Source: a virus
DNA length: 38,221 nt
Direction: 5' to 3' (one strand)
Virus record (IMG/VR): IMGVR_UViG_3300005253_000394
Coordinates: 1-38,221 of that record
Made by a program: the position numbers and the translations under genes. Each line of letters opens with the position of its first letter. Position 1 is the stretch's first letter. The notes below the pieces were generated by a model, which had not been told where the DNA came from, ran no database searches, and worked only from the letters and a program-made list of their open reading frames with translations. Positions 1 to 38,221 of this stretch are shown piece by piece.

Positions 1-529
1 CGTGGAATGTTTCACCTTCTTGCTGCATCACGAACCGGCGGTTTCCGACGGAATCATACGGGATCGACGTACCTAACGCCGCAGTCGCAGACCCACCAGC
101 GTCAACGAAGAACGCCGCTGTTCCCGAGTCGACCTTGCGAAACATCATCTCTGCCCCAGGATAAGGGATGGGCAGGATAAAGCGGGACGCCGAAGAGATG
201 GAAGTCCCAATCTCGTACTGGCCGACAAACACTTCGGTCGAATGAGCCGCAGCAGTACCGGTAGCGGGAGTTTGGACAGGCAGATTCCCACCAGCAAACT
301 GAGTGGTGACGGAACCCGACGAAATCGCCGAAACCCGCAGCCACAAATTGCCGTCAGAAGCCTGACACCAAATCAAATCGTCAACCGTGAGGTTCAGATC
401 GTCGTCGGTGTTGTTGAAATACCCGACCGCAGCCACCGTAGCCATAGTATCGGCGGTCGCGTCGTAGGTATAGGTGAGATCACCCGGCGCACCAGCGCGG
501 AGGTGAAGATTACCAGCAGTGTATGCCAT
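1..529 (-). CDS. Probable capsid cement/decoration protein, C-terminus cut by window edge
   Basis: Open from an ATG at 529 to the left edge (176 residues seen, no stop). An excellent Shine-Dalgarno (AAGGAGGG) overlaps the stop codon of the capsid gene just upstream, so the two are coupled. The visible part is rich in beta-branched residues, Gly, Ser and Thr, without signal peptide or membrane segment, as expected of a virion beta-sandwich protein. In BPP-1-like podoviruses the gene immediately after the major capsid protein encodes a jelly-roll cement protein; this assignment rests on position and composition only. It could instead be a head-completion or fibre protein. Confidence 0.7.
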   Translation of the reverse strand, partial: MAYTAGNLHLRAGAPGDLTYTYDATADTMATVAAVGYFNNTDDDLNLTVDDLIWCQASDGNLWLRVSAISSGSVTTQFAGGNLPVQTPATGTAAAHSTEVFVGQYEIGTSISSASRFILPIPYPGAEMMFRKVDSGTAAFFVDAGGSATAALGTSIPYDSVGNRRFVMQQEGETFH

Positions 530-542
530 TTTTCAGCCCTCC

Positions 543-1436
543 TTATGCTGTCGGGAAAGCACCGGTAACATCGAAGACACCTTCGATTATACCATTGCCG
601 TCGATTGTGACACCGCCACCGCTCATCATATGATTGACGAAATGAGCGGCACGGTCGCCGTGCCAAGTGATGTCAGCAGCCACGGAATTGCGACCGGCGA
701 CGTTACCGGCGTGCTTGCCGGCTCCATAACCAATAGCTGACTTGTGCCAGATGAAGGCACTTTCCGATGCCGTGTTGTTACCGGTAATCCCCGAGAACAT
801 CACCCATTTGACATTGATCCAGTCCTTGAATCTGCCGCCAGTAGGAATGCCTTCGGTAAACGGAAGACCGGTTGCGCCAATCCAGTCGGACGAAGAGAAC
901 TCCCGAATCATCAAAGCTCTCGCCCACATCTGGGCTGACAACGCACCGTAAACCTGACCGTCGTTCGGAACATCCTGCGCGAACAGATTCGATGCCATCT
1001 CAAGAAGAATGGCACGAGTAAGCGCAGACGAAGTCGGGTCGTTGGCAGTTACGTTGTCGGTATTGGCGGCAGCCAAGAGAGTATCAATCTGCGAGTCCAC
1101 CTTGCGGCCAAGGGCAAAAGCACCCGAAGTCGCAATGGCGTCACGCTCGTCAATATTGATCTTGGCTTCATCGAGTTTATCGACCCAGTCACCGGCATAG
1201 AAGTCCGCCAGTGTCGCCTCGTGAGGAGTATGGGTCTGGTTCATAGGAGTGATCGTTCCGTGCCGCGCCTTAGTCGTGGCGGTGCCGGTGGCGATCTTCT
1301 GGAACGTCGTTGAAGAACCAATAACGTCCGGTCGAAATCGTACCGTATTTTTCAGGTACGAGCCTGTTCTCTGGAATACGAGATGAACTTTCTTCTCGTA
1401 CTGCCGGACAAAGGCCTGATCGATAGATGTACTCAT
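543..1436 (-). CDS. Major capsid protein
   Basis: 297 residues beginning MSTSIDQAFVRQYEKKVHLV. The N-terminal region, the conserved GTATTKARHG stretch near residues 50-60 and the central DAIATSGAFALGRKVDSQID segment are typical of the HK97-fold capsid proteins of podoviruses related to BPP-1 (Phage_capsid_2-type family). Length is normal. It follows the scaffold gene in the order seen in those phages. The Shine-Dalgarno GAGGTGA is a perfect 7-base match, six bases from the ATG, and half of it lies in the 3' arm of a 7-bp hairpin, so translation may be tuned by that structure. An untranslated stretch of about 176 bases precedes it. Confidence 0.88.
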   Translation of the reverse strand: MSTSIDQAFVRQYEKKVHLVFQRTGSYLKNTVRFRPDVIGSSTTFQKIATGTATTKARHGTITPMNQTHTPHEATLADFYAGDWVDKLDEAKINIDERDAIATSGAFALGRKVDSQIDTLLAAANTDNVTANDPTSSALTRAILLEMASNLFAQDVPNDGQVYGALSAQMWARALMIREFSSSDWIGATGLPFTEGIPTGGRFKDWINVKWVMFSGITGNNTASESAFIWHKSAIGYGAGKHAGNVAGRNSVAADITWHGDRAAHFVNHMMSGGGVTIDGNGIIEGVFDVTGAFPTA

Positions 1437-1442
1437 TTTGAG

Positions 1443-1469
1443 TCACCTCATCCGTAAGTTTTGATGAGG
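1443..1469 (-). promoter_or_regulatory. Hairpin covering the capsid gene ribosome-binding site
   Basis: On the minus strand CCTCATC (1469-1463) pairs with GATGAGG (1452-1446) around a 10-base loop. The last four stem bases belong to the GAGGTGA Shine-Dalgarno (1449-1443) of the capsid gene starting at 1436. The stem could lower translation until opened by ribosomes or by a protein. Pairing is visible directly; a regulatory role is inferred. Confidence 0.5.
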
Positions 1470-1612
1470 CACTCCGCCGAGAGCCACAAAATCGCCGTAC
1501 AGAGAGCCTTTACAGGGGCCGCCGTGCGAATCTGTGGGGCTTTGGTAGTGCAGTTAATGGTCGTATGCGGGGCCTTTTCAGGAGAGCCGCGATAGAAAAT
1601 TGACCTAACGAA

Positions 1613-1675
1613 TTATTTTGGTTTGGGTTTCGGTTTGGGTTTGTGTTTAATGGGTTTCGATCCGTGTCTAGGCAT
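1613..1675 (-). CDS. 20-residue Lys-Pro-rich peptide
   Basis: The ATG overlaps the scaffold stop codon as TAATG, so it is positioned for translational coupling. The product is MPRHGSKPIKHKP followed by KPKPKPK, i.e. a strongly basic poly(Lys-Pro) tail, ending in TAA. It sits between scaffold and capsid genes. Such a peptide could bind nucleic acid or the acidic scaffold during head assembly, but no homologous family is recognised. It could also be a chance extension; the regular KP repeat and coupled start argue for a real product. Confidence 0.4.
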   Translation of the reverse strand: MPRHGSKPIKHKPKPKPKPK

Positions 1676-2580
1676 TAGACTACCCGCCCCTCAGCGCCGA
1701 CCACGGAGCTAGCACCGAAGGCTTTGCGATAAAGCTCCTGCTCTTCTTGATAGAGCCTGTTCGCAAGTTCCCGGTCGCCGCTGTTAGTTGCCTCTTCGAT
1801 TTTCTTCTGAATAGCGTTAATCTGGGCGTCGTTATCGTTGAGTTCGCCGTCCGTCATAATATTGCCAAGCCTTCCTTCTTCCATCTCACGACCGTACCCA
1901 GCCAGCATTTTAATGATTGCCGGATGATCGAGAATAAATCGTCCGTCCTTAGTTTCGAGTTTCCTGATTTCGTCAATCTCTTCCTTGAAAATCTTGACAG
2001 CAGCACGGTCGGCGATTGCCTTGTTACGCTCGAATTCCTGCCCAGGCCATTCCTTTTTTAGCGCCGCAGTAGTCTCATCGGCATACGCCTTATCATCATC
2101 GATCTGCGCCTGTAACGTTGCAGTAGCCATCTCGTTCCACCACTCGCTGATACCCTTGGCCTGTTCAGTCGAGATATTCAAACCATGAAAAGCAGCAGCG
2201 GCGGAAGTTTGAAACGCCTTATCGCCATCAGTCGGTTCGTGGCCTTCTGGAACCGCAAACTCGTAACCCTCGTTGGTTTCAGGAATACCCATTTTCTTGC
2301 GATAATCCGTTACCTGATCTTCAGTCGGCTCTTTTCCAAGCGGTTGAATTGCTGTGGAAAGGCTCTGACGCAACTCGAAATGCTTGCCGACCAAATCCAG
2401 AACCGAAGTAAATTTACCGGCATGGTCGCGCAGCTTTTCATCCTGAATAGCACCGCGCCAGTCGTCAGTTTCACCGTTCGGCTTTGTTTCCGCAGTCTCA
2501 ACGACGGGTTTGGTCTCTGTCGTTTCCGTAACTTCCGTGGTCTCGGTTGTTTCCGTGGTCTCTGTGGCTTCGTCAGCCAT
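1675..2580 (-). CDS. Head scaffolding protein
   Basis: 301 residues. The N-terminal 35 residues are an acidic, low-complexity Thr-Glu-Val repeat, followed by a charged region (DWRGAIQDEKLRDHAGKF) and a largely helical, Glu/Lys-rich body. Acidic, helical, unstructured-tailed proteins lying directly before the capsid gene are the scaffold/assembly proteins of T7-like and BPP-1-like phages. The start overlaps the preceding stop as TAATG. The WRGAI..EKLRDH..KF pattern is common in podoviral scaffolds. The repeat DNA (ACNGAGACNAC units near 2500-2580) may vary in length between isolates. Confidence 0.75.
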   Translation of the reverse strand: MADEATETTETTETTEVTETTETKPVVETAETKPNGETDDWRGAIQDEKLRDHAGKFTSVLDLVGKHFELRQSLSTAIQPLGKEPTEDQVTDYRKKMGIPETNEGYEFAVPEGHEPTDGDKAFQTSAAAAFHGLNISTEQAKGISEWWNEMATATLQAQIDDDKAYADETTAALKKEWPGQEFERNKAIADRAAVKIFKEEIDEIRKLETKDGRFILDHPAIIKMLAGYGREMEEGRLGNIMTDGELNDNDAQINAIQKKIEEATNSGDRELANRLYQEEQELYRKAFGASSVVGAEGRVV

Positions 2581-2912
2581 TATCTTGTCTCCTTAGTGCT
2601 TGTGGGTCGAACCGAGGGCTCGGCACCCATTATCGTAATAATTTTCATGCCGATGCTGGACTCACCATCCAAAAACATCGTCTCGTAGGGGTTGAACTGC
2701 GCTAGTTCGGCTGAAGGACGAGTGACGTGGCACAGCAACAAAATCTCGTATAACACCCTCCGCCCTTGGTCATTGTCCTGAAATACCCGCTTGAAGTCCC
2801 TGTAGCGGTCCATCTTTGTGTAGTTCTTCTTTCCGGGATGCGCTTGCTGAAGTTCCGCAAAGAAAGCATCAAGATCAGGTTTCCCAGCGCGCCGCCAAGG
2901 CCAAGGGATCAT
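2580..2912 (-). CDS. Bbp19-like head-module protein
   Basis: 110 residues. The core DRYRDFKRVFQDNDQGRRVL, followed by a CHVTRP stretch and a C-terminal MKIITIMG segment, fits the Bbp19 structural protein family of BPP-1 and relatives, encoded between portal and scaffold. Its precise virion role is not established to my knowledge. The start at 2912 is an ATGA overlap with the 54-residue gene upstream. Confidence comes from family pattern plus exact synteny. Confidence 0.75.
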   Translation of the reverse strand: MIPWPWRRAGKPDLDAFFAELQQAHPGKKNYTKMDRYRDFKRVFQDNDQGRRVLYEILLLCHVTRPSAELAQFNPYETMFLDGESSIGMKIITIMGAEPSVRPTSTKETR

Positions 2913-3073
2913 TTTGCCCAGTTACAGCGATAAAACCTAAGCCCCGCACCAGGATATCCACTCTCACGTTTATTAACATGCCAAATCACTACAAACCGCC
3001 CTGTAGACCAAAGAAATTCCAACGAACCCGGCGTATCAATCAGTGGGCGGATTCTCAGTCCTCCAATATTCAT
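2909..3073 (-). CDS. 54-residue protein in the portal-scaffold chain
   Basis: Begins MNIGGLRIRPLIDTPGSLEF. Both ends are stitched by ATGA overlaps, to the 88-residue gene upstream and to the Bbp19-like gene downstream. It contains a short hydrophobic patch (RFVVIWHV, residues 26-33) and a basic Tyr/Arg-rich tail. No family recognised. The double overlap inside a co-directional operon is the main reason to accept it. Confidence 0.6.
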   Translation of the reverse strand: MNIGGLRIRPLIDTPGSLEFLWSTGRFVVIWHVNKRESGYPGAGLRFYRCNWAK

Positions 3074-3336
3074 GCTGCATCTTCCTTGTTGTTTAACGCG
3101 CTACCTTGCAACGCGAGTTCGGCGCGCTTCTCAAAAACGCGCGTATAGGCACAAGCGACTGTTTTGCCAATAAAATTAGCCTTATCAGTATCAAGAAAGT
3201 CTTCTGCGCGCACTTGGTCACAAACGAACAACACGTCTGTGCCATCCTCTATAGCCTTTACGATACTGTCTAAATTGCCATTTTTTAAGCGCGTCTGTGG
3301 AATCAACGCTGTAAAAAGCAAATGGTCGCGGATCAT
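3070..3336 (-). CDS. Hypothetical protein downstream of portal
   Basis: 88 residues, starting with an ATGA overlap on the portal stop codon. Composition is that of a small soluble alpha/beta protein (DGTDVLFVCDQVRAEDFLDT near residues 32-51). No signal peptide or membrane segment. Encoded within the head module, so a virion or assembly role is possible, but no family is recognised. Confidence 0.65.
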   Translation of the reverse strand: MIRDHLLFTALIPQTRLKNGNLDSIVKAIEDGTDVLFVCDQVRAEDFLDTDKANFIGKTVACAYTRVFEKRAELALQGSALNNKEDAA

Positions 3337-4976
3337 GTTGCTACTCCTTCTAAAGCTTCCTTAACCCCAGGCATATTCGTAACTGTAGACGCTGTATCCA
3401 CGCCAGCCGCCAACTGTTCGGCTTCTGCCGCAGCCGCTTGGGCCGCAGCCCTTTCCTGACGTAATCTCTCAACTTCATCGGTGCCATTGACGATGTTATG
3501 AGGAAGTCCAGCGGCTTCCGCACTGAATCTGCCAAGAGCATCCACGTTAATCAAATCAAGGGCTTCTGGTTTCAACTCACCAAGGAAAATCATTTCCTCG
3601 GCCCAGGCCCTTGCAGCAGCAGCCTCAACCTGCTGACGAAGGCGTTTAATCGGACTTTGGTATTCAAACCGCACACCCCGGCCCTGTAGGACTTCGGGGA
3701 TAGGAGCCAAAGCCCCTGCTCTCAGCATGATATTGAACGACCGCTCTACAATTGGAGCCGTATAATCTGTTTCCAGCCTTCCAAACACAGGCCCGATTTC
3801 ACGAATAAACTCTTCCTTGCGCGCAAGGATTTCCGTGGCGGTCATTTGAGGACCACCCACCGGAAGCCTCAGAATATTTCTAAAGAACGCATTCCATATC
3901 TGCTCGCGAATATCGTGCTGCATATCACGAGTGAGAGGAATATTTCCCCCGGTTTCAAGTGGGACAATGGGCATTCTGCCAACGGCCCTCGCGGACTCGA
4001 TATCGTAATATACAAGCCCGCCAGGATAGGTATTCGGTGCGTCAAATGTCGAATCGTCGGGTACCGCGAGGGGAGGATCGGCGGCTCTCTGACCAGCAAC
4101 CAAAAGAGTCGATTGCATGGCTTGCGCGGTTTCAGAATCAGGTAGGGCTATCATCCCCGGAGAACGTCCGTATTCCTCTCCGGCGGAAGTATCCCATCTT
4201 GGTACCGCGAAGGGGAATTCGTGAAACCCTCCCGAAGTAAGAAGTTTTTTCTCATCAAGTTCAATCCACAAATCGGCCCAAGGAAGATTACGGGCGAGAT
4301 TTGCTTCTTTTCGACCCTCATCTCTTGGAAGAACAGCGTGGACGAAATTCACGTAGTCGTCCCATTTTTTATTCTCTATTTGCTGTTTGATTGACTCGCT
4401 CAGTTTTTCACGACCAAACCGTGAAACTGCCTGTCGGATAGTGAATCGCTTATCCCGCAACATTCCCTCGGGATTACCGCTCTCACCGAAGAACGGCAGA
4501 GCATCTTTGAGGTGAAGTGTCTGGAATAGTAAATTCCTGTCTCCCTCTCCTGTGAAAACCACCGCCGTCCCGAGAACAATTAAATCAGCATCGGCCTCTC
4601 CAAGAGCCTGACGCATACGAGATTTAGGATTCTCAAAGGCATCGCGCATTCTCTCGTCAGTATCGGCGAACCACTCACTTGCCTCATCGGAAGCCTCGTC
4701 AATATCTTCCACAGCACGAATGCGGTGCCACTTCTCCCCTTCAGGACGGAGCATCGCACCAAGGGCGTTCGCCAAGGCTCGCGCAGCCTGCATCGGCGTA
4801 CCGTCGAATATATCTTCTGTCTTACGATCACCCTCACTGGTCTGGGTGACAAATCCCAATCTTCGAGGAAGCTGAACGCGGGCAAGGTCATCCCACATCG
4901 TTGACCACAGCCCACGGCGACTTCTCAGCGCGGTTCGGCGGACTAGTATTTCCTCAACGCGGGATTCGTCAGCCAC
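3333..4976 (-). CDS. Portal protein (T7-type head-tail connector)
   Basis: 547 residues from the preferred GTG start at 4976 (frame open to an ATG at 5024). The GTG overlaps the upstream stop by eight bases, as in the rest of this operon. Recognisable features of the podoviral head-tail connector family: an N-terminal RRGLWSTMWDDLARVQLPRR region, a DGTPMQAARALANALGAMLR helix, FGESGNPEGMLRD and the later TATEILARKEEF helix. Length matches T7 gp8 relatives. Twelve copies would form the channel for DNA packaging and tail attachment. The C-terminal 60 residues are Ala/Glu-rich and probably helical. Confidence 0.88.
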   Translation of the reverse strand: MADESRVEEILVRRTALRSRRGLWSTMWDDLARVQLPRRLGFVTQTSEGDRKTEDIFDGTPMQAARALANALGAMLRPEGEKWHRIRAVEDIDEASDEASEWFADTDERMRDAFENPKSRMRQALGEADADLIVLGTAVVFTGEGDRNLLFQTLHLKDALPFFGESGNPEGMLRDKRFTIRQAVSRFGREKLSESIKQQIENKKWDDYVNFVHAVLPRDEGRKEANLARNLPWADLWIELDEKKLLTSGGFHEFPFAVPRWDTSAGEEYGRSPGMIALPDSETAQAMQSTLLVAGQRAADPPLAVPDDSTFDAPNTYPGGLVYYDIESARAVGRMPIVPLETGGNIPLTRDMQHDIREQIWNAFFRNILRLPVGGPQMTATEILARKEEFIREIGPVFGRLETDYTAPIVERSFNIMLRAGALAPIPEVLQGRGVRFEYQSPIKRLRQQVEAAAARAWAEEMIFLGELKPEALDLINVDALGRFSAEAAGLPHNIVNGTDEVERLRQERAAAQAAAAEAEQLAAGVDTASTVTNMPGVKEALEGVAT

Positions 4977-5307
4977 CGAACCACCCCACAGTTCCCGGAT
5001 TCGCCACGACCTCAAACCCGGCAAGGTTTTTCAGCTTCTTCGCGCGCGCCTTCGCCTTGTCCGATATCAGCCGCACCATCAGATGCAGCCCGCCGAAAAC
5101 GGGAGCCGTCAACTCGACACCCTCCGCGTCGTAGGTTCCGCGCACCATGAGCAGGTTGCGGAATACCTTGATGGCGACGTGGTGATTGGCTATCGAAATT
5201 GTGTCGGACCCGTCGTCGGCCTTGTGGATCATCTCGGCCACGCCAGCGGATTTCAGGGTGGATATCGCATCCCGAAGATTGGTGACTTTCAACATGCGGT
5301 CGATCAT
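4969..5307 (-). CDS. Hypothetical protein upstream of portal
   Basis: 112 residues, ATGA overlap with the fibre-like gene upstream and an eight-base overlap with the portal start. Contains ANHHVAIKVFRNLLMVRGTY and a basic KAKARAKKLKNL helix, then a glycine-rich end. No family recognised; no membrane segment. Position suggests a head or neck assembly role, but this is inference only. Confidence 0.65.
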   Translation of the reverse strand: MIDRMLKVTNLRDAISTLKSAGVAEMIHKADDGSDTISIANHHVAIKVFRNLLMVRGTYDAEGVELTAPVFGGLHLMVRLISDKAKARAKKLKNLAGFEVVANPGTVGWFGG

Positions 5308-6629
5308 GCCGTCACATCCTGCAAAAATTCATCGGTTTGCCTGACATTCCAGTATACGAGGCGGGCGATGTGGCCGTTGGTTGCGTCACCCGCGCTATCA
5401 CGTCCTATCCGCAGCGTTGTAAGGGCATCCGTTGTTGGCAAATCCGTCGTAGTATCCGCCGTTCCTAGTGTACCATCGAAAGCTACGACTACATCGTCTT
5501 GCGCGTATGCCCCTGCAATCTTGAACGCCGTCCCGGCAACAATGCCAGTTAATTGAGACGAGCCGTTATTGCCGCTGGAATTTGTAGTTGCTATTTGAAC
5601 CGTGTCCGCAGACGCCGTTTGGTTAATCCTGATTCTGTCCGTTAATCCGCCATCATCTATAACAACAAGAGCCTGCCCCGAAGCCGCATTTATAGAAGGA
5701 ATTACGGCTTCGATTAAAATTGTCCCCGCACTCTGATTGAACCCCGGCACATCCGAAAGCGCAATTGTCGCTACATCTGCGGAACGAGTGACTGCGGCTC
5801 CAACAGTTTTAAGGTAGCTGGTTGGAAAGGCCCCTGCTTCAATTTGCTTTCCCCACACATAGACGCCGTTGGATGTATTCCCCGCATAACTCTGTTGACT
5901 AGACCCATCCGTGTTTGTCAAAATAATGGGGAGCATACCTGTCGTGTCGCTCTCGGTCGTGGCGCTAAATCCAATCCGGTAGATACCATTCCCTATATTT
6001 TGAATAAATGAAGATGTAATTCCAGAGCTTGCCACTACTGCCTCGGTGGAAAATCTGAATACAATATGGGGAGTTAAGGAACTCACGCCATTTTCAATCC
6101 AACTCAACTCAACATAGTCGTTGTTTAATTTCTTGAAAGAATATGTGATCGTATAAAGGGTGCTACTCGATACCGTAAGAATATCCAAATTAAGCTGATG
6201 GGTGTTGGTGTCCGCTGTCTCCAGGAGACTATCCATCGTCGTGTTTCCATCCGGCGCTACCGCAGTGTTGGTGGACACCGTTACGCGAAGTTCATTGCTG
6301 TTGTCGGAAGCATCCTCACTCCCTAGACCAAGATTCTCACGAGCCTCTTCAATCAGTAATCCAAGCGGGGCACCCGTGACGGGGTTGTGGTCGAAACGGG
6401 GGATGTCCGTGCCTGAGGTCTGCAAGACGCCGTTTTGGTCAAAATAAGTTCCATTATCCCCACCAGTATAGGTGATGGTGGGTGTGCTGCTGTAACGCAA
6501 ACCACGACGGGATGCGTTGGCAATATCATTGCCCGCGCCTAATCTAAAGTCATAATCGAGTACTCTCCTGGCATCGAATCCCCGCAATATCGCGATACGC
6601 GAAGACAGGCGCGAATGAAGAGTGCTCAT
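5304..6629 (-). CDS. Virion spike/fibre protein with lectin-like C-terminal domain
   Basis: 441 residues. Three parts are visible. The N-terminal segment contains the phage-typical sequence FDHNPVTGAPLGLLIEEARE (about residues 79-98). The central beta-rich module ends in GVYVWGKQIEAGAFPTSYL, the carbohydrate-binding-like pattern found in many phage head spike and tail proteins. The C-terminal concanavalin/LamG-like module (from about residue 285) ends in ARLVYWNVRQTDEFLQ. Such proteins bind host surface glycans or decorate the head. Encoded on the head side of the operon, it could be a head spike rather than the tail fibre. Confidence 0.72.
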   Translation of the reverse strand: MSTLHSRLSSRIAILRGFDARRVLDYDFRLGAGNDIANASRRGLRYSSTPTITYTGGDNGTYFDQNGVLQTSGTDIPRFDHNPVTGAPLGLLIEEARENLGLGSEDASDNSNELRVTVSTNTAVAPDGNTTMDSLLETADTNTHQLNLDILTVSSSTLYTITYSFKKLNNDYVELSWIENGVSSLTPHIVFRFSTEAVVASSGITSSFIQNIGNGIYRIGFSATTESDTTGMLPIILTNTDGSSQQSYAGNTSNGVYVWGKQIEAGAFPTSYLKTVGAAVTRSADVATIALSDVPGFNQSAGTILIEAVIPSINAASGQALVVIDDGGLTDRIRINQTASADTVQIATTNSSGNNGSSQLTGIVAGTAFKIAGAYAQDDVVVAFDGTLGTADTTTDLPTTDALTTLRIGRDSAGDATNGHIARLVYWNVRQTDEFLQDVTA

Positions 6630-7096
6630 CCTGGCAGGATTCCAACTCGTATAGTTAGGTCGGAAGTCGATGCGTAAGTCGGAGCGCCACGCTCTACAAT
6701 TGCCGCATACAGACTATCCCCTACATCCAGAACGAATGGAATTGCGAGATTCAACGCCTGTCCAACGGAATTATCACTAAAATCAAACCAATCAAGAACG
6801 GGTGCGACACCAATAACATTCACCAAATCAGCGTCAGCAATGGCAAGTGCTGAATTCTCGGTGAAGGTCGTATTGGAGGGGTCAGCGTCGAAAATCACCA
6901 CGTCCTTTCCAATACTCTGTTTTGCAAGATCGGTTATGATGACTGATTCGATCAGGCCACCGTATTTTATGAATGGTCCGGCAAGCGTTAATTTCCCGCC
7001 TACAAGTTCACCCGTAGCGTAGGCCGCTGCCTGCACGGTGACGGCTTGCTCAATAACCCATACATTGTTACGGGCGGATCGAAAAATTGCTGACAT
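6626..7096 (-). CDS. Virion-associated beta-rich protein
   Basis: 156 residues, ATGA overlap with the spike gene downstream. Sequence such as GGLIESVIITDLAKQSIGKD and the FDADPSNTTFTENSALAIAD segment resembles a small family often encoded beside phage spike genes; I know no defined function. Few charged residues, many Val/Ile/Thr, no signal peptide. Probably a structural partner or chaperone of the neighbouring fibre-like proteins. Confidence 0.6.
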   Translation of the reverse strand: MSAIFRSARNNVWVIEQAVTVQAAAYATGELVGGKLTLAGPFIKYGGLIESVIITDLAKQSIGKDVVIFDADPSNTTFTENSALAIADADLVNVIGVAPVLDWFDFSDNSVGQALNLAIPFVLDVGDSLYAAIVERGAPTYASTSDLTIRVGILPG

Positions 7097-7105
7097 TGCT
7101 ATCTC

Positions 7106-7633
7106 CTACCAAGCCTTCTCAAGACGCTGTTTACGTTCCGTGACTTCACGCTCACGCACTACAATCTGTTCCTCGCCAGCAATGACCTTCGATTCACGGT
7201 TGTTGAGATGTAAATCACGGTCGTTGGCGGTTTCCTCACGGCCCTTGATCGCAAGCGCGGCATTTTCGAGTTCCAACGACTTCTGTTTGTTCGCTTTCTT
7301 GTGACTGACAGCATCATCCAGAGCAACGGCAAGACCAGCCTCTTTCTTTTCAAGGGCCTGCACCTCGGCCTTGATGTTATCGTCAGCCACGCGAACGATG
7401 CCGCGCACCTCGGTTTCGGCACTAGCAATGATCTTGGCAGATTCATTCTCTGCACTGGAAAGTATCTTATCAGCCTCATCCAGCCGCTTCTTCCCACCAA
7501 CAGCCGTCTCCAGTGCTTCACGCTCTTTGCGAAATTCCTTCGCCGCCTTGCCGTCCTTAAGGGCAGCGGCCAGTTCAAGCCGTGATTCCGCTTCACGAAG
7601 AAGTGCGTCAATTTCTCTGTATCTCATGGTCAT
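7106..7633 (-). CDS. Coiled-coil protein of the structural operon
   Basis: 175 residues, almost entirely charged helix (Glu, Lys, Arg, Ala), with heptad-like spacing through about residues 10-170, e.g. EKKEAGLAVALDDAVSHKKA. A second in-frame ATG two codons later is an alternative start. ATGA overlap with the gene upstream. Long coiled coils at this position in phages are seen in scaffold- or tail-associated proteins; no specific family is recognised. Confidence 0.6.
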   Translation of the reverse strand: MTMRYREIDALLREAESRLELAAALKDGKAAKEFRKEREALETAVGGKKRLDEADKILSSAENESAKIIASAETEVRGIVRVADDNIKAEVQALEKKEAGLAVALDDAVSHKKANKQKSLELENAALAIKGREETANDRDLHLNNRESKVIAGEEQIVVREREVTERKQRLEKAW

Positions 7634-7920
7634 GCCCTCGTTATCACAGATATCTTGTCGCCGGTTTCGATATCAAAGGATTCCGGGTTATCGGCCCCAA
7701 GTGGGATGCTATCCGTCCCGCCCGTAGCGGTCGGAGACGTGCCCCATTTCACAAAGCAGTCCGCGTCGGAATATAGTCGAACACGTCGCCTTGCTTTGCC
7801 GTTGGCAGGATTCGTTATCACGGCGGATGTGCCCGGAATACTAACCGCCATATTCTGGACTGGCCTGCCAATCAAGGTCTGTGCGGCATCAATCCAAACG
7901 TCTATATACAAAGTAGCCAT
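7630..7920 (-). CDS. Small structural protein
   Basis: 96 residues. The C-terminal half (ARRRVRLYSDADCFVKWG, then SIPLGADNPESFDIETGDKI) is typical of small beta proteins encoded in phage head-neck modules. Its function is unknown to me. ATGA overlap with the coiled-coil gene downstream. Confidence 0.65.
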   Translation of the reverse strand: MATLYIDVWIDAAQTLIGRPVQNMAVSIPGTSAVITNPANGKARRRVRLYSDADCFVKWGTSPTATGGTDSIPLGADNPESFDIETGDKISVITRA

Positions 7921-7929
7921 TTTAGTCTC

Positions 7930-8163
7930 CTACCTGAGAAATTTTCCAACATTGGGCAATAAGCCCTCGTGTTTGGGTGGGCGGAATACACTTATTCCCG
8001 CATACAATCCCAATAAATGCGCCCTATCATCAGAATCCACCGACCCATCGGTAAACGGCAAAATGTGATCGAACAAGTTGCACCAGTTGAACGCGGAAAG
8101 CCTGTTGGCTAAGTCGGTATCGCTTACGTCCAGTTCGTTCTGGACGAAATGCGGTATTATCAA
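7930..8163 (-). CDS. Hypothetical protein with TTG start
   Basis: 77 residues. There is no in-frame ATG at the start; a TTG overlaps the upstream stop as TTGA and is preceded by GAGG, matching the stitching of neighbouring genes. Contains DDRAHLLGLYAGISVFRPPK. No family recognised. Confidence 0.55.
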   Translation of the reverse strand: MIIPHFVQNELDVSDTDLANRLSAFNWCNLFDHILPFTDGSVDSDDRAHLLGLYAGISVFRPPKHEGLLPNVGKFLR

Positions 8164-9497
8164 GTGGCCTCACGCCAGACAAGCGCACCCTCCACGGTCA
8201 CAACTGATACACCCCCGATGGGTCTTACACACAACACCATTTGACTTCGTGTACCATCAATGGCAGCTCCGAGACTTAGTATGGTATGGAGAAAATCGCC
8301 CCCTGAAGAACCGCCGGAGTTACCTCCGCCGGTCTCAAGAAACCCACCGGCAACGTGAGTCCCGCCCGTTACCGTATTCGTAGCTCCCGCTCCAAGAGCA
8401 AACTGTACGGCGGAGTTAGCCAAATCCCCGTAATCAAACGTCCCCGCCACCGTGATTGCGTTGCCCTTCACGCCATACAACAAAATCCATTCGATAAACT
8501 CGCTTGCCGTATGTATCTGAACAAGAGATTCAAGAACCTCTATATTCGCCCCAAGATGGGTTGTTTTTAACTGAATTCCTATAACGGCGAACAGAAGATC
8601 AGCAGTATCAGTTGTTACCCCCGCACCAGCGGTTCCCTTGTAATGAACAATCCCCGTATTGTTCATCCCACCCTCGGAAATTACGGTCGAGCAAATGCAC
8701 CGCATTGAACAGATACCGGAACTCGTAGTAGTTACAATCTCATATCTCAATGGAAGATTCGGTGTCGAGGCCCACGGGACAACCACCGAATTTGCCGTAC
8801 TATGTTCATGCACATATTGAATATGTGCGCCAATCTCTACCCCGAACCGCACGCGACCAACAGACAGCCATGTATAATCTATAGTGAAAATCTGGGTCTT
8901 GGTTGCATCGAGGGTAAGGCCGGAGGGGTTTGCCGAATCTGCATCGCCATCCATCGTATCTATATTCCACGAACTCTGGGCAACCGTTGTATCAACCACC
9001 GAACCAGAGTCTTTGGTTCTTACCGTAACCCCGATTGTCCCTGCGTCGGATTCGAAGAAAGCTCCGTTATCGTCATCGAACATGCCAATTCTGCGCTGAC
9101 ACCCCGTCTTCGTACCAGAGGCCAGCTCAAGAATCCCGGTCATCAGGATCATCTGGGATTTTCCAGGCTGGTAGTTGAACCTCGTAAACGTCTGCCGCAC
9201 CCGCCGCCCGGCGGTAGTGTTGGTTGAGGTAAAATCAATAAAAGGCTTATTAGCAGTAGGACCGGATGTGGCCATTGTTCCTGAGATAAGCTCCTCATCC
9301 CACAGTAGAGGCTCATTGTCCCCATATAATAATTTGGAATCGAAAATTGTTTTCGGGTTCGACACCCGCCAGCGACCAAAGGCGTCAACACTATGGCTAT
9401 CGAAAGATTCAATCTGGACTTTCTGAAAGTTTACACCTCCACGATCTTCTGAGGCGTAAACCTCTCCTGTGCCCGGAAGTGTCGTATCGTTAGCCAT
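8160..9497 (-). CDS. Large phage structural protein (AFGRWRVSNP family)
   Basis: 445 residues from the ATG at 9497, which overlaps the preceding stop as TAATG with GGAG in front; a GTG nine bases upstream is less likely. N-terminal DAFGRWRVSNPKTIFDSKLL and RVRQTFTRFNYQPGKSQMIL are hallmark segments of a large unnamed family of phage structural proteins encoded in head-tail regions. The rest is beta-rich with a Gly/Ser-rich linker near residue 390. A role as a fibre or neck-associated protein is inferred from this context. Confidence 0.7.
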   Translation of the reverse strand: MANDTTLPGTGEVYASEDRGGVNFQKVQIESFDSHSVDAFGRWRVSNPKTIFDSKLLYGDNEPLLWDEELISGTMATSGPTANKPFIDFTSTNTTAGRRVRQTFTRFNYQPGKSQMILMTGILELASGTKTGCQRRIGMFDDDNGAFFESDAGTIGVTVRTKDSGSVVDTTVAQSSWNIDTMDGDADSANPSGLTLDATKTQIFTIDYTWLSVGRVRFGVEIGAHIQYVHEHSTANSVVVPWASTPNLPLRYEIVTTTSSGICSMRCICSTVISEGGMNNTGIVHYKGTAGAGVTTDTADLLFAVIGIQLKTTHLGANIEVLESLVQIHTASEFIEWILLYGVKGNAITVAGTFDYGDLANSAVQFALGAGATNTVTGGTHVAGGFLETGGGNSGGSSGGDFLHTILSLGAAIDGTRSQMVLCVRPIGGVSVVTVEGALVWREAT

Positions 9498-10084
9498 TAG
9501 CTCCACTCTCCACGGGTAAATGTCGCCCCGTCATCACTTATAGCACTTGTCGCAATCACTGTTGACCCATCATCGGCATATAATTTTTTGGTTGTCGATG
9601 TTTGGTCCCCTTTATTGCGCGCCAGAAGGAACAGCCACTCCAACGCCGCTAGTGTCGTTCCGGTAACTCCGGGGACAGAACCTAATTCAGTCATTGCTTG
9701 CGCCCAGACCGCATCGACAATCTCGTCTACCGCATCAAACCTGTTCTCTATACTGAATGACCCAATCACCGTCCCAATAGCACTCACGCTATCAATCGTG
9801 CCCGTCGTGATGATAACGTGGTAATCCTTTGCAACGGCGTAGAAGGCAGCAGAAGATAGGTCTACCAGAACATTATTAAGACCCGCCACACCATCGAAAT
9901 CAACCGACAGCGTGATACCCGTCGTAACCTCCGTGCCGGTTTCATTGGCCGCATAAACCTTGACAACGGGAGCCCCAGCCAAAACAGTCGGAACCCATAT
10001 CGTCGAATACGATGTAAACTTGAGATTTAGCGTGGCGTAGTCTTCGGTGTAGTCACCAATATAGCCAGCACCGAGAACAGGCAT
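9497..10084 (-). CDS. Phage structural protein (FSIENRFDAVDE family)
   Basis: 195 residues. The N-terminal two thirds is a beta domain with the pattern TLAGAPVVKVYAAN-type and GTVIGSFSIENRFDAVDEIV; the C-terminal part DDGSTVIATSAISDDGATFT is a second common phage motif. The pair is widespread in phage tail/neck regions, function unassigned. It ends in a TAATG overlap with the next gene. Confidence 0.65.
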   Translation of the reverse strand: MPVLGAGYIGDYTEDYATLNLKFTSYSTIWVPTVLAGAPVVKVYAANETGTEVTTGITLSVDFDGVAGLNNVLVDLSSAAFYAVAKDYHVIITTGTIDSVSAIGTVIGSFSIENRFDAVDEIVDAVWAQAMTELGSVPGVTGTTLAALEWLFLLARNKGDQTSTTKKLYADDGSTVIATSAISDDGATFTRGEWS

Positions 10085-10438
10085 TTACCCGCCTAAAGCC
10101 TGTGGCTGGGATAATGGGGCTTCCCCTATCACACCAGCACCGCCAGAGAGGATTGTCGATCTACGGCCTTTACGGCGAAGAGCCTCGGCACGCTGTTTCT
10201 TCCTCGCGTCCGCAACAGCCTGATTGGCCGGAATCGCGCTTGGGGCTGGTTTTTGCAGTGGTAAAACCCCTGGGCCTCTCCCCCCGCCTTCTATCGTAAG
10301 AGACCCAATAGCCCTCGCAAGGGCGTCGAGGCCACGGGAAAGACCAGGGCCGGAACCACGACCAACGCCGCCACTGATTGCTCTCTGCTGCTCGCGGGCG
10401 CGGGCGTCCTGTAGTTCTTCCCTTGATAAATGGGCCAT
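10085..10438 (-). CDS. Small Gly/Arg-rich phage protein with GRRSTILSGG motif
   Basis: 117 residues. The C-terminal part carries RRKGRRSTILSGGAGV, a motif I recognise from small proteins in phage packaging/neck modules. The N-terminus is a charged helix and the middle is Gly/Pro/Ala-rich and probably disordered. The start overlaps the upstream stop as TGATG. Function unknown; the basic motif could contact DNA or another virion protein. Confidence 0.62.
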   Translation of the reverse strand: MAHLSREELQDARAREQQRAISGGVGRGSGPGLSRGLDALARAIGSLTIEGGGRGPGVLPLQKPAPSAIPANQAVADARKKQRAEALRRKGRRSTILSGGAGVIGEAPLSQPQALGG

Positions 10439-10887
10439 CAGTGCATCCTCAAGGCTTCAAGAGCCGCGTCGGGACCGTTTCGATTAATGTATTCATCGCA
10501 TCGCTCCGTTGAAAGTTCAGGTTTTCCTGGATTGTAGGATTGATAAACCCTTCGAAGAATCGTTCTTAATATTTCTAAATCGTCCGGCTCAAGGTCGCCG
10601 ACGAAATTACCTTCTCCCGCTTCGTAATCCGGTTCCTCCGGGACGTAATCAATTACAACAGACTCACCCACGAGAAGCCGGACATTTGGACCTTGGATAT
10701 AATCAGGAACAGGAGGGACATGCTCATCGCCGGGTTTTAACTCGGTCATTATCACAGGGCCGGTAATCAAGTTCGTCGCCGCAAGGCCCTCACGAATGTC
10801 TTTTTGGAACTGGTCCTTCATTTTCTGGGTTTCGGTACCGTTCAACCAGATAGCAACCTGAAGAACCTCACCGGGTTTTATCTCCAA
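10438..10887 (-). CDS. Hypothetical acidic protein, TTG start
   Basis: 149 residues from a TTG at 10887 overlapping the end of the upstream gene by ten bases; the first internal ATG is at residue 23 and would remove conserved-looking sequence (KPGEVLQVAIWLNGTE). Acidic middle region (PEEPDYEAGEGNFVGDLEPD). No family recognised. Part of the packaging/structural operon. Confidence 0.58.
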   Translation of the reverse strand: MEIKPGEVLQVAIWLNGTETQKMKDQFQKDIREGLAATNLITGPVIMTELKPGDEHVPPVPDYIQGPNVRLLVGESVVIDYVPEEPDYEAGEGNFVGDLEPDDLEILRTILRRVYQSYNPGKPELSTERCDEYINRNGPDAALEALRMH

Positions 10888-11054
10888 TGGAGTGGTCGAT
10901 AATGGCTATTGGCAAATCTCGGCTTTTGAGGCTTGCGATGATCGGGATGGAACATGACTACTCCTGCCTGTGCCCTTTCACGATCAACCACGTATTTCTC
11001 AAGGGTTTCTTCGGTCCAGCCGTTTTTCTTCTCATCGTCGGTCAATTCAGGCAT
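10878..11054 (-). CDS. Hypothetical 58-residue protein
   Basis: Starts MPELTDDEKKNGWTEETLEK at an ATG overlapping the upstream stop by eight bases (ATGCCTGA). The C-terminal half is basic with several His (FHPDHRKPQKPRFANSHYRP). No family recognised. Confidence 0.55.
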   Translation of the reverse strand: MPELTDDEKKNGWTEETLEKYVVDRERAQAGVVMFHPDHRKPQKPRFANSHYRPLHWR

Positions 11055-11352
11055 AACCAATGACTTCAGCCGACCAAGTTATAAGCCAGTGGTAAACACG
11101 GTTAGAATGCATTTGCATCCCTTCGGGAAAATGCACTGCCTCACGGGTGGGGCGGCCCAAACGTATTCCGAGGTCTTTTTCGACGCGTCGGAATGCCGTT
11201 GATACAAAATCATCACAAGATGCCTCTTCCTCAACCCAATCAGCGACGTAAAAGGGGGTGCCGAGTTCCGGCCTTGCTTTCGCAGAGAGCGGAACCGCAG
11301 AGACGACTGCCGCCGCTGCGGTTATGGCGACGAAATTACGACGATTAAGCAT
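11047..11352 (-). CDS. Small exported protein with Tat-like signal peptide
   Basis: 101 residues. The N-terminus MLNRRNFVAITAAAAVVSAV has a twin-arginine RRNFV core, a hydrophobic alanine-rich stretch and an AKA|RP cleavage site near residue 26, so it looks exported, possibly by the Tat route. The mature part is about 75 residues with one Cys. An exported protein between terminase and structural genes is unusual; it may be a moron gene acting in the host periplasm. No family recognised. Confidence 0.6.
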   Translation of the reverse strand: MLNRRNFVAITAAAAVVSAVPLSAKARPELGTPFYVADWVEEEASCDDFVSTAFRRVEKDLGIRLGRPTREAVHFPEGMQMHSNRVYHWLITWSAEVIGYA

Positions 11353-11376
11353 GCTTTCTCCAGTCTTCCTCGGTAA

Positions 11377-11835
11377 TCATCCCAATGAAACAGTCGCCGT
11401 ACCGGAGATTCCAGCAACGGTAACCGTCCCTCCAGATGTCCATGCCGTGAAACCGGTACCATCGACATCGGAACTCGATTCACCGAGAGCAGCCGGTTCC
11501 TGGAGTTCGAACGTGGTCGCCGTCCTATTGTTTATGGTGTAATATCTGTTGTTCAGTTCCACCATTCCTAAAACGCCGATGATGTGTATCTTTGAACCAT
11601 TCTGAAGGCCATGACCGCCGGAAGTTATCACTGGCGGATTAGCAGCAGTGGCCGCACTGATGCTTGTGCCACTGGCAGCGAGACGTTCACGAAATTCCTG
11701 TGCAACAGCAGAAACAAGCGGGTCGTTCCGAAGGCGGCTGCTGGCAATCTCCTCGGGAGGACCGTAAGAACCTCCTTCATTGATCGTAACCCCACCATCA
11801 TCAGCCGTGTATGTTACAGTGTTTGAAACAGCCAT
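11377..11835 (-). CDS. Structural protein with E1-FCCH-like beta domain
   Basis: 152 residues. Residues about 60-115 contain the pattern PVITSGGHGLQNGSKIHIIG, then NNRYYTINNRTATTFEL and a TAWTSGGTV end. That repeat, annotated as ubiquitin-activating E1 FCCH-like, is frequent in phage tail and virion proteins, where it is a beta module and not an enzyme. It lies directly downstream of terminase, separated by eleven bases. Confidence 0.65.
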   Translation of the reverse strand: MAVSNTVTYTADDGGVTINEGGSYGPPEEIASSRLRNDPLVSAVAQEFRERLAASGTSISAATAANPPVITSGGHGLQNGSKIHIIGVLGMVELNNRYYTINNRTATTFELQEPAALGESSSDVDGTGFTAWTSGGTVTVAGISGTATVSLG

Positions 11836-11846
11836 TTAGAATCCTT

Positions 11847-13115
11847 TCAAGCGTGTTGCCTCCAACGATGAGGTTTATATCCTGAGTTTGCCCTCGTGGG
11901 ACGGTTGCCTTTATCACGAGTTTTCTTCGTCAGATTCGGGAATAACTGAGTTAAGGCCCAAACTAGAGCGTCCGCCCTATCGGGTGAACCTTCCCCTTCA
12001 TATCCGGCGGCGGTAAACAGACAGAGTTGATCTTCCAATTGAGGGAAAGCCCCTACGTGAGAAATCTTACCCGTGGTATACAAAGCAGCGATAGGCTCTG
12101 CTCTTACGTGTTTACCTCTCGTGGCTCTGACCTCGATTATCCTCAAATTCGGGCGAATGGTTTTAAGGGTGTGCTTAACCATATCCCCGCCCTGATTTAT
12201 CTCTATGACAATCGCATCCGCTTCGTACCGGTCAAGAGCAGCTATAGCCCTTTCAGCCCACTGTTGAGGCCCGCCCTTACAAGTTACGTCGTCCAGAACG
12301 TACCCACGACCGTCAGAGCCTATTCCAGCGACGATTATTCCGTGCTCGTTCGATTTCTCTTCAGAAGAAACGGCAGGGTCTACCGAGACGACAATCCGGG
12401 ACATTTCTGGAGCTTCTTCAACTCTTCCATTGTGAAGAATGAGACGATTCCAGATTGCTCCAATAGCGGCGGGTTCGTAATCTCCCAACCAGATGTGTCC
12501 GTATCTGTCTCTTGTATGTTGTTCGTCGTAAAGTCTTTCCTCCGTCATAACGTCGGGAAAAAACGGATTCCTGTCATAGTTTGTTCTGACTACGATAGCA
12601 TCCGGTGGAGGAATAGGGCCTCTCAGAAACTCATCAACCGGATCGGAAGCATGTCGGGGATTCCACGAAAACCATATTTCCGATTTGGGCTTTCTAATAG
12701 TAGGGCGAAGCATCTCAAGAGATCGTTTAGTGAGCGTCTGCGCTTCTTCAACATATGCTCTATCAAAACCCTCAAGTGACTTGATACTTTCAGCAGTGTG
12801 GTCCTGCATCCCCTGGAAGAGAATAATCCCACCGCCGGGGGTGTCGATTCTGTCAGACAATATGGTGAATCCCGTTACCTCAAGCGAGGCAATCTTGTCC
12901 TCCATCAAGAGCTTCACAGATTCCTTCAAAGCCTTCTGAACTTCACGAACGCAGACAATTCTTGTTCCGGGTTTCTGCACGCAAAGCTCAATAGCTAGTT
13001 CGGCGAAGAAGTGAGACTTCCCACTGGAGCGGCCTCCGAAAGCTCCTTTGTATCTTGATGGCGATAAAAGCGGTAAGAATACCTTGGCAGTGGGAATCTT
13101 CAGGACTTCAGGCAT
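11847..13115 (-). CDS. terL: Terminase large subunit
   Basis: 422 residues; packages DNA as ATPase and nuclease at the portal. The ATPase half shows Walker A GGRSSGKS (residues 27-34), Walker B-type RAYVEEAQ (119-126) with catalytic Glu, and the coupling motif FSWNPR (149-154). The nuclease half shows SVDPAVS (Asp 246), IVIEINQGGD (Glu 305) and C-terminal SPDRADALVW with Asp 382. This is the Terminase_3/PBSX-like family, and all key residues are present. The start is a TAATG overlap with a 42-residue gene. Confidence 0.93.
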   Translation of the reverse strand: MPEVLKIPTAKVFLPLLSPSRYKGAFGGRSSGKSHFFAELAIELCVQKPGTRIVCVREVQKALKESVKLLMEDKIASLEVTGFTILSDRIDTPGGGIILFQGMQDHTAESIKSLEGFDRAYVEEAQTLTKRSLEMLRPTIRKPKSEIWFSWNPRHASDPVDEFLRGPIPPPDAIVVRTNYDRNPFFPDVMTEERLYDEQHTRDRYGHIWLGDYEPAAIGAIWNRLILHNGRVEEAPEMSRIVVSVDPAVSSEEKSNEHGIIVAGIGSDGRGYVLDDVTCKGGPQQWAERAIAALDRYEADAIVIEINQGGDMVKHTLKTIRPNLRIIEVRATRGKHVRAEPIAALYTTGKISHVGAFPQLEDQLCLFTAAGYEGEGSPDRADALVWALTQLFPNLTKKTRDKGNRPTRANSGYKPHRWRQHA

Positions 13116-13243
13116 TAACGGGGTTTATAACCAATAGGGTCTTTAAAACGAAACAACTCATTCCCTGAAGAATCGAAAAGCCCGGTCGAAACTGGGCCGG
13201 CGGATTCAAAAACATTCAGTCGAGGCGGATCAAGAATTTCCAT
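13115..13243 (-). CDS. 42-residue protein before terminase
   Basis: Begins MEILDPPRLNVFESAGPVST and ends in a TAATG overlap with the terminase start. A GTG at 13276 overlapping the upstream stop would add 11 residues; the ATG is preceded by TGGAG but very closely. Composition is protein-like (alternating hydrophobics, KDPIGYKPR end). No family recognised. It may help couple terminase translation. Confidence 0.5.
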   Translation of the reverse strand: MEILDPPRLNVFESAGPVSTGLFDSSGNELFRFKDPIGYKPR

Positions 13244-13265
13244 CTCCAGATCGTCACTCCAGTAA

Positions 13266-13664
13266 CTACGGGTCACGTAACGCATCGCGTAACTCCTTCC
13301 GCTTCGCTGCCATCCTTAACCGCTCGCGCTCCCGTAATCCAGCGCCGCCTTTCTCTCGGTACTTCTTTTGTTTCTCGGCCTGCGTTAACTTCCTGAATCC
13401 GAGTTCGGCAGCCTTTCGATAAAACTTCTCAGGAATTGTTTCAGAGACGTGGTTTTCAACATCGGGCCTTACGGTCTTCTGGGCGGGGGTGAGGGGGCCA
13501 GATTGGGACGTTGCCCGCTCTATCTCCTGTGGCGGGGTCGTACTGGCCGGTGCTGACTTCTTCGCCTCATTGCGCCCCTCACTTTTCGACGCCGGGATTA
13601 ACGACCCCGAAGGACAAAGCCCGTAATGCTCCTTGCCGCATAACCTACAGCGAGGGGCCTTCAT
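13266..13664 (-). CDS. Small basic protein with N-terminal zinc-knuckle-like motif
   Basis: 132 residues from the ATG at 13664, which overlaps the preceding mini-gene as ATGA; the open frame extends further up but that part is a shadow. The N-terminus MKAPRCRLCGKEHYGLC has C-x2-C-x3-H-x4-C spacing, suggesting a small zinc-binding or nucleic-acid-binding element. A Pro/Ser/Thr-rich linker and a basic helical C-terminus rich in Arg/Lys/Glu follow. Its position before terminase suggests a DNA-related packaging role, but it is not the most obvious small terminase. Confidence 0.55.
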   Translation of the reverse strand: MKAPRCRLCGKEHYGLCPSGSLIPASKSEGRNEAKKSAPASTTPPQEIERATSQSGPLTPAQKTVRPDVENHVSETIPEKFYRKAAELGFRKLTQAEKQKKYREKGGAGLRERERLRMAAKRKELRDALRDP

Positions 13665-13747
13665 TTCAGGGGGCCGTAAGTGAACATCCAAACCACCCAC
13701 ATTACGGTAGCGAAAAAATAAACACCAAAAACTAAAAGCCCGAACAT
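13661..13747 (-). CDS. 28-residue single-pass membrane peptide
   Basis: MFGLLVFGVYFFATVMWVVW plus MFTYGPLK: one hydrophobic helix of about 20 residues and a short polar tail. It overlaps its neighbours on both sides (TGATG upstream, ATGA downstream). No family recognised; similar tiny membrane genes recur elsewhere in this window. Confidence 0.5.
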   Translation of the reverse strand: MFGLLVFGVYFFATVMWVVWMFTYGPLK

Positions 13748-14040
13748 CACCCACCAAAGCCCTCAAGATCACGACAGTCGTTCGTCCGCTTGTAACCCTT
13801 CGCCGGACTCCACCATTCAACATGATGATCCCACGGACCAGGAGCATTGGAAAAACGAACCCACTCCCATCTCAAACCGTCCCATTTCAATTCCCAATCC
13901 CTCGTCACACCCCATGTGGGCTGACGACGAATATCATCCGGTAATTCCGGGATAGGCGAAAACCTTTTTAACACCAATTTCAAAATCACGGCTAAAAGGC
14001 AAACGCCGAGAATCCACAATCCAAATTCCGTTAGATTCAT
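13747..14040 (-). CDS. Membrane-anchored hypothetical protein, first gene after the late promoter
   Basis: 97 residues with one N-terminal membrane segment (LWILGVCLLAVILKLVL, residues 8-24) and a Trp-rich soluble domain (WGVTRDWELKWDGLRWEWV). The ATG is preceded by GGAG at 13 bases, weak spacing. It is the first gene downstream of the candidate promoter at 14.07-14.10 kb. No family recognised. Confidence 0.6.
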   Translation of the reverse strand: MNLTEFGLWILGVCLLAVILKLVLKRFSPIPELPDDIRRQPTWGVTRDWELKWDGLRWEWVRFSNAPGPWDHHVEWWSPAKGYKRTNDCRDLEGFGG

Positions 14041-14347
14041 GTCCGTTGCTCCATAAGATTATCGGTAACGGACAGTAACGGACAACGGTAACGGATGTCA
14101 AGAAGTAACGGACGAACTGGAAATTTAGGTTTTTAAAATTTTGAACTTACTCGAAGTCGTGGTGGGCCAAGGATCGGGGGCCGGCCTCTGTCTCCGGGGG
14201 TACCCCTACCCCGCACAAACCCTTGTATATTAGACAAAGCTAAACTCATAACATTGATTATGGAAAGCCCTGTTTGGCTTCCACCATAGGATACAGCCAC
14301 CGGGTTGTATTTGTGCCCAGGTACCTACCCATCAGTATGTAATGATA
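14041..14347. other. 307-base intergenic region with repeats and dyads
   Basis: No convincing gene on either strand. Contents: the 9-bp repeat array and candidate late promoter at 14065-14113; the 8-bp palindrome GGCCGGCC (14179-14186); the 10-bp palindrome GGGGTACCCC (14197-14206); and an imperfect hairpin TGGAAAGCC/GGCTTCCA near 14260-14283. Being next to terminase genes, part of it may be the packaging (cos or pac) site; there is no direct evidence for this. Confidence 0.6.
14065..14113 (-). promoter_or_regulatory. Candidate late promoter inside a four-copy 9-bp repeat array
   Basis: On the minus strand a perfect -35 TTGACA (14101-14096), an 18-base spacer and -10 TACTGT (14077-14072) point at the late operon starting at 14040. 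Four copies of GTCCGTTAC (one as ATCCGTTAC) lie at 14105-14113, 14088-14096, 14075-14083 and 14065-14073, flanking or overlapping both boxes; an inverted half copy AACGGAC (seen on the minus strand) abuts the start codon at 14041-14047. This looks like a promoter controlled by a repeat-binding protein. Alternatively the repeats are terminase-binding sites. Confidence 0.5.
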
Positions 14348-14695
14348 TCAATGTGTTAGCTTACTTGGCACCATAACCACGCGGCCTGGCCTTGATTCGA
14401 CAACATCGCCCGTTATAACCGGCCTGTCCTCAACGATTACGCGTTCGATACGCGCCAGTACAGGGCCTTCAAGGTCAGCACCAGTCAAGGGCTGCGGGGC
14501 TTTACCGAACCCCCTGTCCAGGGCCAACGCAAGCGCCCTCAGGCGTATATTCTCGTCAGCGCTACGGCATAGCTTTAACACGGCTTTAATGAGTTCAGGC
14601 GCGTGTTTGGCGAATGCGCCCTTGATATCTACCGATGACTTATTGCGCGCACCAAAGGGCCTTCCAGCGCCTTCACGCTTACCGCCAATGCTCAT
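14348..14695 (-). CDS. Putative terminase small subunit / DNA-binding protein
   Basis: 115 residues beginning MSIGGKREGAGRPFGARNKS, the GGxREGAGRPxGARNK signature found at the N-terminus of many phage small-terminase-like DNA-binding proteins. A helical middle (IRLRALALALDRGFGKAPQP) and a beta-rich end follow. Located 1.2 kb upstream of terL with the same orientation. Recognition of packaging DNA is inferred; a regulator is the alternative. Confidence 0.6.
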   Translation of the reverse strand: MSIGGKREGAGRPFGARNKSSVDIKGAFAKHAPELIKAVLKLCRSADENIRLRALALALDRGFGKAPQPLTGADLEGPVLARIERVIVEDRPVITGDVVESRPGRVVMVPSKLTH

Positions 14696-14750
14696 ATGAT
14701 TACCCGATGATTGTTAATCCAAACTACAGTTAGTTGGCAGTGATTTGTAA

Positions 14751-14897
14751 CTACCTGTCTGCCTTATCCCGCTTGCTATCCCCATAATCCTCGATGCATA
14801 GCAGAACAAAAACCACGGTGCAAAACGCGGCCATAATGGCCATTAACGCGAATAGCGCAATCAGCAAGCCATATAGAGCCGTGACAATTATGCCCAT
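14751..14897 (-). CDS. 48-residue membrane protein
   Basis: MGIIVTALYGLLIALFALMA, a second hydrophobic stretch (FCTVVFVLLCI) and a charged tail (EDYGDSKRDKADR): one long or two short membrane helices with a cytoplasmic-type end. Overlaps the upstream mini-gene by ten bases. Last gene of the cluster behind the regulator at 15308-15529. Could be holin-like or an exclusion protein; not recognised. Confidence 0.5.
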   Translation of the reverse strand: MGIIVTALYGLLIALFALMAIMAAFCTVVFVLLCIEDYGDSKRDKADR

Positions 14898-14971
14898 AGC
14901 GCTACGTAAACCGCCGTCCAATACATTGCCGATATGATTGCCAGAACAAGCCAGATTAGCGCATCTTTCAT
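14888..14971 (-). CDS. 27-residue membrane peptide
   Basis: MKDALIWLVLAIISAMYWTA then VYVALWA: a single hydrophobic helix. ATGA overlap with the 67-residue gene upstream, and it overlaps the next membrane gene by ten bases. Only the coupling and the hydrophobic character support it. Confidence 0.45.
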   Translation of the reverse strand: MKDALIWLVLAIISAMYWTAVYVALWA

Positions 14972-15171
14972 TGCCTTGTGCGCCCCAAGTCCCGTTCGAG
15001 GTCATTTGTAAGCTGTCTGAATCGCCAGTCCTGTCGCCGTTCAATGTTGCGCTTGTCCTCGACTTTCAGGCGTTCGCGCCATTCGACATTTGGCAGATAC
15101 AACATGACAAGATGATGCGACCAATTACGCTCTGCCATGTGCATGGCGTCTATCTTGTCGTCGTAGGTCAT
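14968..15171 (-). CDS. Hypothetical charged protein
   Basis: 67 residues, begins MTYDDKIDAMHMAERNWSHH, Arg/Asp-rich C-terminus (NIERRQDWRFRQLTNDLERD). ATGA overlaps at both ends. Predicted soluble and helical. No family recognised. In the same transcript as the regulator upstream. Confidence 0.55.
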   Translation of the reverse strand: MTYDDKIDAMHMAERNWSHHLVMLYLPNVEWRERLKVEDKRNIERRQDWRFRQLTNDLERDLGRTRQ

Positions 15172-15311
15172 TCTCTATGGTTCCGTAGGGCAAACAGCAG
15201 GCTACCGGAACAGCGCTCTATGTGGCCCTCAACAATAGCTTTCCAGTCCTTTAGCCGTGGCGCATTAACCCGTGCCAGCATCTTTGCCAGTTTCTTACCG
15301 CTTGGTGTCAC
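15168..15311 (-). CDS. 47-residue protein with GTG start
   Basis: A GTG at 15311 overlaps the regulator stop codon as GTGA and has GGAGG seven bases upstream; this is much better than the ATG at 15338 or the GTG at 15383 inside the regulator gene. Product begins (M)TPSGKKLAKMLARVNAPRL. Basic, probably helical. No family recognised. Confidence 0.5.
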   Translation of the reverse strand: MTPSGKKLAKMLARVNAPRLKDWKAIVEGHIERCSGSLLFALRNHRE

Positions 15312-15529
15312 TTCTCTGCCTCCAATGCCCTGTGACATATGGGCGTTTTCAGGCCGTGCTTTTGGGCCTTCAACAGGCCGCACAACAGGAACACCGTGCG
15401 CGGTACCTCGCCCTTTGCCTCCATCCTGGCCACCGTCCAGCGCGATACGCCAAACATCGCCGCGAGCTTGCTGACCGTCCAGTCAAACTCTCCACGCCAC
15501 GCCTTCAAATCGAATGTCACTGTTTCCAT
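15308..15529 (-). CDS. Cro/CI-type HTH regulator, predicted leaderless
   Basis: 73 residues from the ATG at 15529. A helix-turn-helix is visible at TVSKLAAMFGVSRWTVARME, about residues 24-43, followed by a hydrophobic dimer-like tail. A -35 TTGCTT and -10 TATATA spaced 17 bases put the start of transcription on the A of this ATG, so the mRNA would be leaderless; the ATG six codons upstream lies within or before the -10 box. The palindrome ACCATGATGGT in its own promoter spacer suggests autoregulation. Divergent from the plus-strand cluster at 15.7 kb. Confidence 0.65.
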   Translation of the reverse strand: METVTFDLKAWRGEFDWTVSKLAAMFGVSRWTVARMEAKGEVPRTVFLLCGLLKAQKHGLKTPICHRALEAEK

Positions 15530-15535
15530 CACATC

Positions 15536-15564
15536 TATATAAACCATGATGGTGCAGAAAGCAA
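15536..15564 (-). promoter_or_regulatory. Promoter of the 15.5-kb regulator with operator palindrome
   Basis: Minus-strand -35 TTGCTT (15564-15559), 17-base spacer, -10 TATATA (15541-15536). The spacer contains the 11-bp palindrome ACCATGATGGT (15543-15553) and one copy of ATGGTGCAG (15549-15557), whose second copy lies in the opposing promoter. Confidence 0.5.
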
Positions 15565-15584
15565 CAATATTTCACAGATAGTGC

Positions 15585-15613
15585 TTGCGTGGTATGGTGC
15601 AGGATGCTACATT
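15585..15613 (+). promoter_or_regulatory. Divergent promoter for the plus-strand accessory cluster
   Basis: -35 TTGCGT (15585-15590), 17-base spacer, -10 TACATT (15608-15613). ATGGTGCAG (15594-15602) is in the spacer, mirroring the copy in the minus promoter 45 bases away; ACAGATA is also repeated at 15574-15580 and 15614-15620. The direct repeats suggest both promoters are bound by the same regulator. Confidence 0.45.
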
Positions 15614-15736
15614 ACAGATACAGGCAACAGAGGGCCATAGATCAATCCCGGTGGAAAGCCGGGTCTCGGGAGGTTAGACGGACTTCCGCAGGGGCACAAG
15701 CACAGTCCTTTGGTTTGTAAACCAAGGGAGAATGTT

Positions 15737-16081
15737 ATGACTATCTCAACTTTTACAGCCGCATGTTTCGAGGCCCTGTATTTCACTGATACGGGCGCTG
15801 ACGACGAAATCCCAACGGGCGCTGAAATGTCCGATGAAACCCGGCTTGATTTAGAGGCGGACTGCCGGTCATTCTATCGTCGATATTCGCACTATTTCGT
15901 GCCCGGCGGACAAGACGACAAACAAGCTGGACATGATTTCTGGCTGACCCGCAACGGTCACGGCGCGGGGTTTTGGGATGGTGATTGGAATGAGCCATAT
16001 GGCGAAATGTTAACCGCCGGGTCAAAACAATATGGTGAATTCCAGCCCTATCTCGGAGATGACGGCCTGATTTACGCCTAA
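15737..16081 (+). CDS. Phage accessory protein of the GHDFWLTRNGHGAGF family
   Basis: 114 residues from the ATG at 15737 (AAGGGAG upstream). The segment AGHDFWLTRNGHGAGFWD and the YLGDDGLIY end are diagnostic of a small, widespread phage/plasmid protein family of unknown function. A 120-base leader precedes it. The stop is followed by a stable TTCG hairpin. First gene of the plus-strand cluster. Confidence 0.72.
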   Translation: MTISTFTAACFEALYFTDTGADDEIPTGAEMSDETRLDLEADCRSFYRRYSHYFVPGGQDDKQAGHDFWLTRNGHGAGFWDGDWNEPYGEMLTAGSKQYGEFQPYLGDDGLIYA

Positions 16082-16085
16082 CCCC

Positions 16086-16107
16086 TTGTCGCGCTTCGGC
16101 GCGGCAA
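16086..16107 (+). terminator. TTCG-loop hairpin after the first accessory gene
   Basis: TTGTCGCGC (16086-16094), loop TTCG, GCGCGGCAA (16099-16107): nine pairs, one of them G-T. It starts five bases after the stop. No T-run, so it may stabilise or process mRNA and not terminate transcription. Confidence 0.55.
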
Positions 16108-16162
16108 ACCCAAGGACTGTGCAGTGATCCTCTTGTTAGCCCGCCTGACTGGAGTATGGAAT

Positions 16163-16366
16163 ATGACCAAAGTAGCAACAATCGTTGGAACGCCGGGCAT
16201 GTGTTCGGATGACGGAAGAGCAATCACTTATCATTGGCGCTTGCAAACGAACGATAACGGCGGCGCTGGATTCTACGAAGAGCGCGGATATTACCCTACG
16301 GAAGAGGCGGCGCGCGACTGGTGCCGTGAAAACGATTACACAGTCAACAAAGTCGCATGGACCTAA
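16163..16366 (+). CDS. Hypothetical accessory protein
   Basis: 67 residues from the ATG at 16163, GGAG eight bases before. Contains GAGFYEERGYYPTEEAARDW, a fold-like arrangement seen in small phage proteins, function unknown. The longer in-frame ATG at 16124 lies inside the leader and is unlikely. Confidence 0.6.
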   Translation: MTKVATIVGTPGMCSDDGRAITYHWRLQTNDNGGAGFYEERGYYPTEEAARDWCRENDYTVNKVAWT

Positions 16367-16380
16367 CCCGCAACAGCGGG
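16367..16380 (+). terminator. Short GC hairpin directly at the stop codon
   Basis: CCCGC, loop AACA, GCGGG, beginning on the base after the TAA; followed by CTTACAAGG, a leader motif similar to those at 16639 and 18418. Confidence 0.4.
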
Positions 16381-16441
16381 CTTACAAGGGGATCACAAAG
16401 CAATTCTCTTGAATGTGTCCACTTAACCTGGAGTGCATTCA

Positions 16442-16615
16442 ATGCTTACAATCAACTTTAACTTACGAAACGGGGCATTCGCCGAAGACCACAAACCAGA
16501 ATGCGCGCGAATCCTACGAGACTTGGCTGAGGCAGTTGAAGAGGGTATGCTCGACGGCATAATCCGCGACATCAACGGCAACGCCATTGGTCAAATTCAC
16601 ATCGACACCTACTGA
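16442..16615 (+). CDS. Hypothetical accessory protein
   Basis: 57 residues starting MLTINFNLRNGAFAEDHKPE at the ATG after CTGGAGTGCATTCA. The C-terminus IRDINGNAIGQIHID resembles small DUF-type phage proteins, but I cannot name a family. Acidic helix in the middle. Confidence 0.55.
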   Translation: MLTINFNLRNGAFAEDHKPECARILRDLAEAVEEGMLDGIIRDINGNAIGQIHIDTY

Positions 16616-16621
16616 TACTCC

Positions 16622-16638
16622 GCCCGCACATAGCGGGC
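16622..16638 (+). terminator. GC hairpin between accessory genes
   Basis: GCCCGC, loop ACATA, GCGGGC followed by ACTTTCAAGG; six pairs, seven bases after the stop codon. Confidence 0.45.
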
Positions 16639-16700
16639 ACTTTCAAGGGAATTGCAGCATCGCCTCCAGAAAGTCCGTTTAACCAACTGGAGTGAATACA

Positions 16701-16889
16701 ATGACTGAGAATGATCTTGGCATTCTGAAATCCTTGGCAACCTTTATCAAGTTCCAGTCAAACAGCGTCGAATTTGATATTGGCGACTTTGATATGACCG
16801 AGGAAGATGCGCAGTATGGTGTGCGACACACATTGGACAAGATAATCCGTGCCGCAACACAAGCGCGAGACCTTATCCCATCAACCTAG
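16701..16889 (+). CDS. Hypothetical accessory protein
   Basis: 62 residues, begins MTENDLGILKSLATFIKFQS, ATG after ACTGGAGTGAATACA. Acidic, probably two helices. The leader is closely similar to that of the previous gene (CTGGAGTG followed by an A-rich spacer). No family recognised. Confidence 0.55.
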   Translation: MTENDLGILKSLATFIKFQSNSVEFDIGDFDMTEEDAQYGVRHTLDKIIRAATQARDLIPST

Positions 16890-16905
16890 CCCTAACGGGC
16901 TTTTT
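16888..16905 (+). terminator. Intrinsic terminator
   Basis: AGCCC, loop TAAC, GGGCT followed by TTTT; overlaps the stop codon of the preceding gene. The only hairpin of this series with a convincing T-run. Confidence 0.6.
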
Positions 16906-16970
16906 CGAGGCGATGCAGCTTCACGAGACGTGAATGGTTTGAACAGGCCCGCTAAATAGGAGTGACGGAC

Positions 16971-17216
16971 ATGACTATCATCCGAATACCGCAACGCTTT
17001 TACAATGACCACGTTGACCGCGACTTACCGGCACCGGATATCGTAAAAGCAACCCGGCGACATTACTGGATTAACACAAACCACCCACATTTCGCCGAGC
17101 TGATGAACGACGCCAACCACTACGGCGAAAGCCCACTAGGTTGGGATAGCGAAACCTGGAAAACCTACGGTCGAGCAGCGCGTGCCCTTATCAACGCTGC
17201 CAGAACCCAAACCTAA
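16971..17216 (+). CDS. Hypothetical accessory protein
   Basis: 81 residues from the ATG at 16971 (TAGGAG upstream), beginning MTIIRIPQRFYNDHVDRDLP. Tyr/Trp/His-rich middle (RRHYWINTNHPHFAELMNDA). This resembles a small accessory protein seen in other phages, function unknown to me. Confidence 0.6.
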   Translation: MTIIRIPQRFYNDHVDRDLPAPDIVKATRRHYWINTNHPHFAELMNDANHYGESPLGWDSETWKTYGRAARALINAARTQT

Positions 17217-17424
17217 CCCCATAATATTCGGGCATTTTCAATCGTGCTACGAAAGGAATGAGGCGGCGGTTGAGGCCTTGCTCTCCGACATAGCGGTTAA
17301 TACACTTGAAGATGCTGCGCGCACCGACCCAAACGATACCGATAGTGCTAGAAGCACAACAACCAAGTTCAGAAACGTCCGCGATGTAATTCAACAAGCC
17401 GAGAACCTACAAAGAGAGGAATGA
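17182..17424 (+). CDS. Hypothetical protein with uncertain start
   Basis: Frame open from a GTG at 17182, inside the preceding gene, to a TGA overlapping the next ATG. The coding-like part (ERNEAAVEALLSDIAVNTLE, then helical acidic sequence) starts near 17248, just where the leader motif and AAAGG predict translation. However the ATG there (17258) is one base out of frame and gives only eleven codons. Either GTG or TTG (17278) is used, or one base has been lost near 17257. Solvent-exposed helical protein; no family recognised. Confidence 0.45.
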   Translation: MPLSTLPEPKPNPIIFGHFQSCYERNEAAVEALLSDIAVNTLEDAARTDPNDTDSARSTTTKFRNVRDVIQQAENLQREE

Positions 17425-17618
17425 TGACACTCTATCAAGAATGGTACAAAGACCACCCAACAAACGATGAACTATGCGCCGTGCTTGGCCATAATTGGGC
17501 AGTATGCCGAGACAGTTTCAAGAACCGCTGTCGATATGGGCGCTGTATTACTATCAAAGAATACAGGGCTGCCACAAAACTTATCATGCAAACCCGCCAA
17601 GCGAAGCACGCAGTTTAA
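17421..17618 (+). CDS. Hypothetical accessory protein
   Basis: 65 residues, ATGATG start overlapping the upstream stop (GAGAGGAATGATGA). Contains a Cys/Arg-rich stretch (VCRDSFKNRCRYGRCITIKE) and a basic C-terminus. No family recognised. Confidence 0.55.
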   Translation: MMTLYQEWYKDHPTNDELCAVLGHNWAVCRDSFKNRCRYGRCITIKEYRAATKLIMQTRQAKHAV

Positions 17619-17642
17619 ATATGCCACAAGAAAGGTAGGAAT

Positions 17643-17816
17643 ATGAAAATAAAGGAAATCACGTCGGAACACCGTAACGACTTTAGGGCCATTATGGTTT
17701 GCGAGCACTGCGGCGCGACCCAAAAACTTCTTTCAGGCTATCACGACAACCGCTACCACACTCAAATCATCCCTCGCATGACTTGCAAAACATGCGGCAA
17801 AGCTCGCACAGACTAG
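17643..17816 (+). CDS. Zinc-ribbon accessory protein
   Basis: 57 residues, begins MKIKEITSEHRNDFRAIMVC. Two Cys pairs, CEHC (residues 20-23) and CKTC (48-51), frame a short Tyr/His-rich segment (GYHDNRYHT), a classic small zinc ribbon. This family is common in phages and plasmids, function unknown. The ATG follows AAAGGTAGGAAT. Confidence 0.7.
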   Translation: MKIKEITSEHRNDFRAIMVCEHCGATQKLLSGYHDNRYHTQIIPRMTCKTCGKARTD

Positions 17817-17863
17817 CCCGCTTCACGTCTTTTGTGAGACCATCAAACCCATGGAGGATTACA

Positions 17864-18094
17864 ATGATTAAAATAAAATCACTCGGCGCGAATAAAACTG
17901 AACTGTTCCTGAACAACGGGAATGTTGTTTTCTTCTCATACGAAACACCCGTCGCCGCCATGATTGACGGCAAGGGATGCGTTCGCACAGCCACTAAATA
18001 CAGCACCACAACGTCAAAACATATCACTCAATGGCTTGGCGGCCTGGATGCCGACGTGTGGTCGCAAAGCGAAATCAACGCACTCACAAACTAA
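17864..18094 (+). CDS. DUF8033-like protein
   Basis: 76 residues from the ATG at 17864 (TGGAGG upstream). Pattern: KTELFLNNGNVVFFSYETPV followed by AAMIDGKGCVRTATKYSTTT and KHITQWLGG, which I recognise as the small phage family annotated DUF8033. Function unknown. The stop is followed by a 9-bp hairpin. Confidence 0.72.
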   Translation: MIKIKSLGANKTELFLNNGNVVFFSYETPVAAMIDGKGCVRTATKYSTTTSKHITQWLGGLDADVWSQSEINALTN

Positions 18095-18100
18095 CCCCAT

Positions 18101-18124
18101 GAGACCACGTTACGGCGTGGTCTC
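18101..18124 (+). terminator. Nine-pair hairpin after the DUF8033-like gene
   Basis: GAGACCACG, loop TTACGG, CGTGGTCTC, perfect nine pairs, six bases after the stop codon. No T-run. Confidence 0.55.
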
Positions 18125-18175
18125 GCATAAGACGTGAAAGCATGATTGGATATGCCCGCAGAAAGGTAGAGAGAT

Positions 18176-18400
18176 ATGACACGAGCCGAACATTTGCAAT
18201 GGTGCAAAGACCGCGCCCTCGAATATCTGCAACCCGGCGCGAACTATAACCCGCAAGAAGCAATCACCTCCATGATGTCAGACCTGGGCAAACATCCTGA
18301 AACTACACAAGCCGGTAAAAGCTGTGCCATGCTAGGCATGTTTGCTTTAACATCTGGCAATCCGCAGGATGCAAGGCGCTTTATCGAAGGATTCAACTAA
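18176..18400 (+). CDS. Small helical phage protein (MTRAEHLQWCKDRALEY family)
   Basis: 74 residues starting MTRAEHLQWCKDRALEYLQP and ending ARRFIEGFN. This is a very recognisable, widespread prophage family of unknown function, helical throughout, with the conserved SDLGKHPET segment. Preceded by AAAGGTAGAGAGAT. Confidence 0.75.
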   Translation: MTRAEHLQWCKDRALEYLQPGANYNPQEAITSMMSDLGKHPETTQAGKSCAMLGMFALTSGNPQDARRFIEGFN

Positions 18401-18455
18401 CCCACACAACACGCGGGCATTTTCAACCATGCTATTTATAACCAGTGAGGATGGA

Positions 18456-18626
18456 ATGATGAAACGCATGAATTTCCCCGGACGAAAAAACAAACGGCGC
18501 ATTGGTGCGCTTGACCGTTACCGCAAATCACTTGAGGCTTGGTTCAACAACAGCCACCCAGATTCCCCGAAGCATTGCCAGCGCATTCAACGAGAAATCA
18601 AAATTCTTGAAGATCGGATCAACTAG
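18456..18626 (+). CDS. Small basic accessory protein
   Basis: 56 residues from ATGATG at 18456 with GAGGA upstream; begins MMKRMNFPGRKNKRRIGALD. The N-terminal third is strongly basic, the rest helical. Could bind nucleic acid; no family recognised. Its leader shares 19 of 21 bases with the one at 17229-17249. Confidence 0.55.
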   Translation: MMKRMNFPGRKNKRRIGALDRYRKSLEAWFNNSHPDSPKHCQRIQREIKILEDRIN

Positions 18627-18641
18627 CAGCCTTCGGGCTGC
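18626..18641 (+). terminator. TTCG hairpin
   Basis: GCAGCC, loop TTCG, GGCTGC, then CCTTT. Starts on the last base of the stop codon. Six perfect pairs. Confidence 0.55.
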
Positions 18642-18670
18642 CCTTTAGTGATTAACCTATGGAGTAAACT

Positions 18671-18964
18671 ATGACACATACACCAGGGCCATGGAATTTA
18701 AATGGCGGGCCAAATCCCACAAATCCACGCCATTATACGGTCTATGTCAAACCAGAAGGGCCGGAAACCGTCGAACACATTTGTTCGGTATCCGACAGAA
18801 TGTCGCCAGATTGGAAAACCAACGCCAAACTCATAGCCGCCGCACCGAAACTGTTGGAGGCGCTGGAGGTCTATCAACAAACTTCCCCGGTACAGCGGGC
18901 AACGTGGAAATGGCATACCGCGTGGTACGAACAAATGACCGCCGCCATCAAAGCAGCCACCTAA
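18671..18964 (+). CDS. Phage protein of the HTPGPW / NAKLIAAAP family
   Basis: 97 residues: MTHTPGPWNLNGGPNPTNPR at the start, and WKTNAKLIAAAPKLLEALEV in the middle. This is a very common phage family of unknown function; the second part is the characteristic helical signature. Preceded by TATGGAGTAAAC. Confidence 0.75.
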   Translation: MTHTPGPWNLNGGPNPTNPRHYTVYVKPEGPETVEHICSVSDRMSPDWKTNAKLIAAAPKLLEALEVYQQTSPVQRATWKWHTAWYEQMTAAIKAAT

Positions 18965-18971
18965 CCTAACA

Positions 18972-18995
18972 GGGTCACGGCTTCGGTCGTGGCCC
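18972..18995 (+). terminator. Ten-pair TTCG hairpin
   Basis: GGGTCACGGC, loop TTCG, GTCGTGGCCC: ten pairs, two of them G-T. The most stable of the series. It lies in the leader of the next gene, six bases from the upstream stop. Confidence 0.55.
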
Positions 18996-19006
18996 GGAAA
19001 GGATGA

Positions 19007-19192
19007 ATGATGCACGACAAATTAAGAGAGGCCAACGCAATCATTGACAACCTCAAAACCATCAACGCGGAACTGCTGGAGGCACTGGCGGATGCCAAGT
19101 TCAGGCTGTTCGGAGCCGGACCATCAACCGACCCGCTGTACGGCAGAATGAGAGACGCCCTAGCCAAAGCACAGGAGACTGACAATGCCTGA
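19007..19192 (+). CDS. Short coiled-coil protein
   Basis: 61 residues, MMHDKLREANAIIDNLKTIN then AELLEALADAKFRLF: helical with leucine heptads. Related in style to the phage LLEALE helical proteins on either side. ATGATG start preceded by GGAAAGGATGA. Confidence 0.55.
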   Translation: MMHDKLREANAIIDNLKTINAELLEALADAKFRLFGAGPSTDPLYGRMRDALAKAQETDNA

Positions 19193-19388
19193 CCGTACCC
19201 ACGCCGATAAAATGAAGTCAGCACCGCCAGCCTATGACGAACTGCTTGCAAGTCATGAACTGCTTCTGGACGCCTTGGACAACCTCTTGATATACACAGG
19301 CGGTTTTAGTGGTGCTGACGCGCGAGGCGCTGCAATCGTAGCTCAAGAAATTCTCACCCAGGCTAAGAGCCTGCAAGGAGGGAAATGA
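19185..19388 (+). CDS. Helical accessory protein
   Basis: 67 residues; overlaps the gene upstream by eight bases. Contains YDELLASHELLLDALDNLLI, again the LLxAL-type helix, and a Gly/Ala-rich end. Possibly a paralogue of its neighbours. Unknown function. Confidence 0.55.
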   Translation: MPDRTHADKMKSAPPAYDELLASHELLLDALDNLLIYTGGFSGADARGAAIVAQEILTQAKSLQGGK

Positions 19389-19561
19389 TGGACCGCAGAC
19401 CCACACTTTGGATTTACGAGGCGGTTAATGGCTGGTTTGCTCATATCGACTGGCAGAACGGCGCACAATCAAAACGCGAAGGGCCGTTCAAAAGCGAGGC
19501 GCAAGCCGAAACCGTAATGTCTCGTATGTATACCACACCAGCGAAAGGGGAGGCTGGTTAA
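19385..19561 (+). CDS. 58-residue accessory protein, last of the plus cluster
   Basis: ATGA overlap with the gene upstream; begins MMDRRPTLWIYEAVNGWFAH and continues IDWQNGAQSKREGPFKSEAQ, a small beta-alpha fold-like protein with SRMYTTPAK near the end. Its stop codon is in the loop of the terminator hairpin. No family recognised. Confidence 0.55.
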   Translation: MMDRRPTLWIYEAVNGWFAHIDWQNGAQSKREGPFKSEAQAETVMSRMYTTPAKGEAG

Positions 19562-19570
19562 AGCCTCCCC
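19547..19570. terminator. Bidirectional terminator-type hairpin ending the plus cluster
   Basis: GGGGAGGCT, loop GGTTAA, AGCCTCCCC: nine perfect pairs, with the stop codon in the loop. On the minus strand it is followed by TTT. It sits between converging transcription units. Confidence 0.6.
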
Positions 19571-19848
19571 GATCTGGTCCCCGGTGCATGATTGCGATTT
19601 CTCGCCCGCAACCTCTCAGCTGCTCTGCATTGGCCCGGCGCTTACCTTCATAATACCGCCTGCCCTCCACCGTCTCTAGAACACGGCTTCAACGAACAAT
19701 CCTCGCGTTGGTAACGCGGGAACAAGCTACCACACTCGGCGGTGTATAGTAATCATCGGTATCGGCAATGCCGACCCGGAGTGTGCGCCTACGCGAGACG
19801 CGACTCTCACAGTCATTTAAAACCAATACCATAATTCCACCTACAAAG
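19562..19848. other. 287-base convergent region with a possible short minus-strand gene
   Basis: On the minus strand from a GTG at 19670 a frame reads (M)EGRRYYEGKRRANAEQLRGC and continues to 19488 antisense to the last plus-strand gene. The first 37 residues look coding (basic, helical), the rest does not; it may be a broken gene end. Between 19690 and 19830 are short dyads (CGCG around TTGGTAA; TCGGC/GCCGA). No tRNA cloverleaf was found. Confidence 0.35.
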
Positions 19849-20352
19849 TCAAGTCCCTGCAATTAGCGCCTTCAACCCATCCGTCAATTTCCTCTGTCGA
19901 TTCTTGTGCTTCCCCGTGATTGCCGGTATCGGGAAGCTCTGCCGCTCCATCACGCAGACATTAAATACCTGAGTATAACACCCTCTCGATAATGCCTTCA
20001 ACGCCTTGCCTAACCTCGCTTCCAGCTTTATCAGTTTCCTTAATTCTTCCGGTGAAGCCTCTCCGGTGCCCTTGGACGACCTGTCGGCGTCAACTGCCTG
20101 TGGATGTACCTTGTGAACTGCTTTGTACGTCCTGGCGAACCTGAGCCCCGCAGAGAGCATATCTAAACTGATTACTCCCCGGATATGTAACAAGTCCAGT
20201 GGACAGGATGTCTTTGAAGGGTCGCCGCCTTGCGCCAGATTCAGCCTCATTAATTGATGCTCCGGGGTTCCGTAGTCTCTTTGTGGATTTCTTTGTACCC
20301 GTCCATCGGATTCTCGCGGACCGGATTTCTTTGGTCGGCCACGGCGGTTCAT
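19849..20352 (-). CDS. Phage protein with basic N-terminus (NRRGRPKKSGPR type)
   Basis: 167 residues from the ATG at 20352 (ATGA overlap with the gene upstream); the longer frame is a shadow. The N-terminus is MNRRGRPKKSGPRESDGRVQ, an AT-hook-like basic element, followed by YGTPEHQLMRLNLAQGGDPS and a helical domain containing the sequence AGLRFARTY. This two-part layout is a common prophage family, probably DNA-binding, of unknown role. Last gene of the long early operon. Confidence 0.6.
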   Translation of the reverse strand: MNRRGRPKKSGPRESDGRVQRNPQRDYGTPEHQLMRLNLAQGGDPSKTSCPLDLLHIRGVISLDMLSAGLRFARTYKAVHKVHPQAVDADRSSKGTGEASPEELRKLIKLEARLGKALKALSRGCYTQVFNVCVMERQSFPIPAITGKHKNRQRKLTDGLKALIAGT

Positions 20353-20642
20353 TTGCCCTCTCGTATGGCGGTGAGGATGGCGCGATATCCTTGCAAAACA
20401 TCCCACGCACGCGCCTTCGGGTCGCCGTGGCATGTAGGCTTGTCCATTGCCTCGAATGCCGCGTGCGCGGCCTCCCCCGGCTCCATGAGAATATCAAGCG
20501 CCACATCAGCATCCCGCGCATATGGGCAAACACTATCTCGGCCAGCATGGACACACGCCGTCAAACAGCCTTCATGGGTGCCGTCCGGGAGACGATTGTC
20601 CTCTTGGCACAGCCCAAGCTCCAAACGTGTGCGCGTATTCAT
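20349..20642 (-). CDS. Hypothetical phage protein
   Basis: 97 residues: NTRTRLELGLCQEDNRLPD at the start, then VCPYARDADVALDILMEPGE, a recognisable small phage family with a conserved CP.ARD segment. Five Cys in all. Function unknown. ATGA overlaps on both sides. Confidence 0.6.
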   Translation of the reverse strand: MNTRTRLELGLCQEDNRLPDGTHEGCLTACVHAGRDSVCPYARDADVALDILMEPGEAAHAAFEAMDKPTCHGDPKARAWDVLQGYRAILTAIREGK

Positions 20643-20866
20643 GTCACATTCCCCTTCAACGGTATACCAGTGACCTTCAAGCCATCGGCGTGGTTGCGCT
20701 GTAAAAGTTCAATTTCTGCACGTTGCCGCTCAACCTCATCAAGCAGCCAGCCCATGTAAACCACACTCTGCGCGTAGCCCCTCGGAACATCATCAAACGG
20801 AATTACCCTGCCGGGCTGAGTCCGCTCTCCATACCACTGCTGTATTTCCGCCAGCCTATCAGTCAT
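20639..20866 (-). CDS. Hypothetical phage protein
   Basis: 75 residues: MTDRLAEIQQWYGERTQPGR, then GYAQSVVYMGWLLDEVERQR, helical. A small phage family of unknown function. ATGA overlap downstream. Confidence 0.6.
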   Translation of the reverse strand: MTDRLAEIQQWYGERTQPGRVIPFDDVPRGYAQSVVYMGWLLDEVERQRAEIELLQRNHADGLKVTGIPLKGNVT

Positions 20867-20881
20867 CGCCAGCCTCTTGAA

Positions 20882-21064
20882 TCACTTTAAAGCCTGCGGG
20901 TCTCGTGGCGGATTATCATAATCACACGGATTACAAATCCTACACGGCATTCCTGCACCACCACAATGACAAGCATCTTCGCGAGCACTGGTACCGCCCC
21001 ACACCATGTCTGGGTGAACTTCACATACCCAATATTCATCGTGGCAATTCTTACATTCACTCAT
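20882..21064 (-). CDS. Cys-rich zinc-binding protein
   Basis: 60 residues: CKNCHDEYWVCEVHPD at the start and ACHCGGAGMPCRICNPCD later. Nine Cys and several His in two clusters indicate two zinc sites of the small DnaJ-type/ribbon class. Common in phage early operons, function unknown. Confidence 0.65.
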   Translation of the reverse strand: MSECKNCHDEYWVCEVHPDMVWGGTSAREDACHCGGAGMPCRICNPCDYDNPPRDPQALK

Positions 21065-21080
21065 CGCGTTCTCCTGTCAG

Positions 21081-21401
21081 TCATGGCAAATCCACCAGTG
21101 CAATAAACTCGGATTCTATTTTTCTAAGGCGGTCTATCTCTTTTCCCAAGCCCGTCAAAACATCCCGTTCGGCTGCTAATTCAGCACGTAGTTGTTTTAT
21201 CTCCTCGGCCATCCAAGATATGTCGGTGGGGGCGTGGGCGATGAAATCAGCGTTTTTTTCATTATCAGGTATATGAAAATAACGAAGGTCAGCAATTGGC
21301 CCGGCGTCAGACTCCAAAAAATCACCCTTGTCCACAACCCTCCAAGGCCCCGGCGTTGCCGCCTCCAGCCGCGCGCTGATCGCAACAAGTTTGTCACTCA
21401 C
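21081..21401 (-). CDS. Ead/Ea22-like early protein
   Basis: 106 residues from a GTG at 21401, overlapping the upstream stop as GTGA with GGAGGA in front. Signature EAATPGPWRVVDKGDF and NADFIAHAPTDISWMAEEIK match the widespread phage early family called Ead/Ea22-like, unknown function. C-terminal half is a coiled coil. Confidence 0.7.
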   Translation of the reverse strand: MSDKLVAISARLEAATPGPWRVVDKGDFLESDAGPIADLRYFHIPDNEKNADFIAHAPTDISWMAEEIKQLRAELAAERDVLTGLGKEIDRLRKIESEFIALVDLP

Positions 21402-21721
21402 GGCTTATCCTCCTGCAAAGCTGCGTCGATCATGGCTTGGAACACCGGCCCTGGCTGTCCATAAATAACAGCAGATGTAACTGGTTTACCGCCAGGCATT
21501 TCCGCACTCATGGCCGTAACACCACCCATTAACATCCCCTCCGTAGGCTCCCGCATGGCGGCGATAGCGGCGCGGGCGCGAACTAAATAAATCTCGCTTG
21601 CCGTTTCCCATGTAGGCATCCAGCACGTAAATGTTGGTCCTAAATTTGCAGCTAATGTTTCTTTCATACGCGTTTCTTCCGCAATCATCGCCCGCGCTAC
21701 CCGCTCCACCATGTCAGTCAT
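21398..21721 (-). CDS. Phage protein with AIAAMREPTEGM motif (copy 1)
   Basis: 107 residues from the ATG at 21721 (overlaps upstream stop by eight bases). MTDMVERVARAMIAEETRMK start, ARAAIAAMREPTEGM centre and AMIDAALQEDKP end: a common phage family of unknown function. The gene at 21987-22259 is a shorter paralogue with the same end, implying a local duplication. Confidence 0.68.
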   Translation of the reverse strand: MTDMVERVARAMIAEETRMKETLAANLGPTFTCWMPTWETASEIYLVRARAAIAAMREPTEGMLMGGVTAMSAEMPGGKPVTSAVIYGQPGPVFQAMIDAALQEDKP

Positions 21722-21884
21722 CGCGCTTCCCACCCCATTCTCTACAGGTATAATCCTCAGCCGTCAGACCGCCTATTGTACGTGTTTCGCAATGCCCCAG
21801 CGAAATCGTAGTGCCCGTGAATTCATCCAAAACCAGCATTCGCTGGTTCCACCACCGGCACGTCTCACACGTCTTGTCAGTCAT
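21714..21884 (-). CDS. Small zinc-finger protein CETCRWW (copy 1)
   Basis: 56 residues from the ATG at 21884 (AAAGGAAAT upstream). MTDKTCETCRWWNQRMLVLD, then GHCETRTIGGLTAEDYTCRE: two Cys pairs and Trp make the short zinc-binding fold common in phages. Closely similar to 22618-22794, sharing the segment RMLVLDEFTGTT exactly. Confidence 0.68.
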   Translation of the reverse strand: MTDKTCETCRWWNQRMLVLDEFTGTTISLGHCETRTIGGLTAEDYTCREWGGKRDD

Positions 21885-21990
21885 GGGGATTTCCTTTTCG
21901 TCTATCGCGGCGGCCCATGACAAAATTATAAACGTTCAGCCCAAGCACCAGCGCCATAAGGAAAACCAAATACCAATCAATTGCTCTCAC
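21877..21990 (-). CDS. 37-residue membrane peptide
   Basis: GTG start at 21990 overlapping the upstream stop as GTGA, with CAGGAGG seven bases before it: among the best ribosome-binding sites in the operon. (M)RAIDWYLVFLMALVLGLNV then a strongly basic tail RRDRRKGN: a single membrane helix with the tail in the cytoplasm. Overlaps the next gene by eight bases. Confidence 0.55.
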   Translation of the reverse strand: MRAIDWYLVFLMALVLGLNVYNFVMGRRDRRKGNPHD

Positions 21991-22259
21991 GGCTTGTCCT
22001 CCTGTAGAGCTGCATCGATAGCTGCGTGCCAACCGTGTGTCCACCCCTTGCCAGAAACAATCTGCCCGGCTTTGATTTGAACGTCCGCGCCGATTCGAAA
22101 GGCGTCCTTCATTTCATCCGTAGGCTCCCGCATGGCGGCGATAGCAACCCGCGCCCGGCGCATCGCAGCGTCGTAATCGCACGACCCAACCTTGGGAAAA
22201 GGCAGGCCCTCAAGTTCCAGAAGCGCGGCGGCAACCCGCTTGGTCATGTCAGTCATCAT
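21987..22259 (-). CDS. Phage protein with AIAAMREPTDEM motif (copy 2)
   Basis: 90 residues from ATGATG at 22259. MMTDMTKRVAAALLELEGLP start, VAIAAMREPTDEMKDAF centre, AAIDAALQEDKP end. Paralogue of 21398-21721 (same motif order, shorter interior). Function unknown. Confidence 0.66.
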   Translation of the reverse strand: MMTDMTKRVAAALLELEGLPFPKVGSCDYDAAMRRARVAIAAMREPTDEMKDAFRIGADVQIKAGQIVSGKGWTHGWHAAIDAALQEDKP

Positions 22260-22464
22260 CACGCCCAAACAGGATTTCATGCTTGAATTTCTCCATCGCC
22301 CAAAGAACCTCTTGCTTGCTATAACTAGACGCATCCCATATCGATCGGCCCTCAGCATCAGTCACGATTATAACCGCCGCGCGTAACGCCTCGCCGGGCC
22401 ACCGGTCTGGCAGGCCATCAAGTAAAGAGCGCGGGTCATGCTTAAAACGAGCTAACTCACTCAC
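22249..22464 (-). CDS. Hypothetical early protein
   Basis: 71 residues from GTG 22464, GTGA overlap with the upstream stop and GGGAGG before it. (M)SELARFKHDPRSLLDGLPD, mixed alpha/beta, acidic end GRDDD. No family recognised. Confidence 0.58.
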   Translation of the reverse strand: MSELARFKHDPRSLLDGLPDRWPGEALRAAVIIVTDAEGRSIWDASSYSKQEVLWAMEKFKHEILFGRDDD

Positions 22465-22634
22465 GGCTTTTCCTCCCATTCTCCACACCAATTTTGTGGG
22501 CCAACTTTCGGATATAATATTTGCTCGCCAAATGCAGCACCATCAGGATATGGATAAGGCGGGAAGCGGTGACACTCACCCGATATATGTTCATCCATAT
22601 GCCACCACCGGCAACTCTCACACGTCTTGTCCAT
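22461..22634 (-). CDS. Small zinc-finger protein CESCRWW
   Basis: 57 residues from the ATG at 22634, overlapping the upstream gene by 17 bases. MDKTCESCRWWHMDEHISGE, then PKVGPQNWCGEWEEKP: same zinc-binding N-terminus as its two neighbours, different middle. Suggests repeated duplication and divergence. Confidence 0.65.
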   Translation of the reverse strand: MDKTCESCRWWHMDEHISGECHRFPPYPYPDGAAFGEQILYPKVGPQNWCGEWEEKP

Positions 22635-22794
22635 CACGGACCTCCCCCCACTGTCCACAGGTGTAATCCTCTGCTGTCAGACCGCCTATGATTCGTGTTG
22701 CACAATGCCCCAGTGAAACCGTAGTGCCCGTGAATTCATCCAAAACCAACATGCGCCGCTCCCACCATTGGCACAACTCACAAATCTTGTCCAT
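22618..22794 (-). CDS. Small zinc-finger protein CELCQWW (copy 2)
   Basis: 58 residues from the ATG at 22794. MDKICELCQWWERRMLVLDE, then LGHCATRIIGGLTAEDYTCG. Near copy of 21714-21884. Likely zinc-binding; unknown function. Confidence 0.66.
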   Translation of the reverse strand: MDKICELCQWWERRMLVLDEFTGTTVSLGHCATRIIGGLTAEDYTCGQWGEVRDGQDV

Positions 22795-22948
22795 CGGCCT
22801 CTTCCCATTCGCCAATGTCCCGAGCCAATCTGACAAGCTCCGGCGACACAGTGGATTTAACGATTTCGCCGCGAAGAGCCTCTTGGATGCTCCGCAAAAT
22901 GACGAAGGTAAATGACGAAATTACATTATCGTGCGTCTTGTCCATCAT
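22778..22948 (-). CDS. 56-residue early protein
   Basis: ATGATG start overlapping the upstream stop; MMDKTHDNVISSFTFVILRS then IQEALRGEIVKSTVSPELVR and an acidic tail. It overlaps the next gene by 17 bases, as 22618-22794 overlaps 22461-22634. Its first residues (MDKT) echo the zinc-finger paralogues downstream. No family recognised. Confidence 0.58.
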   Translation of the reverse strand: MMDKTHDNVISSFTFVILRSIQEALRGEIVKSTVSPELVRLARDIGEWEEADGQDL

Positions 22949-23295
22949 CCGTTCCTTGGTGTGCTGTCAGGGGCGCTTTTCATAAAGTATCTTCCAATCG
23001 CCGCGCTTATCGTGGATTCTATCTTTTCCTCTCTGATGTTCATTTTACCCGGCGGGTCAAGATGGGTACCGTTAAACGTGACACTCGACCCCCCCACCCC
23101 AAGCCCGCCATTCTTGCGTGTCTTTTTCCCGCTGTGCTCTGCAACGCGCAACAAGTGCTGTCGATCCGGCCAGCGATAATAAACAGCGGGCGTGGTCATC
23201 GAAGTTTGATGATGAACAAACCCGACACGCTTGAGAATTTCGCCAGCGCGGGCGCACAATTCTAAAGTGTCGATATTGTTTTTCCCCCTACCCAC
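22945..23295 (-). CDS. Phage early protein of unknown function
   Basis: 116 residues from GTG at 23295 (eight-base overlap). RAGEILKRVGFVHHQTSMTT, the sequence YYRWPDRQHLLRVAEH and a C-terminal STISAAIGRYFMKSA match a small widespread prophage family. Basic Gly-rich middle. Unknown function. Confidence 0.62.
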   Translation of the reverse strand: MGRGKNNIDTLELCARAGEILKRVGFVHHQTSMTTPAVYYRWPDRQHLLRVAEHSGKKTRKNGGLGVGGSSVTFNGTHLDPPGKMNIREEKIESTISAAIGRYFMKSAPDSTPRNG

Positions 23296-23548
23296 TTCGT
23301 CCTCTAGCGTGCCGGTCGTGATTACATTTATAATGCGCCGCGACTAGATTCGTCAGGGCAAACGATCCTCCATTTGCATACGGCACTACATGCTCTGTCG
23401 TTGCATGATTATCTTCTGGCGTGCCCTCATATCCAGAAGGTATCCAAATCATCTCATCGCCGCATATAGCACATTTCCAGGCTTGCTTTCTGCAAAGCGA
23501 AAGACGTTTCTTCCTTCCCTTGACGCTATCCCTGCGGCGGCGGCGCAT
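23288..23548 (-). CDS. HNH endonuclease (1 of 4)
   Basis: 86 residues. Basic N-terminus, CAIC zinc pair (residues 26-29), catalytic TEHVVPYANGG (Glu 52, His 53), Asn 67 and a second zinc site CNHDRH (75-80): a complete HNH nuclease core of the free-standing phage type. May nick or cut DNA, as in homing or packaging-linked HNH enzymes. Short compared with most. Confidence 0.78.
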   Translation of the reverse strand: MRRRRRDSVKGRKKRLSLCRKQAWKCAICGDEMIWIPSGYEGTPEDNHATTEHVVPYANGGSFALTNLVAAHYKCNHDRHARGRSG

Positions 23549-23563
23549 CTCATTCTCCTGTCA

Positions 23564-23833
23564 TCATGTCGTATTGCGTTTGGCATTCTCCTGATATTCT
23601 CGTTCTGCTTTCCCCTCATCATATTCCCGCAAGATTTCATCGGGCGAAATCTCAACTGCATCACCAAGGCTCTCCGGCCAAAACAGCGGCGAGTTCGCCA
23701 GCACAGCAACCAATTTCCCATCAGGTCGGGCGCTTTTCACCTCAAGCCACAATGATTCGCCATGTCGTACAACTTTCACCGTCTTGCCAACGTAGTAACT
23801 CGATTTTGATGGAAACTTTATTACGTCTTTCAT
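23564..23833 (-). CDS. Phage protein of unknown function
   Basis: 89 residues: KTVKVVRHGESLWLEVKSAR and LGDAVEISPDEILREYDEGK, a beta-rich small domain resembling the phage families with a GES.WV.V motif. ATG after AAGGAGTTTAGA. Confidence 0.58.
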   Translation of the reverse strand: MKDVIKFPSKSSYYVGKTVKVVRHGESLWLEVKSARPDGKLVAVLANSPLFWPESLGDAVEISPDEILREYDEGKAEREYQENAKRNTT

Positions 23834-23860
23834 TCTAAACTCCTTCTGTCATCATGGCAT

Positions 23861-24004
23861 TTAAAGCGGACCACCAAGCTTAATCGCTTTTAATATTTCC
23901 ACCAATAACAAAACTTGAGCCGCCTGCAATCGCTGACTTATATCCCCATCCAACCGCGCCTGTTTTGCCTCTCGAACAATTCCAACCCGTTCTTTGATTT
24001 CCAT
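23861..24004 (-). CDS. 47-residue helical protein
   Basis: MEIKERVGIVREAKQARLDG, then ISQRLQAAQVLLLVEILKAI: an amphipathic/hydrophobic helical peptide with AAGGATATTGAG before the ATG. No family recognised. Last 20 residues could associate with membrane. Confidence 0.5.
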   Translation of the reverse strand: MEIKERVGIVREAKQARLDGDISQRLQAAQVLLLVEILKAIKLGGPL

Positions 24005-24041
24005 CTCAATATCCTTTCATCATCAGGCATAAGCCCAACCC

Positions 24042-24059
24042 GTCCCCTGTGAGGGGGAC
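24042..24059. repeat. Six-pair hairpin downstream of HNH gene
   Basis: GTCCCC, loop TGTGAG, GGGGAC. It follows the HNH stop by two bases on the minus strand, with no T-run. Confidence 0.4.
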
Positions 24060-24061
24060 CG

Positions 24062-24721
24062 CTATCCTTCTGCCATCATAGCGTTGTATTCTGCTGTCAG
24101 GGTATCGCGCCAATCCGTGTCATCCCAATTTCCCTTACCATGATTGCACACTTCGCATAGAACTTGAAGACTGCCCTCAACAAGTCGTAGTTCCCAAAAC
24201 TTCCGCAGCGATTTGATGTGATCCACATGAATCGAAACGCCATCCGCTCTCGTTGCTCCACAACACTGACAACGCGCACCGTACTTTTTCAGAACCACCA
24301 TTCGCAATTTGCGCCATTCATAACTCCGGTAAAACGCCGCGATTTTTGCGTTCATATCCGTGGTAAAAATTCCCGTCGCCCTCGGCTTAAAACCTTTCTG
24401 CTTCTTCTGTTTTTTCTCCTTCTTTTTTGGCTTCACACGGACCCGTTTATCCCAATTTATTATGACGTTGTAACACGAGTGTAGATCAATAGGTCTTGGG
24501 TTATCCGGGATTCTTTCAGGTATATTCTTAAACTCCTTGTAGGCTAATTTAATCAAATCAATATGTTCGATTGTATCTGGAACTTCTACACCCGTGAATT
24601 CCAGCCATCCTTTAATTCGATTACGTTTTGGGTTCAGTTTTTTGAGTTCTTTTTTTAAATACTTTTCTTCCTGCCTTGGTGATCTCTTTTTTTCTGCATT
24701 CCTCTTTCTCTTCTCATTCAT
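24062..24721 (-). CDS. HNH endonuclease with basic N-terminus (2 of 4)
   Basis: 219 residues from the ATG at 24721. A very Lys-rich N-terminal half (two runs near residues 8-30 and 120-135) is followed by an HNH domain: SYEWRKLRMVVLKKYGARC, CQCCG, HVDHIKSLRKF (catalytic His), CEVCNHGKGNWDD. All zinc and catalytic residues are present. The larger frame to 24814 runs into a structured noncoding segment and is not favoured. Base composition of the N-terminal half is A/T-rich relative to neighbours, typical of mobile HNH genes. Confidence 0.75.
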   Translation of the reverse strand: MNEKRKRNAEKKRSPRQEEKYLKKELKKLNPKRNRIKGWLEFTGVEVPDTIEHIDLIKLAYKEFKNIPERIPDNPRPIDLHSCYNVIINWDKRVRVKPKKKEKKQKKQKGFKPRATGIFTTDMNAKIAAFYRSYEWRKLRMVVLKKYGARCQCCGATRADGVSIHVDHIKSLRKFWELRLVEGSLQVLCEVCNHGKGNWDDTDWRDTLTAEYNAMMAEG

Positions 24722-24884
24722 GCACTTCGAGTATCCTGAGTTCGGGCATAGGTTCCCTTCCGAAGAAGGGACGCCATGCACTTGCGATATAGAGCCTTCG
24801 TCGCGAGCACGCACACATCTTCAAGCGTCCGGGTTTGTGTGCTTCGGTAACCCTGCCCCTATGAACGTATCTCCTGATAGGGCC
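24722..24884 (-). other. 163-base segment with several hairpins upstream of HNH gene
   Basis: Minus-strand pairings: CCCTAT/ATAGGG; GCACACA/TGTGTGC around an 18-base loop; TCCCTTC-TTCG-GAAGGGA (24771-24754, seven pairs). No reliable gene. It could be a structured leader, or the relic of a mobile element with the HNH gene; conserved group I intron core elements were not found. Confidence 0.4.
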
Positions 24885-25058
24885 TTAACCCTTGCGCGCC
24901 AGCATTTCCAAGCATTGACCGTCAACACGCAATTTGGGAGCCACACCAGTTCCAACCGCTTTACGCAGTCTCAAGGCGACCTCTCGGTATAGAGGCTCCA
25001 TATGTGCGGCGAGGATTTGTCTTGTAAAGCAACTGAAAAGTAAGTAGACTCTTTTCAA
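24885..25058 (-). CDS. 57-residue protein with TTG start
   Basis: The TTG at 25058 overlaps the upstream stop as TTGA and has AAGG seven bases before. (M)KRVYLLFSCFTRQILAAHM, then EPLYREVALRLRKAVGTGVA, a helical protein with Cys 10 and a second Cys near the end. No family recognised. The longer frame to 25229 is the shadow of the next gene. Confidence 0.5.
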   Translation of the reverse strand: MKRVYLLFSCFTRQILAAHMEPLYREVALRLRKAVGTGVAPKLRVDGQCLEMLARKG

Positions 25059-25330
25059 CGTCCGACCTTGCCAAAGTATACGGACATCGCCCCGTGGGTC
25101 TCCCCGACTTGCGGGGCGAACCTTTGCAGGCGCTTGGTAGAGAAGCGACCGTTGTACACCGGCATGCTGAGATAATCTGGACGCTGTAGCGTTCGTTGTT
25201 CCCGACCGTGCGCCTTGCAAGAAAACCACCGCGTAAGGCCGCAGCGGTCACGCACGTTGCACTTCTCAATCAAACACCCACACAGAGCATTACCGTTTAT
25301 AGCATATAAAATGGGGGAGGGGGAAATCAT
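25055..25330 (-). CDS. Cys-rich N-terminal hypothetical protein
   Basis: 91 residues from ATG 25330 (ATGA overlap with the membrane gene upstream). CGCLIEKCNVRDRCGLTRWF carries four Cys in 14 residues, then SCKAHGREQRTL and a C-terminal QVGETHGAMSVYFGKVG. Possibly zinc-binding. No family recognised. Confidence 0.5.
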   Translation of the reverse strand: MISPSPILYAINGNALCGCLIEKCNVRDRCGLTRWFSCKAHGREQRTLQRPDYLSMPVYNGRFSTKRLQRFAPQVGETHGAMSVYFGKVGR

Positions 25331-25476
25331 TTTGGGGTTCCAATTATAATTGGACATTCGCCCATTAAATTTCCTATCAAAACGTCAAGCAAATCAGGCG
25401 TGCCACCAAACAAGAACGCAGCAAAAATAATTGACGCAATTAACCAAAGAAATGTCTTATCTGACCCGCTAATCAT
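25327..25476 (-). CDS. 49-residue membrane protein
   Basis: MISGSDKTFLWLIASIIFAA then FLFGGTPDLLDVLIGNLMGE: one clear membrane helix (residues 9-23). It overlaps the upstream gene by eight bases and the downstream gene by ATGA. No family recognised. Confidence 0.52.
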   Translation of the reverse strand: MISGSDKTFLWLIASIIFAAFLFGGTPDLLDVLIGNLMGECPIIIGTPK

Positions 25477-25750
25477 TTGACACCAACCTCAACGCCTCTG
25501 TCGCCGTCATGCGCTTGCCGAATTCGCCGGGGCCGTCGTACTCGTTTAGCCATTCTCCAGAGTTCAGCCACGACGCCGCGTGAGGGCAGAACTTTATCTC
25601 ACCATGCCAGGGTTCCGCCTGAATGAACCGCTCAAGCCCCTCCATGACCTCCTCATGCGTTGCGACTAGCATGGCCTTGTCATATGCCCGCTCGGCGTTG
25701 AAGGGCTTCACACGACGTGGGAAACGGCTGTAGAAGGCTTTGAAGGTCAT
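25469..25750 (-). CDS. Replication-protein-like C-terminal domain
   Basis: 93 residues: FYSRFPRRVKPFNAERAYDK, VMEGLERFIQA and KFCPHAASWLNSGEWLNEYD. This pattern (aromatic-PR, AxxAY.KA, GLxRF, PHAATWLN..W) is typical of the C-terminal helicase-loader/DnaT-like part of phage replication proteins. Here it stands alone without an N-terminal winged helix, so it could recruit the host helicase together with a partner, or be a remnant. Confidence 0.6.
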   Translation of the reverse strand: MTFKAFYSRFPRRVKPFNAERAYDKAMLVATHEEVMEGLERFIQAEPWHGEIKFCPHAASWLNSGEWLNEYDGPGEFGKRMTATEALRLVSND

Positions 25751-26109
25751 GCGTCACCTAGAGGTCGGTAAATCTCTATTCCAGCCTTTTCCAGCCGTGT
25801 TGCCATATCGGCGGTTCCTCTTCCACCGGGGAACTCTACTGCATATTCTGGCTTTCCTTCATCGAGCATTTTCTGGTTGCGTATTGGCCCTGCGGCAGCA
25901 CCGTACAAATTCCACTCAATTTGCTTGATAGGAAACTTTCGGTTCTCAATCTGGTTTTTCCGCGCCCAAAAACCTGCTATTCTGTCCGCACCACGAGCAT
26001 CGCCTTCAATCACTACGTCAATGCCTATCTTCTTGTGCAAAGCATCGAGTGCCCGGTAAGCAGTTGTCGTCCGCGTAAAATCTCTGCCGCCATATACGAG
26101 AACCCTCAT
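25747..26109 (-). CDS. YspA/YpsA-like SLOG-fold protein
   Basis: 120 residues from the ATG at 26109. MRVLVYGGRDFTRTTTAYRA with the glycine-rich GGRDF loop, VVIEGDARGADRIAGFWARK (second nucleotide-binding loop) and FPGGRGTADM complete a DUF2493/YspA-type Rossmann-like SLOG fold, which binds nucleotides or derivatives such as ADP-ribose. SLOG proteins are linked to stress and nucleotide-signalling systems; the role in phages is unknown. ATGA overlaps on both sides. Confidence 0.75.
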   Translation of the reverse strand: MRVLVYGGRDFTRTTTAYRALDALHKKIGIDVVIEGDARGADRIAGFWARKNQIENRKFPIKQIEWNLYGAAAGPIRNQKMLDEGKPEYAVEFPGGRGTADMATRLEKAGIEIYRPLGDA

Positions 26110-26219
26110 GCCAAGGTCCTCCTCGCTATTGCACGCACAATCCTCTGCCGGTAGTGCCTGAGTTCCGTCCACCATTCCCAGGTGCGGTCATAATCGGTCA
26201 GTTGCCATTGGGGGATCAT
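26106..26219 (-). CDS. 37-residue Trp/Arg-rich protein
   Basis: ATGA overlap with both neighbours. MIPQWQLTDYDRTWEWWTEL, then RHYRQRIVRAIARRTLA. Acidic-aromatic first half, basic helix second. No family recognised. Confidence 0.52.
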   Translation of the reverse strand: MIPQWQLTDYDRTWEWWTELRHYRQRIVRAIARRTLA

Positions 26220-26683
26220 CCCGCGAATTCCCCATAAAACTTACGCACTAGTTCTGCGCGGGCCGTTACGGCCTCTTCTAACGTCGAAAAAGATTTTGTG
26301 TAGATACGCTTTTTTTTGATTTGGACGCGGCCCCTATATGGTTTAGGGCGCCTATAATGCACATCTATCCCCGTAAACCCGGTTTGGTTGTGCGCTTTGA
26401 TGGCGCGGTTCATGTTGTTTTGTGAGTGGGTGGCCAACCGCAAGTTTGCCCGCTGACAATTCAGTCCGTCCCAGTCTTTGTGGTCAACATCGAGGCCCTT
26501 GGGGGCGTCAAGAATAAACCGGTGCAGATAGGTCGTTTTATTTTTGCCGTTACTGCGTGTCGCATACCAACAGTGTGGGCGGCGCTTTTCTTGTCTTGCA
26601 TACCACTTAAACGCAGCCACACGTTCAAAATCAGCATCATCAACCAGGGCAACCTTGCCTTGTGTTAGCACTACTTCTTTCAT
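26216..26683 (-). CDS. HNH-AP2 homing-type endonuclease (3 of 4)
   Basis: 155 residues. HNH part: YLHRFILDAPKGLDVDHKDW and DGLNCQRANLRLATHSQNNM (His-x-Asp-His, Asn). C-terminal AP2-like DNA-binding part: TGFTGIDVHYRRPKPYRGRV and SFSTLEEAVTARAELVRKFY. This two-domain arrangement is typical of mobile phage endonucleases. Start overlaps upstream stop as TAATG. Confidence 0.82.
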   Translation of the reverse strand: MKEVVLTQGKVALVDDADFERVAAFKWYARQEKRRPHCWYATRSNGKNKTTYLHRFILDAPKGLDVDHKDWDGLNCQRANLRLATHSQNNMNRAIKAHNQTGFTGIDVHYRRPKPYRGRVQIKKKRIYTKSFSTLEEAVTARAELVRKFYGEFAG

Positions 26684-26850
26684 TATCCTGGGTTCTCCGT
26701 TCCTCTCAAGTCTGATACAATCACTTGCCTTGGAATCCAGTTGTAGGTTCCCTTTGAAGGAAGAAGCACCCTCTTAATCCGTGGGTTGGCCCTTACACCG
26801 CGCTCGGACCAATAGGTGTCTATGAGGTTGCAGAGTTGGTAGTCGGTCAT
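26683..26850 (-). CDS. Small early protein
   Basis: 55 residues from ATG 26850 (ATGA overlap). MTDYQLCNLIDTYWSERGVR, then RIKRVLLPSKGTYNWIPRQV. No family recognised; mixed alpha/beta, basic. Confidence 0.55.
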   Translation of the reverse strand: MTDYQLCNLIDTYWSERGVRANPRIKRVLLPSKGTYNWIPRQVIVSDLRGTENPG

Positions 26851-26996
26851 TCTGGATTTACCCTGCAACAGACCTCGAAAACATCGTCCCAGGTTGCGTC
26901 CGCTCTGTTTAGCGCCCCCAGCGCCTTCAGGGCGTCACTAGGGCGTGTGAACAGGCTCTGTAGGTATCTGTGCATCAGAAGGGCGTTCTCATTCAC
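26847..26996 (-). CDS. 49-residue helical protein
   Basis: GTG start overlapping the LexA-like stop as GTGA. (M)NENALLMHRYLQSLFTRPS, then DALKALGALNRADATWDDVF. Helical, acidic end with two adjacent Cys. It ends in an ATGA overlap. No family recognised. Confidence 0.52.
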   Translation of the reverse strand: MNENALLMHRYLQSLFTRPSDALKALGALNRADATWDDVFEVCCRVNPE

Positions 26997-27208
26997 TTCA
27001 CCAGCCTTAAAGTCCGGGCGCGTGCGGGCAGGCGGGTAATGTGTCCTCTTTCTTCAAGTGCAGTGAGAAGGCGGAATGTGCCGCTCTTCGAAGCCAGTCC
27101 TATCGCCTCGGTAATTTCTTCATAAGATGGCGCGTATCCGTTTTCGCCGATAAATTTCGTGACGAATTCAAGGCATTGCTTCTGGCGTTTGGTGAGGCCG
27201 TGTTTCAT
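26993..27208 (-). CDS. LexA-N-like winged-helix protein
   Basis: 71 residues: LTKRQKQCLEFVTKFIGENG, YAPSYEEITEAIGLASKSGT and RLLTALEERGHITRLPARAR. This is the LexA N-terminal DNA-binding domain pattern without the self-cleavage peptidase domain. It may regulate the operon or host SOS-box genes. ATGA overlap with the gene upstream. Confidence 0.75.
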   Translation of the reverse strand: MKHGLTKRQKQCLEFVTKFIGENGYAPSYEEITEAIGLASKSGTFRLLTALEERGHITRLPARARTLRLVK

Positions 27209-27441
27209 GCCTGCTTCTCATTTAGTGCATTCCACGCCTCACAAATTCGCTTTGCGTCGAACAGAGCGTTTTCTCCTTGAAGGTTATAGGCCGCAGTCAC
27301 GATGCCATAGCCATCAGGCGCGGATTCCAGGGCATTCCCATGCAGGCTGGTTCCGTCCTTCGCTGTGCCGATAATGAGTTCAATATTCGGCCAGCCGATA
27401 ACCGCGTCATAGGCCATGCCGCCCTTGCTGTTCTCGGTCAT
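27205..27441 (-). CDS. Phage early protein of unknown function
   Basis: 78 residues: GTAKDGTSLHGNALESAPDG and a C-terminal FDAKRICEAWNALNEKQ, a pattern shared with many small phage proteins ending in AKRIC..VNA. ATGA overlap upstream. Confidence 0.6.
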   Translation of the reverse strand: MTENSKGGMAYDAVIGWPNIELIIGTAKDGTSLHGNALESAPDGYGIVTAAYNLQGENALFDAKRICEAWNALNEKQA

Positions 27442-27857
27442 GCCACCTCCAAATAAAATTCCAACCTGCCCTCAATGCCCATTGCCCTGCGCTCCTGCAT
27501 GTCCTTGAGCGCGGCTTTCATTTGGGCGTAGAGTTCAACTTTCTCCCATTCTTTCCAACGGCGGGTGGTGTTTGCTTTCAGTTGCAAGGCGGCGTATCGT
27601 TTCTCACCGAGTATATCCCGAGCGAAGGCCTTATGTTCATCAGGATTAGACCCGACAAACGAATGACATCCGGTGCAAAGTGCAATCCCATCGTCGGGGA
27701 ACCACCTGACTGAATGCCGCCTGCGACCCCATATGTGAGAATGTTCCAAACCCGATCTGTTACCTTCCGGGTAATAGGTAAAACACCGCTCACAGGTCCA
27801 GTCGGCTCGCTCACGAATGAGGCTGCTCATTGCTATGTCGAATTTATCGCGCTTCAT
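27438..27857 (-). CDS. HNH/NinG-like nuclease-type protein (4 of 4), first gene of the early operon
   Basis: 139 residues: CERC (22-25), LEHSHIWGRRRHSVRWFPDD, LCTGCHSFVG (61-70), then helical C-terminus. Zn-coordinating Cys pairs plus SHIWGRR and GCH are the pattern of phage HNH proteins related to NinG/recombination accessory factors. A terminator lies only about 15 bases before the ATG, so expression likely needs read-through. Confidence 0.68.
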   Translation of the reverse strand: MKRDKFDIAMSSLIRERADWTCERCFTYYPEGNRSGLEHSHIWGRRRHSVRWFPDDGIALCTGCHSFVGSNPDEHKAFARDILGEKRYAALQLKANTTRRWKEWEKVELYAQMKAALKDMQERRAMGIEGRLEFYLEVA

Positions 27858-27872
27858 ATTGCCCCATCAAAC

Positions 27873-27905
27873 AAAAAAAGACCGCCCCACCGTGAGGCAG
27901 GGCGG
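27873..27905 (-). terminator. Intrinsic terminator just upstream of the early operon
   Basis: Minus strand: CCGCCC (27905-27900), 12-base loop, GGGCGG (27887-27882), then T-C-TTTTTTT. No promoter is visible between it and the ATG at 27857, so it reads as an attenuator on transcripts arriving from 28.8 kb. Confidence 0.7.
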
Positions 27906-27944
27906 CGAGTTTACAGGGGAGAACTGAATTGCCCGCGCCTTCAA

Positions 27945-28015
27945 GTACTCTGCACACAAGGGGTCGCGCTCAGGCTGGACAGGGGATGGCGGCCCAGCGC
28001 GTGTGTACAGAGTAC
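27945..28015. repeat. Long imperfect inverted repeat (14 + 6 pairs)
   Basis: GTACTCTGCACACA (27945-27958) pairs with TGTGTACAGAGTAC (28002-28015), 13 of 14; inside, after a six-base bulge on one side, CGCGCT (27965-27970) pairs with AGCGCG (27996-28001) around a 25-base loop. It lies just before the terminator of the repressor operon. It could be an RNA switch, an antitermination site or an origin-type cruciform. Confidence 0.55.
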
Positions 28016-28033
28016 ATAAAGAAGCGGGGGTGG

Positions 28034-28249
28034 TCATTTTTTGGCGGCCCTTACGAAATCCACTGGCATATAGAGAACCGCGATTAGAGCCCCAATGACT
28101 AGAACTGGTAGCAGAATAATCATTCCTAGTATGGCAAGCGCGATTAAGGCCAAACCCACTAAAATTAAGGCCACGCCACCTAGCATAACAGCTAATGTGG
28201 CAGCTACGGTGACAACCGCGATTGTCAGAGTTTCGCTAAAATTGTCCAT
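28034..28249 (-). CDS. Two-helix membrane protein
   Basis: 71 residues from the ATG at 28249 (TGATG overlap). Two long hydrophobic stretches, about residues 9-38 and 40-63, with MPVDFVRAAKK as cytoplasmic-type end. Last gene of the operon headed by the repressor at 28651-28836. Consistent with an exclusion or holin-type protein; not recognised. Confidence 0.58.
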   Translation of the reverse strand: MDNFSETLTIAVVTVAATLAVMLGGVALILVGLALIALAILGMIILLPVLVIGALIAVLYMPVDFVRAAKK

Positions 28250-28380
28250 CACCACCACCGTCTTTTAGGAACAGCTAGTTTCAGTGCATTCAACGCCACC
28301 ACACGGATAAGCAGGGAACCGTCAGCCATGGGGATGATTTTGTCGTGGGGGAAGAAAAGATGGCGGAGAAAGTTTACCAC
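28249..28380 (-). CDS. 43-residue basic protein
   Basis: Probable GTG start at 28380, overlapping the upstream stop (GTGGTAA). (M)VNFLRHLFFPHDKIIPMAD then LIRVVALNALKLAVPKRRWW: moderately hydrophobic, basic C-terminus. No family recognised. Confidence 0.45.
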   Translation of the reverse strand: MVNFLRHLFFPHDKIIPMADGSLLIRVVALNALKLAVPKRRWW

Positions 28381-28466
28381 CACACCACCATCGCGGCAAT
28401 GAGACAGGACATGAGAAGGATGGCGGCGCATTCAAAACGGTCCGGCATTTCGTCGCGGTTGGTCAT
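28374..28466 (-). CDS. 30-residue membrane peptide
   Basis: ATGA overlap with the gene upstream; MTNRDEMPDRFECAAILLMS then CLIAAMVVWW: polar N-terminus and single C-terminal membrane helix. Overlaps the next gene. Confidence 0.48.
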   Translation of the reverse strand: MTNRDEMPDRFECAAILLMSCLIAAMVVWW

Positions 28467-28654
28467 GACGGCCTCAAAATTGTTCGTATTCCAAGAGCAA
28501 CCGAGGTGATTGCCCAAAGAAAAATGACTATCCATGCCCAAGTTGTTGATGGCGTCATTTCACCGGAACCGATGAGCCAGACAACCATACCAGCTATAAT
28601 TAATATCGTGGCTCCACACCACTGCCAGAAAATTTCCATCAAAATCTTCATCAT
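28463..28654 (-). CDS. Two-helix membrane protein behind the repressor
   Basis: 63 residues, ATGATG start overlapping the repressor stop. Membrane segments at about residues 10-29 and 38-57 with a short loop. Co-transcription with the repressor suggests expression in the lysogen, as for superinfection-exclusion proteins. No family recognised. Confidence 0.58.
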   Translation of the reverse strand: MMKILMEIFWQWCGATILIIAGMVVWLIGSGEMTPSTTWAWIVIFLWAITSVALGIRTILRPS

Positions 28655-28836
28655 TCGGCTGCCTCCGCCTGCTCCCTCACCAGATCACGGACGGCGCGCT
28701 CTATCAACGACGTAATAAGTGCGTCACCCTTCTCATATCTGATGATTTGCATTTTCGACCGACCGATGGCCGCACCAAAATTCTCTTGGGAAAGCCCCAA
28801 GGACTTGCGAGTTTGCTTGAGTTCTTGACCATTCAT
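28651..28836 (-). CDS. Phage repressor, Cro/CI HTH type, predicted leaderless
   Basis: 61 residues from the ATG at 28836: MNGQELKQTRKSLGLSQENF, AAIGRSKMQIIRYEKGD. A canonical HTH_3 domain (residues 4-40) with no peptidase domain. The promoter (TTGACG, 17 bases, TACGGT) places the transcription start on this ATG, as for lambda cI from pRM; upstream ATGs at 28926 and beyond precede the promoter elements. The -35 is one arm of an inverted repeat shared with the divergent promoter. Probably the main lysogeny or immunity regulator of this side. Confidence 0.7.
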   Translation of the reverse strand: MNGQELKQTRKSLGLSQENFGAAIGRSKMQIIRYEKGDALITSLIERAVRDLVREQAEAAE

Positions 28837-28842
28837 AAAAAG

Positions 28843-28871
28843 ACCGTAGCCTGAAAAATAAGCGCCGTCAA
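28843..28871 (-). promoter_or_regulatory. Repressor promoter giving leaderless mRNA
   Basis: -35 TTGACG (28871-28866), 17-base spacer, -10 TACGGT (28848-28843). Predicted start seven bases on equals the A of the repressor ATG at 28836. Confidence 0.5.
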
Positions 28872-28890
28872 CAGAATTGTCACTTGACGG
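28865..28890. promoter_or_regulatory. Operator-like inverted repeat
   Basis: CCGTCAA (28865-28871) and TTGACGG (28884-28890), 12 bases apart, each containing the -35 box of one of the two divergent promoters. Confidence 0.5.
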
Positions 28891-28912
28891 GACGGTTACA
28901 TAGGGGTACTGT
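28884..28912 (+). promoter_or_regulatory. Divergent early promoter
   Basis: -35 TTGACG (28884-28889), 17-base spacer, -10 TACTGT (28907-28912); the same -10 as the candidate late promoter at 14.07 kb. Drives the 28.95-33.2 kb plus-strand genes. Confidence 0.5.
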
Positions 28913-28950
28913 TGGGTCGTGGTCATCCCGATCACGATGGAGATGAGAGA

Positions 28951-29163
28951 ATGACGGACGAACAAATTTTGGCGGCGTTGAAAAGCGATACGCCGTTAAA
29001 CCGTGCCCGCCAAGTTTTTTCTAGTGAGACTGCGCGCATAGAGCAAACGTTTCAGCAGCGATTTGATCCCCCAACTCCAATCGAAGTGCGGGGGATGGAA
29101 TTTGAGGCAGTAAAGAAAATTGCCGCAGCTCTCGACGTTGATTTAATTCTCAAGGCCACCTGA
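28951..29163 (+). CDS. First gene of the plus-strand early operon
   Basis: 70 residues from the ATG at 28951 (GGAGATGAGAG upstream). MTDEQILAALKSDTPLNRAR, helical, with EFEAVKKIAAALDVDLILKA at the end. Its place opposite the repressor is that of a cro-like or early regulator gene, but no HTH is evident. Confidence 0.6.
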   Translation: MTDEQILAALKSDTPLNRARQVFSSETARIEQTFQQRFDPPTPIEVRGMEFEAVKKIAAALDVDLILKAT

Positions 29164-29183
29164 TGGGCTGGGTACTAACATGA
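29163..29183 (+). other. Six-codon bridging mini-ORF
   Basis: ATG to TGA coding MGWVLT, joined by TGATG to the gene before and ATGA to the gene after. It may only pass ribosomes from one gene to the next. Confidence 0.3.
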
Positions 29184-29419
29184 GCAAAAAACATGCTACG
29201 GCCCGCAAGACAACCTTTATGAGTGAGGTCGGCGTTCCGCAAGGTGGCCCAGCGAAGCACGGCAAGAGGCGGGTGAACGGCAAATCCAAACGGCGCGGGC
29301 CACGGAGAAAAAAATGGGCTGGGTACAAATACACGCCGGAGACAGAAATTGAGCCGCACACATTCTTTTCAGTACCGCCACGAAAACGGCGAGGTGCGTA
29401 TGTACAGCGAGGACGATGA
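29180..29419 (+). CDS. Strongly basic hypothetical protein
   Basis: 79 residues with Lys/Arg runs (KHGKRRVNGKSKRRGPRRKK), Gly-rich, no hydrophobic core: probably nucleic-acid-binding. The 3' third overlaps the next gene by 71 bases in another frame, which is unusual; one of the two may be shorter than drawn. Confidence 0.45.
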   Translation: MSKKHATARKTTFMSEVGVPQGGPAKHGKRRVNGKSKRRGPRRKKWAGYKYTPETEIEPHTFFSVPPRKRRGAYVQRGR

Positions 29420-29561
29420 ATGCGATTACGCCGTCAAACAGCCTATATCCGACTGGCTTGCCGAGCGTCTTGCCAATTTCACACCCGGTACCGAACGGGA
29501 ATGGCGCAATGAACAGATTGCCAAGCGATTAAAGGAAATTGAGGAGGGAACTTATGAATAA
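29349..29561 (+). CDS. Hypothetical acidic protein, TTG start
   Basis: 70 residues; TTG at 29349 with GGAG seven bases before. (M)SRTHSFQYRHENGEVRMYS then ISDWLAERLANFTPGTEREW: acidic and helical. No family recognised. Confidence 0.5.
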   Translation: MSRTHSFQYRHENGEVRMYSEDDECDYAVKQPISDWLAERLANFTPGTEREWRNEQIAKRLKEIEEGTYE

Positions 29562-29712
29562 TGGTGAAATAAATGACCAGTTCGATAACATCGTGAGCAG
29601 TGTGGAGGAAATTAAACCACCCAAGATTCCCGGCCACTGGTTGAACCGGCTTGTTAAGGCTGTGAAAGAAGGACAGCCCGGCAGGCGGATTGGGAAGAGG
29701 GCGGGACAATGA
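29554..29712 (+). CDS. 52-residue protein
   Basis: ATG overlapping the upstream gene by eight bases with GAGGAGG before it. MNNGEINDQFDNIVSSVEEI then PGHWLNRLVKAVKEGQPGRR: acidic N-terminal, basic C-terminal half. No family recognised. Confidence 0.55.
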   Translation: MNNGEINDQFDNIVSSVEEIKPPKIPGHWLNRLVKAVKEGQPGRRIGKRAGQ

Positions 29713-29741
29713 GCGCGGCTTCTGATGGAGGACTGATATGA
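29709..29741 (+). other. Ten-codon bridging mini-ORF
   Basis: ATG to TGA coding MSAASDGGLI, ATGA-overlapped at both ends; it contains the GGAGGA ribosome-binding site of the next gene, so translating it would place ribosomes there. Confidence 0.35.
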
Positions 29742-29917
29742 GCGGACCCTACAGCATAGCCGATGCCTTTGAATCCCCGAAAGGCTACGAGCCGCTGGTT
29801 TGCCCCGACCCAGAACACTGTCCTGAACTGCACAACGAGGCCGGACCGGACGGCGAAGAACACCACTACGAATGCGAGTGTGGTTGGTGCCAATACGTAA
29901 TGTGGAGTTTGAAATGA
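29738..29917 (+). CDS. Cys-rich 59-residue protein
   Basis: MSGPYSIADAFESPKGYEPL, CPDPEHCPE and CECGWCQYVMW: five Cys and several His, probably zinc-binding. ATG after GGAGGACTGAT; ends in an ATGA overlap. No family recognised. Confidence 0.6.
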   Translation: MSGPYSIADAFESPKGYEPLVCPDPEHCPELHNEAGPDGEEHHYECECGWCQYVMWSLK

Positions 29918-30174
29918 GCAACGCTTACCACTCCGTCCACAATCCACACGCCGTTGAGACGACGTTCTCAGAACCGGAAACCGGGAATCTCCGCCCGGCA
30001 GTATGGCGCGGCAAGAGCGGCAAACTGCATCGCGCGGTTGGTGCCGAAGTGCATCGCGGGATACGGCTCATGTGGACCGCTTGCGGACGCTCGGATATCC
30101 CGGCTGACAGCGCGTGGCTGCAAAATCCAGACGATACCGTGACGTGCCAAGACTGCAAGGACGCAACACCATGA
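29914..30174 (+). CDS. Hypothetical protein with C-terminal zinc-like motif
   Basis: 86 residues from the ATG at 29914 (ATGA overlap). Residues about 40-86 contain KLHRAVGAEVHRGIRLMWTA, then a Cys, TVTCQDCKDA: a small zinc-ribbon-like arrangement resembling other phage proteins with C..CxxC. Function unknown. Confidence 0.6.
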   Translation: MSNAYHSVHNPHAVETTFSEPETGNLRPAVWRGKSGKLHRAVGAEVHRGIRLMWTACGRSDIPADSAWLQNPDDTVTCQDCKDATP

Positions 30175-30602
30175 GCGAGCAGGAACAGGTAAGCGGGCAT
30201 ACGGCGGGCCTTTTGCGGCTTTTCAGCAAAAGGGGAATTACGGCAATTTGCGATGAGGACGGCAATGAGGTCGTTCACTGGATGGGGTTTGATGATTCCA
30301 ATATCTCGAAAAGCGTTCACAAGGCCAACGCCCGCCGCCTCGTCGCCACATGGAATGCCTACCAGGATGTCGATACCGAAACACTGGAAACGCTACAGGA
30401 ACATGGCGTCACACTCTCCACTGCATCACCGTTAGTCAAAGCCCGCGCCGACGAGGCGGAAGCGCTGCTGCGAAAGTGCGAGGAATATTTCGACCAACGC
30501 GCCGACGCTGAATATTTCCCCGACAGCCCAAGGCCCCACGCAAACGAGGAAATGGGCCATTTGACTGAAATTCGCGACTTCCTGGAGGCCCGCAAGCCAT
30601 GA
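30171..30602 (+). CDS. Phage early protein of the GFDDSNISKSVHKANARRLV type
   Basis: 143 residues from the ATG at 30171 (ATGA overlap). Middle part GFDDSNISKSVHKANARRLV followed by ATWNAYQDVDTETLE resembles the NAR.IVAAWN segment of many phage Ea22/unknown proteins; the C-terminus is a helical region. Function unknown. Confidence 0.6.
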   Translation: MSEQEQVSGHTAGLLRLFSKRGITAICDEDGNEVVHWMGFDDSNISKSVHKANARRLVATWNAYQDVDTETLETLQEHGVTLSTASPLVKARADEAEALLRKCEEYFDQRADAEYFPDSPRPHANEEMGHLTEIRDFLEARKP

Positions 30603-30808
30603 CGAAACACAGCACCACGAGCCCGATGTGCGGAAACTGCGGTTTGGCGGTGCGCGCACTGGACCCTGGATATGACGTGGCAGCAGCGGCAACTTTTCAT
30701 GGACCGGACGGCGTGGCGCGGCCATACGCGCCCGAAGATGTGCGGTGTACGAAACACGGAGGGTACCCGCGCGAAAGCCACTGCTGCCTCGATTGGAAAG
30801 CCCAATGA
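30599..30808 (+). CDS. Cys-rich hypothetical protein
   Basis: 69 residues, ATGA overlaps at both ends. CGNC (11-14), then CTKHGGYPRESHCCLDW near the end: probably one zinc site. Function unknown. Confidence 0.58.
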   Translation: MTKHSTTSPMCGNCGLAVRALDPGYDVAAAATFHGPDGVARPYAPEDVRCTKHGGYPRESHCCLDWKAQ

Positions 30809-30888
30809 CCGACAAACAGGAGCGTGAGTTCTGGCGGGGATTTCTGTGGGGCGCTGTTTTCATTCTGATTGTGTGGGGGATGGTATGA
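30805..30888 (+). CDS. 27-residue membrane peptide
   Basis: MTDKQEREFWRGFLWGAVFI then LIVWGMV: charged N-terminus, one membrane helix, ATGA overlaps on both sides. Confidence 0.48.
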   Translation: MTDKQEREFWRGFLWGAVFILIVWGMV

Positions 30889-31094
30889 CCGAATCGCACA
30901 TCAAGAGCAGCGCAGATATGTCCTCCAAAACCTTGCACTTCCACGCCGGGATAATCGCTTCGTGTATCGCGGATGGAATTGAACTAGACAAGGATGCAGT
31001 TTATCACCTAAAGGCGACTGTCGCCATTTGCAAGGCTGCTTTACAAGGCGAGGCTTTAAAGGGCGCGGATGTTTACAATGAGGCAATCAAATGA
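30885..31094 (+). CDS. Hypothetical early protein
   Basis: 69 residues from the ATG at 30885. MTESHIKSSADMSSKTLHFH then LKATVAICKAALQGEALKGA: helical. No family recognised. Confidence 0.55.
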   Translation: MTESHIKSSADMSSKTLHFHAGIIASCIADGIELDKDAVYHLKATVAICKAALQGEALKGADVYNEAIK

Positions 31095-31324
31095 CTGAAT
31101 GGCAGCCGATTGAGAGTGCGCCGAAGGATAGGACGGATGTTTTGCTGGCAGAGCTTCGGTTAATTAACGGCAAAGTTGACTATGGCGAAATAGATGTTGG
31201 CTCTTGGGAAAAAGAACCACTGGGGTTTGATGAAGTGGGCGACCCATATTTTGTTTGGATGTCAAATTTCGGGCGCATTCAAGACCCAACCCACTGGATG
31301 TTCTTACCGGAGACACCGACATGA
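31091..31324 (+). CDS. DUF551-like protein
   Basis: 77 residues: MTEWQPIESAPKDRTDVLLA and DPTHWMFLPETPT. The WQPIESAPKD..VLL...PTHWM.LP pattern is a well-known phage family (DUF551-type), function unknown. ATGA overlap upstream. Confidence 0.72.
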   Translation: MTEWQPIESAPKDRTDVLLAELRLINGKVDYGEIDVGSWEKEPLGFDEVGDPYFVWMSNFGRIQDPTHWMFLPETPT

Positions 31325-31389
31325 CCAACATGGACCTGTGGAACGCGGTCAGTACGACTGAAAACATTACAATCAGAAAGGAAATCTAA
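31321..31389 (+). CDS. 22-residue peptide between coupled genes
   Basis: MTNMDLWNAVSTTENITIRK plus EI. ATGA overlap upstream, TAATG downstream. Its beginning (MDLWNAVSTTE) resembles the first residues of phage recombination proteins that start with LW..V..T, so it may be the stump of such a gene. Confidence 0.4.
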   Translation: MTNMDLWNAVSTTENITIRKEI

Positions 31390-31790
31390 TGAGAATCAGT
31401 GAATCGTTTGAATCCAAATGGCTGAAGGCGGCGAATCTTCAGGGGCAGCGTGTCTCTGTCGTTATCAGCCATGTCACTACGGATAACGTGGGGACAGAGG
31501 AAAAGCCGGAAACCAAACCCATCGTGTTTTTCGTCGGCAAGGATAAGGGGTTGGTTCTGAACAAGACCAATGCCGAACAGATTTCAGCCATGTACGGCGA
31601 TGAAACCGATAGCTGGGTTAACAAGACAATCGAGTTGTTCACCCAGAAAGTTCCCTTCAATGGACAGATGGTCGATGCAATTCGGATTGCCCCACCGCCG
31701 AATGTTCCTATGACGGGACAGCCTATGCCAGACGGTCGGCCTACGCTTGATACACCGCCGGTAAAGGTAGACGGTGATCCGCCCTTTTGA
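31389..31790 (+). CDS. Phage protein of the KGLVLNKTNAEQI family
   Basis: 133 residues: KWLKAANLQGQRVSVVISHV, FVGKDKGLVLNKTNAEQISA and a Pro-rich tail. A widespread phage family often next to single-strand annealing or exonuclease genes, function unknown. TAATG overlap with the mini-gene, AAAGGAAATCTA before the ATG. Confidence 0.68.
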   Translation: MRISESFESKWLKAANLQGQRVSVVISHVTTDNVGTEEKPETKPIVFFVGKDKGLVLNKTNAEQISAMYGDETDSWVNKTIELFTQKVPFNGQMVDAIRIAPPPNVPMTGQPMPDGRPTLDTPPVKVDGDPPF

Positions 31791-31811
31791 GACAACAATA
31801 TTGGGAGCAGG

Positions 31812-31970
31812 ATGATGAACGACTACACTTATGACCCAGAATTAGCTGAACTGGAAGGACAGCTTGAGGCCGCTGAACGAGAAGCAAAGAAGGAACGTAT
31901 TCGCCGTAGATTACGAGAATTAGGCGAAGGTCAATATAAAGGGCGTCTTTGGCCCCCAATGAACTCATGA
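31812..31970 (+). CDS. 52-residue charged helical protein
   Basis: MMNDYTYDPELAELEGQLEA then AEREAKKERIRRRLRELGEG: single charged helix/coiled coil. GGGAGCAGG before ATGATG. Overlaps the next gene by four bases as ATGA. Confidence 0.55.
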   Translation: MMNDYTYDPELAELEGQLEAAEREAKKERIRRRLRELGEGQYKGRLWPPMNS

Positions 31971-32443
31971 CCACCGTAGCCGAGCGCGCCGTTGATGCGG
32001 CAATGGAAGTCGAGTGCAAGAAAGATTCTCTGAAACAGAATCAGGACGGCACTTGGAAGTTCACCCTGACCATTGCCCCCGGAGGTCTACCGGATGCCAT
32101 GATGAAGGCCGCTCCGGGCACGCGCTATACGGCTGTATTTGTTGAGGTGGATGATGTCGAGGAACCTGTTAAACGCGCTCCAGCGGCCTCTGAGAAGCCC
32201 CGCAGGCCCTTCCATGACCTACCACTCAGTCAACAGGCTGGAATACGGTGTCAGGATGAGAAGTTTCATAAATTTTTACGGGACCGCGGATGGAGGGGCA
32301 TAGACGATGCAGCGGCGGTTCGTGCCGAATGTAAAGTTAGTTCCCGCTCAGAATTTGACACTGATAATGTTGCTGGCCTCTGCTGGCAAAACCTCAACAC
32401 TTCATATGAAATTTGGGCCGGCCTACAGGCGGACGAGCGATGA
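31967..32443 (+). CDS. Phage protein of the LPLSQQAGIRCQD family
   Basis: 158 residues from ATG 31967. GTWKFTLTIAPGGLPDAMMK and PGTRYTAVFVEVDD, later RPFHDLPLSQQAGIRCQDEK and CKVSSRSEFDTD: two-part protein family common in phages near recombination genes, function unknown. Confidence 0.65.
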   Translation: MTTVAERAVDAAMEVECKKDSLKQNQDGTWKFTLTIAPGGLPDAMMKAAPGTRYTAVFVEVDDVEEPVKRAPAASEKPRRPFHDLPLSQQAGIRCQDEKFHKFLRDRGWRGIDDAAAVRAECKVSSRSEFDTDNVAGLCWQNLNTSYEIWAGLQADER

Positions 32444-32514
32444 ACCCCACCCGCATCCCCATGCCCTTCGGCCCGCCGCGTATCTCATGGCCGCAAGGCG
32501 CTGGCGGCCGATGA
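32440..32514 (+). CDS. 24-residue Pro-rich peptide
   Basis: MNPTRIPMPFGPPRISWPQG plus AGGR. ATGA overlap upstream, ATGATG overlap downstream. Its start resembles the N-terminus of 32693-33040 (MTATRIPESP). Confidence 0.35.
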   Translation: MNPTRIPMPFGPPRISWPQGAGGR

Positions 32515-32696
32515 TGGCGACTAAACGCGAACGCGAAATAATGAAGGAGTGGGACGACTTCACCGGCTTTGCATTCATGCCGACGAACGATGGCGAGACT
32601 TTCTACGATGCGCTGCAAAAGAACCGGCGGTGGCTCCACAATTTCGCCGGCGAGGCCGAGACGATAGGCGACGACATCGAGGACCCCAACCTATGA
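32511..32696 (+). CDS. Hypothetical early protein
   Basis: 61 residues from ATGATG at 32511. MMATKREREIMKEWDDFTGF then ETFYDALQKNRRWLHNFAGE. Acidic end. No family recognised. Confidence 0.52.
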   Translation: MMATKREREIMKEWDDFTGFAFMPTNDGETFYDALQKNRRWLHNFAGEAETIGDDIEDPNL

Positions 32697-33040
32697 CCGC
32701 CACACGCATACCCGAATCGCCGATGGCTGACATGAGCGCTACGGAACGGGCGCGGGACGCAATAGGCTGGTTTGTCAAAACCCGCCCCGACAGCGAAGAA
32801 CAACAACTGCTTGACGACATAGCCACCGCCATCACCGAAGCAGTGGAGGCCGAGCGGGCGGCTTGTCATACGAAGCTAATTGAAGGATTGGTGGCAGTCT
32901 ATGGGAATGGCAGCGTTTTAGTGGCGAGATTATGTGACGAATACCTCGACCGCAGTGGTACCCTGCTTGGAGAGGTTCGAGACGCCGCAATAGAGGCCCG
33001 CGCGGAGAAGCCGGTTGCGGCTGATGTGGAGGGGGAGTAG
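32693..33040 (+). CDS. Helical early protein
   Basis: 115 residues, ATGA overlap. MTATRIPESPMADMSATERA, RDAIGWFVKTRPDSEEQQLL, and an Ala/Glu-rich helical C-terminus with EAVEAERAAC, frequent in phage helical proteins. An internal ATG (residue 11 or 14) could be used. Confidence 0.56.
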   Translation: MTATRIPESPMADMSATERARDAIGWFVKTRPDSEEQQLLDDIATAITEAVEAERAACHTKLIEGLVAVYGNGSVLVARLCDEYLDRSGTLLGEVRDAAIEARAEKPVAADVEGE

Positions 33041-33048
33041 AATCGGGG

Positions 33049-33228
33049 ATGGGAAAAACACTGGCAGACCAGGGCGTGACCCTCACTCGCAAGGAATGGA
33101 AGCGAATTTTGTCCCTGATAAATGGCGACCGTGGGTATACCGAAGAAGAGTTAATGGAATACGTGCGCGACGACAATTGTACGCTGTGGTATCATCTTGG
33201 CTCAGATGCCACGGTCGTACCCGACTAA
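33049..33228 (+). CDS. 59-residue protein, last of the early plus operon
   Basis: MGKTLADQGVTLTRKEWKRI then LSLINGDRGYTEEELMEYVR: helical, probably a small DNA- or protein-binding element. ATG after GGGGAGTAGAATCGGG. Followed by convergent lysis genes. Confidence 0.55.
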   Translation: MGKTLADQGVTLTRKEWKRILSLINGDRGYTEEELMEYVRDDNCTLWYHLGSDATVVPD

Positions 33229-33258
33229 AATAGTTGTCTTGCAGGGCGGCCCTTTCAC

Positions 33259-33435
33259 TTACTCGCACCATACCGCGCGAATAGCGCTGTATCCCGGCAG
33301 ATTCCCGATAGGTCCGGCGTACATCGTCTGGTCAGTTTTGCATACGGCGGCAGGAACCTCGAACTGCATTATTGTCGGTTCACCAAACGGTACGCCGGCC
33401 TTCAGCACCATGTAGAAGAAGAACAGGGTTTTCAT
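33259..33435 (-). CDS. Small exported protein at the end of the lysis operon
   Basis: 58 residues from ATG 33435 (ATGA overlap with Rz1-like gene). MKTLFFFYMVLKAGVPFGEP: short hydrophobic N-terminus that could be a signal; two Cys in the mature part (AAVCKTDQ; VWCE). No family recognised. Confidence 0.5.
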   Translation of the reverse strand: MKTLFFFYMVLKAGVPFGEPTIMQFEVPAAVCKTDQTMYAGPIGNLPGYSAIRAVWCE

Positions 33436-33626
33436 TGGCAAATTTCCTCCCAGGCCGCGTTGTTCAGCATGACCTGCCTCACCGTTTCCTCGGTATCGTC
33501 ATCCGACACGTAGACTGGCTCGTAGATCAGGCAGAAATCACTTACGGGTGAAACGCTTGCGCAGCTTGTCAGCATGATCGAGATTGTCAATAACACGCCT
33601 GCGAGCACGCTTGGCCTTTTTGGCAT
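33432..33626 (-). CDS. Rz1-like outer-membrane lipoprotein (o-spanin candidate)
   Basis: 64 residues: basic start, hydrophobic stretch and lipobox LTSC with Cys 22, then CLIYEPVYVSDDDTEETVRQ and NNAAWEEICQ. Starts inside the i-spanin gene in another frame (89-base overlap), the Rz/Rz1 layout. The family is common in lysis cassettes of proteobacterial phages. Spanins join inner and outer membranes for the last step of lysis. Confidence 0.72.
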   Translation of the reverse strand: MPKRPSVLAGVLLTISIMLTSCASVSPVSDFCLIYEPVYVSDDDTEETVRQVMLNNAAWEEICQ

Positions 33627-33780
33627 TTTCCAATATCCTGTCTATGTGTTTGGCCCGTTCCAGTTTGCGACCCTCCCGCTTCTTGATGGCTCCGAAGGTC
33701 AGGACGCCCCCCACCGCTATGACAGCCACGGCAAGGTATTTCCACAAACCCCTCAGAGCGCCGAGGACGAGCGTAATCAT
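33538..33780 (-). CDS. Rz-like inner-membrane spanin
   Basis: 80 residues from ATG 33780 (ATGA overlap). N-terminal membrane helix at about residues 13-31 (WKYLAVAVIAVGGVLTFGAI), then a basic periplasmic coiled coil (KKREGRKLERAKHIDRILEN). The overlapping lipoprotein gene supports the assignment. Confidence 0.72.
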   Translation of the reverse strand: MITLVLGALRGLWKYLAVAVIAVGGVLTFGAIKKREGRKLERAKHIDRILENAKKAKRARRRVIDNLDHADKLRKRFTRK

Positions 33781-33977
33781 TCGTCTTTCTCCCAATATGG
33801 ACTGCGCGGCTCGCGCCAGTGCCAAAGCCCCGTCTTGGGCTCGCTTTTGTCAGGCTCGATAATGCCAGTCAGGGACATATGATAATGCAGGCGATCATCA
33901 ATGTAGCAGTCGTCTTTCTCGGGTGCCGTCTTAGCTCCACAGAGCAAACGACCGTCACGTCTCCACCGCAAACTCAC
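33777..33977 (-). CDS. Hypothetical protein of the lysis region
   Basis: 66 residues from GTG 33977: (M)SLRWRRDGRLLCGAKTAPE, then DDCYIDDRLHYHMSLTGII. A small family seen in phage lysis regions, function unknown. Two Cys. Confidence 0.58.
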   Translation of the reverse strand: MSLRWRRDGRLLCGAKTAPEKDDCYIDDRLHYHMSLTGIIEPDKSEPKTGLWHWREPRSPYWEKDE

Positions 33978-33998
33978 TCTCGCACGCCCCTGAGCCAG

Positions 33999-34190
33999 CT
34001 AAACACGCTCTTTTACCACGTATCCAGCAAGCACCATCATAGCCGCTCCTACGATGCTTAAAACCTCGGGCGTGGCGAAGTCAGGGACGTACATTCCCAT
34101 CAGAACATTGACGATGGAGGTCAGCGCCCCTGCAATTAGCACAGCCCACATTTTCCTCGTAGGCGCGGCGGAGTCCTGATTGATAAGCAT
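33999..34190 (-). CDS. Two-helix membrane protein, holin candidate
   Basis: 63 residues, TAATG overlap upstream. MLINQDSAAPTRKMWAVLIA: N-terminal polar head, membrane helices about 14-33 and 43-60, charged end KERV. Size, two helices and place between spanins and endolysin fit a class II holin. Confidence 0.62.
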   Translation of the reverse strand: MLINQDSAAPTRKMWAVLIAGALTSIVNVLMGMYVPDFATPEVLSIVGAAMMVLAGYVVKERV

Positions 34191-34363
34191 TACAGGCGCG
34201 GCTCGACCTTGTCCCACATGAACTTGACAAACGCACCGACAAGAGCACCGCTGACAACAGCAGCGCCAATCGACATAGCGACAGTGTTACCCTCCCACAT
34301 GGAAGTGGCAATCATCAGCCCGGCGATAAGCCAGACACCGAGAAACAGTTTGGAGGTCATCAT
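34190..34363 (-). CDS. Two-helix membrane protein, second holin candidate
   Basis: 57 residues from ATGATG at 34363, AAGGAG upstream. MMTSKLFLGVWLIAGLMIAT, helix 2 about 30-48, basic end. The upper part of the longer frame lies across a terminator and is not coding. May act with the next gene as holin/antiholin pair. Confidence 0.62.
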   Translation of the reverse strand: MMTSKLFLGVWLIAGLMIATSMWEGNTVAMSIGAAVVSGALVGAFVKFMWDKVEPRL

Positions 34364-34379
34364 TGTCTTACTCCTTACG

Positions 34380-34414
34380 AAAAGCCCCGCCCGGCGTGAA
34401 CCAGACGGGGCGGG
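34380..34414 (-). terminator. Intrinsic terminator upstream of holin genes
   Basis: Minus strand CCCGCCC (34414-34408), 15-base loop, GGGCGGG (34392-34386), then CTTTT. It separates 34419-34838 from the holin pair. Confidence 0.62.
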
Positions 34415-34418
34415 TTGA

Positions 34419-34838
34419 TTAAGCTGCGACCGCAGCGGCAGGCAGACCGGAGGACAGTCCTTGATCAGGCTTGTCGTCGTTTGAGCGGGCAAAGCCAGAA
34501 ATTTCAATTATTTCGTAACTCACGATTTCGGCCAGAAATGCGCGCCAAGTTTCCTCGTTGAGCGGCCCTTCGGTCATGTCCCTACCACGCGTCCAGTCCT
34601 CCCCTGCGCGTGGCTTGCGCGTATCGCTGTTGCACATCAATGACGGCTCGGCACGATTGATGAGAACCATCCGCCATTTGTGGGTATGTGTGAAAAAGCT
34701 GAACGGATAACATACGTGTTCGCTCTTTCCGATTTCACCGGCAGCGTAAGGCTTTTCGGCTAATATGTGGGTATCCCATTTGGCAAAGCGGCCAAGGTCG
34801 CGGTCGAACCATGTCTTCAAGTCTTCGATGGAAGCCAT
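34419..34838 (-). CDS. Hypothetical protein near lysis genes
   Basis: 139 residues from ATG 34838, AAAGGAGAG before it. MASIEDLKTWFDRDLGRFAK, YPFSFFTHTHKWRMVLINRA, acidic C-terminus ending in Ala. Soluble, no signal peptide. No family recognised. Bracketed by terminators on both sides, so it is a separate transcription unit or relies on read-through. Confidence 0.6.
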   Translation of the reverse strand: MASIEDLKTWFDRDLGRFAKWDTHILAEKPYAAGEIGKSEHVCYPFSFFTHTHKWRMVLINRAEPSLMCNSDTRKPRAGEDWTRGRDMTEGPLNEETWRAFLAEIVSYEIIEISGFARSNDDKPDQGLSSGLPAAAVAA

Positions 34839-34885
34839 AACGGCTCTCCTTTCAAGTTGAGTGCCGCCCATAACGGACGGACACG

Positions 34886-34906
34886 AAAAAGCCCTTGCAA
34901 AAAGGG
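34886..34906 (-). terminator. Intrinsic terminator at the end of the candidate RNA
   Basis: Minus strand CCCTT (34906-34902), five-base loop, AAGGG (34896-34892), then C-TTTTT (34890-34886). Confidence 0.55.
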
Positions 34907-35192
34907 TGGGTGGTGGTAGAATCTTGTTGTTGCGGAGACGGGGAAAGCAGACCCGTTGTTGGGGTTCCGGTCCGAGGAGCCAAGCTAAAACTGTTCGCTC
35001 GGTTAATGTCAGCGCCGGAGAAACGTCATTCGATGCGACCCTAAGAATTTGGCCTAATAGCCTATATAGCCGGTTTAGCGCCCGGCCCGCAACTGGAGAC
35101 CCGGATAACCCGGTCAGTGAAGTCCCGCTCTCCCATGGTAGGCATCCCGCTCGCGGGAAACCAGTGACCGGACGGACGGCGGGGTTTTGCTG
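34907..35192 (-). ncRNA. Candidate structured RNA or long leader
   Basis: 286 bases with no credible gene, between the endolysin stop and a terminator. On the minus strand CCGGTCA and TGACCGG (seven pairs) enclose a TCCCG-CGAG-CGGGA hairpin; further dyads are ACGGG/CCCGT near 34950 and CTATATAG. A terminated, structured, non-coding stretch inside a compact phage genome suggests a small RNA or regulatory leader. No known RNA family is recognised. Confidence 0.4.
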
Positions 35193-35588
35193 TCAATACG
35201 ACCAGACCCAAGGTCGAGGGAAACGCATTCCCGGTTGAATCGTGTCCAGATGAATAAACCGACCTTCGTGTGGGCCATTTTGAGAAAGACCAAAGCCGGT
35301 GAAATTAAATCGCGCCGCGCGTGTCAGGACGGTGTGCGCCGGTGTTCCTGAGATGCCTATGTCAACAGCGGCTCCAAGGGTATGAGGCCCATCTCTGCCG
35401 GATGATGCGATTCTATCGTTGTAATCAGGACACCTGAACCCGGAATTAACCTTCAGCGGGAAACCACACAGATTACGAAGTGCCTGTAGATTATCCATAA
35501 GCTCGACCGTCATGTCAGCGCGACCGCATAAACATTTGCAGGTCATCTCTGCTTCGGTGAAATTTTCGTACAGTGACCAGTCTAGCAT
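35193..35588 (-). CDS. Endolysin, peptidase M15 type
   Basis: 131 residues. SGFRCPDYND (49-58), PHTLGAAVDIG with zinc ligands His 69 and Asp 76, and FIHLD with His 113: the M15 (D-Ala-D-Ala/L-Ala-D-Glu-type) zinc peptidase fold, which cleaves peptidoglycan peptides. No signal peptide, so it needs a holin. CxCLCGRAD near the N-terminus is a common extra Cys motif of this family. The start overlaps the metallophosphoesterase stop. Confidence 0.87.
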   Translation of the reverse strand: MLDWSLYENFTEAEMTCKCLCGRADMTVELMDNLQALRNLCGFPLKVNSGFRCPDYNDRIASSGRDGPHTLGAAVDIGISGTPAHTVLTRAARFNFTGFGLSQNGPHEGRFIHLDTIQPGMRFPRPWVWSY

Positions 35589-36619
35589 CGGCTACGTTTC
35601 CAGGTAAGGAATTCTGAGGCTTCCTCTACATCAAATAAAGTTGTGATTAATCTAGGGTCGTCATCCTCAAAACGAGGGTCGATAATCGTTACTGTCGTGG
35701 GGCAGATGTTTTGATTCGGCAATCCCCGCTCCTTTGCGAAGCGGTCGTAGGTTTTATATCCCGCCACCCTGATAGCGTGGGAAATCAAGCCAGATGACGG
35801 GTCTTTCAACAATTGATATCCCGATATATGTTTATGCCCGCACGTCGATATGTGGTCCCTCCAGCCCATTTGAACGGCCTTCGCTACACCATGGGCCGGG
35901 TTCCACATTGAGTGCCCCGTGAAATCGTGACGTGCGTTGATCCTTATCTGCTTCCCGTTTGGGAATACTAAATTAAGCCTTGCCCCCCAAGGCTCAAAGA
36001 TAACGCCCTTGTGTTTGGTAATCCATTTGAGAGGATCGCCCGCACCACTCCAACAATCGTGATTTCCTCCAATTAAATAGAGCCAATCTACTGACCCCAT
36101 TAACCACTCAACCAAAGCCCATGCTTCAGCAGCGGAAGTTGATTGCTCACCGTACAATCTGGCTAATCTGCCAATCCAATTATTGTGTAAATCGCCCACA
36201 TTTGCGGCGAACAATCCCTCGGTATCCCGACAGATTTGTGTGTGCTTTTCAAGTTTGGGAAGATCGGTTCCGTCATCATCAACATGAGGATCGCCGAAAT
36301 GAGCAATCCCAATTGGACCCTTAATCTTGATTCTGACCTCGATTAATCTCCTGGCCTCTTCGGCCTCGGTCTTTCTCAAGAATTGTCTTTTGCGTCTTTC
36401 CAGAAGTTCAACCGGGTCGATTTCATCCGGCAGTTCATCGGTCTCGAAGGGTTCGGTCGGTGGCCATACAACGCCCTGCTTTTTCGCTATTTTAAGCCGG
36501 TGCTGAAAAGTAGTACGGTGTATCCCCAGACTTTCGGCTGCGGCTGTCTGATTTCCATACTCCGCTTCTGCGCGCACCGTCTCGCTCAACTGACTTTCTG
36601 TCAGGGGCTTGGTTACCAT
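35582..36619 (-). CDS. HTH-metallophosphoesterase fusion
   Basis: 345 residues. N-terminus: Fis-like helix-turn-helix (EYGNQTAAAESLGIHRTTFQ, residues 20-39). Residues 100-300: calcineurin-like phosphoesterase with all metal motifs, GDPH (109-112), GDLHNN (142-147), GGNHD (184-188), ARHDFTGHS (229-237) and GHKH (261-264). It could dephosphorylate a protein or nucleic acid, or process DNA. The fusion occurs in other phages; its role is unknown. AAAGG upstream of the ATG. Confidence 0.85.
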   Translation of the reverse strand: MVTKPLTESQLSETVRAEAEYGNQTAAAESLGIHRTTFQHRLKIAKKQGVVWPPTEPFETDELPDEIDPVELLERRKRQFLRKTEAEEARRLIEVRIKIKGPIGIAHFGDPHVDDDGTDLPKLEKHTQICRDTEGLFAANVGDLHNNWIGRLARLYGEQSTSAAEAWALVEWLMGSVDWLYLIGGNHDCWSGAGDPLKWITKHKGVIFEPWGARLNLVFPNGKQIRINARHDFTGHSMWNPAHGVAKAVQMGWRDHISTCGHKHISGYQLLKDPSSGLISHAIRVAGYKTYDRFAKERGLPNQNICPTTVTIIDPRFEDDDPRLITTLFDVEEASEFLTWKRSRC

Positions 36620-36672
36620 GCAAAGCGCCTTTCGGCTGTTGTCCCGATTTTAATCCTCGCGTAGCTTCTCAA

Positions 36673-36885
36673 TCATGTTTCTTCCAACATCCAGACCTTG
36701 CGGATGCGAAATTCCGGGTGCCGCCGTTCAATTCGCCTCATTGAGACAAGAACGCAATTGGCGGCAAATTCTGGTCCGCCGTCGCTACGATAGCCATACA
36801 ACTCGTTAACCAATTCCTCGGTATCCGCCGGGCCTTTGCGAAGCCGATTGACTAGAGTTTGTTCGGACGGCGATAACGGGGTCAT
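36673..36885 (-). CDS. Winged-helix-like DNA-binding protein
   Basis: 70 residues, ATGA overlap. LSPSEQTLVNRLRKGPADTE, ELYGYRSDGGPEF, then VSMRRIERRHPEFRIRKVWM: helical with a Gly-rich turn and a basic second helix, the pattern of small phage HTH regulators. A possible control element for the lysis operon. Confidence 0.6.
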   Translation of the reverse strand: MTPLSPSEQTLVNRLRKGPADTEELVNELYGYRSDGGPEFAANCVLVSMRRIERRHPEFRIRKVWMLEET

Positions 36886-37160
36886 ATTTTCTCACGCGGA
36901 CCATCGGGGATGTAGGGAATCTCCAACCACCCGTCCCCGGCGGCAATCAAACACGAGATGCCATTGGGCTGGCTTACAAGCAGTGTCCACGTTCCCTCGG
37001 GGGAGATGAACAACTCCATCAGCAGACTGCGCGCTGTCACGCCACGGCCACGGGGCTGTTCCTGATAATTCTCGGCAAGACGGGTAATGATCTTCGCGCG
37101 AGCGTCACAGGCGGCTTGAGCCTGTGCGGGTGCTGTCCAGAGAAGGACAGCCAGAATCAA
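36882..37160 (-). CDS. Exported protein with broken or unusual start
   Basis: 92 residues from a TTG at 37160; (M)ILAVLLWTAPAQAQAACDA is the hydrophobic part of a signal peptide with AQA cleavage. An ATG at 37180 with GAGGTGG in front codes MKYIYPF and stops after a TTTTT run; a -1 shift there would join it to this frame and complete a normal signal peptide. The mature protein (SPEGTWTLLVSQPNGISCLI) is a small secreted phage family. The start may be a programmed slip, an indel, or the TTG. Confidence 0.6.
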   Translation of the reverse strand: MILAVLLWTAPAQAQAACDARAKIITRLAENYQEQPRGRGVTARSLLMELFISPEGTWTLLVSQPNGISCLIAAGDGWLEIPYIPDGPREKI

Positions 37161-37176
37161 AAAGGGTAGATATATT

Positions 37177-37341
37177 TCATTTTCGCCACCTCTTCACGGT
37201 TTTGGATTCATATATTCGAATCGCAAGCCAGACTATCGACAGGAGAGCGGCAACCATCGCCAGATAATCCGGTAAGGAACCATACCATACTGCGGGGGGT
37301 GCTGCAAAGGCCAAACCGTCAAGGCCGTTCTTGCCGGTCAT
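37177..37341 (-). CDS. 54-residue membrane protein, holin candidate
   Basis: MTGKNGLDGLAFAAPPAVWY then SLPDYLAMVAALLSIVWLAI and a basic tail SKTVKRWRK: single membrane helix (22-42), the size and charge layout of small phage holins seen in alphaproteobacterial phages. ATGA overlaps at both ends. Confidence 0.6.
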   Translation of the reverse strand: MTGKNGLDGLAFAAPPAVWYGSLPDYLAMVAALLSIVWLAIRIYESKTVKRWRK

Positions 37342-37391
37342 GGGATGCGCCTGTCGAGGTGCCAGCCGGCTTTCGGGTCAGGTGTGGTCAT
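37338..37391 (-). CDS. 17-residue peptide (AGWHLDRRIP)
   Basis: MTTPDPKAGWHLDRRIP, starting right after the stop of the gene upstream and ending in ATGA. The GWHLDRR part resembles the N-terminus of a phage small membrane protein family that continues past this point, so it may be the stump of a truncated gene. Confidence 0.35.
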   Translation of the reverse strand: MTTPDPKAGWHLDRRIP

Positions 37392-37814
37392 TTAAAATTT
37401 CCTGTTGAACTGAAAACCACGGAATGTCGCACCGCCTTGCTTAAATTGCGCGGGTTTGAGGAGACCCCCGCCAACTCTTAGTCCTTTTGTGAGTAAATCA
37501 AGAAAGGGATTACTCGGTAGCCTACGGCGGCGAGGAGAGACAGGAGGAGGTAAATCGAGAACCAAACTGGTGCGAGATGGCTGAACAGGCGGGGTAAATG
37601 GGAGAGGGCGGAATCGCGAAGTCAATAAATTTACCAGAGCATCGCTAGGTTGCCGGGGCGGGGGTATTTTCGCAGAGCCAGTTAAAAATCCACCCTTGAA
37701 GGTTTTTTGGAACCGTCTCTGAACGTCACTATCAATTCCATCACGACCCAAGCCACCCGCTTGTCTGCTGGCGGTGTCCCTTGTGGTGCTGCCGGCGCTG
37801 AAGCTACTAACCAT
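37392..37814 (-). CDS. Hypothetical Pro/Arg-rich protein
   Basis: 140 residues: Gly/Ser-rich start (TASRQAGGLGRDG), then PPVQPSRTSLVLDLPPPVSP and a GLRVGGGLLKPAQFKQGGAT end. Disordered-looking and basic; possibly a virion-associated protein. ATG shared with the mini-ORF stop by ATGGTTAG. No family recognised. Confidence 0.5.
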   Translation of the reverse strand: MVSSFSAGSTTRDTASRQAGGLGRDGIDSDVQRRFQKTFKGGFLTGSAKIPPPRQPSDALVNLLTSRFRPLPFTPPVQPSRTSLVLDLPPPVSPRRRRLPSNPFLDLLTKGLRVGGGLLKPAQFKQGGATFRGFQFNRKF

Positions 37815-37836
37815 TATTGAGGTGCCAGCCGGTCAT
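37807..37836 (-). other. Nine-codon bridging mini-ORF (MTGWHLNNG)
   Basis: ATGA with the gene upstream, eight-base overlap with the gene downstream. It shares the nucleotide string CCGGCTGGCACCTC with 37338-37391. Confidence 0.3.
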
Positions 37837-37920
37837 GCGATCCCTCCACCGCCCATGCGGCCACACTCGCAACCAATCACGCCACCACCGCTAGGCGGAA
37901 GGCACGAACGACCATTGTTG
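37833..37920 (-). CDS. C-terminal end of a phage protein, truncated at the chimeric junction
   Basis: Reads Asn-Asn-Gly-Arg-Ser-Cys then LPPSGGGVIGCECGRMGGGG and IA-stop, Gly/Cys-rich, joined by ATGA to the next mini-ORF. Beyond about 37920 the same frame is only an antisense frame of a high-GC gene. Confidence 0.4.
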
Positions 37921-38221
37921 TACGGGCAGCAGCCGCCGCAGCGGCCGCAGGTCAGCGGTCCGGCGCCGTTCGTCGAGCTGGTGAACGGCGCCCTGCACGT
38001 GCTGCACGTGCAGGCCCCGGACGCCCACGACGACGTGGTGCGCTATCTGACCGAGATCTACTGGCGGCCCGAGGTTGAGGGGCTCGGCATCGAGCATGCC
38101 GTCGCCGCGGTGTGGTCGACGACCGGGGTCGTGGCCGTGTTCGAGGAGGTCGCCACGCGGACGCTCTTCAACGCCCCGTGGATCAGCCCGTACGGCCAGC
38201 TCGTCACGACCGCGGCGATGC
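37921..38221 (+). CDS. High-GC actinobacterial-type gene fragment (foreign)
   Basis: 100 codons open on the plus strand with G/C at nearly every third position: YGQQPPQRPQVSGPAPFVEL, VNGALHVLHVQAPDAHDDVV, RYLTEIYWRPEVEG and onward without stop. A Gln/Pro-rich lead-in and this codon use are typical of Actinobacteria and unlike the rest of the window. Function not recognised. Both ends are outside or at the junction. Confidence 0.6.

Follow-up and report, generated by a model that had tools for sequence, protein, structure and literature searches.

The stretch of DNA analysed here, hereafter the window, is a whole IMG/VR virus record of 38,221 nucleotides and belongs to a tailed phage with a leftward late module, in which the order is terS-like gene, repeat array, 97-aa ORF, KYREK gene, 56-aa ORF, terL, portal and capsid. 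The terS-like gene (14348-14695, minus strand, like the other genes given coordinates in this paragraph) encodes a 'GAGRP' protein that matches phrog_15261 and is a probable terminase small subunit, judging by its position and by its relative in locus L003, which abuts terL and matches phrog_641; the protein had been put forward by the initial annotation as a possible regulator of the repeats, a role that this resemblance does not favour. The first ORF after the array (13747-14040, 97 aa) is by eye a probable membrane protein. It is followed by the KYREK gene (13266-13664), which encodes a small basic protein of 132 aa (pI 10.0), our candidate reader of the array, and whose reading frame stays open up to 13847. 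'KYREK' is our own name for the basic 31-residue C-terminal module of this protein (LTQAEKQKKYREKGGAGLRERERLRMAAKRK, encoded at 13296-13388), which lies within a predicted C-terminal helix. Between the KYREK gene and terL (11847-13115; Pfam Terminase_3/Terminase_6C) stands a 56-aa ORF (13115-13285) with a weak relative in locus L004.

The array itself occupies 73 bp at 14041-14113 and consists, on the minus strand, of three exact copies of GTCCGTTAC, a copy with one mismatch, ATCCGTTAC, and one inverted near-copy, in the order GTCCGTTAC-8-ATCCGTTAC-4-GTCCGTTAC-1-GTCCGTTAC-15-GCAACGGAC-ATG. Copies 1, 3 and 4 (14105-14113, 14075-14083 and 14065-14073) are the exact ones and copy 2 (14088-14096) carries the mismatch, while the inverted copy (14041-14049) is GTCCGTTGC on the plus strand and reads GCAACGGAC, again with one mismatch, on the minus strand. 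The spacers are TTCTTGAC between copies 1 and 2, CGTT between copies 2 and 3, a single T between copies 3 and 4, and CGATAATCTTATGGA between copy 4 and the inverted copy, which fits between the Shine-Dalgarno sequence GGAG (14052-14049) and the ATG (14040). Copies 3 and 4 thereby form the pair GTCCGTTAC-T-GTCCGTTAC, and this 10-bp-spaced pair, with C or G as third base, recurs in the loci L092, L095/L106 and L207 described below. Single near-matches to the repeat are common in the window (12 found against 6.3 expected). GTAACGGA, however, is the sole 8-mer of the window with four copies inside 73 bp, and none of 300 dinucleotide-shuffled windows held any such four-copy cluster, so that the array is real, down to the inverted near-copy reaching the ATG that had been reported, and its clustering is not due to chance. 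A scan of the gap upstream of the array found no terminator-like site.

A pattern scan of the viral collection returned a single further phage sharing this architecture, L092 (record G001, 57 kb), where the array reads GTGCGTTAC-11-GTCCGTTAC-4-GTCCGTTAC-1-GTGCGTTAC-16-GTAACGCAC-ATG. Over 91 bp the two arrays are 77% identical, their 13/10 spacing is the same, and in L092 the inverted copy likewise lies between the Shine-Dalgarno sequence and the ATG. So far as it posits protein-binding repeats at the start of a gene in the late region, the initial proposal is supported. The array stands at a gene start in both phages, but the genes are unrelated (97 aa in the window, 55 aa in L092). A whole-record comparison showed the phages to be distantly related and broadly collinear, with late modules that are unrelated (Head-tail_con portal and Phage_capsid_2 in the window versus P22_portal and P22 coat in L092) and terminases that have no significant similarity. 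The only late protein that they have in common is the product of the second gene after the array, the KYREK protein (30% identity, 7e-08). The array had also been placed upstream of the packaging operon, a reading that neither phage supports: in the window the terS-like gene precedes it and terL comes after it, whereas L092 has it 53 bp after both terS and terL, so that there it cannot be the promoter of those terminase genes. Among terminase relatives, the exact array was found in 0 of 45 IMG/VR loci checked and 0 of 80 GTDB loci. Another route to further relatives, through a SLOG protein, yielded only the contig of L092. Elsewhere in the window, the stretches 34372-34440, which contains a GC-rich inverted repeat, and 34825-34893 flank a 150-aa ORF of unknown function and are 78-81% conserved in the L092 record (46666-46735 and 46952-47018).

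Within the array, TTGACA (14101-14096) and TACTGT (14077-14072) are present 18 apart as the initial annotation had described, and could form a sigma-70-type promoter (14072-14101, minus strand). TACTGT, however, matches TATAAT at only 3 of 6 positions, a sigma-70-type match of equal quality (TTGTCC-16-GATAAT) overlaps it, and at the same position L092 has TTGCGT instead of TTGACA and no clear TATAAT-like -10 box. The hexamers are thus present in the window and not kept in L092, the promoter reading is left unsupported, and the interleaved promoter may not be real.

The KYREK proteins are basic (pI 9.8-10.2) and are predicted to end in a long C-terminal helix (pLDDT 87-88 over residues 111-130). 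Neither the protein nor the module has a match in Pfam (E up to 0.1), NCBIfam (E up to 1) or PHROGs (E up to 0.01), profiles of known DNA-binding families (HTH, LexA, MarR, zinc finger etc.) do not match it, and the best match in a PDB search, a bZIP, is not significant (E 0.84). The module is absent from 385 genomes of the class of Roseococcus. Among other possible readers in the window, a stand-alone LexA-type DNA-binding domain protein of 71 aa (26993-27208; Pfam LexA_DNA_bind 7e-17), which has no peptidase domain, was set aside as G001 has no match to it. The protein at 19849-20433 is basic and common to the window and L092, but as a regulator it was rejected as well, having no family or phage match.

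A model of the module built from the window and L092 sequences alone, searched over 191 loci (1.64 Mb), gave two further significant matches, L100 (8.9e-07) and L095 (8.9e-05). Both loci had originally been fetched for their GTCCGTTAC tandems, and L100 is not a blind case, since its motif was spotted by eye and chosen as a seed after the array had been seen; L095 and L207 are cleaner. The latter came from a search of the viral collection that used the module as its only query and took no account of the DNA repeats. It returned the contig of L092 and L207, and L207 afterwards showed GTGCGTTAC-T-GTGCGTTAC at both record ends. All five module records (window, L092, L100, L095 and L207), which come from about three lineages, thus carry tandem GTSCGTTAC, compared with tandem pairs in 0 of 160 terminase-relative loci (1.38 Mb) used as a control. 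The repeat sites are restricted to the array or arrays in G001, G004 and G005, and four of five lie within the array in G003. In L100, the KYREK gene itself contains the four repeat copies, and these fall in two different reading frames, so that it is the DNA and not the peptide on which selection acts.

Most other contigs with two close copies of GTCCGTTAC have no module. The remaining tandems (L084-L105, mostly inside genes) and the pattern matches L107-L110 were likewise found to lack it and were treated as having other causes, and a looser viral pattern, CGTTAC...ACGNACATG, gave three matches, all unrelated. The three-repeat core had no match in 84,980 species genomes, and a literature search for the 9-mer returned no relevant paper among the matches listed. 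CGTTAC-type repeats also occur inside phage coding sequences in L091, L094, L098 and L109, where they encode VTD/NVT peptide repeats, and in several of these the repeat-bearing protein has an ERQRRYR-like basic stretch.

The two cleaner records are PRD1-like. The linear record L095/L106 (G004, 16.9 kb) carries the pair GTCCGTTAC-T-GTCCGTTAC at either end, with the left-hand pair 9-27 bp from the terminus, and L207 (G005, 16.6 kb) is a linear PRD1-like genome; taken together, the repeats of these records lie 9-37 bp from both ends. The L095 PolB is 38% identical to the PRD1 DNA polymerase, and in both records the module is carried by the protein encoded directly upstream of PolB, which is the terminal protein's place in tectiviruses. 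The candidate terminal proteins (L095:3548-4519 and L207:5149-6120) are nearly identical except for the C-terminal module; a terminal-protein-like structure model had low confidence (pLDDT 43) and was set aside. Gluconobacter phage GC1 (MG159787) resembles L095 in encoding a protein, GC1_00003, directly upstream of PolB, and this has a weak N-terminal similarity to the KYREK-bearing protein (E 0.002). In contrast to L095 and L207, GC1 lacks GTSCGTTAC in its ITR and gives no significant match to the module.

Variation in the module and in the repeat can be followed together. Module residues 21-22 are RE in the window and RD in both L100 and L095, where the sites are of the C-type only, whereas they are AN in L092, where the sites are mixed, and KN in L207, where they are of the G-type, so that residue 22 is D or E with C and N where G occurs; L092 nevertheless retains two C-type sites despite its AN. 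Between L095 and L207, whose proteins are 92% identical, 7 of 27 module residues are changed versus 15 of 249 elsewhere (Fisher p = 0.0024), and between the same two records the repeats go from C-type to G-type. A joint change in two sister pairs makes a residue/base covariation suggestive but does not prove it.

Given that module and repeat occur together in five records, and given this covariation, the array is probably the binding site of the KYREK protein (13266-13664), contacted through its module. The repeats (consensus TGTSCGTTACY) would be docking sites for the 31-residue basic helical module, and several KYREK molecules would occupy 14041-14113 next to one another, in the interval that separates the terS-like gene from terL. 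Once bound, they would cover the ribosome-binding site together with the promoter interleaved there, should it be real, of an operon comprising the KYREK gene itself, terL and the structural genes, and the consequence that we prefer is that the late operon autoregulates by occlusion. We infer both the physical binding and its regulatory outcome; autoregulation of the late operon is favoured by the fit of the array over the ribosome-binding site and start codon in two phages, and we would give it a little less than an even chance. Autoregulatory phage operators have repeated sites at the start of the operon encoding the binder, and here the array likewise stands at the start of the operon encoding its candidate binder. 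KYREK differs from them, however, in having no HTH and in that its module also occurs in tectivirus-like phages with sites at the genome ends. Since the L100 array lies in a gene and the L095 and L207 arrays at genome ends, promoter occlusion cannot be a general role.

The initial annotation had instead taken TTGACA-18-TACTGT as a late promoter switched by one of two HTH proteins or the GAGRP protein acting on the repeats, which we consider improbable. Both hexamers are present in the window and the repeats span about -48 to +25 of the predicted start, but the hexamers decay in L092, the GAGRP protein looks like TerS, nothing ties either HTH protein to the repeat, and the small HTH genes that precede terS in the window and L092 have no detectable similarity to each other. 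Among the closest parallels are the Ltr/RinA/Alt late regulators of Gram-positive phages (Staphylococcus phi13 and phi11, Lactococcus TP901-1), which bind four direct repeats at late promoters (PMC13123087). Here as there, the phage protein is small and basic, with about 130 aa, the direct repeats are imperfect and four in number, and the packaging genes adjoin. The Ltr/Alt repeats, however, sit at -76 to -32 and -107 to -42, upstream of the promoter that they activate and not across it (PMC13123087), whereas those of the window overlap the predicted -35, -10 and +1; the KYREK gene is found downstream of the array, whose upstream neighbour is the terS-like gene, rather than directly upstream of the promoter as for the Ltr-type activators, and KYREK has no family match. 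The inverted copy could alternatively act in the mRNA, pairing with copy 4 in a hairpin that holds the Shine-Dalgarno sequence and so serves as a translational operator. The L092 sequence can form a perfect stem of 10 bp that ends at the ATG and in which the C to G change of copy 4 is matched in the inverted copy, and that of the window forms one of 8 bp with an A-C mismatch; this is a single compensatory change, however, and direct copies 1-3 and the genome-end arrays would be left unexplained, and we regard such an operator as unlikely.

An alternative that we take seriously, and hold tentatively at some way below an even chance, is that KYREK reads the array as an address for packaging (a pac-like site) or for a replication start, and not for transcription control. 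Its appeal comes from the distance between array and terL, about 1.6 kb at most in each of the three tailed phages, and from the PRD1-like records, with terminal repeats and the module on the protein in the terminal-protein position. Some pac sites lie inside terS genes, and the L100 array lies inside a gene upstream of terL, with no terS family recognised among the neighbours tested. Pac and cosB sites, which are read by their own terminase through the binding of small subunits, also resemble the array in having several short repeats adjoining the terminase genes. However, the window and L092 have terS-like genes of their own, and phages whose small and large terminases are unrelated have this one array in common, which speaks against its being read directly by a cognate terminase; the tight fit of the inverted copy between Shine-Dalgarno sequence and ATG in two phages would also be left unexplained. 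Replication iterons for a conventional initiator unrelated to KYREK seem very unlikely: CGTTAC-type repeats do occur inside other phage genes, some of them replication-like (L094, L109), but the replication-initiation-like gene of the window (25469-25750) contains no copies and is located 11 kb from the array, whose spacing is irregular and which straddles the ribosome-binding site.

Returning to KYREK as the binder of the array, the sequence comparisons tip the balance slightly towards a single-helix DNA-recognition module of a kind not described before, which has a 9-bp word of its own and is employed by unrelated virus classes: in tailed phages it would belong to a stand-alone protein encoded next to the terminase genes, and in PRD1-like phages, whose ends carry the word as well, it would sit on the presumed terminal protein, module and word changing together. 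An orphan phage array would thereby gain a named candidate binder, and the compact helix may contain a recognition code. The packaging region of tailed phages would also be linked to tectivirus-like genome ends, where it could be asked how a terminal protein recognises its origin.

Two side loci may be mentioned. In Microcystis phage Mwe-JY13 (PP438406, 40503-41296; L112:2546-3339), an unannotated gap after terL has by eye the look of a structured RNA, with no Rfam match and no tRNA or tmRNA, and 110 nt of it are 78% identical at the DNA level to the middle of the L092 KYREK gene. In L032, a terminase relative of the window (62% TerL), another direct-repeat array, of TGTCCCA, lies at 2900-3000 between terS and terL, ahead of an HTH-like gene, and the reading frame of TerL contains an intein-like insert, whose opposite strand bears an HNH-like ORF.
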